DNA of 57,663 nucleotides from an uncultured Lachnospiraceae bacterium (GTDB lineage Bacteria > Bacillota > Clostridia > Lachnospirales > Lachnospiraceae): assembly GCA_947166015.1 (NCBI GenBank), contig CAMVCQ010000005.1:1-57663 (forward strand), read 5' to 3'. Positions 1 to 57,663 of this stretch are shown here, in pieces (the stretch's first letter is position 1; every line of letters begins with the position of its first letter). Position numbers and translations under genes: made by a program. A model generated the notes under the pieces. It saw only the letters and a program-made list of their open reading frames with translations, ran no database searches and was not told the DNA's origin.

Positions 1-1511
1 TCATCCTCAGCATTTACAGACGGTAGAGACGGATCTGCATAACTTTCGTTATACTTGTGTCCGAAACCATCAAATCCCGCAAAATAAACCTCCTTGAGAC
101 CAAGACGATCCATCAGACGAAGTGCACAGATAGCCGGATTATCAAAGTATTTCCATCCTCTCTTTATAACGTGATTAAAGGATACTACACGCTCGTTCTC
201 TATTTTACCACTTTTGTGGATATTTGACAAGACTATCTTGTCTGTTTGATCAAAGGTAGCCTTGTACGCCTCTTTGGTGTACTCATATCTGGCCTGATTC
301 ACAAAAAATATGTAATCATACATATATCCTTGAATCACGGCATTCACGCCGATTACAACCGGCTTTTCCTTTGCTATAAAAGCGTCTATCTCAGATTTTT
401 TCTCAACAAGTGATTTACCGGGACACAACAACAACACTTTTCCATTAAGCTCATTTGCAAGCTGTTTCAAAGTCTCTTCATCATCCACAAGTCTACTCTG
501 ATTCTCCAGATATCTGGTTTCAAGCAGATCATAGTCATATTTCCTTCGTTCTTCCGGTTGCAAAGACTCAATAATGTTTCGCATATCCTGCGCATTTGTT
601 CTGTGATTTTTCAATAGGTAGTCTATATTATTTACGTGGCATTGATACAGACCTGCTATGAAAAACTCTGTGGAGTATCCCCATTTATATTTCTCCTGAA
701 ACTCAACCATGTATTTATCTATAGCGTCCAAAACCGCATCCAGGTCATATCCTCCGTTGTGATGCCTGTTCAGATAGCTTACCACAAGCTCAGTAGTCGC
801 ATTTCCGGCGCCTCGTCCCATTCCGCACAGACTTGAATCAACCACGCAAGCCCTGTTATTCTCAGTCATTTTTTTTACAAAATGCGATGTCAAAGCAAAT
901 GAAAGCTGTTGATTATTATGCGAGTGGAAACCAATCATTATCGATGGATCAAGCTTTTCACATAGTATGTTGACGATTCTGTCTACATCCTCCTCATACA
1001 TGGCTCCAAATGTATCCACTACCGAGAGTGATACAGGTTTGAACTCATTCATATACGCAACCAAGTCACACAACTCATCATCTGTATATGCAAGTGTATT
1101 TGCGGCTTGAAAATACACCTTGTAGCCTTTTTCACGGATCTTTTTTCCAACCTCTATTCCCTGTCGATGCTTTCCCCTGGGAAACACAACCCTTATAGCA
1201 TCTATCGATTTGCCATCGAACTCAGGCAGTGTTCCATCTACATCATAACGATCCCAGTCTATCATCGTTACATATGTCACATCATCTTTTCGCTCGATCA
1301 GATATGGTTCGATATCCGACGGCACATGATAGTAACTCGAGCCCTCCTTATGCGGATCATCCTTTAGCCAACCGCATTCGATGATATCAGCGCCGGCGTC
1401 CTGAAGATTTTTGATAATTCCTTTGATCGCGGGTACACCAAAAGCGGAGCCATTGATATATGCTCCGTCTCGTAATGTGCAATCAAGTAGTTGTATCATA
1501 TTACTATACAT
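1..1511 (-). CDS. HMGL-like aldolase (4-hydroxy-2-oxovalerate aldolase-type TIM barrel), 3'-truncated by the window edge
   Basis: Not in the ORF track because it runs off the edge. Reverse complement starts MYSNMIQLLDCTLRDGAYINGSAFGVPAIKGIIKNLQDAGADIIECG (DxTLRDG motif); GGAG 6 nt upstream of ATG at 1511; frame is open at the left edge (...KYNESYADPSLPSVNAED). Confidence 0.8.
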   Translation of the reverse strand, partial: MYSNMIQLLDCTLRDGAYINGSAFGVPAIKGIIKNLQDAGADIIECGWLKDDPHKEGSSYYHVPSDIEPYLIERKDDVTYVTMIDWDRYDVDGTLPEFDGKSIDAIRVVFPRGKHRQGIEVGKKIREKGYKVYFQAANTLAYTDDELCDLVAYMNEFKPVSLSVVDTFGAMYEEDVDRIVNILCEKLDPSIMIGFHSHNNQQLSFALTSHFVKKMTENNRACVVDSSLCGMGRGAGNATTELVVSYLNRHHNGGYDLDAVLDAIDKYMVEFQEKYKWGYSTEFFIAGLYQCHVNNIDYLLKNHRTNAQDMRNIIESLQPEERRKYDYDLLETRYLENQSRLVDDEETLKQLANELNGKVLLLCPGKSLVEKKSEIDAFIAKEKPVVIGVNAVIQGYMYDYIFFVNQARYEYTKEAYKATFDQTDKIVLSNIHKSGKIENERVVSFNHVIKRGWKYFDNPAICALRLMDRLGLKEVYFAGFDGFGHKYNESYADPSLPSVNAED

Positions 1512-1520
1512 CTTCATCTC

Positions 1521-3488
1521 CTACATCGGTTTTCCGGAGCTCTCCTCCAGTGGTTCCACTATCATTTCTTCGAAGAATACATCTCTGTCAATAAATGGTG
1601 ACTGATCCTCAATCGGCCTGAAACCAAATTTACGTTTTCCATACATAACAAGTGCGTTGTGGAGATCAAATTCATCCGGATCAGTGTTCACTTCACAAAT
1701 TGCAGGCTTGTTATCACAAAACAGCACATCAAGCTTTTCGTCTATCTCTATCGGTTTATCTATCTTGATATACCTGATGCCAAAAGCTTCTGAAAGCTTC
1801 CCAAAATCCGGAAAATCAAGACCATTACTCGGATCAGTGCCCTTCGATTTTCCTCGAAAATGTGCCTTTTGTCCGTGCCTTACTCCTGAGTACCCAAAAT
1901 TACAATTAATTATCAGCTTTATGTTAAAACCATTTCTGACAAATGTCTGTAATTCCTGCAGGTTCATCATTGCCGAGCCATCCCCTGTAATGGATACTAT
2001 AGTTCCTTCAGGATCGGCGCAAGCTGCACCACATGCTCCCGGCATTACAAATCCCATTTCCCCCTGAGCATAAGCATGTATAAGCCTATCCCCTTTTTTC
2101 ATATGCACATTGGATGATATAATCGCTCCTGTAAATCCGGCGTCTGCAAGCACTGTTGACTTCTCCGGCAGATGCTCCGTAAGTTTTTTTAGGAATTGCT
2201 TAAACACGATCATATCCGGAGTTTTGCTTTCATACTCATACCCGGACAGGACATTTTTCCAGTGAATACATCTATCTATCCATGCATCAAGTCCACAGCC
2301 AATACTGCTTATATCTTTTTCAATCACTGCCAAGGCTTTTCTCAAGAAATCTTTTGCATCCGCTTTGATGAACTTATCTATGCTTACACCTTCTTTTTGG
2401 TGCTCTATTTCATCTATATCAACAACTATTATTTGAGCTTCCCTAGCAAACTGCCCTTGCTCAGGTCCGGTGGTATCGATTGACAAACGATTTCCTATAG
2501 CGATCACAAGATCTGAGTTCTGTATGATAAAGTTGGCATGTCTGTTGGCACTGACAGAGCAAACAACACCCATATTGTAAGGATGATCACACTCTATCAT
2601 ATCAACCGAAAATCTGGTGAATAGCACTGGGATATGCGTCCATTCGACAAATCTCCTTAGTTCTTCCTCTGCGTGCGCACTCTGCACACCATGCCCTGCA
2701 AATATCACAGGTCTCTCAGCTTTTTTCAGTGCATCTATTACATAATCTACGTCGCCATCAGATACCAACGATTTACCAAGAGCCTGCACAAGAGCGCTAC
2801 TTGCTTCGATTCTGTCCGGTTTGATCGGATCATTTCCCATATTTTGAGACAGAACACTTTTCTCTTCAGCATCAAGATAGCCAGTCAACGCATCCACATA
2901 TTTTATATACTCATCATACCTTCTCAGTCCATCCTCGTCCACCATTGAGTTCTGGACAGGCAAAGGCACATCTATCCAAGTCGGTCCCTGTCGCCCTTCC
3001 TTCGCCATATAGATAGCCCTGTCAACCTCATAGGCGACATCTGCAGGGTCCGTAAGCATGACCGCAGACTTTGTTATCGGTTCTACAAGCTGTACTATAT
3101 CTGCCTCCTGCACGCCTATCTGACGGAGTCTGACTCCTGTTTTTTTGAAATACTCATGTGTAGTCTGCTCAGGCGCCTGTTGTCCTGAAATAAAAATGCA
3201 CGGGATACTATCCTGCCATGCATGAAGTAGTCCCGTCATTGTATTTGTCCCAGCGCAGCCTGTCGTAACAAGGCATGCTCCAAGGTTTTTCGTATGCTGC
3301 GAGTAAGCTATGGCAGCATACGCCGCAGCCTGCTCATGATGCGTAGATATGCTTGTGATCTCATTTGCCTCTTCAGCACGACGTACGGCATCCATCAGGT
3401 AGACACACTGCCCACCCGGCACATAAAAAAGGTGCTTCACACCTTCCTCGGCTATTCTCTTTATTATATAGTCTGCTACTCGTATCAT
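1521..3488 (-). CDS. Thiamine-pyrophosphate-dependent enzyme, acetolactate-synthase-like
   Basis: Full-length three-domain TPP enzyme (VPGGQCVYLMDA, HHEQAAAYAA, GDGSAMMNLQELQTFVRNGFNIKLIINCNFGY). Start moved to the internal ATG after GAGGG. Confidence 0.85.
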   Translation of the reverse strand: MIRVADYIIKRIAEEGVKHLFYVPGGQCVYLMDAVRRAEEANEITSISTHHEQAAAYAAIAYSQHTKNLGACLVTTGCAGTNTMTGLLHAWQDSIPCIFISGQQAPEQTTHEYFKKTGVRLRQIGVQEADIVQLVEPITKSAVMLTDPADVAYEVDRAIYMAKEGRQGPTWIDVPLPVQNSMVDEDGLRRYDEYIKYVDALTGYLDAEEKSVLSQNMGNDPIKPDRIEASSALVQALGKSLVSDGDVDYVIDALKKAERPVIFAGHGVQSAHAEEELRRFVEWTHIPVLFTRFSVDMIECDHPYNMGVVCSVSANRHANFIIQNSDLVIAIGNRLSIDTTGPEQGQFAREAQIIVVDIDEIEHQKEGVSIDKFIKADAKDFLRKALAVIEKDISSIGCGLDAWIDRCIHWKNVLSGYEYESKTPDMIVFKQFLKKLTEHLPEKSTVLADAGFTGAIISSNVHMKKGDRLIHAYAQGEMGFVMPGACGAACADPEGTIVSITGDGSAMMNLQELQTFVRNGFNIKLIINCNFGYSGVRHGQKAHFRGKSKGTDPSNGLDFPDFGKLSEAFGIRYIKIDKPIEIDEKLDVLFCDNKPAICEVNTDPDEFDLHNALVMYGKRKFGFRPIEDQSPFIDRDVFFEEMIVEPLEESSGKPM

Positions 3489-3502
3489 ATTTCCCTCTTT
3501 TT

Positions 3503-3919
3503 TCAAGGCATGGTCTGTGGGTCTTCTATCATTTCTTCGCCAATCATCGACTCAACTATTTTTATATACTCTTTGGCTATTATCATAGCTTGATCTATAT
3601 CCTCTATCAACGAAACAAAGCTATCCTTGTATCGTGATTCTGTCTCCCACGAATACACTGTCGACGCAATACTTCTGAGTTCTTCCTGCAATGGAACCTG
3701 AATGTTATTTCGGTTTAAAATATTCAGATTTGCTCGAACATCATGGTTCTCTGCATATTGCAACCCGTTTAATTCAACCATTGCTTTTAGAGACATCTCT
3801 ATAGCCTGCTGAAGATTATAACACACATCATCTCTGTATGCATCGTCTTCACCCATTTTTTTATAATTTGTTTCAGCGTTTTCCAGCTTAACCTTTGCTC
3901 TACTCAGTAGCTTACTCAA
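3503..3919 (-). CDS. HEPN domain protein (partner of MNT nucleotidyltransferase)
   Basis: 138-aa helical protein with CYNLQQAIEMSLKAMVELNGLQYAENHDVRANLNIL pattern; overlaps the MNT ORF stop. Confidence 0.7.
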   Translation of the reverse strand: MSKLLSRAKVKLENAETNYKKMGEDDAYRDDVCYNLQQAIEMSLKAMVELNGLQYAENHDVRANLNILNRNNIQVPLQEELRSIASTVYSWETESRYKDSFVSLIEDIDQAMIIAKEYIKIVESMIGEEMIEDPQTMP

Positions 3920-4272
3920 ACTATTTGCACCCCCTCAAGGATTTTTTTATATATCCTATCAGTTTCTTCAATCCGATCAAACCACAATACATCGGCATTC
4001 CAATCGCAGATATTCTGTATCATCTCAGAAATATCATTTTTATTCTTTACATCCACACATTCATCCTTAAGTCTTACAAGTATATCTATATCACTCCCCT
4101 GATGACATCTGTCGGATACTGCGCTTCCAAACACCATGATACTAGATATTCGTTTGTCCGATTTAAATTCATTGTGTATATCCCTGACCTGGCGTTGTTT
4201 CGTAGGAAATACTCTCCTCATATCAACACCATCAACTTCATATATTGTCTTAAATATGGGAACTTTCCTCAT
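3916..4272 (-). CDS. MNT-type minimal nucleotidyltransferase
   Basis: VFGSAVSDRCHQGSDIDILVRL = GS-x(n)-DxD nucleotidyltransferase motif; GGAGG ahead of ATG at 4272. Confidence 0.8.
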   Translation of the reverse strand: MRKVPIFKTIYEVDGVDMRRVFPTKQRQVRDIHNEFKSDKRISSIMVFGSAVSDRCHQGSDIDILVRLKDECVDVKNKNDISEMIQNICDWNADVLWFDRIEETDRIYKKILEGVQIV

Positions 4273-4320
4273 AGGGCATCCCTCCAATCCTTTTTCCGCA
4301 TTTATCTCCCTAAGCTCGTA

Positions 4321-5073
4321 TCACCCTATCAGCCCTCCATCGACCCTAAGCACCTGCCCTGTCATAAACCTCGACATATCCGACGCCAAAAAAGTCACTG
4401 CTCCTGCGATCTCCTCGGGCTCTCCTTTTCGTTTCATTACATTCATTTCAAGAGCTATTCTTTCATCCTCTTCACTCATTGAGTTGCCCATATCCGTCGC
4501 AGTAAGTCCCGGTGCAACAGCATTTACCCTGATCCCGTAGGCTCCATACTCTCTTGCAAGTCGTTTGGTTGCGCCTATGATAGCAGCTTTAACGGCAGAG
4601 TACTCGAGGTTTGCCCCGGCATCGTACGCCGCTGATGAAGATATAAAAACAATGCTTCCTGATTTAGCCTTCATCATTCTTTTGGAAAGCATCTGTGTAA
4701 GTGTAAGTCCCGAAAAAAAGCTTACATCAAACATTTCTCTGACTGTTTGCATTTTTGTCATCGCAAAGCTTGCGAGTGGATTTGCTATGCCTATGTTGTT
4801 TACCAGTATATCTATCTGCAGCTTTGTTCCTGCGATCTCTTTTGCCGCTGCCTTGACCTGTTCCTCATCGGAAAAATCTGCATAAACTATGCCTATGTTC
4901 ACGCCGTGATACTCAGAAAGGTTTTTGCAATACTCACTGAACTCCGGTCTTTCCTGTCTGATGACAGCAAAACAATTCGCCCCGTGACGAGCGAAATCCT
5001 CAAGTATAGCTTTTCCTATGCCTCGGTTACAGCCTGTGATGACAGCACGTTTCCCTTCAAGCAGTCGGTTCAT
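4321..5073 (-). CDS. Short-chain dehydrogenase/reductase (FabG-like)
   Basis: VITGCNRGIGKAI, NNIG, YSAVKAA, C-terminal VDGG motifs of classical SDRs. Confidence 0.9.
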   Translation of the reverse strand: MNRLLEGKRAVITGCNRGIGKAILEDFARHGANCFAVIRQERPEFSEYCKNLSEYHGVNIGIVYADFSDEEQVKAAAKEIAGTKLQIDILVNNIGIANPLASFAMTKMQTVREMFDVSFFSGLTLTQMLSKRMMKAKSGSIVFISSSAAYDAGANLEYSAVKAAIIGATKRLAREYGAYGIRVNAVAPGLTATDMGNSMSEEDERIALEMNVMKRKGEPEEIAGAVTFLASDMSRFMTGQVLRVDGGLIG

Positions 5074-5312
5074 TTGTCAATCTCCACGTCATATTTTTTC
5101 AGTATCTCAATCCCTTTGTCAAATGAACTCAGATCGATAATGTCGTCAGTGTCCATCATAATATCAAAAGCGTCCTCAAGCTCTGCTATCAGGGACATGT
5201 GTCCTACAGAATCCCACTCAGGGATGCTCTGATAAGTCAGGCCTTCGACGCCTTCTTTGTCAATTTCCAACGCTTCTGCAAAAGCGTTTATGTACTTTTC
5301 TCTGTTTGTCAT
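5070..5312 (-). CDS. Acyl carrier protein
   Basis: About 80 aa with EWDSVGHMSLIAELEDAFDI (DSxGxxxL phosphopantetheine site); start reassigned to the internal Met (MTNREKY...). Confidence 0.85.
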   Translation of the reverse strand: MTNREKYINAFAEALEIDKEGVEGLTYQSIPEWDSVGHMSLIAELEDAFDIMMDTDDIIDLSSFDKGIEILKKYDVEIDK

Positions 5313-5433
5313 GATCCGCATCCTCCTTGACTTGATGATTATACCATGTTTTTCGGTATTTTGCAATCCTTTGCCTGTGTTTTGTCATCCGATATGACAA
5401 TTCCAACAAAAGATAAAATCGTCATTTCCTGTT

Positions 5434-5466
5434 ATATATCGGAGGTTTGGTTCAGTTTCTTAACCC
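5434..5466 (-). promoter_or_regulatory. Sigma-28 (FliA/SigD)-like promoter upstream of the ACP operon
   Basis: Minus strand GGGTTAAG-N17-CGATATAT; same layout as upstream of the two flagellins in this window. Confidence 0.6.
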
Positions 5467-5556
5467 TTCTTGTCTTTTTTCACGCTATTTTCTTCTACAC
5501 AGTTTTCACATAATTCCCACAATTAACGCAATTCCTTCTCAAAACTATGCATCCCA

Positions 5557-6756
5557 TCAATCAGCGTTGAAAACACCTCGGCTCATCGCCTCTATCATAT
5601 CATACCCGTCCCAGAAAAACGACAGATCCATCGTGTGTCCAACAGGTACTATCCGGTCAACGCCCTTCACACCTGCCTTTCGCACAATCTCACCAATCTC
5701 CGATGGTTCAACTCCCAGATATGCTATAGTCTGAGCTCTTTTTCCAAGCACAGGCGTTATGCTTTGTAGATCCGATGTCTCATATTCAAAAAAATACCCC
5801 CCAAGCATTTTGTAATCCATAAGCTTATCTGACAAAGCATCTACTTCTATGCGCATACATATCGGATTGTCATCTATCAATCTTATAGGAGTTATATCAG
5901 TTGACAGCTCGGCGAATTTTTCAAGCTTATCGACCGCAACAACCGGTTGGAGTTCATACTCCTCTTCAACTCTTTTTATTAGAAATCTCCAAAACCTCTC
6001 CTGCGAAGCACCGCCGTACCACACCACCATCCTCGGCGAGCTGCACGCATTCTGATCGGAATAATATGTATCCGTATAAAAATCCTTTGCTACCTGTTTT
6101 GCCTCTTCATCACTGAGTCCGGCGTAGTATGAAGCATCTATGATAGCTATCGAATGTCTATCCGCAAAAGTCATCTCTATTCCGCGAGGCGGCAGAGGAC
6201 TTTGTCTGACTTCCCCTATAGTTCTGTCTCCACCCCATATGATACGCACATCTGATATACTACTCAGATAATCAGTGATTTCTTTGTCATGAGGATATCG
6301 GATTATACATATCCTATCACGGAACTCTATATACTTTTCATCCTCAAGAATTCTGTTAACCTCATTTGTTATTATTCTTACCTGGTCAAACTCTTTTTCT
6401 GACACCCTGATCACGCAGGCATTGCCGGCAAGCAAAGCCGAAGTCATAGAGACTGCAAAATTCACGGGAACGTTTGACGGAGCTATATGAAATGCCACTC
6501 CGCGCCCCATCCGAAATCTGCCCTCATAACGAACCTTTTCTTTCATAAGATGTGATTTTCTGATCCAGAATCCATACGACATCAGATCCACATAGCTTCT
6601 GTATTCCGCCTTTGACAAAAGAGCCCTCGACAACTCATTCAAAAAATCAACCGTCAGCTCATCAAAAGTTGGCCTTGTCGCAGTATCACCTATTTTTTCA
6701 AGTGTTTTTTTATTCCCTGTAAGGAATGTGATTTGTTCAAATATATCCATAATCAT
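5557..6756 (-). CDS. LuxC-like acyl-CoA/acyl reductase
   Basis: FHIAPSNVPVNFAVSMTSALLAGNACVIRVS and DQNACSSPRMVVWYG motifs of the LuxC family. Confidence 0.8.
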   Translation of the reverse strand: MIMDIFEQITFLTGNKKTLEKIGDTATRPTFDELTVDFLNELSRALLSKAEYRSYVDLMSYGFWIRKSHLMKEKVRYEGRFRMGRGVAFHIAPSNVPVNFAVSMTSALLAGNACVIRVSEKEFDQVRIITNEVNRILEDEKYIEFRDRICIIRYPHDKEITDYLSSISDVRIIWGGDRTIGEVRQSPLPPRGIEMTFADRHSIAIIDASYYAGLSDEEAKQVAKDFYTDTYYSDQNACSSPRMVVWYGGASQERFWRFLIKRVEEEYELQPVVAVDKLEKFAELSTDITPIRLIDDNPICMRIEVDALSDKLMDYKMLGGYFFEYETSDLQSITPVLGKRAQTIAYLGVEPSEIGEIVRKAGVKGVDRIVPVGHTMDLSFFWDGYDMIEAMSRGVFNAD

Positions 6757-6772
6757 TTCCTGTCACTTTTCA

Positions 6773-7930
6773 TTATTTCGCATAGTCCGTTGCATATGTG
6801 TCCGAGCACCCCCGTACCTCCGCTTTTTTTATCCGTCCAAGTATCTGCACATATTTACCTTTTCTGCCGCACGGACAATCATCCTCACCGAGCACTATCC
6901 CCTCATCTTCCGTCAGAAGCGAATGCCCCGGATACGAGTGTGGCAGCACAGAAACAACCTGAAGTATGCCCTTTTCTCCAATCTCACACTCTTCCCAAGT
7001 ATCATATCGCCTGGGGATCACATCTGAAAAAATGCTCGCGTGCAGATGCCCACATTCACACTCTGCATATATACATCCTGTCTGCTCAACCATTCCGTAA
7101 TGATCTATAAAATGCGTTATCCCGGTCACTTCTCCGACACGCTTTTTAAACTCTTCACGAGAGACTTTTTCTTCTTCTATTTTTTTCCACCCTCCACCGG
7201 TGAAAAGCCAGGCATTAGACAGATCATATTTCAGACCATGATTATTGTCTGATTTCAATCCGAAACAATGCCCTGTTTTTTCATTACTGTTCAGCTTATC
7301 TATCTTGTTTTTTTGCATCTCAAGTTGTTTATATAAATGCTCCCACACCATAAATGTAAAACCAAAAATAACAAACGGTTTGTCTCCGTATTTTTCCAAA
7401 AATTCTCCGAGAGCCTCTTCATTCAGGCTCATATCATCGTTTAGTACATAGACCATTTTTCTCGCCATAAATTGAAGCCCCATTATAGCAGCTCCCCTTG
7501 CGGAAAACATCGTTCTGTCCTTCATTACTTTTGGTGTATCGATGATCATCATAGGCAGTCTTTGTTTGCCCCAAAAATCATTCAAAATATGGATCATAGT
7601 TTTTTGCTGAAGCATCGCAGTTTCCTGATCTACAAATATTTTGGACACCTTTTGTCCGGATGTCCCCGAGGATGTCATCGTTTTGAAAACACTATCATCC
7701 GGTATGCTTTTGAGCTCTCTTTCCTTAAAAAGCCTAACAGGAAAAAACGGTATATCCTTATAGCTTTTCACCTTACTCTCATCATACCCGACTGCATTTA
7801 AAAAAGAAGCATACTCAGGACAATTCTCCCTGTGATGCTTTGTAAGCTCTATTAATTCCTTGGTTAGCTTTTGTTCTTTTTTTTCACGGTCCCATTCATA
7901 TGGAGACACCTCAAAAAACTCGTCAATCAA
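6773..7930 (-). CDS. LuxE-like acyl-protein synthetase
   Basis: MTSSGTSGQKVSKIF, FGFTFMVWEHL, HYGMVEQTGCIYAEC typical of LuxE; TTG start. Confidence 0.8.
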   Translation of the reverse strand: MIDEFFEVSPYEWDREKKEQKLTKELIELTKHHRENCPEYASFLNAVGYDESKVKSYKDIPFFPVRLFKERELKSIPDDSVFKTMTSSGTSGQKVSKIFVDQETAMLQQKTMIHILNDFWGKQRLPMMIIDTPKVMKDRTMFSARGAAIMGLQFMARKMVYVLNDDMSLNEEALGEFLEKYGDKPFVIFGFTFMVWEHLYKQLEMQKNKIDKLNSNEKTGHCFGLKSDNNHGLKYDLSNAWLFTGGGWKKIEEEKVSREEFKKRVGEVTGITHFIDHYGMVEQTGCIYAECECGHLHASIFSDVIPRRYDTWEECEIGEKGILQVVSVLPHSYPGHSLLTEDEGIVLGEDDCPCGRKGKYVQILGRIKKAEVRGCSDTYATDYAK

Positions 7931-8051
7931 TCCAATTATTCTCCAATTCGTTTTTTAATTCAATAAACATACTATAGTATTTTTCTTTTGTTTCGCTTAC
8001 TATTGTTTCGGCAACACCTTGCTTATACGCGTGTGCAACATTTTCACACAT
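7923..8051 (-). CDS. Candidate 42-aa small ORF overlapping the transketolase end and the luxE start
   Basis: MCENVAHAYKQGVAETIVSETKEKYYSMFIELKNELENNWID*; GGAAGG upstream; stop overlaps the luxE TTG start (TTGATTGAC). Fills the otherwise non-coding gap. Confidence 0.25.
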   Translation of the reverse strand: MCENVAHAYKQGVAETIVSETKEKYYSMFIELKNELENNWID

Positions 8052-9091
8052 TCCGCCACCTTCCGAGCTATACCTTCCGCCGTAAGCCCCTGCATTTTCA
8101 GTACATATTCATAACTTCCGAGCTTATCCATATACTCATCAATCCCTATCCTGGTAAGCTTTGGTGCACCTTCAATCCCCGAAAGCACCTCCGCAACAGC
8201 TCCACCAAGACCGCCTCTGATACTATGCTCCTCAACCGTAAAAATGTTCCGAACGCGACCAACGGTCCCTGCCAAATATTCTTCATCAAAAGGTCGTATA
8301 GAGTGCACATCCACGACTTCCGCTTCTATACCCTGCTCTGACAAAGTTTTCGCTGCCTTGATCGACTCAGCAACCATCATTCCCGTAGCAAGAATAATTA
8401 TTCTATTATTAATTATCGCACTATCCGAATCGCTTTGTTTTTCTGTTATTATTTCCGTATCCTCAGCTTTTACCTCTTCGTCACTGAATCTCCTAACAAC
8501 GATGTTTTTACCCGGCTCCCACTCATAATCATTTTTATATACTACAGGGCAATTCACACTGCCTGTGAGTCTGATATACATAGGTCCCTCGTGGGTTGCA
8601 GCATACTCCACGACCTTCATCGCTTCCATCGCATCTGCCGGCGAATAAATCTCTATCCCCGGTATCGCACGAATGAAAGCCATATCCTCAGTCGCCCAAT
8701 GAGAAATCCCTGACTTCGAAGCAACCACTCCTGCTGATGAGCCAATAAGCTTTACATCACATTTCAGATGTCCCAAATGCTGCCTCACATGCTCCAGCGC
8801 CCTAACTGCGATAAATGAAGCATATGTAGTCGCAAATACCCTGCGTCCTTCCATAGCCATTCCTGCAGCTATACCGATCATATTTTGCTCAGCTATACCA
8901 ACATTCAAAAACTGCTCAGGATAGTCTCGGATATACCGTTCCATTCCTGAGAGCAGCGATAGATCAGCTGTAACAAGCCTTATATTTTCATTTCTACCGG
9001 CCAGTTCAGGCATCAATGTAGAAAAAATCGCACCGCGCTGTCCCAACATAGACCATGCTCTGGCGCTTGTTTTTTTAATCTCAACTACCAT
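8000..9091 (-). CDS. Transketolase C-terminal subunit (pyrimidine-binding plus C-terminal domain only)
   Basis: VTADLSLLSG, FLNVGIAEQNMIGIAAGMAMEGRRVFATTYASFIAVRALEHVRQ. Confidence 0.85.
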   Translation of the reverse strand: MVVEIKKTSARAWSMLGQRGAIFSTLMPELAGRNENIRLVTADLSLLSGMERYIRDYPEQFLNVGIAEQNMIGIAAGMAMEGRRVFATTYASFIAVRALEHVRQHLGHLKCDVKLIGSSAGVVASKSGISHWATEDMAFIRAIPGIEIYSPADAMEAMKVVEYAATHEGPMYIRLTGSVNCPVVYKNDYEWEPGKNIVVRRFSDEEVKAEDTEIITEKQSDSDSAIINNRIIILATGMMVAESIKAAKTLSEQGIEAEVVDVHSIRPFDEEYLAGTVGRVRNIFTVEEHSIRGGLGGAVAEVLSGIEGAPKLTRIGIDEYMDKLGSYEYVLKMQGLTAEGIARKVAECVKMLHTRISKVLPKQ

Positions 9092-9095
9092 TCCT

Positions 9096-10913
9096 TCACT
9101 CCATAGCCCGCTTCATTCCCTCGACGATCCTCTCGTTTTCTTCTCTGCTTCGTATCGCGATCCTGATCAGGTCATCGCGGTTCACTTTGTTCGTCAGGTC
9201 TCTCACAAGCACATCCTGCTCACTCAGAAGCTTTTTCGCAAGATCAGATGCAGTGATGATGTTTGTATCGGTCTGCACCATCAGATAATTCGCCTGGCTC
9301 GGCATTGATCTGAGTCCGGGGATTTTGCTTATGCTGTCGATCAGGAAATCCCTTTCTTCCCTGAACCGCGCAAGCGCGCTCTCGTACTCACCTCTGTATT
9401 TTTCAAATATCTGCAGGAAATACTCCGCAAACGAGTTTATGTTCCAGATCGAGATATTGTTTTTCACCTTGCGGACAAGCATTTTGTTCTCTGATGCCAG
9501 AAGCCCAAGTCTAAGTCCCGGGATTCCGTAAGATTTTGACAAACTCTTCATCACGATCAGATTTGGATGTTCTGACAGGATTTCGTCGTGTAATAATGTC
9601 GGATCCTGCTCGTCGGAAAAATCAACAAAGCTTTCGTCTACCAGAAGTCTCACGCCCTTTTCCTCAAAATCAGATGCCAATTGGAGCACTTCTGCTTTTG
9701 GGATATAGTTTCCGGACGGATTGTCAGGGTTTATAAGAATGACCATACCGACATTTTTCACGGCATCCTCCAGGAAAAATTTCCTGATGTCCTCAGCCGT
9801 GTATCTGAAATCAGGTCCTTCCGCGTCGAAATATACACTCTTTTCTTTTGGATATCTGTTTGGATACTCCTCAAATGTCGGGCGGATAAATCCGATCGAT
9901 CCATCCTCCTGCTCAAGCAACACCTTGATAAGCTCCGCCGCGCCGTTTCCGACTACGATCTTGTCAGCATTGACGCCGTAGTTTTTCTGTGCGAGCAGCG
10001 ATATCACACGTTCGCCCGATGGGTACTGGGTGAGGAGCGTCCTGAAATTGTACTCCATTTCAGACATCATTCGCCCACTCGGGAAATACGGATTTACCAA
10101 ATAACAAAAATCAAGAAGTCGAGGATATCTCCAGAAACCACCAAATCTCTGGGTCATCTGTGCGATCCTGTCATCGCCCTCCGCAAAAAGTCCCTCTGCG
10201 ATATCGCGATCTTGGATGTCATCGATCTCGTACCATTTTTGATTATGCAGACACTTCGCTCGAATCCCCGTTTTTTCGAACACGGTTATGACACGGAGCA
10301 CCTGCTCGTAGTATTCATTGTTTCCAAACACATCGATATACGCCTTCAAAAATGGCATGTATTGGTTTGTCGAAAAGTCCTTGCTGAATTTATATATATT
10401 TACGGTTTTGTAGTAATCCCCCGTCTGTGCATAGTCAAAATCCGATTTCGGAACAACAGCCGTGATACGGTCATCTGCCGCAAGCTTGACAACAGTCCCG
10501 TCCATCCAGCTCTCGAACCTGTCAACCAGCGCCAGATCCGGTCTCTCGTCAGCCACAAGCTCTGTCAGCACCGAGTCCTCCACGATCAGGTCCGACTCAC
10601 AAAGGATTGTATCCTGATCTGTCATATACTCTCTCGCCAGGTAGAGTGAATAAATATTATTCGTAGAAGCATAGTCATTATTCTCAACAAAAACAACAGG
10701 AGTTTTCACAGGCAACCCCTGCACAAACTCCATCAATTTGTCGGCCTTGTATCCGACCACCATCACTATTCGCGACAGGTGAAGGCCGTCAAGCTGACCC
10801 AAAAGTCGCTCTATAAGTGAGACATTATTCACAGTGACCATACATTTTGTCTGGTCTTTGGTTAAGTCCTTCAAACGGCGTCCCATACCGGCCGCCAGGA
10901 TAATAGCCTGCAT
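9096..10913 (-). CDS. Fusion of LicC/PntC-like cytidylyltransferase and class I/II PLP aminotransferase
   Basis: N-term MQAIILAAGMGRRLKDLTKDQTKCMVTVNNVSLIERLL; C-term NPDNPSGNYIP, LLVDESFVDF, MKSLSKSYGIPGLRLGLLAS. GGAGG before ATG at 10913. Confidence 0.8.
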   Translation of the reverse strand: MQAIILAAGMGRRLKDLTKDQTKCMVTVNNVSLIERLLGQLDGLHLSRIVMVVGYKADKLMEFVQGLPVKTPVVFVENNDYASTNNIYSLYLAREYMTDQDTILCESDLIVEDSVLTELVADERPDLALVDRFESWMDGTVVKLAADDRITAVVPKSDFDYAQTGDYYKTVNIYKFSKDFSTNQYMPFLKAYIDVFGNNEYYEQVLRVITVFEKTGIRAKCLHNQKWYEIDDIQDRDIAEGLFAEGDDRIAQMTQRFGGFWRYPRLLDFCYLVNPYFPSGRMMSEMEYNFRTLLTQYPSGERVISLLAQKNYGVNADKIVVGNGAAELIKVLLEQEDGSIGFIRPTFEEYPNRYPKEKSVYFDAEGPDFRYTAEDIRKFFLEDAVKNVGMVILINPDNPSGNYIPKAEVLQLASDFEEKGVRLLVDESFVDFSDEQDPTLLHDEILSEHPNLIVMKSLSKSYGIPGLRLGLLASENKMLVRKVKNNISIWNINSFAEYFLQIFEKYRGEYESALARFREERDFLIDSISKIPGLRSMPSQANYLMVQTDTNIITASDLAKKLLSEQDVLVRDLTNKVNRDDLIRIAIRSREENERIVEGMKRAME

Positions 10914-10986
10914 ACGCTCCCTCCACAACGAGTTTTAATCGTTTTTTCAGTTTTTCTTTATTCTTTTGCCCAACTTTTTTTTATTC

Positions 10987-11067
10987 TTTTATTGTTCTTT
11001 ATTGTTTTTGCATGCTTTTATTGTTCTTTATTGTTTTCGCCAGCTTTTATTGTTTTTTATTGTTTTA
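10987..11067. repeat. 29-bp tandem repeat (2 full plus 1 partial copy)
   Basis: TTTTATTGTTCTTTATTGTTTTYGCMWGC at 10987-11015 and 11016-11044, partial 11045-11067; lies in the leader of the 9096..10913 gene. Confidence 0.8.
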
Positions 11068-11128
11068 TCATATCATTTTGAGGTAATAAAGTCAAGAACG
11101 ACCAAATCAAGCACATTTTTATTGAAAA

Positions 11129-11213
11129 CTGCAACTTTTCCAACATTTTTTTTGCCAAAACTGCAACTTTTCCAACATTTTTCAATGGTGTTTTTGCAAC
11201 TTTTCCAACATTA
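11129..11213. repeat. Three direct repeats of TGCAACTTTTCCAACATT (period 32-33 bp) at the 3' end of the Fic gene
   Basis: Copies at 11129-11150, 11161-11182 and 11194-11213. Confidence 0.8.
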
Positions 11214-11951
11214 CGCGAGCCTATTTTCCCATGTTTTGACCGTCTGTTCACGCAAAAACTCCTCAAGCGGTCTCAGCTCCTGTTTGCTGTCCCACGCCTC
11301 CAGCGCACGCATATATTCCTTCCTGTCCTCAATATGTATCACAACGACAGGATGATCGTGCATCAGGAAAAAATAATTCAATAGCAGGCGCCCCACCCTT
11401 CCATTACCATCTGCAAACGCGTGGATGTTTTCAAACTTCGCATGGAAAAATGCCCCCGCCGTCAAAGCCTTATCATTTTTCACATCAGATATGTCATCCA
11501 AGAGTTCATTGATCTCCTCCGGAACATCCTCTGCCAAAGCTCCGATTTCATATCTTCCGGTTACATATTCACCAATTTTATATTCACCCGGTCGTTCGCC
11601 TTTTTCGTATCGCCTTTCATCATAGGTGCCCTCTGTCAAAGCCCTATGGAATTCTTTGATCAATCTCTCATCAATGCAGTCTTTTCTGTCAAAAGAATTC
11701 AATAATTCATCCCAACCCCGCTTGGCATTTTTAAGCGCAAAAACAGTCTTTACATCACCGGTATACTTTATCACCCTGCCATGCTCAAATATCTCTCTTG
11801 TATCCTCAAACGTCACATCCGGCTCTTCAATCTTCGTCGTGTGATAAGCCAGATTTATAGCCATCCCATTTACGATTGCATCAAGATCCGCCGCTGAATT
11901 AACCTTCATCGCCTGCCAGTAGTTGATAACATCATCATATGAAACACTCAT
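11211..11951 (-). CDS. Fic family protein
   Basis: HAFADGNGRVGR matches HxFxDGNGRxxR. Real start probably MSVSYDDVINYW (11951); the upstream 45 codons of the ORF are the dispersed element. Confidence 0.85.
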   Translation of the reverse strand: MSVSYDDVINYWQAMKVNSAADLDAIVNGMAINLAYHTTKIEEPDVTFEDTREIFEHGRVIKYTGDVKTVFALKNAKRGWDELLNSFDRKDCIDERLIKEFHRALTEGTYDERRYEKGERPGEYKIGEYVTGRYEIGALAEDVPEEINELLDDISDVKNDKALTAGAFFHAKFENIHAFADGNGRVGRLLLNYFFLMHDHPVVVIHIEDRKEYMRALEAWDSKQELRPLEEFLREQTVKTWENRLA

Positions 11952-11956
11952 ATTAA

Positions 11957-12090
11957 TCTCCATTCCGGAGCGTAGCGACGGAGTGGCGACGAGAACATCC
12001 AGTTCTCGTCTGCCATCAGTGGCTATTTGTGACGCTCCGGCACAAATAGCCGTGTGAAAAATCAGCATATCAGTGTGATTTTTCACACTA
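11957..12090. repeat. Dispersed structured element, copy 1 (upstream of fic)
   Basis: Same organisation as 56731-56873: hairpins at 11988-12010, 12021-12051 and 12052-12088, plus CCGGAGCGT (11965-11973) complementary to loop ACGCTCCGG (12032-12040). Confidence 0.85.
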
Positions 12091-12145
12091 TTCCTCCAAA
12101 TAAATCATTATTCTAAAGATTCACTGATTAAATACGCATTTCCCG

Positions 12146-14677
12146 CTACACCTTTAAGTCCTGTCCGTTAATCATCGAAAAGATTTCCTTTCCGTACTCC
12201 GTCACTTCAACTGTATCATCACTACTTATAACCTCTTCCAAAAATGCCCCGAGGTCGTCTTCCTCTGCTGTCTTTCCGGGCATCTCCCACAGAAATTGCT
12301 TTTCTGCCATTCTGCATTTGTGCATCGCGGTACCAGCATCACCATAGAAAGCGTCGATGTAGTCGACATCAAAACCATCTGCAACAACCTGAACTTCGCC
12401 AGAACCTGTCAACTCATCAACCCAAGCGTTATAAGCATCCAACACCTCCGGCATGCTTTTCAACACATCATCCGCATACTTATCTTTTTGAAAAATGACC
12501 CGAAGCTGTTTATTTGCCTTTTCAAATTCTCTTATAATTTCAAGTGCGTGTTTCATCTTGTCAAGCCCCGCCTGCCCCTCATCGTAGAGCATACTCGCGC
12601 TGATATAGAAAAGAATCGTCTTTTCAGTCTTTTTTTCAAGTATCGATTTTTGTTTTTTAGTTTTCAAATCAGTCAACGCCGAGCCGATGCCTTTTATTTT
12701 GGAATCAAAATCTATTATCCCATTTGCATCATCCTCGCCCCCGGCTATGAATCCATCCAGCATCTCCACATATACATCCTTCATCTGCTCGGACTGCACG
12801 ATGACCTCATCCGCATAGATAAGCCCGGGATTTTTGATAAACACTCCCAGCGTGTACCGCCCTCTCTGATCCTCCGGAACAAGCTCTCTCAGAACAAAAG
12901 GCGGTATGAAAACCAGCTTATCCGTAATCTTACACAGGTTTGACGCATAGAAATACGGATGAACCGACACAACATCGCTATACTCATCATAGGGATTCTG
13001 AAAAATGATCACATCGGGATGCATAGCCTCAAAATCATATGCATCAAAAGCCGTCAACTCGACTTCTTCGGGCAATCCTTCCGTGTCAATCTCCCATTCC
13101 TCATCCTCCGGGATCATCCCGTAAGCGTCCTTATACTTAAACGGAACAGCGATCACAGTAACATTCACATTTTCATCAGCCATCGCTGCTTCCCATATCG
13201 TATGCAACGAGTTCCAGTTATCAGCCCTGTCGACAAGGAACACTATCTCTTTGTATTCTTCAAAATCATATTCACAAAGCTTCTCCAACACACTATCGTG
13301 TGAACGCAACCTATCTGTCAGCATTTTCACTTCGTCTGATTCAACACTTGTATCCACAGCATTTAGCTTTTCATATAGTTCAAAAACGCTCTCACAATAC
13401 CCTTCAAGGATGTGCACCAGACTATCAACTTGCACCCCTGATGCTTTATTTACTTCATCATTACTTTTTTCTACATCATTCAAGTCGTTAATATGGACTT
13501 TTCTCACCTTGCGTTCGATCAATTCGCCCATATAAACAGCCAAGCTTTGGCACTGACCTAAAAGCTCAAGCACCTGACTTAATTCATTTTCAGTCACGGA
13601 ATCTCCGCCTAACGTCCCAAATATAAACTCATGTGCCTCAATCAACAGTCCGACATTTTCATGAACAACATCCTTAACGGTTCTTTTCTCAAGTCTTTCC
13701 GCCTGCACTTTTTTATAATCGTCCCACGAAAACCTGTATTTCAAAAACTCAAAATCAAACTTTTCTTTGAGCTCATCTGATACCGCATCATACGACGGAT
13801 ATCTGTGATTATGATATATGTAAATCGGATTCATGAAATCACCGTATTGCGTCCTGAGCAATCCATCATAGCCACAGGGAACGGATACCGTTCCGGTCTC
13901 GAATTCCATATCAAAGCACTCTGCAAAGGTTTTTTCAGGCGAAAAAATGTTCCGACAGTTAACATATATTGCTGCGTTCGCAACCTTGTATTCCGTTTCG
14001 TTCCTTGAAAGCATTTTTTCGGAAACGCTTTTTAGATAACCATCCAAAATAAGCGTCGCTTGAGATTCGAGGTTTATTTCTTCTGATAGTTCGATTCTTT
14101 TCTCTGTTATATCTTCCAGTTCTTTGATCTTTTCCGTAACCGAAGGGCTTGTAATACCGGCACCACCCTCAAATTCTTTTCGTAATAATTCACACAAAAG
14201 AATCACTCTCAAATACTGAGTGTGCTCTTCCTCATCATTTGGAATCCTATCCAGGATAAAAATATCAATAAATGTACCAAGTGGAAATCCATGCCGTTTC
14301 TCCCAATCCTCCACTTCATACAGAAGTTTACTCTTATTTACCCATCTGCGCACAAAATTCCTGGTACCTGAAGACAAAAAATCCTCTATATGGTATTGTC
14401 CTTCTTTTTCTTCTCTCCCAACCAGCGACAGTAGCTTTTCATAATCCTCCCTTGGCATCTCGATATCCATGTCGTCATCCCAGGGCACAAATCCCCGGTT
14501 TCTAACGGCTCCAATCAAATTCCCCCAACTAAAGGTACACTGCAGACTGTTTTTTTTACAAAGCTCTTCGAGCTTTTCATAATCATCAAGGCACACCGCC
14601 CATCGTTTTTTCATCATCGATGGAATCAAAAATCCATCCCTGACTTCATCTAAAAAATAACTTTTGTCATACTGCAT
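12146..14677 (-). CDS. LicD-family protein 1: LicD + helical linker + CDP-glycerol-transferase-like region
   Basis: FSWGNLIGAVRNRGFVPWDDDMDIEMPREDYEKL (LicD); C-terminal HPDVIIFQNPYDEYSDVVSVHPYFYASNL... Confidence 0.8.
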   Translation of the reverse strand: MQYDKSYFLDEVRDGFLIPSMMKKRWAVCLDDYEKLEELCKKNSLQCTFSWGNLIGAVRNRGFVPWDDDMDIEMPREDYEKLLSLVGREEKEGQYHIEDFLSSGTRNFVRRWVNKSKLLYEVEDWEKRHGFPLGTFIDIFILDRIPNDEEEHTQYLRVILLCELLRKEFEGGAGITSPSVTEKIKELEDITEKRIELSEEINLESQATLILDGYLKSVSEKMLSRNETEYKVANAAIYVNCRNIFSPEKTFAECFDMEFETGTVSVPCGYDGLLRTQYGDFMNPIYIYHNHRYPSYDAVSDELKEKFDFEFLKYRFSWDDYKKVQAERLEKRTVKDVVHENVGLLIEAHEFIFGTLGGDSVTENELSQVLELLGQCQSLAVYMGELIERKVRKVHINDLNDVEKSNDEVNKASGVQVDSLVHILEGYCESVFELYEKLNAVDTSVESDEVKMLTDRLRSHDSVLEKLCEYDFEEYKEIVFLVDRADNWNSLHTIWEAAMADENVNVTVIAVPFKYKDAYGMIPEDEEWEIDTEGLPEEVELTAFDAYDFEAMHPDVIIFQNPYDEYSDVVSVHPYFYASNLCKITDKLVFIPPFVLRELVPEDQRGRYTLGVFIKNPGLIYADEVIVQSEQMKDVYVEMLDGFIAGGEDDANGIIDFDSKIKGIGSALTDLKTKKQKSILEKKTEKTILFYISASMLYDEGQAGLDKMKHALEIIREFEKANKQLRVIFQKDKYADDVLKSMPEVLDAYNAWVDELTGSGEVQVVADGFDVDYIDAFYGDAGTAMHKCRMAEKQFLWEMPGKTAEEDDLGAFLEEVISSDDTVEVTEYGKEIFSMINGQDLKV

Positions 14678-14734
14678 AATTCATCTCCGGTTCTCCATAG
14701 CGATATTACCACTCAAAAAACATTATTTTCATAA

Positions 14735-16327
14735 TCAGTCTCCAACCTTTTCAATAACACAGCTATGCTTTTTTGTTTTGTCATTTTTATTATAACTAAT
14801 CCCTACCAAAAGAACATCCGCACCATAGTTTTCAACAACATCACTATAAGACATCCTCTTGATCTGTTCTAACCCGCTCTGTTCTGATTCGTTGTATTTC
14901 AGCTCAACTATTAATGTCGGATAATTATTATTCTTTTTTGATAAAAATACTATATCTGCATATCCTGTCCCCGAGTCCAATTCTTCCATTTTTATATAAT
15001 AATCCCTGTAAGTAAAAAACGCCAGTTTGATCACTGCCCTTAGTGCCTGTTCATCATTGTAATACTTCATAGAACTCTCACTCATATGAACTTTCTGAAT
15101 AACATCAGCCACCGTATCAGAGTCCATCGAAACAATCGCCTCAATCAATCTGTCACTTTCTTTAATCCTTTTAATTGTTTCCTCATGAGTGACCTTACGG
15201 ATCATATCGGCAAACTCAGAATATACCTCGTTGTTTGGTATACGCGCCGTATTATTCTCTGAATCATAAGTCAGATATCCCAGATGGATCAGAAGTGTCA
15301 ACACATCATCCGCAGTCTCAAAAGAGATCATATCATTTTGAAACCCTTTGATATTCACAGGTATCTCCAGCCCCGCCAAAAGCATCTCTGCGGCTTTGCC
15401 CAGTCCATCGTAGTCAAGATTAATATAATCACGCAACCCGTTAACTGCCGATGTCCGTCTCCAATATGAATCAAACTCTCCGCTGTACGCAGCCTCCATA
15501 ACCGAATTTGAATTATAAATAGAAATGGTTTTGCCCTTGCAATTAAGACTATAGCCATCATACCATTTTTTCATCTCATCGTATGAAACACTGTATTTCT
15601 CACATATCAGCTTTACATCATCTTCTGTGTATCCAATATAAGGTGCAAATTCCTGCGGGCTTAGCATAGTATACTCTTTAAAATCCGACAGTGGTGATTG
15701 TGAACCATCCTTTTTGATTGGCAAAATCCCGGTCATATAAACTCCGGCAAAAATCTGTTTTGTCAGCGGACCATTTTTAAACAATCCCCGAAGGAAATCC
15801 AAATACTCTTTCTGTGACTCCTGCGTTGACTTGGGCTCTCTGATAGGCGCATCCCATTCATCTATGATCGCAACAAATTGATCACCGTCTTTTTTTACAA
15901 ACTCCATCAGCATATCCGGTAATGAAGCGTTTGCCGGAACCTCCACACCCAGGCGCTCACAAACAGACGACACCAAAAGCTCTCTTGTTCGAGGTACCAA
16001 ATCCATCGGGTTTCGTATTTCAGACATAAAAACTGCCATATCCAGATACAACACATTGAATTTATTTAAATACTCCTTGTAACCGGGGTGTGAAGCGATT
16101 TTTAAATCCTCAAAAAGAAAGCTTGAATCGCAGCTTTTATCATAGTAAGCCGCCAGAAGATTTGCTGCAAATGTTTTTCCAAATCTTCGCGGTCTGCTAA
16201 CACATGAAAGCCTTCTTTCCGTGCCTATTGTTTTATTCACAACTGCGATCAATCCGCTTTTGTCGATGTATTCACCTTTACGAATCTCAGCAAATTCACC
16301 ATTTCCGGGATTTATATAAAACTCCAT
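14735..16327 (-). CDS. AAA-ATPase-like / PD-(D/E)XK nuclease superfamily protein
   Basis: SRPRRFGKTFAANLL (P-loop-like), FVAIIDEWDAPI, C-terminal YADIVFLSKKNNNYPTLIVELKY. Confidence 0.8.
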   Translation of the reverse strand: MEFYINPGNGEFAEIRKGEYIDKSGLIAVVNKTIGTERRLSCVSRPRRFGKTFAANLLAAYYDKSCDSSFLFEDLKIASHPGYKEYLNKFNVLYLDMAVFMSEIRNPMDLVPRTRELLVSSVCERLGVEVPANASLPDMLMEFVKKDGDQFVAIIDEWDAPIREPKSTQESQKEYLDFLRGLFKNGPLTKQIFAGVYMTGILPIKKDGSQSPLSDFKEYTMLSPQEFAPYIGYTEDDVKLICEKYSVSYDEMKKWYDGYSLNCKGKTISIYNSNSVMEAAYSGEFDSYWRRTSAVNGLRDYINLDYDGLGKAAEMLLAGLEIPVNIKGFQNDMISFETADDVLTLLIHLGYLTYDSENNTARIPNNEVYSEFADMIRKVTHEETIKRIKESDRLIEAIVSMDSDTVADVIQKVHMSESSMKYYNDEQALRAVIKLAFFTYRDYYIKMEELDSGTGYADIVFLSKKNNNYPTLIVELKYNESEQSGLEQIKRMSYSDVVENYGADVLLVGISYNKNDKTKKHSCVIEKVGD

Positions 16328-16474
16328 AGCTTCACTACCTCCCATTTTTTCAAGTATAACTGTTAAGTATCATTATACACCAATTGTCAAGAAATCACAT
16401 GTCAAATTCAAAATAATCAATCTGGATTTAAAACCTCACATCACTATACCCAATAATTCAACATTCTACACTCT

Positions 16475-19030
16475 TCACTTCATTATCCTGGTATAAATCG
16501 CATTTCCGTACTCCGTCACTTCAACTGTTTCATCACAACTCATAACCTCCGATAAAAATGCCCCGAGGCTGTCTTCCTCTGCTGTCTTTCCCGGCGTCTC
16601 CCACAGAAACTGCTTTTCAGCCATTCTGCATTTGTGCATCGCTGTACCTGCATCACCGTAGAAAGCGTCGATGTAGTCGACATCAAAGTCATCCACAACA
16701 AGCCTTACATCAGATTCTTTTGACTCTTCATTCACCCATGCCTTGTAGCTGTCCAAAATCTCCGGCATAGTTTTCAACACATCATCCGCATACTTATCCT
16801 TTTGAAAAATGACCCGAAGCTGTTTATTTGCCTTTTCAAATTCTCTTATCATTTCAAGCGCGTGTTTCATCTTGTCAATTCCCGCCTGCCCCTCATCATA
16901 GAGCATACTCGCGCTGACATAGAAAAGCATTGTCTTTTCAGTCTTTTCATCAAGTATAGCTTTTTTCTTTCTTGTTTTTAAGTCAGTCAATGGTGAGCCG
17001 ATGCCTTTTATTTTGGAATCAAAATCTATTATCCCATTTGCATCATCCTCGCCCCCGGCTATGAATCCATCCAGCATCTCCACATATACATCCTTCATCT
17101 GCTCGGACTGCACGATGACCTCATCCGCATAGATAAGCCCGGGATTTTTGATAAACACTCCCAGCGTGTACCGCCCTCTCTGATCCTCCGGAACAAGCTC
17201 TCTCAGAACAAAAGGCGGTATGAAAACCAGCTTATCCGTAATCTTACACAGGTTTGACGCATAGAAATACGGATGAACCGACACAACATCGCTATACTCA
17301 TCATAGGGATTCTGAAAAATGATCACATCGGGATGCATAGTCTCAAAATCATAAGCATCAAAAGCCGTTAATTCGACTTCTTCGGGCAATCCTTCCGTGT
17401 CAATCTCCCATTCCTCATCCTCCGGTATCATCCCGTAAGCGTCCTTATACTTATACGGAACAGCGATCACAGTGACATTCACATTTTCATCAGCCATTGC
17501 TGCTTCCCATATCGTATGGAGTGAATTCCAATTATCAGCCCGGTCGACGAGAAACACTATTTCTTTGTATTCTTCAAACTCATACTCGCAAATCTTTTTC
17601 AACACACTGTCGTGTGAACGCAACTTATCTATCAGCATTTTCAATTCGTCTGTTCCATCATTTGCATCCATGGCACCCAGCTTTTCGTATAATTCAAAAA
17701 CGCTCTCGCAATACCCTTCAAGGATGTGCACCAGGTTTTCTGCACAAATCCCTGATGCATTATTCACCTCATCAAAACCATCACCCTCGTCATGCGGAAC
17801 AACCACATATGCCTTTCTAACCTTGCGCTCTATCAACTCACCCATATATACAGCCAAGCTCTGGCACTGCCCCAAAAGCTCAAGCACCTGGTTTAATGCA
17901 TCCCCAGTCAGCGCTCCAGCTATATACTCGTGCGCCTCCAAAAGTAACCCTACATTGTCGCGCACAACATCCTTGACAGCAGCCTTTGCAAGCCTCTCGC
18001 CTTGCACCCTCGCATACTCTTCCTCGGAAAACCTGTACTTCAACAGTTCAAAATCATACTTTTCTTTCAGTTCATCGGCAAGTATATCATACGACGGATA
18101 CCTGTGATTGTAGTATATGTATGCAGGATACATAAAGTCCCCATACGACCGCCTCAAAAGTCCGTCATACCCACACGGCACAGACACCTTCGTACCCTCG
18201 AATTCCATCTCAAAAACATTATCAAATGTCTTTTCATACGACCAGATCCTTTTTTCAGATTTGATATAAATGGCGACATTCGCAATCTTGTAAGCGTTAT
18301 TATTATCAGAATCAGTTGTATTTTCTATACGAATTCCTTTCTCATCACCTGACTCTTTCACTGCTTTGAAAGTCACATTTTTCAAGTACTCATCCATTAC
18401 CTTGAAAGCCTCTACGCCGTAGTTTTGTCCCTTTTCAAAACTGATCTTTTCTCCGGTCAGCTTTTCCAATTCTTTGATCTTCGAAACCACCTCAGGTGCA
18501 GATAGATTATCGCCGGATTCACTGATCTGCGTCCTCAATGATTCGCACAGAAAAATAACCCGCATATACTCATCATACGCTTGTTTATCCTCCGGGATCA
18601 TATCAAGAATAAAAATGTCCAGCGCGTTACCAAATGGAAATCCATGTCTTTCGGGCCATTTCTCAGAGTCGTACAGTAGCGTACTTTTTTCCATCCATCT
18701 GCGGGCTGTATTGGTGTTTCCAACCGTAGTAAAATCATCTATATGGTACTGACCTTCTTTTTCCTCTTTTCCTACCAACGCAAGGAGCTTTTCAAAATCA
18801 ACTCTCGGCATTTCGAGATCAAAATCATCGTCCCATGGCACAAACCCACCGTGACGCACTGCACCTATCAGATTCCCCCACCCCATCGTGCATTTGAGCC
18901 CATTGTCTCTACACACTTGGGTGAGCTTTTCATGATCATCAAGACACACAGCCCACTGTTTTTTCATCATTGAAGGGATCAAAAATCCTTCTCTGACCTC
19001 ATCCAAAAAATACGACTTATCAAATTTCAT
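16475..19030 (-). CDS. LicD-family protein 2 (same architecture)
   Basis: MGWGNLIGAVRHGGFVPWDDDFDLEMPRVDFEKL; C-terminal half nearly identical to LicD 1. Confidence 0.8.
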   Translation of the reverse strand: MKFDKSYFLDEVREGFLIPSMMKKQWAVCLDDHEKLTQVCRDNGLKCTMGWGNLIGAVRHGGFVPWDDDFDLEMPRVDFEKLLALVGKEEKEGQYHIDDFTTVGNTNTARRWMEKSTLLYDSEKWPERHGFPFGNALDIFILDMIPEDKQAYDEYMRVIFLCESLRTQISESGDNLSAPEVVSKIKELEKLTGEKISFEKGQNYGVEAFKVMDEYLKNVTFKAVKESGDEKGIRIENTTDSDNNNAYKIANVAIYIKSEKRIWSYEKTFDNVFEMEFEGTKVSVPCGYDGLLRRSYGDFMYPAYIYYNHRYPSYDILADELKEKYDFELLKYRFSEEEYARVQGERLAKAAVKDVVRDNVGLLLEAHEYIAGALTGDALNQVLELLGQCQSLAVYMGELIERKVRKAYVVVPHDEGDGFDEVNNASGICAENLVHILEGYCESVFELYEKLGAMDANDGTDELKMLIDKLRSHDSVLKKICEYEFEEYKEIVFLVDRADNWNSLHTIWEAAMADENVNVTVIAVPYKYKDAYGMIPEDEEWEIDTEGLPEEVELTAFDAYDFETMHPDVIIFQNPYDEYSDVVSVHPYFYASNLCKITDKLVFIPPFVLRELVPEDQRGRYTLGVFIKNPGLIYADEVIVQSEQMKDVYVEMLDGFIAGGEDDANGIIDFDSKIKGIGSPLTDLKTRKKKAILDEKTEKTMLFYVSASMLYDEGQAGIDKMKHALEMIREFEKANKQLRVIFQKDKYADDVLKTMPEILDSYKAWVNEESKESDVRLVVDDFDVDYIDAFYGDAGTAMHKCRMAEKQFLWETPGKTAEEDSLGAFLSEVMSCDETVEVTEYGNAIYTRIMK

Positions 19031-21558
19031 TTCTTAATCTCCAGCCAAAGCTTTTCTATATCACAACAGTCTTTATCACAAGTATCATATTCACGGTCAG
19101 CTACAGCCTTTACAAACTCATCAAGGGTCCATTGTGACTCTCCCTCGCCCTCATCAGCCACCATTATATCATCAGTCCATTTTTTCTGTTCACAGTTATT
19201 ATCAAAAACCATGCAATCCGAGAAGGACGGATTTTCAAGCAGAACAGGCTTCCCGTTCATACGACACTCATTCATCAGAACGCAGCCATCGCCATACATT
19301 CCGTCACAACTAAGTGCTAACTCTTCCTCGTTTTCATCGTTACAGATTGTTACATTTTTGTACTCTCCTAAAAGCAACTCATCATACGCTTTTTTTATTT
19401 CTTTTTTATAGCATAGTATCTCCTCAGCATACGGATCCGGACTCCAGATAACATCTATTTTTCCCTCGTAACCCTCAAGATACGACAATACTTTTTTCGC
19501 CTTATCTATACCTACCTGACCGTATTCATAAAGCATACTTGCGCCAAGCCTATAGAGGATTTGTTTGTAAACGCCGTTATGTTCATCAGGATTTACAATA
19601 TCACCTGTAACATTATTGTCAAAACTCCCCTCAGGATCATCTATATTCTCTGTATTTTCTGTATTCACAGCTTTATCAAGTTTGCGTTTCGACGAGCCCA
19701 AATCGGCGACCACCACTTTTATATCATCTGCCCTTCGCGGTACAAATTCTTTTACAATCCCTTCAAAAACACCTTTTTCCGCTTCAGTTCGCACTATTAT
19801 GCTATCTGCATAAACACCGCCGGGAGTTTTTAAAAATGTTCCGATCGTATACACCGACTGCGAAAAAGCAACCTTTTTTTCGTCCAATCTAAACGGCGGG
19901 ATCAGCACAAGCTTTTTTGCATGCACAGCAATGTTTTTTATATAATAATACGGATGCAAAGACATTCCTTCCGCATACTCATCGTAGGGATATTGATACA
20001 AAACCACATCCGGTTTTTCAATCGAAAAATCATATGAATCAAATGGCATAGTCTCTATTCCTGGCGGGGTATCATCTACATCCTCAACGATCGAGTTTTT
20101 GTCGATCCGACCTTCAAAATTTTTATAGTACATAGGTACTTTTATCGCCGATACAACAGTATCATCATTAAGTGCGGCATTATACAATTCCAAATATGAA
20201 TCAATATCTTTGTTTCTGCAATACAAAAAAACAACTTTTTTCTTGTCTTTCAGTCCAGATAGAGCCTGTCTCAGGTTATCTAAATGACGGTTTAGTTCTT
20301 CCGAGATCATATCTGCATTAATTTCTATTTCACCTTCAGAATCAAGCTTTTGAAAAATCCCAAACAAGCTCTCGCAATACTCCTCAAGCGTTCGAACAAA
20401 TCCAAGTTCATCCTTGGCATTTTTTTCTATATCATTACCCGTTTCTATCGCAAGCTCCTGGCATTGTCCGATCAGACCTACAGCAGAGTTTATATCGCTT
20501 TTTACAAATTCAACTATTGCAGTATGCGCTTCTTCAAAAAGCTTTATAGTTTCTGACGCCTTATCTGCCGTGCTCGGTTTAGCAGTATTCTTTGCATCAT
20601 TTTTAACTTTTATTACAACTTCTTCATCGCATTCATAGGAAGCAAGTCCGTATCCCGACAGTTTTTTTGCGTCTTTATCCATCGCTTCATAGAAGGGATA
20701 ATTATGCACGCCTCCCGCCATCACAGGACGCATATAATTTCCAAAATATCTTCGCAAAATCCCATCATACCCTATAGGCACACTGATACTCTCGTCCTCA
20801 AACTTCACATCAATGTAGTGAGCATATAGTTCCTTCGGTGCTACAAAGCTTTTGTTTCTGTTATAGTAAGCAGGAATCCCGATATGATCGCTGTCTGATT
20901 TTGTAAACCTTGCCGTGTACTCATCCATCATTGCGAGAATTTTGATGAATAATGGTCCCTCTATATCCCTGTTTATCTTTACACCAAGTCGATGCTCCAA
21001 GGCCTTGATTTTATTTGCCATTTCAAGGTTTAATCCGACACTTCCATTCTCTTTTGCAAACTCTTTTGTCCTACCTGCCTCATAGATACTTTCCCAATAC
21101 TCTTTTCCTTTTTCTCCATCTATAGGCATATACTCAAAAACAAAAATGTCAAGGATGCTGACAAAAGGAAAACCATAGCCTTCCTTCCATTTTTCAACCG
21201 GCTCGATAAGCGATCTTGAACTCATAAACCTGCGTGTCATGTTTTCGCTTTCATCAAAAATATAATCACTTATCCACTGCTCTGTTTCAGTATCGTCAGC
21301 CAGATAATCATACAGTTTATTGTATTCGTCATGAAGCATCTGCGTATCTACATCATCATCCCACGGGATAAATCCGCCATTTCTGATCGCACCGATAAGA
21401 GTCCCCCACATAGCCGAGACATGAATCCCTAATTTTTGGCATATCTCACAAAGCGCACGATAGTTTTGCAAGTCTTTTTTCCACGCGCGCTTCATTCGTC
21501 CGGGCACCAAAAATCCATCCCGGACCTCATCCAAAAAATATTCCCTGCTATACTCCAT
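19027..21558 (-). CDS. LicD-family protein 3 (same architecture)
   Basis: MWGTLIGAIRNGGFIPWDDDVDTQM; KPDVVLYQYPYDEYAEGMSLHPYYYIKNI. Confidence 0.8.
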   Translation of the reverse strand: MEYSREYFLDEVRDGFLVPGRMKRAWKKDLQNYRALCEICQKLGIHVSAMWGTLIGAIRNGGFIPWDDDVDTQMLHDEYNKLYDYLADDTETEQWISDYIFDESENMTRRFMSSRSLIEPVEKWKEGYGFPFVSILDIFVFEYMPIDGEKGKEYWESIYEAGRTKEFAKENGSVGLNLEMANKIKALEHRLGVKINRDIEGPLFIKILAMMDEYTARFTKSDSDHIGIPAYYNRNKSFVAPKELYAHYIDVKFEDESISVPIGYDGILRRYFGNYMRPVMAGGVHNYPFYEAMDKDAKKLSGYGLASYECDEEVVIKVKNDAKNTAKPSTADKASETIKLFEEAHTAIVEFVKSDINSAVGLIGQCQELAIETGNDIEKNAKDELGFVRTLEEYCESLFGIFQKLDSEGEIEINADMISEELNRHLDNLRQALSGLKDKKKVVFLYCRNKDIDSYLELYNAALNDDTVVSAIKVPMYYKNFEGRIDKNSIVEDVDDTPPGIETMPFDSYDFSIEKPDVVLYQYPYDEYAEGMSLHPYYYIKNIAVHAKKLVLIPPFRLDEKKVAFSQSVYTIGTFLKTPGGVYADSIIVRTEAEKGVFEGIVKEFVPRRADDIKVVVADLGSSKRKLDKAVNTENTENIDDPEGSFDNNVTGDIVNPDEHNGVYKQILYRLGASMLYEYGQVGIDKAKKVLSYLEGYEGKIDVIWSPDPYAEEILCYKKEIKKAYDELLLGEYKNVTICNDENEEELALSCDGMYGDGCVLMNECRMNGKPVLLENPSFSDCMVFDNNCEQKKWTDDIMVADEGEGESQWTLDEFVKAVADREYDTCDKDCCDIEKLWLEIKK

Positions 21559-21572
21559 ATTCCGTCTCCACA

Positions 21573-24257
21573 TCAACCTTTTATCTCATTCCAGATAATT
21601 GCTCCGACTGTTTCCTTCGCAGCGCTTTCCTTTTCCTTCAAAGCCTTCTCCCTGGCTTCATCTGTAAACCTTACCATCTCATCAAGGAAGTTTTCGACGC
21701 TCCAATCACCTTCATTAGCTATAAGCTTTTCCGGATCCCACTTATTATCTGTAGCATTATTATTCGATATTTTAAGCGCCGGACTCTGCCAAAGAACAGG
21801 CTTTTTCATCCTATACGATTTAGTCATTACAACAGATCCGTCTCCATAGAATCCATCAGCGTCAAGCACAGCGCTTTCAATATCTCCGGATTCATCGACT
21901 GTCACATGGTCATCTGCCCTCAATTCCTCGACAAATCTTTTGTATCTTTCGTACAATCCCTTTTTCTTGTTTTTCAAAACCTTATGTATATTTTGATCTT
22001 CAAAATACCTGATATACATATCTGTTCCAAATCGCTCTTTTGCAAGCTCTATAAGATTTCTGCTTTTCTCAAGCATTTCGTTCCCGTACTGATACAATAC
22101 GCTCACACTTATATGATACAAAAGCACGTATTTTTTTTCAGACTCCGGACGGACACAGGCACACTCAACATCCTGTGCCGGCACTCCTGCTCCCGATATT
22201 CTTGAATTCCAATCTACTTTATCGGTCATCTCTTTCAGTATCTCTGCAAATACATTTTTCATGTTTTCCGACTGTGCAAATATCACATCTGCATACGCCG
22301 GTCCCGGGTTTCTCAGATATCTTCCAAGCGTATATCTTGACCTCTGATCCTCGGGCGTGACCTCATCCACCGTAAATGCAGGTACAAAAACAAGCTTGTT
22401 TGTATACATCCGTATCCTTGCAGCATATAGATCAGGATGCACGGAATACACATCCCCGTACTCATCATAAGGCTCCTGAAAAATAACAACATCCGGTTTT
22501 TCAGTTTCAAAAGAATAATCATCAAAATCAGTCAGAGTAACCTCATCCGGAAAGCCCTCATTTTTGGTGATCATGTTTTCCTTGATCAGCTCGCCTTTGC
22601 CATCCTTCATAAAAAACGGAGTGACTATAACCGTCACTTTTTCGACCTTTTCATCAGCTTTTGCAGCCTTCCAAAGCGAATGCAGCGACTTCCAGCATTT
22701 CGCATCTAGAACCAAAAATACAACACTTTTTATCCCTGTTTTTTCGTATGTTTCCGACTGATCATCCATAAACCCAGATGAATCTTTTGAATTATTATCT
22801 GATCCTATGATATTCTCTTTTGAATTAACCTCATTTTCCTGAACATCGTCAAAACCGGAATTGCCATTATACTCGTTATTATTATCAATTATAATATCCG
22901 CCGCTTCAGGTATTTTTACCTCGTATTCTTTTAGGCCATTTATACCTTCTGCGTCCTGCTCTCCCGCACTTAGCTTCTGATAAACAAAATAAATCTTTTC
23001 ACAATACTCCTCAAGGACACTTATTATATCTCCGCAATCAATCCCTCTGTCTTCTATAGTCTCTCCGAGACTTACTGCCAGATCCTGGCATCCCGCAAGG
23101 ACACCCAGTGCTTCATCAAACCTCGATTCAGCGCAGGCATTCTCTATGATGGCATGAGCTTCCTTCAGAGCATTTACTACATCAGAAATGGTCGTTGAAA
23201 TAGATACCATTTCTCCATCTTCAGCACCGTCGCCATTCTGACTATCTAAACCTTCTATGCTTTGCCCGACATCTGATGACACACCTTCGGAAAATAAGCT
23301 GTCATACTTGAACTCAGAAGTCTCCAGCCCGCGGTACTGCTTCAATAGTCCTTCTATCATCCTGTAATTCGGATAATCGTGAAGCGATCCGTCTTTAACA
23401 GGATATACATATCTCCCGTAAAAAGTCCTGATCAGATGATCGTAACCAATGGGAACCGTTACCGTTCCGAATTCATACGGCAGATCCACATACGTTTCAA
23501 AAACCCATTTTGGAAAGCAGCATTTGTGATTAAACATGAAATGCGGTACCGAAGAAACCTTTTCACAATTCCTTGCACTGTATCCTGAAAGGAAGTTCTC
23601 CATCACCTTCCATACCCAGTTTGTAAGCGCTCCGTCCCTGTCCGGAAGATATCTTGTTTTAAGCACTCTTTGCAGGAGGTCCAAGCTGTACGCAAATTCA
23701 TCCTCATCCTCAGCATCAAGGTTTTTCCCTTGCTCAAGCATCTCGGCAAAGTCATGTACATGCTGGCATAGATCGATCACATCCGTGAAGTATTGAACAT
23801 TTTTTTGCGAATCGGGGATATGGTCAAATATAAAAATGTCAACATTGTTTACATACTTAAACCCGTGGTCCTCATCCCACCTGTCCTCTGATTTAAGCGC
23901 ATCATTTGCATCCATCCATTTGCGCACAAGGTTTCCGTTTTCCATCGAATTATAATCACGCAAATAATGATTTTCCGGCAGCTCTCCTTTGTCTGCCGTT
24001 TCTTTAAGTTTATTGTAATCCTCTCGAAAAACAATAGTATCTATATCATCATCCCAAGGTATGTTTCCACCGTGTCTGATAGCACCGATAAGGTTACCGA
24101 AAAAAACGTGGCATTTGCCTCCGTTTTTTCCCAATGTCTCTGACAACAGCAAATAGTTTTTGAAGCTGACTGCCCAGGACTTTTTGATCATAGATGGCAC
24201 AAAAAAACCATCCCTTACCTCATCGAAAAAGTATTCCTCAGGAATCTCGTATTTCAT
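21573..24257 (-). CDS. LicD-family protein 4 (same architecture)
   Basis: FFGNLIGAIRHGGNIPWDDDIDTIVFREDYNKL; KPDVVIFQEPYDEYGDVYSVHPDLYAARI. Confidence 0.8.
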   Translation of the reverse strand: MKYEIPEEYFFDEVRDGFFVPSMIKKSWAVSFKNYLLLSETLGKNGGKCHVFFGNLIGAIRHGGNIPWDDDIDTIVFREDYNKLKETADKGELPENHYLRDYNSMENGNLVRKWMDANDALKSEDRWDEDHGFKYVNNVDIFIFDHIPDSQKNVQYFTDVIDLCQHVHDFAEMLEQGKNLDAEDEDEFAYSLDLLQRVLKTRYLPDRDGALTNWVWKVMENFLSGYSARNCEKVSSVPHFMFNHKCCFPKWVFETYVDLPYEFGTVTVPIGYDHLIRTFYGRYVYPVKDGSLHDYPNYRMIEGLLKQYRGLETSEFKYDSLFSEGVSSDVGQSIEGLDSQNGDGAEDGEMVSISTTISDVVNALKEAHAIIENACAESRFDEALGVLAGCQDLAVSLGETIEDRGIDCGDIISVLEEYCEKIYFVYQKLSAGEQDAEGINGLKEYEVKIPEAADIIIDNNNEYNGNSGFDDVQENEVNSKENIIGSDNNSKDSSGFMDDQSETYEKTGIKSVVFLVLDAKCWKSLHSLWKAAKADEKVEKVTVIVTPFFMKDGKGELIKENMITKNEGFPDEVTLTDFDDYSFETEKPDVVIFQEPYDEYGDVYSVHPDLYAARIRMYTNKLVFVPAFTVDEVTPEDQRSRYTLGRYLRNPGPAYADVIFAQSENMKNVFAEILKEMTDKVDWNSRISGAGVPAQDVECACVRPESEKKYVLLYHISVSVLYQYGNEMLEKSRNLIELAKERFGTDMYIRYFEDQNIHKVLKNKKKGLYERYKRFVEELRADDHVTVDESGDIESAVLDADGFYGDGSVVMTKSYRMKKPVLWQSPALKISNNNATDNKWDPEKLIANEGDWSVENFLDEMVRFTDEAREKALKEKESAAKETVGAIIWNEIKG

Positions 24258-24371
24258 TCCTACCTCCACGATTCTAAGCGACTTCACAACTGCGTTTCAC
24301 AATTATCTCGACACTGACAATAAGGATTATCATTCAATACAAATCAAATCTTTCCCCCACTTTATCAGTCT

Positions 24372-27074
24372 CTATTTCAATAAAGCATCAACTATCCTAG
24401 CTGCATTACCTTCGGCTGGCTTAACCGGCTCGTATTTCACTGCCTCATCAAGGAAATTCTCCATCGTCCACTGCCTGTCTGTAACGATAGTCAGATCCGG
24501 CGTCCATTTCTTAGTCTCATAGCCGTCCATTTCGATCAATGGATGCGCCGGAGTTTCCCAAAGTACAGGCTTTCCGGCCTCTCTGATATGGTTCATCATC
24601 GCACATCCGTCACCATACATGAAGTCCGCTATGTTTTTGATGAGTGTATCATCCCAGCTCTCGTCAAGTATGCCCCAGCCTTCTTTTTCAAATTCGTCTC
24701 GATACGCTCTAAACGCTATCCAAGTGTCCTTCGCGTGGTTTTTGAGTATCTCTCTCGCATAAGGATCCATATACCACCACACTAGGATATCATCATTGTC
24801 TATCGCTTTTTTTACTTCGTTTTTCATTTTCTCAAGCGCAGGCTTTCCGTGGCTAAACAGTGCACTTCCACCCGGGAAAAATGCCATGATCTTCCTAAAC
24901 GAACCATCCGGTTTTGTAAGCTTATCTATGATCTCAGGAGACACCTCATAGACCTCATCATATATATCAGGAGTTGTTTTCTGTCCTGATTTTTCATAGT
25001 AAACATCATTATCTTTGTCGTACAATAATGTCCTCGTCCTTGCCTTCCAGTCATAGAGAGCTGATCCCGCTCCTGAAACCTTGGTTGAAAAATCTATTAT
25101 GTCCTGACTCTCAACAACAGCCTCTGCAGCCTGCTCATCTCCTGCCGCCATAAGCTCGAGCCTTTTTTGAGCAGTTAATTCTTTGCACATAAAATCATCA
25201 AGATTATCAGCATAAGCTGCCGCCATCGTGTCAGACTGAGCAACGATCATATCACTGTACAGCGCTCCGGGATTTCGCAAAAAGCTCGACAAGCTCACCC
25301 ACAACTTATCTCTGCCGACTGCCTCTTTTGTTACAAAAGGCGGGATCAATACCATTTTTTCCGTATGTAGATATAGGTTTGATGAAAAGTAATACGGATG
25401 CATATATATCGATTCATTGTAATCATCATATGGCCACTGATCAACTATCACATCCGGATGCCTGTTCTCAAAGTCGTATTTATCATAGTCGGTAAAAATA
25501 ATCCCCTCCGGATATCCTTCGGTTTCTATTATCATTTCATTTTTATCTACTGTTCCGTCGTATTTTCTTTCATAATACGGAACTCTGATAACTACGACAT
25601 TGGTATCTTTTCTTTTTGATAATTCCTCATATATCGTATGAAGCGATTGCCAATTCTTTGCTCTGTAGCATAGCAAAACAACTTCTTTTTTATCAACTGT
25701 TTTATTTGAAATATCAGAGAAGATTTCCTCGTATTTTATCATACGCTCACACGCGTCAACAAGTTTATTCACCGACACTTCTGCTCCTGAAAGAGCACCG
25801 TCTGCAAGCTGGTAGAGCTCATAGATATCGCCGCAATACTTCTCAAATTCTTTTACTATATCCTCTCCGCCAACAGCATCCGTTTCGACTCTTTCTCCTA
25901 CCGAAACAGCTAAATCCTGACATTGCCCGAGTACATCAAGTAGAGTTTCATCAACATCTCCGTTAGCGCACTTGCTCTGTATAAATCTGTGTGCATCTCC
26001 AAAAAGCTCTATACTGTTTTTCACCTGTGTCGAAACAGAAATCTTTGCTTTCCTTCCGTCAACAATAGCACGGTATGCATTTTTATCATATCTGAATTTA
26101 TGGTACTCGATATTTGCTTTTTTTCTCATCTGTTCTTCCATAGAATCGTAAACAGGATACCCGTGCACGCCTCCCATAAGAGTAGGGCACATGTAATCCC
26201 CATATGACATCCTAAGGATCTGATCATATGAAATCGGAAGCGGAATAGTACCGTGGTCAAACGGCAGGTTTACACTTCCGGCAAAAAGAGATTTATCGTA
26301 CTGAAATCCCTCAATATTTATCATGTATGCTATTATGGTAAGCAGGTTTCCCTGACCTTGTTTATACCTGGAACAAAACTCATCCATAGCTTTGTAAAGC
26401 TTAACAAACAATGGATTGTCGCTATCTTCAAGCTCTATACCTGTGGATTTGGAAAGCCTTCTGATGTTTTCCATCAACTGAGCTTCGTCGATTATCTCGT
26501 TCTCGTCAAGCCCATCCGTTCCGTTTCTTTTCTGTTCAGCCAAAAGCTTTGCCTGCCCGCTCAGGGTAGCATAGCTTTCAACAACCATATAATGAGCTTT
26601 TCTTTCCTCTTCATCCCTTGGCAGCGTATCAAGAATAAAAATATCAATCGGATTGTATAACGCAAAGCCATAGTTATCCTTGCGGTCTTCCGGTTTACGG
26701 ATTATCGACTTTGTATCGACCCAAGTCCTGACCATATTTTCGTTTTGATTATATTCATAATCGCTTATCCAATACTCCTTTGGCAGTTCTCCCTTTTTCC
26801 CTCTGTAGTATAGCTTATTGAACATCTCTCTAAACATGAGCGAATCAAAATCATCATCCCAGGGAATAAAGCCGGAATTCCTGACACATCCGAGCATAGT
26901 TCCCCACATGCCAAACGCATCATACCCTTCTTTTCTGCATTCTGAGTCAAGTTCAGTGAAGTTTTTGTAACTGACTGCCCACCATTTTTGCATCAAACTT
27001 GGAACAAAAAAACCATCTATAATCTTGTCAAAAAACAATCGATTCTCATTTGTTTTGTTTGTCAATTCACTCAT
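24372..27074 (-). CDS. LicD-family protein 5 (same architecture)
   Basis: MWGTMLGCVRNSGFIPWDDDFDSLMFREMFNKL; HPDVIVDQWPYDDYNESIYMHPYYFSSNLYL. Confidence 0.8.
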   Translation of the reverse strand: MSELTNKTNENRLFFDKIIDGFFVPSLMQKWWAVSYKNFTELDSECRKEGYDAFGMWGTMLGCVRNSGFIPWDDDFDSLMFREMFNKLYYRGKKGELPKEYWISDYEYNQNENMVRTWVDTKSIIRKPEDRKDNYGFALYNPIDIFILDTLPRDEEERKAHYMVVESYATLSGQAKLLAEQKRNGTDGLDENEIIDEAQLMENIRRLSKSTGIELEDSDNPLFVKLYKAMDEFCSRYKQGQGNLLTIIAYMINIEGFQYDKSLFAGSVNLPFDHGTIPLPISYDQILRMSYGDYMCPTLMGGVHGYPVYDSMEEQMRKKANIEYHKFRYDKNAYRAIVDGRKAKISVSTQVKNSIELFGDAHRFIQSKCANGDVDETLLDVLGQCQDLAVSVGERVETDAVGGEDIVKEFEKYCGDIYELYQLADGALSGAEVSVNKLVDACERMIKYEEIFSDISNKTVDKKEVVLLCYRAKNWQSLHTIYEELSKRKDTNVVVIRVPYYERKYDGTVDKNEMIIETEGYPEGIIFTDYDKYDFENRHPDVIVDQWPYDDYNESIYMHPYYFSSNLYLHTEKMVLIPPFVTKEAVGRDKLWVSLSSFLRNPGALYSDMIVAQSDTMAAAYADNLDDFMCKELTAQKRLELMAAGDEQAAEAVVESQDIIDFSTKVSGAGSALYDWKARTRTLLYDKDNDVYYEKSGQKTTPDIYDEVYEVSPEIIDKLTKPDGSFRKIMAFFPGGSALFSHGKPALEKMKNEVKKAIDNDDILVWWYMDPYAREILKNHAKDTWIAFRAYRDEFEKEGWGILDESWDDTLIKNIADFMYGDGCAMMNHIREAGKPVLWETPAHPLIEMDGYETKKWTPDLTIVTDRQWTMENFLDEAVKYEPVKPAEGNAARIVDALLK

Positions 27075-27145
27075 ATTAGAATCATTTCTCCTATCCTACG
27101 TTTTCTCCGATCAGAGCTTCAAAAGTAACTGTTCATTGGTAACTG

Positions 27146-30100
27146 TCAAAACACCATATCAAACATATTTTTCAACTGTATCTCATACGAAAACTGCCTT
27201 GCTTTTTCCTTTCCTCGTCTTGCTATCTCTTTTCTCTCATCCTCGTGCGTCAGATAATAAGTCGCTTTAGCATACGCGTCCTCCAGACTGTCGTAAACCA
27301 CACACTCGACGCCCGGCTCGAAGTTTTCTACAAGCTCAGGTTGATAGTTTGACAGCAAAAATCCTCCCGCACCCATGATGTCAAGCGCTCGTAGAGGTAT
27401 TCCCTCGGCGATTCTTTTGAAGGAAATATTTAAGTTGATCTTTGACGCTCTGTAAACCTTGTAATTTTCATCAAAACCGCTTATTATACCGCGCTGTGAC
27501 ACCTTGTCAAGTCTTGGCTCCGGTTTATCGGAGTAAAGCGCAACATTGTGATCCTGTGAAAGAATGAACAAAAGCGACAGTCTCTCACGCCTTGTGATCT
27601 CCTTGCATATGATCGACTGCAAACTCTGGTGAAACAGCAGATCATACTTCGGATTCCCTTCAAGAGTTTCACTTATCTTTTCGCACATCAAGCCCTCTGT
27701 CATCACATCAAGCAGATACGCTCCATACATTTTGGACTGGGCCTCCAGTACAGAATCAACCATTCCCTTTTCGTATTCAGTCAGCCTATCGTAGAATCCG
27801 GCAAAAGTCGATGGATACAGCTTCCCAACAAACGATATATCCGCTCCGTATGCCTCTGCATCATCAGGGTTCATACCAATCGTATCAATCCTGTCCACAT
27901 CCACAGCCAAAGGCATATGAAAAATGTTCCCTATGCCCCTCGCTTCAAGCTCTCCGACTGTCCTCCTGTCAAAAGTGAAAATCCTGTTTGTCGGAAGTCT
28001 CAACAGGTTTTCATCCTCACCCGTGCCAAACGGACAATCATATACCCAGGCGATATATGGTATCCCTTTTTTGTTTGCGCACTTGGCGATCACACCTCTG
28101 AAGTTGATAGAGAACACCCCATCATAATCACCCTTGTCAAGGGCCTCCATAAATTGTTTTTCGAATTCAGGATTATCTCTGTCTAAGCTTTCATAATCTT
28201 CATAAAAGAATTTGTCATACTCTATACCCATTCTTTTGAATGCACTCTCGGTATCCTGGCGCATATAGGATTTCCACTCATAGAGCATAAGCTTGATCTT
28301 TTTGTTTGATGAAGGACAAATGTATTGTTCAGTTAACTTATCTCTATTCACTCTGTCCATCCTCTCTACTATATCCTTTGCTATCTTTTCACCGTTGCTT
28401 TTGCTGCTGTTCTTGATCAGTTCTTCTTTGTTTTCATTGTTTTCATTGTTTTCTTTATTATCTTTATTATTTCTCTTGTCATTGACATCGACACTTTCTA
28501 TACTTACTCTGTCGTTTTCGTATCCATTCACATATCGTATCGCTTCCTCTATGTAGTTTTCCAGGCTCCAAACACCTTCGCTTTCAACCGTCATTTCTTT
28601 TTGCCATTTTTTATACTCATATCCGGCCTTTGACCTGATATCCACTCCGGTTTCTTCCATAAGTGCAGGCTTTCCTATCATCCTGCATTTGCTCATCACA
28701 ATACCGCCGTCGCCGTATATACAGATTGCATTTTTTACAGCTTCATCCTCTTGGTCGGATTCATATACAATTCCGTTACTATTCCGGATCTGATCTACCA
28801 AAGACAAGTACTTTTCATATCTGTCATTATAGTCATTTTCAAGAATTTCTTTTGCGTATTTATCCTTGATCATCGATACTTTGCAGTTACTGTATTTATC
28901 TGAAAGATAGTTTATCACATCTTCAGTTTTATCGAGAACTTCGGGATTTGAAAGTATCCTGCTTCCGCTCACAAAGAGAAGTATTTCATCATTATGCTCC
29001 ATGACCTTACTCTTTATATCATCAACAGGACTTCCGAGCGCTACTATTTTCCCGGAAAAATCAAGGTGCTTTTTCACTGCTTCACTGCACTCTGCCAATG
29101 CCGCATCATCCACCTCGCCCGCAAGCTCACCAAGTATCTCCTCATACACATTTTTCATCTGCTCGGACTGCACATATACCCTGTCAGCATGTATAAGTCC
29201 CGGCGTGCGCAGATATCTTTTGAACATTTTTCTTGATCCTACATCGGTATCTGCTATCTCATCAAGCTTAAACGGTGGGATAAATATCAGATTATCCGTG
29301 TACCTGAGAAGGTTATCCGTCTGGAAAAACTGATGCAGTACAAAAGCATCACTGTACTCATCATACGGACTTGTAAAAATAATCGCATCGGGATGCCATG
29401 CTCCCACATCAAACTCATTAAATGCAACTATATCAACCTCGTCGGGATAACCGTTCTCAAGCTGCATATCATCTCCTATCACAGCCGTATCAAACCCTCT
29501 GTAAAAATACGGAACAGGGATCACCGAAACCTCAACATCGTCCATATCTATAAAGCTTTTCCACACGCTGTGAAGTGCCTCCCAGCAGTCCACACTGTAC
29601 GGAAGTATGGAAATCTCAATCTTGTCTCCTGCTTTTTTGTGAGGTCTTTGCGACATTATATTTTCAAGTTTATTTATGTCAATATGATACTTAAACAATT
29701 CAACATCAAAATACTCTTTTAGGTCAGCCTCATGAGATTCAAAGCATGGGTAATCATGCCCCAAATACTGATGAAGCGGCCTCATATAATTTCCATAAAA
29801 TTCACGCAATATGCGGTCATATCCCACAGGTACCTTCACAGTCCCCTCTTCGAATTTCATATCGATCTGCTTCTCATAGCACTCCTTTGGGAATATAAAC
29901 CTGCCGTATTTGATATAATAAGGCGTACAAAGAAAAGAGTCGGAATTATTTTCATCAAACCTTCTGCAATACTCCTCAGCCATCAAAAGAAAACGGATAT
30001 ACTCGGGTTTATCAGAGTATTTGTCCGGAGTTATCCCTGTTAAGTCTTTTATATTTTTTATGATCGATTTTAGTTTGTTATCATCTGCAAGGACACTTTC

Positions 30101-30649
30101 ATCTATCTCTATATCGTTTTTCTTGTCCTCACGCATCTGATACATGGTTTTTAAATATGCGAGGTTTTTGAGAATCTCAAGATACAATACTCTATCTTCT
30201 CCATCCTCCGGAACACGATCAAGAATGTAAAGATCGATATTATTATCATACGGATATCCATGATTATCGGGCCATTTTTTCTGATCTATGATCCTGGTTT
30301 TGGCAATGTGAAGCTTCCTGACTTCGTTATCTCCTCCATCAATTACATAGTCATGGATTTTCATTTCACCGCGAAGCTCATCCTTATCGGATTTATCCTT
30401 TATCGGATCATATACGGAACGAAAAATATCTATATCCAGATCATCATCCCAGGGAATAAAGCCCTCACTTCTAACAGCACCGATCAGACTTCCAAACGCC
30501 ACGGTACACTTAGCTCTATCATCCGGAATTTCGCTCAAAAGATACTCATAAGTATCCTGACAAACAGCCCATACGCGTTTCATCATGCTTGGCACAAAAA
30601 AGCCGTCGCGGACTTCATCCATATAGTATGAATATGAGTTTTTATCCAT
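27146..30649 (-). CDS. LicD-family protein 6: LicD + CDP-glycerol-transferase-like region + C-terminal CgeB/DUF3880-like glycosyltransferase
   Basis: 1167 aa; AFGSLIGAVRSEGFIPWDDDLDIDIF; after a low-complexity N/K/E linker, GIPYIAWVYDCPFGTGEDENLLRLPTNRIFTFDRRTVGELEARGIGNIFHMPLAVDVDRI...LRALDIMGAGGFLLSNYQPEL. Confidence 0.8.
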   Translation of the reverse strand: MDKNSYSYYMDEVRDGFFVPSMMKRVWAVCQDTYEYLLSEIPDDRAKCTVAFGSLIGAVRSEGFIPWDDDLDIDIFRSVYDPIKDKSDKDELRGEMKIHDYVIDGGDNEVRKLHIAKTRIIDQKKWPDNHGYPYDNNIDLYILDRVPEDGEDRVLYLEILKNLAYLKTMYQMREDKKNDIEIDESVLADDNKLKSIIKNIKDLTGITPDKYSDKPEYIRFLLMAEEYCRRFDENNSDSFLCTPYYIKYGRFIFPKECYEKQIDMKFEEGTVKVPVGYDRILREFYGNYMRPLHQYLGHDYPCFESHEADLKEYFDVELFKYHIDINKLENIMSQRPHKKAGDKIEISILPYSVDCWEALHSVWKSFIDMDDVEVSVIPVPYFYRGFDTAVIGDDMQLENGYPDEVDIVAFNEFDVGAWHPDAIIFTSPYDEYSDAFVLHQFFQTDNLLRYTDNLIFIPPFKLDEIADTDVGSRKMFKRYLRTPGLIHADRVYVQSEQMKNVYEEILGELAGEVDDAALAECSEAVKKHLDFSGKIVALGSPVDDIKSKVMEHNDEILLFVSGSRILSNPEVLDKTEDVINYLSDKYSNCKVSMIKDKYAKEILENDYNDRYEKYLSLVDQIRNSNGIVYESDQEDEAVKNAICIYGDGGIVMSKCRMIGKPALMEETGVDIRSKAGYEYKKWQKEMTVESEGVWSLENYIEEAIRYVNGYENDRVSIESVDVNDKRNNKDNKENNENNENKEELIKNSSKSNGEKIAKDIVERMDRVNRDKLTEQYICPSSNKKIKLMLYEWKSYMRQDTESAFKRMGIEYDKFFYEDYESLDRDNPEFEKQFMEALDKGDYDGVFSINFRGVIAKCANKKGIPYIAWVYDCPFGTGEDENLLRLPTNRIFTFDRRTVGELEARGIGNIFHMPLAVDVDRIDTIGMNPDDAEAYGADISFVGKLYPSTFAGFYDRLTEYEKGMVDSVLEAQSKMYGAYLLDVMTEGLMCEKISETLEGNPKYDLLFHQSLQSIICKEITRRERLSLLFILSQDHNVALYSDKPEPRLDKVSQRGIISGFDENYKVYRASKINLNISFKRIAEGIPLRALDIMGAGGFLLSNYQPELVENFEPGVECVVYDSLEDAYAKATYYLTHEDERKEIARRGKEKARQFSYEIQLKNMFDMVF

Positions 30650-30693
30650 GTTTCACCTCATCATTATTGATGTGATAATATTCAATAATTATT

Positions 30694-31869
30694 TCATAAT
30701 CCGGGCAAACCTGAGAATAACCCTGCAAACATCAAAGCATAATCAGTAAGTCCCGGATTCATCTGCTCTTTTATAGGCTTAGACAAATGTGACATATAAT
30801 TTGTTTTTGACATCCTTTGAAGCATCGCAAATCGCGAGAAAAATTCATCTCTGTCAGTCAATGCCTCATCATCCCACAAAGGCGGCACCGTAAGCGATAT
30901 TATCACCTTGACTCCAAACTCAAAAAGCATCTTTTCATTTGCATCATCAAATAACAGATCAAAGCAAAATGTCACGAAAAGATTTGCTATATATCTACGA
31001 TAAAACCTCGCATCCTTCTGATTTGTTTTTGAAACAAACCTTTCAAATTGTTCCTTTATCTGCTCTCCTCTGTTTGGTACAGACGAAGAGTATTTTTCTG
31101 TTGATGGAAACATCTCTGTATAGACTTTGAAATCAGTCAGATTTAGAAAGTCAAGATATGCAACAGAAATAAGCTTTATTCTTTCCCACGCAAGACCATA
31201 CAACATATCCGCCGGGATCTCACCGATAGCCCTGTTGTATGAGTTCGAAACAGAAGGGATAGACTCGATTACCTTTTGATACTTTTCCATATCTACATCC
31301 ACAAACGGTTTTGATGCTTCTATACATATATGCATAACCGTTATCAATGCATTCCAAAGAGGGATGCTTTCATCCTGAATCGTATCCGTGCACCAAGCGA
31401 CAAGCTGAGCAAAATCAACAACGGTAGAGTTTTCGTTTAAGTCTTTTTTGTCCTTGGCTTCTATGATCAGATTTAGATCAGTCTCTCTATCATATAGGAT
31501 TCGCAATACCTCTTCGCATTCATTTGATAGATATCTGAATTCATTGTTCCCGTATACTTCCACATTATACCTGGGGAATCTAGTACAAGTTTTGCTGAGT
31601 TTATCCTCTCCGTAACGACAAAAAATGTCGCATAATCCGTCTTCTCTTTGGGCAGGGCATTTTTCACCTTTTTTCAGAGCAAACTTACTGCTTCCGTCCT
31701 CAAGAAAATCAAGACGGGAGTTTATCATTTTTCCAAATTCATCATCTAATGATCTATAGTATTCAGTGGTTTTCGGATCGATAGTTATAGCCCATCCCTG
31801 GCAGCAGTTTCTCCTGCAGTCTCCGCCTATGCAACTAAACTCATCATATATGTCAGCATGAATATCCAT
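30694..31869 (-). CDS. fliB: FliB-type flagellin lysine-N-methylase
   Basis: CIGGDCRRNCCQGW...KCPAQREDGLCDIFCRYGEDKLSKTCTRFPR cysteine-rich signature; next to flagellin genes. Confidence 0.85.
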   Translation of the reverse strand: MDIHADIYDEFSCIGGDCRRNCCQGWAITIDPKTTEYYRSLDDEFGKMINSRLDFLEDGSSKFALKKGEKCPAQREDGLCDIFCRYGEDKLSKTCTRFPRYNVEVYGNNEFRYLSNECEEVLRILYDRETDLNLIIEAKDKKDLNENSTVVDFAQLVAWCTDTIQDESIPLWNALITVMHICIEASKPFVDVDMEKYQKVIESIPSVSNSYNRAIGEIPADMLYGLAWERIKLISVAYLDFLNLTDFKVYTEMFPSTEKYSSSVPNRGEQIKEQFERFVSKTNQKDARFYRRYIANLFVTFCFDLLFDDANEKMLFEFGVKVIISLTVPPLWDDEALTDRDEFFSRFAMLQRMSKTNYMSHLSKPIKEQMNPGLTDYALMFAGLFSGLPGL

Positions 31870-31895
31870 ATTTTCCCTCGTTTCCTGTATTTATA

Positions 31896-32024
31896 TTACA
31901 CATACATAATCCGTCCTTGAGGCTCAGGTATTTCCCCGCCATCACTTTCAGCAACCTCAATCCATTCACTGATAACTCTTTCCGCATTAGCAAGTGCCTC
32001 TTTTATAATACCATAATAAATCAT
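31896..32024 (-). pseudogene. Truncated HicB-like antitoxin remnant (C-terminal part only)
   Basis: Below the ORF-track cut-off: MIYYGIIKEALANAERVISEWIEVAESDGGEIPEPQGRIMYV*, resembling HicB (EAL.NA...I..WIE.A...G..IPEP). Confidence 0.6.
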
Positions 32025-32049
32025 TTGATTCAACAAAAAAAAGTCGAAA

Positions 32050-32074
32050 GAGAGGCACCATCATGGTGCCTCTC
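32050..32074 (-). terminator. Rho-independent terminator after flagellin B
   Basis: GAGAGGCACCATGATGGTGCCTCTC hairpin, then TTTCGACTTTTTTTT on the minus strand. Confidence 0.75.
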
Positions 32075-32104
32075 ACTGAAAATCTATATCTGTTTAGCGG
32101 CTCA

Positions 32105-32923
32105 TCATCCGAGTAGTGACATAACTCCCTGTGTAGCCTGATTAGCCTGAGCAAGCATTGATGTTGCTGCCTGCTGGAGAATGTTCTCTTTCGAGAATCT
32201 CGTCATCTCCTCAGCCATATCAGTATCACGGATGCGGCTCTCTGCTGCCTGCAGGTTCTCTGCTGCGTTGTCATCGTTCTTGATTGTGTACTCAAGACGG
32301 TTCTGCTGTGCACCAAGCCTAGCTCTCTGAGCCGATACCTTGCCAAGAATGGAGTCAATCTTAGTGATCTGCTTAGATATCTCACTTCCTTTTGTAACGG
32401 AAGTAACGTCTACTTTCGACATCTTTACTTCGCTTATCGAGATGAGGATGTGCTGATTCTCATTTGCTCCTACCTGCAGATACTGGCTCTTGTAGCTACC
32501 ATTGAGAAGCTTTTTCTTGTTGAACTCTGTAACAGAGTTAACACGGTTAAACTCCTCTGTAAGCTGATCCAACTCTTCCTGAATCTTCTGGAAGTCTGAA
32601 TCTGATCCGCTCTTAAGTACTGCTGAGTTTGAAGCCTGAACTACAAGCTCACGAGCTCTCTGAAGAATCTGTGTCTGTGTATCCATAGCTCCCTCAGCTG
32701 TCTGTATAACTGAGATACCGTCCTGTGCGTTGTCAGATGCTCTTGTAAGACCTCTTACCTGAGCTCTCATCTTCTCTGAAATTGCAAGTCCTGCTGCATC
32801 ATCTGCTGCTTTATTTACTCTGTATCCGCTTGAAAGCTTTTCTGTTGCTTTTGCCACATTGTTTGTAACGATTCCTAACTGTCTGTTAGCGTTCATAGAT
32901 GTGATATTGTGCTGTACTACCAT
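32105..32923 (-). CDS. Flagellin (272 aa, no long variable domain)
   Basis: Canonical N- and C-terminal flagellin domains (VVQHNITSMNANRQLG...; ...SMLAQANQATQGVMSLLG). Confidence 0.95.
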   Translation of the reverse strand: MVVQHNITSMNANRQLGIVTNNVAKATEKLSSGYRVNKAADDAAGLAISEKMRAQVRGLTRASDNAQDGISVIQTAEGAMDTQTQILQRARELVVQASNSAVLKSGSDSDFQKIQEELDQLTEEFNRVNSVTEFNKKKLLNGSYKSQYLQVGANENQHILISISEVKMSKVDVTSVTKGSEISKQITKIDSILGKVSAQRARLGAQQNRLEYTIKNDDNAAENLQAAESRIRDTDMAEEMTRFSKENILQQAATSMLAQANQATQGVMSLLG

Positions 32924-32947
32924 AATGATTACCTCTCTTTTCTTTCT

Positions 32948-32964
32948 CTCACTATCCTTGTGAG
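32948..32964 (-). promoter_or_regulatory. Leader hairpin with GGA in the loop (candidate CsrA site), flagellin B
   Basis: Minus strand CTCAC-AAGGATA-GTGAG. Confidence 0.45.
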
Positions 32965-33038
32965 TTGAATGATTTATTTGGTTGTTATTCTATAATTCTT
33001 TACCGGTATTAGAAGCATTCCCTTGCTCCTTACACCAT

Positions 33039-33070
33039 ATATATCGGAGAGGTTTTCAAATACTTAACCC
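33039..33070 (-). promoter_or_regulatory. Sigma-28-like promoter of flagellin B
   Basis: GGGTTAAG-N16-CGATATAT on the minus strand. Confidence 0.7.
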
Positions 33071-33211
33071 CAAAATCGAATTTTTTTCATAAAAAGCCTT
33101 GACAATACGAAAAAAGGCGTTCTATGAACATTTCAAGAACCGCATTTTTCTATTATTTCGATAAATCTATCTATTTGTTTTTTAAAACAACATCTATTAG
33201 GAGAGCATCTC

Positions 33212-33283
33212 ATGAATATGTTTCTGCACCAGACTGTCAAGGAAATCCGTCCTTTCTTTTGGAAGATTGAATCTCTCATGTAG
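33212..33283 (+). CDS. Candidate 23-aa small ORF between the flagellins
   Basis: AGGAG-N8-ATG; MNMFLHQTVKEIRPFFWKIESLM*; TTGACA(33099-33104)-N18-TATGAA(33123-33128) upstream on the plus strand. Confidence 0.25.
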   Translation: MNMFLHQTVKEIRPFFWKIESLM

Positions 33284-33402
33284 CTTCATAGGTACATTTT
33301 TTGTCCTTATTCATAAGATAGTATTCATTCAAGTGTCAACACAAAGAAGACCGCCTCTTTCGAGACGGTCTCCTGTACGTAACATCTTCGCTTTGATAAC
33401 AA

Positions 33403-34218
33403 TTATCCAAGCAGTGACAGAACGCCCTGTGTAGACTGGTTTGCCTGAGCGAGCATCGATGTTGCTGCCTGCTGAAGGATGTTCTCTTTCGAGAATCTTG
33501 TCATCTCCTCAGCCATATCAGTATCACGGATGCGGCTCTCTGCTGCCTGCAGGTTCTCTGCTGCGTTGTCATCGTTCTTGATTGTGTACTCAAGACGGTT
33601 CTGCTGAGCACCAAGTTTAGCTCTCTGAGCTGAAACTTTTCCGAGGATGGAGTCAATCTTTGTGATCTCTTTGGAGATTTCACTTCCTTTTCCTCCGGTA
33701 ACAGTGATAGTTGACATCTTAATCTCTGAAATAGAGATGTTGATGTGCTGTGCCTCGTTAGCTCCAACCTGGAGATACTGGCTCTTGTAGGTACCATTGA
33801 GAAGCTTTTTCTTGTTGAACTCTGTAACAGAGTTAACACGGTTGAACTCCTCTGTAAGCTGATTCAACTCTTCCTGAATCTTCTGGAAGTCTGAATCTGA
33901 TCCGCTCTTAAGTACTGCTGAGTTTGAAGCCTGAACTACAAGCTCACGAGCTCTCTGAAGGATCTGTGTCTGAACATCCATAGCACCTTCAGCAGTCTGT
34001 ATAACAGAGATACCGTCCTGTGCGTTGTCAGATGCTCTTGTAAGACCTCTAACCTGAGCTCTCATCTTCTCGGAAATCGCAAGACCTGCTGCATCATCAG
34101 CTGCCTTGTTTACGCGATAACCTGAAGCAAGTTTCTCTGTAGCTTTTGCTACATTGTTTCCTACGATGCCAAGCTGTCTGTTGGCGTTCATTGATGTGAT
34201 GTTGTGCTGTACTACCAT
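33403..34218 (-). CDS. Flagellin (271 aa)
   Basis: Near-identical to 32105..32923. Confidence 0.95.
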   Translation of the reverse strand: MVVQHNITSMNANRQLGIVGNNVAKATEKLASGYRVNKAADDAAGLAISEKMRAQVRGLTRASDNAQDGISVIQTAEGAMDVQTQILQRARELVVQASNSAVLKSGSDSDFQKIQEELNQLTEEFNRVNSVTEFNKKKLLNGTYKSQYLQVGANEAQHINISISEIKMSTITVTGGKGSEISKEITKIDSILGKVSAQRAKLGAQQNRLEYTIKNDDNAAENLQAAESRIRDTDMAEEMTRFSKENILQQAATSMLAQANQSTQGVLSLLG

Positions 34219-34239
34219 AATAATACCTCCTTGTATTTT

Positions 34240-34259
34240 CCTGCAAATCCTTTTGCAGG
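34240..34259 (-). promoter_or_regulatory. Leader hairpin with GGA in the loop (candidate CsrA site), flagellin A
   Basis: Minus strand CCTGCAA-AAGGAT-TTGCAGG; second GGA in the Shine-Dalgarno ACAAGGAGG. Confidence 0.5.
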
Positions 34260-34279
34260 GTGCTTTTGTTTGACACCAT

Positions 34280-34312
34280 ATATATCGGTGCCATGTTTAC
34301 TTTACTTAACCC
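34280..34312 (-). promoter_or_regulatory. Sigma-28-like promoter of flagellin A
   Basis: GGGTTAAG-N17-CGATATAT. Confidence 0.7.
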
Positions 34313-34399
34313 TATTTTACAATTTTTTTTGATTTTTTTCAAGTTTTTTTTTGAAACTTTTCGAAAACCAGCGAAAAATCGTACTTTACGGGGTTTAGT

Positions 34400-34894
34400 T
34401 CATTTTGTTTCATTTACAAAATATGAGTCACCGGGCTTATGATACCCATTCATATTCTGAAGATACGTCATAGCTGTCTGCTGACTTCTATTTGACTCGC
34501 GAAGCTTTTGCCTCTCGGTTGTCAGATACTTTTGGAACCTATCGTTGTTCTTTTTCTCTATCACCTGGATCTTGGTTCCCAGATCTGTCACATCACCGAT
34601 AAGCTTTTTCATTATTTTTATGTCATCGGCATATGCACCCGGATCAGACTTAAACTCCGCTTCCATCTTTCCAAAAAGGTTGTCAAAGCCGTCATCTATT
34701 TTGTTCAGCTCATCTATACCTTTGCCCTTTTCGTCCAAGAGCGCTTCAAATCTGTCCACATCCATCTCTTCAGATGACAAGAGAGCTTCCTGCTCCTCTG
34801 TCTGAGCGAGTAACTTTTTCAGGATCTCTTTTTTCTTTTTCAAAGAATCCGTCATCATACCTGCATATATGAGTTTTTCGTTCGGTCCTGTCAT
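34400..34894 (-). CDS. Coiled-coil flagellar protein, FliT/FlgN-like chaperone candidate
   Basis: Helical, charged protein directly between fliS and flagellin; start at MTGPNEKLIYAGMM. Confidence 0.5.
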   Translation of the reverse strand: MTGPNEKLIYAGMMTDSLKKKKEILKKLLAQTEEQEALLSSEEMDVDRFEALLDEKGKGIDELNKIDDGFDNLFGKMEAEFKSDPGAYADDIKIMKKLIGDVTDLGTKIQVIEKKNNDRFQKYLTTERQKLRESNRSQQTAMTYLQNMNGYHKPGDSYFVNETK

Positions 34895-35004
34895 ATTTAG
34901 CCCCCGTGACGAGCACTTGTGCGAGTTATCGCCCGCGTGCCTCCAACATGCTTGTCGTATCAAAGGATATTTGTTGTCGTCGCAAATATCCGCTTATTAT
35001 ATAA

Positions 35005-35382
35005 TTATTTTTGAGTTTTTGCAAGCTTCATAACCTGCTTCCATGTATCTCTCATCTCTCTTATATACTTGAGTGCTTCATCAAGAGCTTCCATATCCTT
35101 GTGCATATTTGCTTCCACAAGCTTTCTGTATATGTAGTCATACACCCTCTCGAAGTCCTCCCACACAGGATACTTATGATCAAGCGTTATACGAAACTCT
35201 GTTATGATGTCCTGTGCCCTTTTTAAATTCATATGAGCTTTTTGCACATCACCTTTTTCGATAGCCATCTTTGCAAGATTGCAAAACTTGATAGCTCCTT
35301 CGTATAACATCAGAGTCAACTCCGCAGGTGTCGCAGTAAGTATTGCATTTCGCTGATAATCACTCATTCGATTTTGATTCAT
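35005..35382 (-). CDS. fliS: Flagellar export chaperone FliS
   Basis: YQRNAILTATPAELTLMLYEGAIKFCNLA signature. Confidence 0.95.
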   Translation of the reverse strand: MNQNRMSDYQRNAILTATPAELTLMLYEGAIKFCNLAKMAIEKGDVQKAHMNLKRAQDIITEFRITLDHKYPVWEDFERVYDYIYRKLVEANMHKDMEALDEALKYIREMRDTWKQVMKLAKTQK

Positions 35383-35533
35383 ATAGTCAACCTCATTGTT
35401 TTAAGATTTTTATGATGGAATAATGATCTCTTGCAGCATCCGGCTTCATACCTTTTCGGTTTATCTATCAATATAATCCATCCGCCGCAAGGACGGATGG
35501 ATTATATCTTTATCTATGGTGATAATCATCACA

Positions 35534-37123
35534 TCATGACATTCCGAAAAGTCCCATTACCGAACTGCTCTGCTGCTGGAGTTTAGCCATTGCCGTCTCC
35601 ATAGCTGCAAACTTTTTGTAATAAGCCGTTTCAATATCTGCCATTTTGTCATCCCAGGCTTTGAGATCTTTTTTGTATGACTCAAGTTCTTTGTCCATCT
35701 GTTTGTCATTGTAGAAGGTAAGAGCATTGCTGTACTCAGTACCCCTCATCTTGTCAAACATTGTCTTTCTGAGATTCTCGAAAATATTCGTCAAAGCCGT
35801 CACGGCTTCTTCAGGATTCTCAGTAAGAGCTTTTTTAAGCTTATCATTTTCTGCTGAGTATACATCATCATCCGGATCTCCATATATATGAAGTAGTCCG
35901 CCCTCACGATAGTTAGTTGACGTCATGATACCAAACGACGAAAGTGTATAGCTGTTTCCGTTAACTGTCGTCGATGTCATAAGCGCCGATCTCATAGATG
36001 ATGTAATGCCTGCAAGAGTTGAATCTCTCCTGAGAAGGGAATCCTTGATCTTTTTCTCCCACTCCTCAACCTCATCATCAGACATAGCTCTTTTTTCCTC
36101 GGAAGTGAGCGGCTCATATCCCTTGGATGAATCAGCACTGTACAATTTCTGCATTTCTTTCATTACATCATTGTACTCTTTCAATGCCTTTTTGACACTG
36201 TCATAAACAGCATCTATGTCGTTGCTGACTGAGAAAGTTACAGGCTGGTTTTCCAAAGTTTTTGATGTCAGGCTGATATTGAGTCCATTTGCTCTAACTG
36301 TCGATGACGAAGATGTAAGCTCTGCTCCGTTAAGGATTATCTTGGAATCTTTTGCCGCTACAAGAGCCATCTTTGTATCAGGATCCGTATATGTTTCCTG
36401 ATCGATAGTTTTTCCGTTTACCTTGTAGGAGACATTTCCATCACTGTCTTTGCCGGCCTCTACACTTTTCAGTCCCAAATAGCTGAGCGCCGTTCCATTT
36501 AATGCATTTCCGTCAGCATCGCTGTCTGTGATAGAAAACGCATTTGCCTCGCCTGTTTCCGCACTGCTGAAGAAAAACTTCTTTTGTGTGGTATCATAGT
36601 TTGCATTGATCCCAACGGATCTTGCGGTTTTCAAAAACGCATTAACATCTGTTGACTCACCAATCTCAAGTGTTGCTGATTTTGAACCGTTTGTGAAGGT
36701 GATCTTTTTGCCGACCATATCGTTGAGCTCGTCACCCTCGGTACCGATTTTTGCAAGCACCTGACTTGTAGATCCGATAGATGTCTTTCCACTTGTCAAA
36801 AACTGCGCGGAAGCTATCTGCTTAACTTCCATTGTGTAGTTTCCTACAACCGCACTTGTATCTGCTGTGATACTTGCCTTTGTATTGTCCGACAAAGTAG
36901 CCTTTTTCACATTGTAGGTTGAAGGAAGACGAAGCTTGCTGACCGAGCCGTTGTAGAGTGTAGTAAGTTTTTTGTTCAGATCACTCCAAGCTTCTTTTTT
37001 CCACTCAAGCTTAGTCTTTGCTCCGGTCATTTTTTTCTTTTTGAGGCTCTGAGCGCTCATAAGCTGTCCAACCAAAGCCTCTGTGTCCATACCGGTCGCA
37101 AGACCGCTAAGTCTCATAGGCAT
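35534..37123 (-). CDS. fliD: Flagellar cap protein FliD
   Basis: MRLSGLATGMDTEALVGQLM N-terminus; downstream of flaG. Confidence 0.95.
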   Translation of the reverse strand: MPMRLSGLATGMDTEALVGQLMSAQSLKKKKMTGAKTKLEWKKEAWSDLNKKLTTLYNGSVSKLRLPSTYNVKKATLSDNTKASITADTSAVVGNYTMEVKQIASAQFLTSGKTSIGSTSQVLAKIGTEGDELNDMVGKKITFTNGSKSATLEIGESTDVNAFLKTARSVGINANYDTTQKKFFFSSAETGEANAFSITDSDADGNALNGTALSYLGLKSVEAGKDSDGNVSYKVNGKTIDQETYTDPDTKMALVAAKDSKIILNGAELTSSSSTVRANGLNISLTSKTLENQPVTFSVSNDIDAVYDSVKKALKEYNDVMKEMQKLYSADSSKGYEPLTSEEKRAMSDDEVEEWEKKIKDSLLRRDSTLAGITSSMRSALMTSTTVNGNSYTLSSFGIMTSTNYREGGLLHIYGDPDDDVYSAENDKLKKALTENPEEAVTALTNIFENLRKTMFDKMRGTEYSNALTFYNDKQMDKELESYKKDLKAWDDKMADIETAYYKKFAAMETAMAKLQQQSSSVMGLFGMS

Positions 37124-37135
37124 ACGCTCACCTCC

Positions 37136-37570
37136 TTATCGTTTCTCGTCAACAAGGATACCTGCCATCTCCCACATCTTCTGAAGCATATCAAGAGACT
37201 TCTCCGGTGGGATCTCACGGATAACCTTATCTGTGTTTTTGTCGATAACCTTGATGGATACGCGATTGGTCTCCTTGTGATACGAGTACTCGCATCTGGT
37301 TTGCTCCATAGACCTGTTCGCTCTACTTGCAGCTTCCTTGATCGATGCCTCGGAAGCCATTCTCTCGCGCTCTTTTTTCCCGGGGTCCTCATTTTTGTCC
37401 TCACCGGCTTTTGCATCGCCTTTTGACGTCACAGCCTGTGCGGTCGCAGTTTTGACCCCATCAGTTGGCGCGAAACTCTCTCCCTCATAGGAATACTGCT
37501 GCGGCTGATAGCGCAGAGCCTCCTTGGTTGAGGAATCTGAGTTGACACTGTTGATTGCTTCTACATCCAT
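37136..37570 (-). CDS. flaG: FlaG family protein
   Basis: C-terminal YSYHKETNRVSIKVIDKNTDKVIREIPPEKSLDMLQKMWEMAGILVDEKR. Confidence 0.9.
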   Translation of the reverse strand: MDVEAINSVNSDSSTKEALRYQPQQYSYEGESFAPTDGVKTATAQAVTSKGDAKAGEDKNEDPGKKERERMASEASIKEAASRANRSMEQTRCEYSYHKETNRVSIKVIDKNTDKVIREIPPEKSLDMLQKMWEMAGILVDEKR

Positions 37571-37735
37571 ATCTGACACCTCCATGTGTGGCATGCCCCC
37601 TCTGACCGACCTCCATGTCCGAGAGCACATAGTTAATAAAAAATACTATAGTCACGATGAAGCTTTGGTATCTGACCGCCGCTATCATTACCTCAAACGC
37701 ACAATAGCGAAGCCGAATTCCATAGACTTCATCTT

Positions 37736-37767
37736 TTATATCGACATAAACAACAAATACTTAACCC
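37736..37767 (-). promoter_or_regulatory. Sigma-28-like promoter of the flaG-fliD-fliS operon
   Basis: GGGTTAAG-N16-CGATATAA. Confidence 0.65.
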
Positions 37768-37800
37768 TAAATCAAATTTTTTTCAAACTTTTTTCAAAAA

Positions 37801-38019
37801 TTATCCGATCAGGCTCTCAAGCGCCTTTGGATCTTTGATATCCGCTGCCGTAGCATTGGCATCCTGTATCTGTTTGTATATCTCCTGACGGTAGATGGGG
37901 ATTGACTTAGGAGCATTGATCCCAAGCTTTACCTGATCGCCCTTTACCTCAAGAACAGTTACCTCGACATTATCATTGATAATGATCGATTCATTTATTT
38001 TTCTTGCAAGTGCTAACAT
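37801..38019 (-). CDS. csrA: Carbon storage regulator CsrA
   Basis: [48 protein letters not shown]. Confidence 0.97.
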
Positions 38020-38045
38020 TTGTTTCCCTCCATTCCACCACTTCT

Positions 38046-38501
38046 TCAGTTCTCTTCCTTCTTTGACTTGAAGAGCTCATATACCATAAACTTAACCTCA
38101 TAGTCATCGTTTTCCGCGATAAGCTGCGCGCCCTTGCGAGAATCTGCATTTATAATGATAGGCGCTTTTAGGTTTACGCTCATTTTTGTTATATCCTCAG
38201 GCACCGTCATCGTAAGCAATATCACGAGATTCTCCTCTGTAAGCTCACCGATGTTTGTCAAAAGCTCATCCTCAACGACGGGATTGTACTGTTCCTTCAC
38301 AAGCCATGGTTTGATAACAGGCAAAGCAAGCGAAGGTTCGTCACAGCTCTGAAGCCATGAAATATTGTTGTCTTCTTTTTCCTCATCATAGAGAATAGTA
38401 TACTTTTTGTACTGCTCCAATCCGATAAGTCCACGCTCCAGCGTGATTATCTTCTCTTCAGGAAGATCGATCTCACCAAAAAACTTTGTCTGTACCTTCA
38501 T
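38046..38501 (-). CDS. fliW: Flagellar assembly factor FliW
   Basis: [33 protein letters not shown]; adjacent to csrA. Confidence 0.95.
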
Positions 38502-38592
38502 GTATTCCTCCGTTCCCGGGTGCAATAGCACCTCTTGTATTTATTTTTTCCAAAACATTATATCACATTTTTTTGCAAAAACCAACTATAAA

Positions 38593-40209
38593 TTATATGA
38601 AATCAAGCAATGATTGTCCGAGGACTTTTGATGTCGCATTCAGCGTTGCCTGATAGAGAAGATTGCTCTCGGTGAAGTTGATATATGCCTCTCCGATATC
38701 TGCATCCTCGTTGTCTGATTTTGCCTGATTTGTATCGAGCTCGAGCTCATCAATTTTGTTTCTTGTCATCACCATACGGTTGTAGCGTGAACCGTGATCT
38801 GCCAGCGCGACATTTATCTTGTCCTTCGCGCCCTGTATAGTCGTTATCATAGCACCAAGCGACTTTACAAGTACTGATTTCTGCAGATCCATCTGCGTCT
38901 GAAGCTGGGTTTTGAGCTCAGTCAGGTTGGCGATCTTGTCACCATCAGTTCCCTCATCGAGATCGGCTATTCTTTTTTCAACCTCGCTCATCCTCGCTTC
39001 TATCACATCAAGCTCGTTGCAGGAATTTTTGATATCCTGTATGCTTCTGCCCACTATGGTTCCGACAGCCTTGTAGCCTTCGGTGTTTACCTGTATAGTC
39101 TGACTGAAGTTGATCTGATACTGTATGTTTTGATCACGTGGGGTGAAGTTGTTGAATAATTCACCATCCTCCAGGTTGTCAGGGTTTTTGTTGTATACCC
39201 ATGATTTACCGTTAGATGTATCCTCAGCCTCGCACACGAAATAATGCTCCGGGCGGATTTCATTTTTTTCAAATGTTTTTTTCTGATACGATACAGACAG
39301 ATCCGAGCCTCCGCGGATAGTATCATATATGCTGTCGCCGAATACGAGCTCTCCTGTCTCCGGTACCAGATATACTTCGTTTTCATCCGGCTTGAGGTGG
39401 TCATTGTACTTCTCATCACTTGCTACTTTTTTGATAGTGACCTTCTTTACAAATTCAACTCCGTTTTTATCCTTGAAAGTGATAAACGGTCCGTTGATAG
39501 ATGTTGCGCTTCCGGTAGAGCCATCACCCTCCTTGGTTTGTACCGCAGGATTAAACGTCGTCGTCATCGAAGCATCTTTATCTACTATATCCTGATACGA
39601 TATAAGTATCCTGTTTGTATTCAAAAACTTTGATGCCTCGTTTGCGTACTCCTGAGCAGTCTTTGTATCACCGATCTCGGCTCTTCCGTATACATAATCA
39701 TACTGTCTGATGTCCTTGACCTCAAGCTGCTCGTGGATCGTATACAGGACATTATCCTGAGATTTATCAAAAAGCATCGGTGTGTCAGTACGAAATCCCG
39801 TAAAAATGTACCTTCCGGCGTAATCAGCATTCATATCCTGCTCATATATATACTGCGCATACTGATCGAGCTGTTTTGTTATGTCAGCACGGTCTTTGGC
39901 ATTAACTGTTCCTGTCGCCGCCTGGTTGACATACTGAACCATGTTGTCAAGAACGGCATCAACATCCTTGATCGCAGTTTCCGTCGCATCCATCCAGGAT
40001 GTCGCATCGTCGATATTTCTCTGGAACTGCTCGATCTCAACCAGGGTTGTACGGTACTTGAGCGCCCTTACTGCTATAGTAGGGTCATCTGACGGTCTCT
40101 GTATCTTTTTTTGCGTATTGTACTGCTGCAGATATTTATCGTATGATACTTTGTTCTTCTGCATATTCAGCATCGAGTTTGTACGCATCATTCCGTTTGT
40201 AACTCTCAT
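38593..40209 (-). CDS. flgL: Flagellar hook-filament junction protein FlgL
   Basis: MRVTNGMMRTNSMLNMQKNKVSYDKYLQQYNTQKKIQRPSDDPTIAVRAL. Confidence 0.93.
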   Translation of the reverse strand: MRVTNGMMRTNSMLNMQKNKVSYDKYLQQYNTQKKIQRPSDDPTIAVRALKYRTTLVEIEQFQRNIDDATSWMDATETAIKDVDAVLDNMVQYVNQAATGTVNAKDRADITKQLDQYAQYIYEQDMNADYAGRYIFTGFRTDTPMLFDKSQDNVLYTIHEQLEVKDIRQYDYVYGRAEIGDTKTAQEYANEASKFLNTNRILISYQDIVDKDASMTTTFNPAVQTKEGDGSTGSATSINGPFITFKDKNGVEFVKKVTIKKVASDEKYNDHLKPDENEVYLVPETGELVFGDSIYDTIRGGSDLSVSYQKKTFEKNEIRPEHYFVCEAEDTSNGKSWVYNKNPDNLEDGELFNNFTPRDQNIQYQINFSQTIQVNTEGYKAVGTIVGRSIQDIKNSCNELDVIEARMSEVEKRIADLDEGTDGDKIANLTELKTQLQTQMDLQKSVLVKSLGAMITTIQGAKDKINVALADHGSRYNRMVMTRNKIDELELDTNQAKSDNEDADIGEAYINFTESNLLYQATLNATSKVLGQSLLDFI

Positions 40210-40241
40210 AGACTGTATCCTCCTCGCCGTATTGCGAAATA

Positions 40242-42155
40242 TTATACTGCAGTTCCGTTGATCAGCTTGTCAAGTACCTCATTCATAACCGACAATACTT
40301 TGTACTGATTCATCAGCATCTGCTGGAACACCATCAGGTCCTCGGCCTCTTCATCCTCATCAACTCCCGACACGGACTGCCTGTTCTGATCTATCGAAAG
40401 AAGCAGATTTTCCTGACTTTTTGATAGTCTCTCAGCTCTGGATGCCTCAACGCCCATCGATGAAGCAAGTGCCTGGATAAATGAGTCAGGCGCACCGTGA
40501 AGGAACATTGATGAGTCATCTTTAAGCTCAGACAGCTTTTGAACATTTTCCCAGTTGTCGTTACCGACAGAGGTTACATTTCCGAACTCATCCTTGATAA
40601 CTGCTTTCGCTGCAAGCTTCTTTCCGTCAGCTATCATCGCATCCGAAACATTGAAGTTTGCTGCAGTCATATAATAATACGTTCCCTTATTCGGATCTCC
40701 GATAGCATCTGTATTAAAAAGCTTTGCATCTTCATTCATCACATAATCTCTACCCTGTGTAGGTGTTTTTGCCGTGAAGAAATCAATTCCGAATTCATTG
40801 TACAGATCATGTCCGCTGTTTTGTATCCTGTTGAATTCTTTTGAAAATGTCCTGACAAACTCGTTTAGCTGAGCAAAGTAATACGGTATACCTCTGGTAG
40901 GAACCTCCTCGCCAACCGCTATTGTAGCACCGGAGTTAAAAGCATTTTCTATATTTTTGTCATTTTGGATGTCTACTCCCGGCGGCATAACGAATGTATA
41001 CTGCGGCTCATCGCCCGGATTCGTTGGTTGTTGAAAAGAAAACGACTCGTATTTATATGTAACTCCGTTTATGACTATTTCACCATCATGCGTCGGGATA
41101 TTCAGAAGGCATTCATCGTCAATGAAATTTGCTGTCTTGTCATCCCCGGCCGGACTAATTGTTATCGAGTTAGCGGTTCTATCCGCTATTTTTCCTTCAA
41201 GCGTTGTAGAATTGTTTCCGTCTCTCATCTCAAACAGCGCCTGAAGCTTACCGCCAAGGCTTCTTGAATGCTCGAGGAAATCAGTTCCGTCAGCCCATGA
41301 AAGCATATATAAGCCTTTCATATCACAAATATTTGTATAGGTGTCTTTTTGTGTATAAACGATTTCGTTTACATTGTAACCATCAACCAACGTATTGCCA
41401 TTAAGGTATATGTAAAACTGTGTATCCACAGCGAGCTCTTCGGTTTGGCGGCCACTTTGCTTTTCTATGGTTCCTTTTTTCTCAAGTGTCTCAACCTTTG
41501 CATACTGAGAGAGCTCATCAACCAAAAGGCTTCTCTGGTCACGCAGATCATTTGCCATGTTTCCGTAGGACTCTATCACATTGATCTGTCTGTTCAGTGA
41601 GGTTATTTTCTTCGCAATGGCATTTATCTGATCAACCGTTGTTTTGATCTCAACATTTGCCTCGTCCTGCAGCTGCTGAAGGTTTTTGCCCATGTTTTTG
41701 ACATACTCAGCCATTGTCTGAGCCCTTGTGATAGCTTCTGTCCTGATCGTGAGGTTGTTGGGATTTCCCACCAGATTCGAAAGACTTGAATAAAAATCAT
41801 CGAACGCATCCATTATCCTGGATTTATCATCGCTGGTCACTGTTCCGCAGATGAGATCCTGAAGACTGTTCAGATAGTATTTGTCTGTTTCGTATTTGCT
41901 GAAGGCTGACTGTGTCGCGATGAATTTATTGTCATAATACTCGTTTCTCTCGCGTGTCACATCCACCACTCCGACGCCGAAGCCCTGCACTGTTGCTGAG
42001 CTTTTGTTCGCAACGAGTGCCTCGTAGTTGGCTGTCTGTCGGCTGTAGCCTTTGGTTTCGATGTTTGCTATATTGTGCGCAGTAGTCTGGATCGCTGCGT
42101 TGTAGGTCATCATTCCTGTTTTTGAAATCTCCATAGAACCAAATGTTGATGGCAT
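40242..42155 (-). CDS. flgK: Flagellar hook-associated protein FlgK, paralogue 2
   Basis: MPSTFGSMEISKTGMMTYNAAIQTTAHNIANIETKGYSRQ; start reassigned to 42155 (AAGGAGG upstream). Confidence 0.9.
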   Translation of the reverse strand: MPSTFGSMEISKTGMMTYNAAIQTTAHNIANIETKGYSRQTANYEALVANKSSATVQGFGVGVVDVTRERNEYYDNKFIATQSAFSKYETDKYYLNSLQDLICGTVTSDDKSRIMDAFDDFYSSLSNLVGNPNNLTIRTEAITRAQTMAEYVKNMGKNLQQLQDEANVEIKTTVDQINAIAKKITSLNRQINVIESYGNMANDLRDQRSLLVDELSQYAKVETLEKKGTIEKQSGRQTEELAVDTQFYIYLNGNTLVDGYNVNEIVYTQKDTYTNICDMKGLYMLSWADGTDFLEHSRSLGGKLQALFEMRDGNNSTTLEGKIADRTANSITISPAGDDKTANFIDDECLLNIPTHDGEIVINGVTYKYESFSFQQPTNPGDEPQYTFVMPPGVDIQNDKNIENAFNSGATIAVGEEVPTRGIPYYFAQLNEFVRTFSKEFNRIQNSGHDLYNEFGIDFFTAKTPTQGRDYVMNEDAKLFNTDAIGDPNKGTYYYMTAANFNVSDAMIADGKKLAAKAVIKDEFGNVTSVGNDNWENVQKLSELKDDSSMFLHGAPDSFIQALASSMGVEASRAERLSKSQENLLLSIDQNRQSVSGVDEDEEAEDLMVFQQMLMNQYKVLSVMNEVLDKLINGTAV

Positions 42156-42239
42156 AGGCGATTCCTCCTTTTCATAACTTATATCATAGTTATCGGCTGT
42201 TTTTGGTGTGTTCAACACCCCTAATCGGGGATTTATCAC

Positions 42240-42570
42240 AAAAATGATAATATAGTAGCAATAATTGCAATGAGTTTGAGTGTGAAAAATCCAACGCAAC
42301 TCTATGGAACCGCTTTCCTCTGAACTAACTGCTAACTACGACTAAGAGCGTGAGATATTCACGGCACGATTTGTTCTTATCTCACGCTCTAAGTCTTCGT
42401 AAGCAGTGGATTTCATCGGGCGGTCCCGAATCGTTGCTTATGGAAGTTTCACACTCAAACTCCCATCCAATGATCAGTCGCCATAATAATCATTTTCAAG
42501 TAACTGATATCGATTTTGTGTTAACTGCTTTTGTACGAGGTCAGCTAGTTAACCAAAATCGATTTAGATA
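42240..42570 (-). ncRNA. Candidate large structured RNA between the flgK paralogues
   Basis: No convincing ORF. Perfect 16-bp arm pair 42272-42287/42447-42462 encloses a 12-bp pair 42345-42356/42379-42390 plus extensions; second stem 42509-42526/42547-42563 with one bulge. Confidence 0.5.
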
Positions 42571-42631
42571 CTTCTAAATAATCATTTTTATGTATGATTG
42601 TCCCGATGGGAGCTTGGTTGAAAACAACCAA

Positions 42632-42658
42632 AGAAAACACCGATGATCGGTGTTTTCT
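42632..42658 (-). terminator. Hairpin terminator downstream of flgK paralogue 1
   Basis: AGAAAACACCGA-TCA-TCGGTGTTTTCT (12-bp stem). Confidence 0.65.
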
Positions 42659-42677
42659 GTTATGTGTAAAGGTTCCA

Positions 42678-44735
42678 TCAGCCGCCCAGGCGGGTGATGA
42701 GGTGCTCGAGCATCTCGTCTACAACGGTTATGTAGCGGGATGATGCATCGTAGCAGCGCTGGAATTTGATCAGGTCTGAGAGCTCTTCGTCAGAGGATAC
42801 TCCCATCACGTCCTGGCGCTCATCGTCGATCGAGTGCACCGTCAGTTCCTGATTGTCAACGATACCGTTCCAGACATTGGCTACCGTTGCTATATTGCCG
42901 ATGATTCCGGCGTAATAATGCGTAACATCGTACTCTGTCTGTGAATTCGGATCAAGTGTTCCAAGTGTATTGTCAAAGTTTTTGATCACCTGAAGCACTG
43001 CCTCATTTGAGTAGCCTCCTGCCTGAGGGCTTTTCTCATTAAACATCGTAGGTATTTTTGACGCATCTTTTTCCACTTCAGGATTTATCATCAACTGCCC
43101 TGTTGTGTACAGACTCTTTGACCAGTTTTCCTTCTGATCCTCCCAGATATCTTTCTCAGCTGCTGTCATATCAGCTTCTTTTTTGGTGACGCGCTCGCCG
43201 TTTACAAGCCATGTTTTGTAGACCACATCCGTACCACCCTCATGTCTTGTCTCAGCCGTCGGTGCTTCGGTAACTTCGTCATTGTATATCCAGACGGGGT
43301 ATTCGTTTCCGTCTGTACCGATATATGTTCTGTCTGTTTTTACAAATCTATCCATACCGCGGCGCTTAAATATCTCCTCGCCGGCGGTTCCATCCTTGTC
43401 ATCTCCTATATATGCGTGCTCATAATCAAATATCTTCACAGGATTCCCGGCTGCGTCGACAATATCATTATTGTATTTGTCTTTCATCGGTGTTCCTTCA
43501 GCCGTTCCATCCGAAGTCGCATACATCACGGGACTCAATGTATCATTTATCATAGTCACGATGCCATGCACGAGTGTGTCTATCTGCACCTGCATAGTCA
43601 TAACTATCGAAGGATCAATGTATGAATTGTAATCCTCCAGTCTCTGATTGTAATCTCTTGAAGCGATATTGTATGCCTGTATAGCTTTATCTTGAGTTTC
43701 GTATTTACTTCCGACTTGTGCGGCGAAATCAGCGAGGACAGGCTTGTCTCCGACATTGTTGTCAGTGTACTTCGCAGCATGGCCGCCTCTTGCTACCATA
43801 AGTCCACGGAGGCTTCCTATATCTGTTCTTTTTGTCGAGTCATATACAAGTGTGTCGTCTGCGAAAAAGTCTCCGCCGTTTTCCCACTTGACCTTGAGAA
43901 GCATCGAACCTGCATTTCTGTTTCTCGGGTCATCAACCGGGTACAGCTGCCCGTTTTCATCGTACTTTCCGATAGGCACAGTAGTGAGTCTGTACTGATT
44001 TGTCGTATCGAGAAGGAACTGTCCCTGAGTGTAAATGGTTATAGTTCCGTCTTTTTCTTCGTTTGTCTCAAAATCAATGATCTTGCTCAGGTCATCGAGA
44101 AGCTTGTTTCTCTGATCGCGGTAATCGTTTGCTGATTCACCGGTAGCTTCGTATTTTTGTATTTTTTTGTTTAATTCTTTGATGTTGTATACGATATCAT
44201 TTATCTGCTCAACTTCCTGTTTGATCTCCGTATCAAGAGATGTCTGGTAGTTGTCAAGTTCGTCTTTTAGTACCTTTGCTCTTTCCACAAACTGAGTCGC
44301 GATAGATACAACCTGATCCTTGTATACGATATTACTCGGATCGGCAGCAAGTGAAGAGATAGCCTCTTTGAGTTCGGTTATCGCAGTCTGGAACTGCTCA
44401 CCGTTCAGCTCTCCGACCATATCCTCTATCTCGATGGCTGTCTCTCTGTTTTTGTCGTAGAACCCGAGCCTTCCGCTCTGCATACGGTACTGATAATCGA
44501 GAAATTCATTTCTGATCTGGCGTGTCTGCTGGATAACGGTTCCTTTTCCGGTCATCATCACATTGTCATGCATACCCATTGACTTAACATAAAAAGCATC
44601 CGAAAGCAGCACCTGCTGTCTTACATAACCTTTTGTCTGTGCATTTGCAAGGTTATGTGACGTCGTGTTCAGCGACGTCTGAGCTGAGTGCAACCCGGAT
44701 ACTCCGGTATAAAAGCTTGTCATCAGGTTTGCCAT
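42678..44735 (-). CDS. flgK: Flagellar hook-associated protein FlgK, paralogue 1
   Basis: FYTGVSGLHSAQTSLNTTSHNLANAQTKGYVRQQV; C-terminal YDASSRYITVVDEMLEHLI. Confidence 0.93.
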   Translation of the reverse strand: MANLMTSFYTGVSGLHSAQTSLNTTSHNLANAQTKGYVRQQVLLSDAFYVKSMGMHDNVMMTGKGTVIQQTRQIRNEFLDYQYRMQSGRLGFYDKNRETAIEIEDMVGELNGEQFQTAITELKEAISSLAADPSNIVYKDQVVSIATQFVERAKVLKDELDNYQTSLDTEIKQEVEQINDIVYNIKELNKKIQKYEATGESANDYRDQRNKLLDDLSKIIDFETNEEKDGTITIYTQGQFLLDTTNQYRLTTVPIGKYDENGQLYPVDDPRNRNAGSMLLKVKWENGGDFFADDTLVYDSTKRTDIGSLRGLMVARGGHAAKYTDNNVGDKPVLADFAAQVGSKYETQDKAIQAYNIASRDYNQRLEDYNSYIDPSIVMTMQVQIDTLVHGIVTMINDTLSPVMYATSDGTAEGTPMKDKYNNDIVDAAGNPVKIFDYEHAYIGDDKDGTAGEEIFKRRGMDRFVKTDRTYIGTDGNEYPVWIYNDEVTEAPTAETRHEGGTDVVYKTWLVNGERVTKKEADMTAAEKDIWEDQKENWSKSLYTTGQLMINPEVEKDASKIPTMFNEKSPQAGGYSNEAVLQVIKNFDNTLGTLDPNSQTEYDVTHYYAGIIGNIATVANVWNGIVDNQELTVHSIDDERQDVMGVSSDEELSDLIKFQRCYDASSRYITVVDEMLEHLITRLGG

Positions 44736-44823
44736 ACCGCATCCTCCAAAAAAGAAAACACATCAAGTGTATCAACGCAATTTCTCGCGCTTACACCTCC
44801 ATGTGTTTTCGCAAGTTCACAAT

Positions 44824-45339
44824 CTATTGTGTAGCGTCAAATCTCGGTCGGGTCGGTGCCATTCCATCCACTTCGGATGCATTGCTACCGTAATTGCTGC
44901 TTCCCGATGAAACCTGAGCGCTTCTCATCACATTCATATTGAACTCAACCATTTTCATGGATTCTTCCAAGAGTTCTTTGTTTTGTTCATTTACATCACG
45001 CAGTCTTCCGACTGTTTTTTTCAGGCTGTCGTGGATTTTCTGAAGCTTGTCTCTGTCCTTTGGCTGTTTTTTCAGCGAATCCTCTATCTCGTCAAGAGTG
45101 ATGGTTTTTGGATTTTTGCCAAGCACTGTTGCGATGTTTACAGTGATCTCCTCGCGCTTAGCCTCAAGAGCCGTCGTTTTGTCCACCATCTCACGTTCTG
45201 AATCCGTGATCGCCTGCATCTTTTTCAGGTTATTCTCAACGATAGCTCTCGTCTTGTCCTCCTCGATCGGGATCAGCTCCGCATAGAGCTTTTCCTCCGC
45301 GATCAATGTCGCCATCAGTTCTTCCATCAAACTGGCCAC
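44824..45339 (-). CDS. flgN: FlgN family chaperone
   Basis: Helical FlgN-like sequence between flgM and flgK. Confidence 0.8.
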   Translation of the reverse strand: MASLMEELMATLIAEEKLYAELIPIEEDKTRAIVENNLKKMQAITDSEREMVDKTTALEAKREEITVNIATVLGKNPKTITLDEIEDSLKKQPKDRDKLQKIHDSLKKTVGRLRDVNEQNKELLEESMKMVEFNMNVMRSAQVSSGSSNYGSNASEVDGMAPTRPRFDATQ

Positions 45340-45418
45340 AGGATTTCCTCCTTCAATTCACAACACAATCTCCGGCTTCCCGGCAGTCACATTTTTTATA
45401 AAAATGTCCCGATGTGAC

Positions 45419-45691
45419 TTAGCCGAGAAGCTGAGCTGCCATTTTCTCTGCAACAGCGCTGAGAGGAACATTGTAGGTGCCGTTTTCAAGCTGTGCTTTG
45501 ATCTCTTTTACCCTGTCCTCGCGCACCGGCTCTGTACCCTTGGCTGCCTGCTTAGCTACCTGATAAGCATTTCCAAAGTCAGAAATCTCAAGTGCGTCTT
45601 TTGTCTGTCCTGTCTGTGCTGCATACGGAGACCTTCTGGCATTTTTCGGTCCATAGACCTGATTCGTGTAAACCATAGAATCAATTCTCAT
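45419..45691 (-). CDS. flgM: Anti-sigma-28 factor FlgM
   Basis: MRIDSMVYTNQVY...DALEISDFGNAYQVAKQAAKG...REDRVKEIKAQLENGTYNVPLSAVAEKMAAQLLG. Confidence 0.88.
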   Translation of the reverse strand: MRIDSMVYTNQVYGPKNARRSPYAAQTGQTKDALEISDFGNAYQVAKQAAKGTEPVREDRVKEIKAQLENGTYNVPLSAVAEKMAAQLLG

Positions 45692-45789
45692 AATCCTTAC
45701 CTCCGTTCTATCACAAAAGTGCGATTTTTCGCCACTTTTGTCTGGTCTTGGTGATACACATGGGCATATCTTTCCGATGTGTTCACTAT

Positions 45790-45821
45790 ATTTATCGGAC
45801 AAACTTACGCTAAGTTAACCC
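45790..45821 (-). promoter_or_regulatory. Sigma-28-like promoter of flgM
   Basis: GGGTTAAC-N16-CGATAAAT. Confidence 0.6.
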
Positions 45822-45953
45822 CTAAAGTTGTTTTTTTTGATAATTTTTTTCCTCTGATTTCAGGATAACTGCATTCATTCGTTCAACGTTACGCTTATCC
45901 TCTGCATAACCGTATTGCGATTGAAAAATGTCAAGCTCTCGCCGTTCACATGA

Positions 45954-48263
45954 TCAGAAGCTTAGTTTTTGCTGCTCACTTGCGCCGGGTTTCAAGTCTG
46001 CTTTCTGTCCCTTGGCGCCTCTGCGGCGGTTGCGCACACGCCTTGCCGAAAGTTCCTTGCCCTTGTAAGTAAATGTCTCTGCCATCTGATCCACCGCAGT
46101 CGCAAACTCTACGCTGTCGTCTATTGCCATCGATATCGCCTTCACTCCGCGGCTGGTCTTTTTGAACTCATTTACCTCGCCGACAGGGAAGCCCAAGGAC
46201 AGACCTTTTTCCGTGAGAAGTATGACTTTTTTCGTGCCGGCGAGCACCTCTGATCCACTCAGCGTCTCAACAGCCACTATCCTGTCCTCGTCTCCGTCAA
46301 GCTTCGTTGCGGCTATTTTTGTTCTTCCTGTTTCAAACTCCGCACCCGAAACAAGCTTGATGTAACCGCTCTTGGTCACAAACATCAGCATTGACTCAAA
46401 TAATTCCTCAAATCCTATATACAGGATTCCGTTTTCGTCATTATCCATTTTGCACAGGTTGTGAATGAGCGTTCCTTTGTCACGCGGCTTGCAACGTGGG
46501 ATTTTGTCCATTTTTACCTGGTACATATTTCCCATGTCCGTAAAAATGCATATTTTGTCGGTATTCTCGACATGCAGGGTACGGACATACTCCTCAAGCT
46601 GCTCCGGTGTCTGCCTTGAGTAAGCAGACGCGTCGATGCACTTCGTGTAGCCGAACCTGTCAAAAAGCACATAGAGGTCCTCTATCACTACCTTTTCCAC
46701 ATACGCATCTGCCTGCGTCTCGGTAAGCTCTGTTTTTCTCTCGACCGCGTATGTTTTTTTGTAATCCCTGAGCCGTCCTTTGATGACCTTGAAAAGCTCT
46801 TTTTCGTCCTCAAGTATATGCTTGTAATTTGTTATTTTTTCATTCAAGTCGTCGTTTTCATCGCGAAGCTTTTGGATCTCGAGACCGATGAGCCTTGAAA
46901 GAGGCATCGCAAGGATAGCCGTCGCCTGAGCTTCCGTGAAAAACAGTGTCTTCGCCTGCTCCTCCGAGCCCGGGTTTTTGAACCTGATCTCATCAGTCAC
47001 TCCATCGATCAGGCAGGCTTTGGCCTGTTTGACGGAGCTTGATCCGCGAAGTATCTCGATGATGAGGTCGATCACATCAACCGCCCTTATGAGGCCTTCC
47101 ACAACCTCGAGCCTTTTGATCGCTTTGTCGAGCAAAAATGTAAACTCTCTGGTATACAGCTGCTTTTGGAACGCCACAAATGCTTCGATCATTGATTTGA
47201 GATTGAAAACCTCAGGCTGACCTCCCTCGCCGTCAACGCCGGGCCTTATGGCGAGAAGGTTTACTCCGTATGTATCCTCAAGCTGTGATTTTTTGTACAA
47301 TCCATTTAAGAGGTTGTCCACATCACGGTCTTTTTTGACCTCTATGACAATCCTTATTCCTTCTTTTGATGATTCGTCTCTGACATCGGCGATCTCATCG
47401 AAGGTTTTGTTTTTCATCAGGTCCGCTATGGAAGCGACCAGTTTTTCCTTGTTTCCGGAGATTGTATATGGTATCTCGGTGACAACAATGTTTGTTTTGC
47501 CGTACTCGCCTTTTTCTATCTCTGTTTTTGCGCGAACCCTTATTTTTCCTTCGCCGTTTTTGTATATCTCGGGAAGCTCAGAGGAGTTGATGATCATACC
47601 TCCTGTCGGAAAATCAGGTCCGGGACATATCTCTAACAGCTTGTCTATCGATATACCGGGTCTGTCGATGACCGCTATCACAGCATCTATCACTTCTCCT
47701 ACATTGTGAGGCGGGATATTTGTCGCCATACCAACCGCTATACCGGTGGTTCCGTTTATCAGAAGGTTTGGAAGCTGCGCCGGAAGCACCGTAGGCTCTG
47801 ACTCGGTATCGTCGAAGTTCGGCATAAAATCAACCAAGCCTTTTTCGAGATTTCCGAGCATGGACATAGCCGCAGGCGAGAGCTTCGCCTCGGTGTATCG
47901 CATCGCAGCCGCAGAATCCCCGTCTATCGATCCGAAGTTTCCATGTCCGTCAACAAGCGGCGCATTGAGCGTATAGTCCTCTGTCATATGCACTAGCGCA
48001 TCGTATATCGAGCTGTCTCCGTGCGGATGGTATTTACCCATCGTATCACCGACGATACGGGCACTTTTTCTGTATGGAGAATCAGGCGTCAGCCCAAGCT
48101 GGTTCATAGCGTAGAGTATCCTTCTTTGAACCGGCTTCAATCCGTCTCTGACATCCGGAAGTGCCCTGGCTACGATAACGCTGACCGCATAATCTCTGTA
48201 GCTTGCCTTCATCTCCTCCGCAAAATCAAGCTGTATGATATTATCTTCTGTTTTCTTTGACAT
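45954..48263 (-). CDS. Type IIA topoisomerase subunit A (GyrA/ParC family)
   Basis: [56 protein letters not shown]. Confidence 0.9.
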
Positions 48264-48295
48264 ATAAACCATCCATTTCTAAAACAAATAACTCA

Positions 48296-50224
48296 TCAAA
48301 TATCTACCGTGGCGTACTTGGCCTCTTCCATGATGAATTCTCTTCTCGGGGGGACATTTGAACCCATCAGTATATCGGTTATCTCGTCAGCCTCTACCGT
48401 ATCCGATATGGAAACCTGCGCGAGTATCCTCTGCTCCGGATCGAGAGTAGTCTCCCACAGCTGCTCATCATCCATCTCTCCAAGACCTTTGTATCTCTGC
48501 AATTCGGCTATTTTTATGCCTTTTTTTCTGAATTTTTCAAGTTCGAAATCATTGAAAAGGTATTCGTTTACGCGTTTATTTTTCTTTTTTGTCGGGTCAT
48601 CATACGACACTCTGTAAAGCGGCGGCAACCCTCTGTAGACCTTGCCCTGGTAGATAAGCTCAGGCATAAACCTGTAGAAAAATGTCAAAAGCAACGTACT
48701 TATGTGCGCTCCGTCGACATCCGCATCGGTCAGGATTATGATCTTGTCGTATTTGAGCTTTGAGATGTCAAACTCATCTCCGATACCGCAACCAAATGCC
48801 GATATCATGGTTTTGATCTCGTTGTTTACAAGTATTTTTTCAAGTGGGGCTTTTTCGACATTCAGGATCTTTCCTCTGAGGGGAAGCACCGCCTGCGTCC
48901 TTCTGTTTCGGGCTGTTTTGACCGTACCACCGGCCGAATCACCCTCGACTATGTATATCTCGCACTCCTCGGCTTTTTTTGACGAGCAGGCAGCGAGCTT
49001 GCTTTTTGTATCCGCGTCGTTTAGCTGTTTTAGGATATTTCTTCTCGCCTTGTCTCCGGCTGTTCTCGCCTTAAATGACTTGTGGATATTTTCAAGAATG
49101 CGTCTGAGTACCTCGACATTTTTGTCAAAGTACAGCTGCGCCTCAACATCCATCACTTCCTCTACAGCTGTTTTTGCGTCTGTGTTTCCGAGTTTGTTTT
49201 TCGTTTGTGACTCAAACTGAGGATCCGGATGCTTGATGGAAACTATCGCAACAATGCCGTTTCTGATATCCTTGCCGTCGAAGTTGTCATCCTTTCCTTT
49301 TAGGAATCCAAGCTCTCTGGCGTAGTTATTCATGATCCTTGTAAGAGCTGTTTTAAATCCGGTCACGAGTGTTCCGCCGTCTGCGAGATTGATCCTGTTG
49401 CAGTATGAGTTTATCTGCTCGGAGTACTCCGATGTGTACTGAAAAGCCACCTCGACCTCGATATCTCCTGACTTTCCTTCTATATAGATGACATCCTGAT
49501 GAAGTTTCGGGACATCGCGGTTTATATACTTGATATAGCTGACTATACCCTCTTCTTCGTAGAATTCCATAGTCTGAGACGTTCTCTCGTCCGTAAATGT
49601 GATCTTCAGACCTTTGTTCAGATATGCGATCTCTTTGAGCTTTTTGACTATGAGATCCGTCTTGAATTCAACCGTCTCAAATATCTCATCATCCGGGTAA
49701 AATGTAACCTTTGTCCCGGTCTTGTTTTTTGCACAATTTCCTATCTCTGGGAGAACATTGCCCTTACCGAGCTTAGTTACGGGCTTGCCGCCATCCTTGT
49801 ATTCGTCCTTGTAGATTTTTCCATCGCGCTTGACCTCTACCGTAAGGCTTTTGGAAAGAGCGTTTACCACAGATGCTCCGACACCGTGAAGACCTCCGGA
49901 CACCTTGTAGACATTGCTCTGAAATTTTCCGCCCGCGTGAAGCACAGTGTAGACCACTCGCACCGTGGGTATTTTTTGCGTCGGATGCAGATCCACCGGA
50001 ACTCCTCGTCCGTTGTCCTCGATAGTAACTCCGCCGTCTTTTCTGACAGTCACCTTCAGATGATCGCAAAATCCCGCCAGATGCTCGTCGATACCATTGT
50101 CGAGGATCTCCCATATCATATGATGCAATCCGCGCTTTCCGGTACTTCCTATATACATACCCGGTCTTTTGCGAACCGCCTCAAGTCCCTCGAGAACGAC
50201 TATATCCTTGCCGCTGTAGCTCAT
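48296..50224 (-). CDS. Type IIA topoisomerase subunit B (GyrB/ParE family)
   Basis: VLEGLEAVRKRPGMYIGSTGKRGLHHMIWEILDNGIDE, EGDSAGG, PLRGKILNVEKA, DADVDGAHI. Confidence 0.92.
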   Translation of the reverse strand: MSYSGKDIVVLEGLEAVRKRPGMYIGSTGKRGLHHMIWEILDNGIDEHLAGFCDHLKVTVRKDGGVTIEDNGRGVPVDLHPTQKIPTVRVVYTVLHAGGKFQSNVYKVSGGLHGVGASVVNALSKSLTVEVKRDGKIYKDEYKDGGKPVTKLGKGNVLPEIGNCAKNKTGTKVTFYPDDEIFETVEFKTDLIVKKLKEIAYLNKGLKITFTDERTSQTMEFYEEEGIVSYIKYINRDVPKLHQDVIYIEGKSGDIEVEVAFQYTSEYSEQINSYCNRINLADGGTLVTGFKTALTRIMNNYARELGFLKGKDDNFDGKDIRNGIVAIVSIKHPDPQFESQTKNKLGNTDAKTAVEEVMDVEAQLYFDKNVEVLRRILENIHKSFKARTAGDKARRNILKQLNDADTKSKLAACSSKKAEECEIYIVEGDSAGGTVKTARNRRTQAVLPLRGKILNVEKAPLEKILVNNEIKTMISAFGCGIGDEFDISKLKYDKIIILTDADVDGAHISTLLLTFFYRFMPELIYQGKVYRGLPPLYRVSYDDPTKKKNKRVNEYLFNDFELEKFRKKGIKIAELQRYKGLGEMDDEQLWETTLDPEQRILAQVSISDTVEADEITDILMGSNVPPRREFIMEEAKYATVDI

Positions 50225-50447
50225 AACCTTTCCTCTTTTCGTTGTTTTGCCTTCTCTCAAACACGATAGTTAACATCGCCCTATCGAAATTGATTCAGAA
50301 AAATGTCCATACATGCAACCCATATGTTGTGGAAATCATTTTTGCACATACATTATCTATTCTAAATCATATCGACACTTTCGTCAAGGGCATTTTTCAG
50401 CCGTCATACATCTGCGCACACAGTGCTTCAATAGTTGTCGTTGTATC

Positions 50448-50477
50448 TTGACAAGACCGCCCCGTTACTGTTATAAT
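50448..50477 (+). promoter_or_regulatory. Sigma-A-type promoter of the lysA-like gene
   Basis: TTGACA-N18-TATAAT. Confidence 0.65.
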
Positions 50478-50516
50478 CTCAAATTGCAAAAACTTGTGTA
50501 TCGGAGGATATGTTTA

Positions 50517-51791
50517 ATGGAGAAAAAACCGTTTATCACAAAAGAAAAAGCTATGGAGATCGAGAAGGAGTTTCCTACTCCCTTCCATATATATGATGAA
50601 AAAGGAATCCGCGAAAACGCCCGCGCTATGATGAAAGCGTTTTCCTGGAACAAAGGCTTTCGCGAGTATTTCGCGGTAAAAGCCACACCAAACCCTTTTA
50701 TTATGAAAATCCTCAAAGAAGAAGGCTGCGGAGTCGACTGCTCATCCTACACGGAGCTTATGCTTTCGGAGGCTGTCGGATTCAAAGGCGAGGACATCAT
50801 GTTCTCATCTAACGTCACTCCGAAACAGGACTACAAAAAAGCTTTTGAGCTTGGTGCCTACATAAATCTCGATGATCTGACTCATGTTGAGTTTTTAAAT
50901 GAATTAACCGGAATTCCCGAGACCATCTGCTGCAGATTCAACCCGGGTGGGAAGTTCGAGCTTGGAACTCATGTTATGGATAACCCCGGTGATGCAAAAT
51001 ACGGCATGTCCAAGGATCAGATGATCGAAGCGTTCAAAAAGCTGAAAGGTCTTGGGGCAAAAAAATTCGGTATTCATTCATTTTTGGCAAGCAACACCGT
51101 AAGTAACGAATACTATCCTACTCTTGCGGGAATCCTTTTTGAACTTGCTATAGAGATTCGCGATGCAACCGGAGTTGAGATCGATTTCATCAACCTCTCC
51201 GGCGGTGTCGGCATCCCGTATCATCCCGATCAGACTGCAAACGACATAGCTGTGATAGGCGAGGGTGTCCACAAAAAATTCGACGAATTGATGGTACCTG
51301 CAGGACTCGGTGATGTAAAGATTTTCACAGAGCTCGGAAGATTTATGCTCGGACCATACGGACAGCTCGTGACCAAGTGTATCCACCAAAAGCATATATA
51401 TAAAGAATACATCGGCTGCGATGCCTGCGCGGTTGATCTGATGCGCCCCGCTATGTATGGTGCATATCACCACATCGAGGTTCTCGGCAAGGAGGACGCA
51501 CCGAAAGATCACGTGTACGATGTAACAGGATCACTTTGTGAGAATAATGATAAATTTGCCATAGACAGAAACCTTCCTGAAATCGAGGTCGGCGACCACC
51601 TTGTTATATTTGATACGGGAGCTCACGGATACTCGATGGGTTATAATTACAACGGAAGGCTTAAGTCCGCTGAGCTTTTGCTCCGGGAAGACGGCAGTGT
51701 CGAGATGATCAGGCGCGCAGAGACTCCGAGAGACTACTTTGCTACACTTGATTTTTCGAGATACTATGACAAGATCAAATTTGATAATTAA
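50517..51791 (+). CDS. Diaminopimelate-decarboxylase-like fold-III PLP decarboxylase
   Basis: EYFAVKATPNPFIMKILKEEGCGVDCSSYTEL, INLSGGVGIPY, ELGRFMLGPYG; GGAGG upstream of ATG at 50517. Confidence 0.85.
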   Translation: MEKKPFITKEKAMEIEKEFPTPFHIYDEKGIRENARAMMKAFSWNKGFREYFAVKATPNPFIMKILKEEGCGVDCSSYTELMLSEAVGFKGEDIMFSSNVTPKQDYKKAFELGAYINLDDLTHVEFLNELTGIPETICCRFNPGGKFELGTHVMDNPGDAKYGMSKDQMIEAFKKLKGLGAKKFGIHSFLASNTVSNEYYPTLAGILFELAIEIRDATGVEIDFINLSGGVGIPYHPDQTANDIAVIGEGVHKKFDELMVPAGLGDVKIFTELGRFMLGPYGQLVTKCIHQKHIYKEYIGCDACAVDLMRPAMYGAYHHIEVLGKEDAPKDHVYDVTGSLCENNDKFAIDRNLPEIEVGDHLVIFDTGAHGYSMGYNYNGRLKSAELLLREDGSVEMIRRAETPRDYFATLDFSRYYDKIKFDN

Positions 51792-51803
51792 CACAATGCT
51801 AAT

Positions 51804-51841
51804 AAAAAAACAGACGTTTCTGATGAAGCGTCTGTTTTTTT
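51804..51841 (+). terminator. Rho-independent terminator
   Basis: AAAAAAACAGACG...CGTCTGTTTTTTT. Confidence 0.85.
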
Positions 51842-51959
51842 GTTCGAATTGCGAATGCACGCTTGCTTGCAAGATCAAAGCGAGAAGAACGGACATTCCG
51901 AATGGTTTGGTTACCCGTGAATAGTAACGTCCTTATACTGTTGAAACCTATGCTGCTTC

Positions 51960-52619
51960 TTATCTTGATATCTGCTGTTCAAGCCATTCAACCAGTTTAT
52001 CCATGCCCTCCCCCGTTTTTGCTGAGATCGGGATCACAGGGATTCCCGGATGACGAAGCTCAACATTATTCTTGAAAGCTTCCATATCAAAATCAAAATA
52101 AGGCAGTACATCTGTCTTGTTTACGATCACCACATCTGCAACCTGAAACATCAGCGGGTATTTGAGAGGTTTATCATCTCCCTCCGGCACTGAAACTATG
52201 CAAGCGTTTTTCGTTGCGCCGGTGTCGAATTCAGCAGGGCATACCAGATTTCCGACATTTTCAAGCACGACCAGGTCAAGTCCGTCTGTCCCGAGAGCAT
52301 CAAGCCCCTGCTCAGTCATTGTTGCATCGAGGTGACACATTCCTCCTGTGTGCAACTGGATAGATTTTGCTCCGGTTTCAGCTATCTTTATCGCATCTAC
52401 ATCAGAGTCTATGTCCGCCTCCATAACTCCTATGGAGTACTTATCCTTCATAAGGTTTATGGTTTTTACAAGAGTTGTTGTTTTTCCTGCTCCGGGAGAG
52501 CTCATAAGGTTAAGCAAAAACACTCCTTTTTCCTTCAGCTTGTCTCTGGTCTTGTTTGCCATTTCATCGTTGTCGTCCAGGACATTTTGTTTTAAGTCTA
52601 CGATTTCTATTCTACTCAT
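51960..52619 (-). CDS. hypB: Hydrogenase nickel incorporation GTPase HypB
   Basis: LMSSPGAGKTTTLVKTI, GVMEADIDSDVDA, HTGGMCHLDA, VIVNKTDVLPY. Confidence 0.93.
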   Translation of the reverse strand: MSRIEIVDLKQNVLDDNDEMANKTRDKLKEKGVFLLNLMSSPGAGKTTTLVKTINLMKDKYSIGVMEADIDSDVDAIKIAETGAKSIQLHTGGMCHLDATMTEQGLDALGTDGLDLVVLENVGNLVCPAEFDTGATKNACIVSVPEGDDKPLKYPLMFQVADVVIVNKTDVLPYFDFDMEAFKNNVELRHPGIPVIPISAKTGEGMDKLVEWLEQQISR

Positions 52620-52762
52620 ACTGTACCTCCTTGATAAATATAAAAATTATATTGTAAATAGCAATAATATACTTTATAAATGAATTCCTTTTTTAATTTT
52701 CACAAGACTGTCCGAGATCAATCTATCTTTATCTGATACTATACTGTTTTGTTCCTGATCGG

Positions 52763-53113
52763 TCAGTCTACCTCTATCTCGACGTTTTCAAGAACAACCT
52801 CTCTTCCGGCAATCACTCGCCCCGCGCCGTCTCCGCAATACGGACACAGGTATTTGTTCTCCCTTGTCGGGTTGTATGTTTTTTTGCAGCCGGAGCACTC
52901 CGTAGTCACGGGCACCATCGTGGTTTTAAGCTCCGACCCCTCAAGTATCGTACCTTTTGTCACCTTCGGATAATACCGATGCAGGTACTCGGGCAGAACT
53001 CCGGTCATCTCGCCGACACTTAACGATATACTAATCACTTTCGAGGCATTTTTCTCCTCGGCCGCCTGTATCGCTTTTTCGGCGAACCTGACTACATAGC
53101 TCATCTCGTGCAT
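52763..53113 (-). CDS. hypA: Hydrogenase maturation nickel metallochaperone HypA
   Basis: MHEMSYVVRFAEKA and a zinc site CSGCKKTY...CPYCG. Confidence 0.93.
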   Translation of the reverse strand: MHEMSYVVRFAEKAIQAAEEKNASKVISISLSVGEMTGVLPEYLHRYYPKVTKGTILEGSELKTTMVPVTTECSGCKKTYNPTRENKYLCPYCGDGAGRVIAGREVVLENVEIEVD

Positions 53114-53345
53114 AACTGTTTTTCCTCATTCTTAATAACACGATACTTCGACAAACCGTTACCAAGGGCCTCCCGTCATTCATCGCTATTTCTGTTGTTT
53201 CTATACAAATCAAAATCCCCCGCGCCCGGCAGGCACGAAGGATTTATGATCAATTTACATAATCACTACATAACGAATCTGCATTTATCCCAAATGCCTG
53301 ATAACGGATCTAACCCCTATCACAACCACGATAAACTCGCGATCA

Positions 53346-55328
53346 TCAATTGTTTACGACATCAAGCATTGAGTTGATACTCTTCAAAACATCGTCCGTA
53401 TCGCTTGCAACTATTTCGGAGTTTGAAACGATATCGTCCAGGCTGTCATTTACCATCTGTACAGTATCGTTAACTTCGTTTTGTGAAAGCTCGATGGTGC
53501 TTATGCTGCTGTTGATCGTCTGGACTGAAGCAGTAAGCTCCTGAGCTGAAGCGCCGAGGTTTGAGCTGACCTCAGAATAATACCTCGCATCTCGGTCATA
53601 GCTCTCAGCCATATTTTGCAGATTGTCATAGTCCGGCATAACCTTCTCATCAAGGAATTTAAGGATGTTGTTGCTCTCTCCTGAAAGCTGCTCAACACTT
53701 GATATAACCTTTCCTGTCAGGTCGTTTACCTTGTCGATCTCATCACTTGTACTCTGTGAAAGCGATCCGATCTCACTTGCGACAACCGCAAAGCCTTTTC
53801 CTGCTTCTCCGGCCCTTGCAGCCTCTATGCTGGCGTTAAGCGCGAGCAGGTTTGTCTGATTTGCGATAGCCTGTATAGACTGTGACACTCCGACGATCTC
53901 TTTGATGATCTTTGCACTCTCGATAGCCGCCTCCAGCTTTGCATGACTCTCTTTTGTAAGCGCCATAGTTTCATTTTTGTTTTTGATGATGTCAGGAACC
54001 TTCGCTCCGACTTCTTCACGGATATCATGGGCTTTTTCAGCCATATCCTGAGCCTCGCTTGCAAGCTTCTCAACAGCAACAGACACCTCATCACAGGTTG
54101 CACTGATATCGTTGATACTTTTTGTCTGTGAGTTTACATTTGTTGCGGTTTCTCTCATTGCAGTTCCGATATCGTTGATATTGTTGGTCATACTTGCGAT
54201 CTTGCCCTGAGCGTCACTCATTTTTTCAGCTATTGACGCTGATTCTTCTTTTGTTTGATTTATCGTGATCAGGAATTGCTCCTTCATGACACCGATCAGC
54301 GAATCGATCCTTGAAACCTCATCCATTTTTACATATCTTGACTTATCTTCGATGAGATTATCCATTACGAAGTTTTCCATGCTCTCCATCGGGCGGAGCA
54401 TTTTTTTGACAAGCATAAGCATAAGTATAATGACCAATGCCACGGATACGGCAGCTATAACAATACTGATCGTAAAAATGATCCACACGGAGCCAACAAC
54501 CGTGCTTCTCGGTGAAACGACACCAAATACCCAGCCACAGCATTCAACCGTACCGGTCGCAAAGAAGCAGCTTTTTCCGTCATAATCCGATGCCTCGATA
54601 ACCTCGTTGCCCGGATTTTCCAAAACCTTTGTGATAGCCGGCAAAACCTCAGCAGCCGATGTGGCCTTGTCCTCACCCGGCATATACTCTTCATTTGGAT
54701 GGATGACATAGTTTCCGGAGCTGTCTACGAGATATCCATATTGGTTTTCACCGCTTGAAGCGGCATTTACGGTCTCAGTGATGGTATCAAGCGTATAATC
54801 CGCACCTACAACCGCATACAGTTGATCCTTGATATATATAGGAGTTGCGACCGTCACACACATTCCACCGATAAGGACATCCATATATGGGTCGGTAACT
54901 ATAGTTTCTTTTGCTTCCTGGGCTGATTTGTACCAGCCTCTTTCGGTCGGATCATACCCCTCGGGAGGTTCTGCATTTGGATCTAACTGTACAAATTCTT
55001 TTTTTGATGTACCGATGTAGATATTGAGCAGCTGATTTCGTCCTGTTCCAAACTGGATAAGTGCGTTCTGGAGCTGATCTCTGGTAGGATTGTCCCCTCC
55101 CGCCGCAAGAACAGCCGATCTCACGCCCTCTGTCATAGTCCTCTCATTGGTAAGCCATCTGTTGATCTGCTCTGCATACTGAGATGACTTTGCCTGAAAT
55201 CCTTCCTCTGCAGATTTGATAAGGTTTGAACGGGTTATAACAAGTGATACAGACAACAATAGCACCATTGAAACCACTACTATCAGGATCACGACTGACG
55301 TTAACCGTCCACGAATAGTTTTAAGCAT
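53346..55328 (-). CDS. Methyl-accepting chemotaxis protein with extracellular Cache-like sensor
   Basis: Two transmembrane segments, [12 protein letters not shown], and [31 protein letters not shown] hairpin tip. Confidence 0.93.
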
Positions 55329-55438
55329 CTTGCCCCTCCTGTGTTTATTATATTGAAATACACCTTCTGCCTTAATTGTTTTGCAAACAAAAACTATTTT
55401 ATCATATTTTTATTTTCAAAACAAGAAAAAAATGTCGG

Positions 55439-56716
55439 TCAGCCTATTTTTTCTTTTCCACCCATATACGGTCTGAGCGCCTCGGGAATGCGAACACTCA
55501 AATCCTCGTTAAGGTTGTTCTCAAGGAAGGCTATGAGCATCCTCGGCGGTGCAACCACGGTGTTGTTGAGTGTGTGTGCAAAGTACTTTCCGTCCTTTCC
55601 TTTGACACGTATCCCAAGCCTTCTCGCCTGTGCGTCCGAAAGGTTTGAGCAGCTTCCCACCTCGAAGTATTTCTTCTGACGGGGAGACCAGGCTTCAACG
55701 TCAACTGATTTGATCTTCAGATCGGCCAAGTCACCTGAGCAGCACTCAAGAGTTCTCACCGGTATATCAAGCGATCTGAAAAGATCAACCGTGTTCTGCC
55801 AGAGCTTGTCAAACCACATAGGGCTCTCCTCAGGCTTGCAGACAACTATCATCTCCTGCTTTTCAAACTGATGGATACGGTATACGCCTCTCTCTTCTAT
55901 TCCATGAGCACCTTTTTCTTTTCTAAAGCACGGAGAATAGCTGGTGAGAGTCTTTGGAAGCTCCTCCTCGTCAAGGAGCTTGTTGATGAATTTTCCGATC
56001 ATCGAGTGCTCACTCGTTCCTATCAGATAGAGATCCTCGCCCTCGATCTTGTACATCATCGCGTCCATTTCTTCAAATGACATAACTCCCGTCACCACAT
56101 TTGAGCGGATCATAAACGGCGGCACACAGTATGTAAATCCTCTGTCGATCATAAAATCTCTGGCATAGCTTATAACAGCAGAGTGCAGCCTTGCTATATC
56201 ACCCATAAGGTAATAAAACCCGTTTCCGGCTACATCTCTGGCCGCATCAAGGTCAATACCGTTGTGTTTTTCCATGATCTCCGTATGATACGGTATCTCA
56301 AAATCAGGAACCACAGGCTCACCGAATCTCTCAACCTCAACATTTTCAGAGTCGTCTTTTCCTATCGGAACACTCTTATCTATGATATTTGGGATGACCA
56401 TCATCCTTTTTTTGAGTTCCTCAGCAAGCTCTCTCTCCTGCTCCTCTAACTTTTTCAGATCCTCGGCCTTGGCAGCCACCTCAGCCTTCACGGCCTCAGC
56501 CTCTTCTTTTTTGCCCTGAGCCATCAGCGCACCGATCTGCTTGGATTTAGCATTGCGCTCACTTCTGATATTGTCGGCCTCTCCCTGAACCTCACGCCTT
56601 TTTTTGTCAATGTCGATAGCCTCGTCTACAAGCGGGAGTTTGTGCTCCTGAAACTTGTTTTTGATGTTTTCTTTAACGATTTCGGGATTCTCCCTGACAA
56701 ATTTGATATCAAGCAT
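55439..56716 (-). CDS. serS: Seryl-tRNA synthetase
   Basis: MLDIKFVRENPEIVKENIKNK; class II motifs; C-terminal NNTVVAPPRMLIAFLENN. Confidence 0.97.
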   Translation of the reverse strand: MLDIKFVRENPEIVKENIKNKFQEHKLPLVDEAIDIDKKRREVQGEADNIRSERNAKSKQIGALMAQGKKEEAEAVKAEVAAKAEDLKKLEEQERELAEELKKRMMVIPNIIDKSVPIGKDDSENVEVERFGEPVVPDFEIPYHTEIMEKHNGIDLDAARDVAGNGFYYLMGDIARLHSAVISYARDFMIDRGFTYCVPPFMIRSNVVTGVMSFEEMDAMMYKIEGEDLYLIGTSEHSMIGKFINKLLDEEELPKTLTSYSPCFRKEKGAHGIEERGVYRIHQFEKQEMIVVCKPEESPMWFDKLWQNTVDLFRSLDIPVRTLECCSGDLADLKIKSVDVEAWSPRQKKYFEVGSCSNLSDAQARRLGIRVKGKDGKYFAHTLNNTVVAPPRMLIAFLENNLNEDLSVRIPEALRPYMGGKEKIG

Positions 56717-56730
56717 TTGCTCTATTATTC

Positions 56731-56873
56731 CTCCATTCCGGAGCGTAGCGACGGAGTGGCGACACGAATATCCAATTCGTGTCTGCCATCAGGGGCTATT
56801 TGTGACGCTCCGGCACAAATAGCCGTGCGAAAAATCGGCATTTCAATGCGATTTTTCACACTACCTCCAAAAA
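56731..56873. repeat. Dispersed structured element, copy 2 (upstream of serS)
   Basis: See copy 1. Hairpins 56761-56783, 56794-56824 and ~56825-56861; CCGGAGCGT 56738-56746 complementary to loop 56805-56813. Confidence 0.85.
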
Positions 56874-56926
56874 ATAAAATCATCAAGCTATATCCTACCA
56901 CAAAATCACCTTTTTGTAAATAACTA

Positions 56927-56955
56927 TTGACAAGGATTTGCGACTGTGTTATGAT
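56927..56955 (+). promoter_or_regulatory. Sigma-A-type promoter of the right-edge secreted protein gene
   Basis: TTGACA-N17-TATGAT. Confidence 0.7.
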
Positions 56956-56976
56956 GAAACTCCCTCGAGGAAAACG

Positions 56977-57018
56977 CAATATGATGTGCACCTCTCTTGG
57001 GACGAGCGCATTATGTTG
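56977..57018 (+). promoter_or_regulatory. G-U-rich leader stem-loop
   Basis: CAAUAUGAUGUGC pairs with GCGCAUUAUGUUG over 13 positions with G-U wobbles; loop of 16 nt. Confidence 0.45.
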
Positions 57019-57210
57019 TCTGATTTCTTATTCGTGGTATGTATAGGATGCCGCGGATATCCGGTCGTTTGACCGATTTCATTTTATTATTTTTCGTACG
57101 CCATGCATATAATTTTTCATTCGGGTCATTTTTTCCGAGCTTTATTTGTATACTCAAAAATGCCCCGACAGAGCTCAACAGGCGCAAAAGCGCCGGAAAT
57201 GGAGGATTTT

Positions 57211-57663
57211 ATGCATTCATTATGTAAACATTTTTTTGAAAAAAAATCAAGGTCAAAGCTTCTGGCCGTGATACTTATGATCACATTTTGTCTTGGAACA
57301 CTGCCTTTGTCAGGCTTTACAGCTCCAAAAACCGCGAAAGCATCGGAAACGGATGAGGTTGTCATAACAGCACAGGATATGGAGGATTTCCAGGCCTTCG
57401 GAAGATCAAATGTACGCGATAATGACGGCGTACCTACAGTGTACAAGATGTCTTTTTGGTATGATAAGCTTTTCCCCGCAAATGTCAATGACCCTGACTC
57501 AGGGCGTGAGGTAAGGTACACAAACGACCTGATAGAGACTATGCGATTCTCAATGAAATTCGGAAACAAAGCATATATCGGGATAAACCTTTCAGGTGCT
57601 CACGCAGACCTCCCTGCGACCACCGCGGCATATAAGTTTGCCTCTGGCTCAACAGTGCTTTTC
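57211..57663 (+). CDS. Secreted protein with N-terminal signal peptide, 3'-truncated by the window edge
   Basis: GGAGG-ATTTT-ATG; MHSLCKHFFEKKSRSKLLAVILMITFCLGTLPLSGFTAPKTAKASETDEVV...; frame open to the end. Confidence 0.75.
   Translation, partial: MHSLCKHFFEKKSRSKLLAVILMITFCLGTLPLSGFTAPKTAKASETDEVVITAQDMEDFQAFGRSNVRDNDGVPTVYKMSFWYDKLFPANVNDPDSGREVRYTNDLIETMRFSMKFGNKAYIGINLSGAHADLPATTAAYKFASGSTVLF

Follow-up and report, generated by a model that had tools for sequence, protein, structure and literature searches.

A dispersed, MITE-like structured repeat at translation start sites of Lachnospiraceae

Dispersed repeats are common in bacteria. The Correia and NEMIS elements of Neisseria and the enterobacterial ERIC and REP/BIME sequences carry terminal inverted repeats or are found mainly between genes or downstream of them, and the Rickettsia palindromic elements sit within coding sequences. 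In Streptococcus pneumoniae, RUP, BOX and SPRITE are small interspersed repeats with possible effects on neighbouring genes, some of which create open reading frames (ORFs) and for which mobilisation in trans has been proposed (PMC3049150). In this study we describe a MITE-like structured repeat that is distinguished by settling at translation start sites and rebuilding them. It occurs twice in the window, i.e. the whole stretch of 57,663 nucleotides analysed from an uncultured Lachnospiraceae bacterium (contig CAMVCQ010000005.1). As far as our searches reach, the element is undescribed: Rfam 15 gave no match in the window at the gathering score and no match to the element up to E 1 at six loci with diverse copies, and searches of the open-access literature returned no description, an absence which is not proof.

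The two copies in the window and their fold

Both copies, of 135 nt each, are found on the minus strand, which is the gene strand, in front of fic and serS (Table 1). A 21-base core has exactly two occurrences in the window and none in shuffled sequences, and the fold z-scores of the two copies are -6.9 and -6.5, with equally stable shuffles in 0 of 200 cases. The first-pass annotation of this DNA had described three hairpins and a pseudoknot, and every helix it named was recovered. The 9-nt loop ACGCTCCGG of the 11-bp hairpin (12032-12040, plus strand) is an exact complement of its partner CCGGAGCGT (11965-11973), 58 nt apart, the compensated stem reads GACGAGAAC/GTTCTCGTC in one copy and GACACGAAT/ATTCGTGTC in the other, and the T-rich hairpin is present in both. 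Its reported C.A mismatch exists on the plus strand, but on the gene strand it is a G.U pair. Likewise real is the false N-terminal extension of fic noticed before: an in-frame ORF starts at 12086 and adds 45 codons (11952-12086). This fic start is an artefact of the element and the extension should be discounted. ORF callers extend fic through the element, and many other genes in element-carrying genomes are likely to be affected in this way. In gene annotation, the element produces spurious N-terminal extensions.

Table 1. Features of the two element copies and their downstream genes (positions in the window)
Feature	Position	Strand	Basis
Element copy 1, 135 nt, 5' of fic	11958..12092	-	Covariance-model match 145.7 bits, E 3.8e-42
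Putative older Shine-Dalgarno of fic, GGAGG, 5' of insertion	12093..12097	-	Sequence; inferred from filled/empty pairs
TA, left junction of copy 1; probable 2-bp target-site duplication (left side)	12089..12090	-	Inference
P1 of copy 1, 13-bp T-rich hairpin	12052..12088	-	Two-sided changes at 11/13 pairs, 37 sequences
GTG inside P1 of copy 1, 6 nt after old GGAGG	12084-12086	-	
P2 of copy 1, 11-bp hairpin GGCTATTTGTG/CACAAATAGCC	12021..12051	-	Pattern, folding, covariation
P2 loop of copy 1, CCGGAGCGT, pseudoknot 5' strand	12032..12040	-	9 pairs; 99.4% of cells paired, 37 sequences
P3 of copy 1, 12-bp hairpin, stem and loop variable	11985..12014	-	Two-sided changes at 9/12 pairs
Pseudoknot 3' strand of copy 1, ACGCTCCGG	11965..11973	-	Compensated in at least 6 loop/tail subtypes
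Element-supplied Shine-Dalgarno of copy 1, GGAG	11958..11961	-	ATG exactly 6 nt 3' in 115/176 copies
fic (Fic/DOC family), likely true start ATG 11951	11211..11951	-	Pfam PF02661, 1.8e-17
Element copy 2, 135 nt, 5' of serS	56731..56865	-	Covariance-model match 139 bits
Older Shine-Dalgarno of serS, GGAGG	56864..56868	-	TTTGGAGG adjoins start codon in element-free relative (L341)
P1 of copy 2, one G.U pair on gene strand	56825..56861	-	
P2 of copy 2, loop at 56805-56813	56794..56824	-	
P3 of copy 2, stem compensated vs copy 1	56758..56787	-	
Pseudoknot 3' strand of copy 2	56738..56746	-	
Element-supplied Shine-Dalgarno of copy 2	56731..56734	-	Sequence
serS (seryl-tRNA synthetase), start ATG 56716	55439..56716	-	Pfam PF00587 and PF02403

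The structure, comprising helices of 13, 11 and 12 bp and the 9-bp pseudoknot, was tested on 37 diverse sequences. In these, 92.7% of the cells are paired (37-48% in slid controls) and two-sided changes occur at 26 pairs, supporting all four helices, the pseudoknot among them. Covariation is strong, with a score of 0.284 against 0.095 for shuffled alignments (0 of 500 as high) and 0.04-0.07 for slid controls. The pseudoknot has been re-made with other sequences in at least six subtypes, in which loop and tail change together: CCGGAGCGT/ACGCTCCGG, CCGAAGCGY/RCGCTTCGG, GACGAGC/GCTCGTC, TTCTGAGCGA/TCGCTCAGAA, TTCCGAGCGA/TCGCTCGGAA and CCGAGAACGT/RCGTTCTCGG. Loops pair with their own tail over 8.5-10 bp and with the tails of other subtypes mostly over 3-7 bp, the exceptions being closely related subtypes (I with II, 7.4; IV with V, 9). 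Short perfect palindromes (e.g. GGAACTGTAAACAGTTCC, AAGAACTAAAGTTCTT, GAACCTTTGGTTC) were seen in hairpin loops of the element, and the hairpin concerned differs by subfamily: such insertions lie in the P3 loop in L011-L013, L015, L017 and L019, and in the P1 and P2 loops in L365-L373.

Pair-preserving changes had been taken as evidence for selection on folded RNA or single-stranded DNA. Maintenance of the pairing was borne out, but the RNA strand is not favoured by the counts. Under selection on the sense RNA, G-U pairs should be tolerated and A-C pairs should not; the reliably aligned pairs contain 24 G-U and 24 A-C cells, and broader alignments agree. A small tRNA control (acceptor stems of 12 tRNAs from the same loci) gave 6 G-U versus 0 A-C. 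Since G-U shows no excess over A-C, the pairing may be constrained as DNA and not as RNA. The pairing of the element is maintained, but RNA as the constrained form is without support from the present counts.

Placement between Shine-Dalgarno sequence and start codon

Of 206 copies with enough flanking sequence, 85% are followed within 30 nt on the 3' side by an ORF in sense direction that starts with ATG and has a length of 60 aa or more; for random positions the share is 20%, and for the other side of the element it is 5%. The orientation is almost always sense relative to the downstream gene. The ATG lies 6 nt past the element end in 115 of 176 copies, and several others also have an ATG at 6 nt, but with short frames. 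The downstream genes encode Fic, SerS, HrcA, argininosuccinate lyase (ArgH), thioredoxin (Trx), a FabG-like reductase, a response regulator, elongation factor P, an acetolactate-synthase-type TPP enzyme and a flagellar rod/hook protein. These share no pathway, which argues against a ligand-specific riboswitch; the cis-regulatory RNA considered in the first-pass annotation is thus unlikely in the form of a specific riboswitch.

Comparison with relatives revealed pairs of filled and empty sites. At serS, the relative with the most similar SerS (G009, 95% aa) has TTTGGAGGTTGCT-ATG, and the host has TTTGGAGG-element-AATAATAGAGCAA-ATG. Further pairs against G009 were found at hrcA, argH, thioredoxin and other genes, among them one identified by eye which we take to be DUF1385-like, and at a response regulator gene the pair was obtained against three other species. 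In these pairs the element is inserted into the spacer between an existing Shine-Dalgarno sequence (SD) and the start codon, and the old SD is left upstream. At hrcA the original ATG is reused, because the frame and the codon count after the ATG are unchanged. Nearly every young copy carries TA at its left end, and on the right TA recurs shortly before the ATG; if a TA duplication is assumed at hrcA, the reconstructed spacer equals the empty site in length, with GCCT in both. Copies that are otherwise identical can still differ in the 1-3 nt that follow GGAATGGAG. Because of this variation at the 3' junction, for which simple cut-and-paste does not account, we consider a 2-bp TA target duplication as probable only. 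As all empty sites come from other species, the junctions are deduced by comparison; the close pair G018/G021 offered no clean empty site, one site being a decayed copy.

From this arrangement a way of insertion can be proposed. The element would insert in sense into the short spacer between SD and start codon. The old SD would stay upstream, now in front of a GTG, TTG or ATG at the base of P1, and the 3' end GGAATGGAG would provide a second SD, with the gene's own ATG about 6 nt further on. The gene would still be translatable from the new SD, so that the element could spread without silencing its targets. Three hairpins and the loop-to-tail pseudoknot adjoining the new SD are kept as the subfamilies diverge, and some copies may have become functional leaders. 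The niche between SD and start codon, together with the replacement SD, would explain the invasion of essential genes (serS, efp, hrcA).

Two candidate functions were rejected. A conserved leader peptide is contradicted by frame, length and stop, which differ between subfamilies. A strong switch by SD sequestration was considered on the basis of predicted SD exposure, which is 0.25 unpaired versus 0.35 with a shuffled linker. For host copies the SD is at 0.14 when free and 0.07 with the pseudoknot bases blocked, and elsewhere the values are 0.28 and 0.44; the effect is small and not uniform among subfamilies.

Copy number, mobility and conservation in place

The host genome (2.1 Mb) contains about 50 copies. 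The covariance model R1, which was used for the copy counts and in which type 2 copies have no separate model, gave 53 matches with E<0.001 at 51 distinct places; BLAST of the host assembly found the element at 41 places, and the pattern of the first hairpin occurs 36 times (reversed-pattern control 0). By covariance model, about 240 copies were detected across Lachnospiraceae-type genomes. Among 60 relatives, 29 of the 36 congeners carry copies, as do 2 of the 24 genomes from other families, and among 295 genomes drawn from the order, strong model matches were obtained in 15 (host included), from two families. The exact 21-base core is contained in at least 118 stretches among the matches listed, and the core-bearing records among these are titled Lachnospiraceae, Roseburia, Eisenbergiella, Acetatifactor, Lachnospira, Parablautia and similar. 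The element is real, family-wide in its spread and unusual in its niche. The first-pass description of a dispersed structured element stands: the element has additional copies and covaries strongly, and Rfam contains no family that matches it.

Phages and plasmids were rejected as vehicles: the exact core was found neither in viral contigs nor in plasmids. Three unverified faecal 'phage' scaffolds match the element at 77-81%. Two of them, MT837007.1 (L377) and MT838414.1 (L378), labelled 'Bacteriophage sp.', carry what we take by eye to be bacterial ORFs, e.g. a Tex-like protein, and are probably not phage.

Many host copies are 97-100% identical despite unrelated contexts. On host contig C91, three head-to-tail units of a divergent subtype form an array before one gene (L235:212-630 = G000:C91:212-630) with a unit of 140 bp and identical last two copies. 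Tandem junctions of type 2-type 1 and type 1-type 2 lie at GGAG, and tandems occur also in other species. Such arrays, together with copies that are nearly identical, indicate that the element has moved recently. The mobile-leader reading put forward earlier is supported by these arrays, by about 50 copies per genome and by the filled and empty sites; copy number, filled and empty sites between species and the lack of a conserved ORF are as expected for a MITE. Terminal inverted repeats shared with an autonomous element were not found: the sequence has no inverted repeat between the two ends, and every P1 pattern in the host proved to be a short copy, a repeat-split copy or a copy cut by a contig end. 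Neither a reverse transcriptase (PF00078), as for a group II intron or retron remnant, nor an IS630-type transposase (PF13358), as for an IS630-derived MITE of RUP/Correia type, was found in the host. Movement would depend on a trans-acting enzyme which lies outside the three mobiliser families tested (these two and Y1) or was lost. A second MITE-like repeat (ends GTTACTATTCACGGGT / ACCCGTGAATAGTAAC; about 99% identity over 225 bp on two contigs) was seen inserted in the P1 hairpin of one copy (L236 ~1422-1790, i.e. G000:C2:46221-46588; also L245, G000:C28).

Some copies are probably functional, because at two loci the element has changed far less between orthologous copies than the sequence on either side. 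At a locus common to three species, 0-2 substitutions were counted over 141-160 nt of element and the flanks differ by 6-14%; at the second orthologous locus, the element has 0 differences in 163 nt and the flanks 2-6% (about 4%). By simple arithmetic, the chance of 0 in 160 at about 10% divergence is near 1e-7 or less. No such contrast was seen for an older shared copy 5' of a rubredoxin-like gene (2/134 vs 1-4% in the flanks). Conversion by another copy could likewise conserve copies in place, although its sequence is not that of any other strong copy found in the genomes concerned. The stretch L358:1687-4221 is 96-98% identical to L241 (G000:C29) in two species with serS DNA about 17% different, which suggests recent exchange or strong conservation.

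Alternative readings and comparison with known systems

On balance, we favour a non-autonomous, MITE-like element of about 135 bp that targets and rebuilds translation starts, with some copies retained as leaders. A primarily cis-regulatory RNA, in which the pseudoknot and a CUCC/CCCC stretch before the SD make the new SD alternately accessible and blocked, perhaps in coupling with the translation of a leader ORF starting at the old SD, and in which copies spread since this control is useful, appears unlikely. It would account for the slow evolution of orthologous copies at two loci, the lower SD exposure than with a shuffled linker and the fixed 6-nt spacing, but not for the absence of a common theme among the downstream genes, the equal G-U and A-C counts or the leader ORF variable in frame, length and stop; moreover, copies are absent from many species of the group, and the SD effect is small and subfamily-dependent.

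The equal counts would suit helices that matter as DNA, with single-stranded or cruciform hairpins as substrate of the moving enzyme, the mRNA fold as by-product and the pairing kept by transposition or by copying of one arm from the other in replication; the wholesale replacement of stems between subfamilies agrees with this. However, DNA hairpin substrates do not usually have a loop-to-tail pseudoknot, the conservation of orthologous copies after insertion goes beyond what mobility alone requires, and the tRNA control is small, so that we regard it as rather improbable, although it overlaps with the mobile-element explanation and does not exclude it. Hardly probable at all is a REP-like or IS200/IS605-derived element on whose hairpin ends a Y1 (HUH) transposase acts, inserting it 3' of GGAG: for all the fit of the hairpin near the left end, the GGAG at left flank and right end and the single orientation, PF01797 is absent from the host (98.5%-complete) and from many copy-rich relatives (G012, G016, G019, G022, G025, G028, G032). 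For the same reason, the REP-like reading raised in the first-pass annotation finds no support in a RAYT link.

For the favoured MITE-like element a further claim can be made only tentatively: it might be the first mobile family specific to translation initiation sites, which recognises the spacer from SD to start, inserts into it, rebuilds the start site with its own SD and so places dozens of unrelated genes per genome under one pseudoknotted leader that the hosts retain under selection. With the element, abundant gut bacteria have a portable 5' leader of natural origin. It also offers a ready natural experiment, with one leader before unrelated genes and empty orthologous sites for comparison.

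Like Correia/NEMIS, ERIC and REP/BIME, the element is structured, dispersed, non-autonomous and presumably transcribed with its neighbours; unlike for REP-type repeats, the link to a Y1 transposase failed for its host. With translational riboswitches of the preQ1 and SAM-V type it shares a pseudoknot adjoining the SD in the 5' leader, but its copies are dispersed before unrelated genes and have no Rfam match up to E 1. RUP, BOX and SPRITE resemble it as small interspersed Firmicute repeats with possible neighbour effects and ORF creation; in contrast to these, nearly all copies of the element lie in sense between SD and start codon, a placement that a term search did not find in that source (PMC3049150), and the element brings an SD and has a pseudoknot and family-wide subtypes. 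Like the Rickettsia palindromic elements it is palindromic and can be read through in frame; unlike these, however, it has no conserved frame, and the gene can start anew downstream of it.
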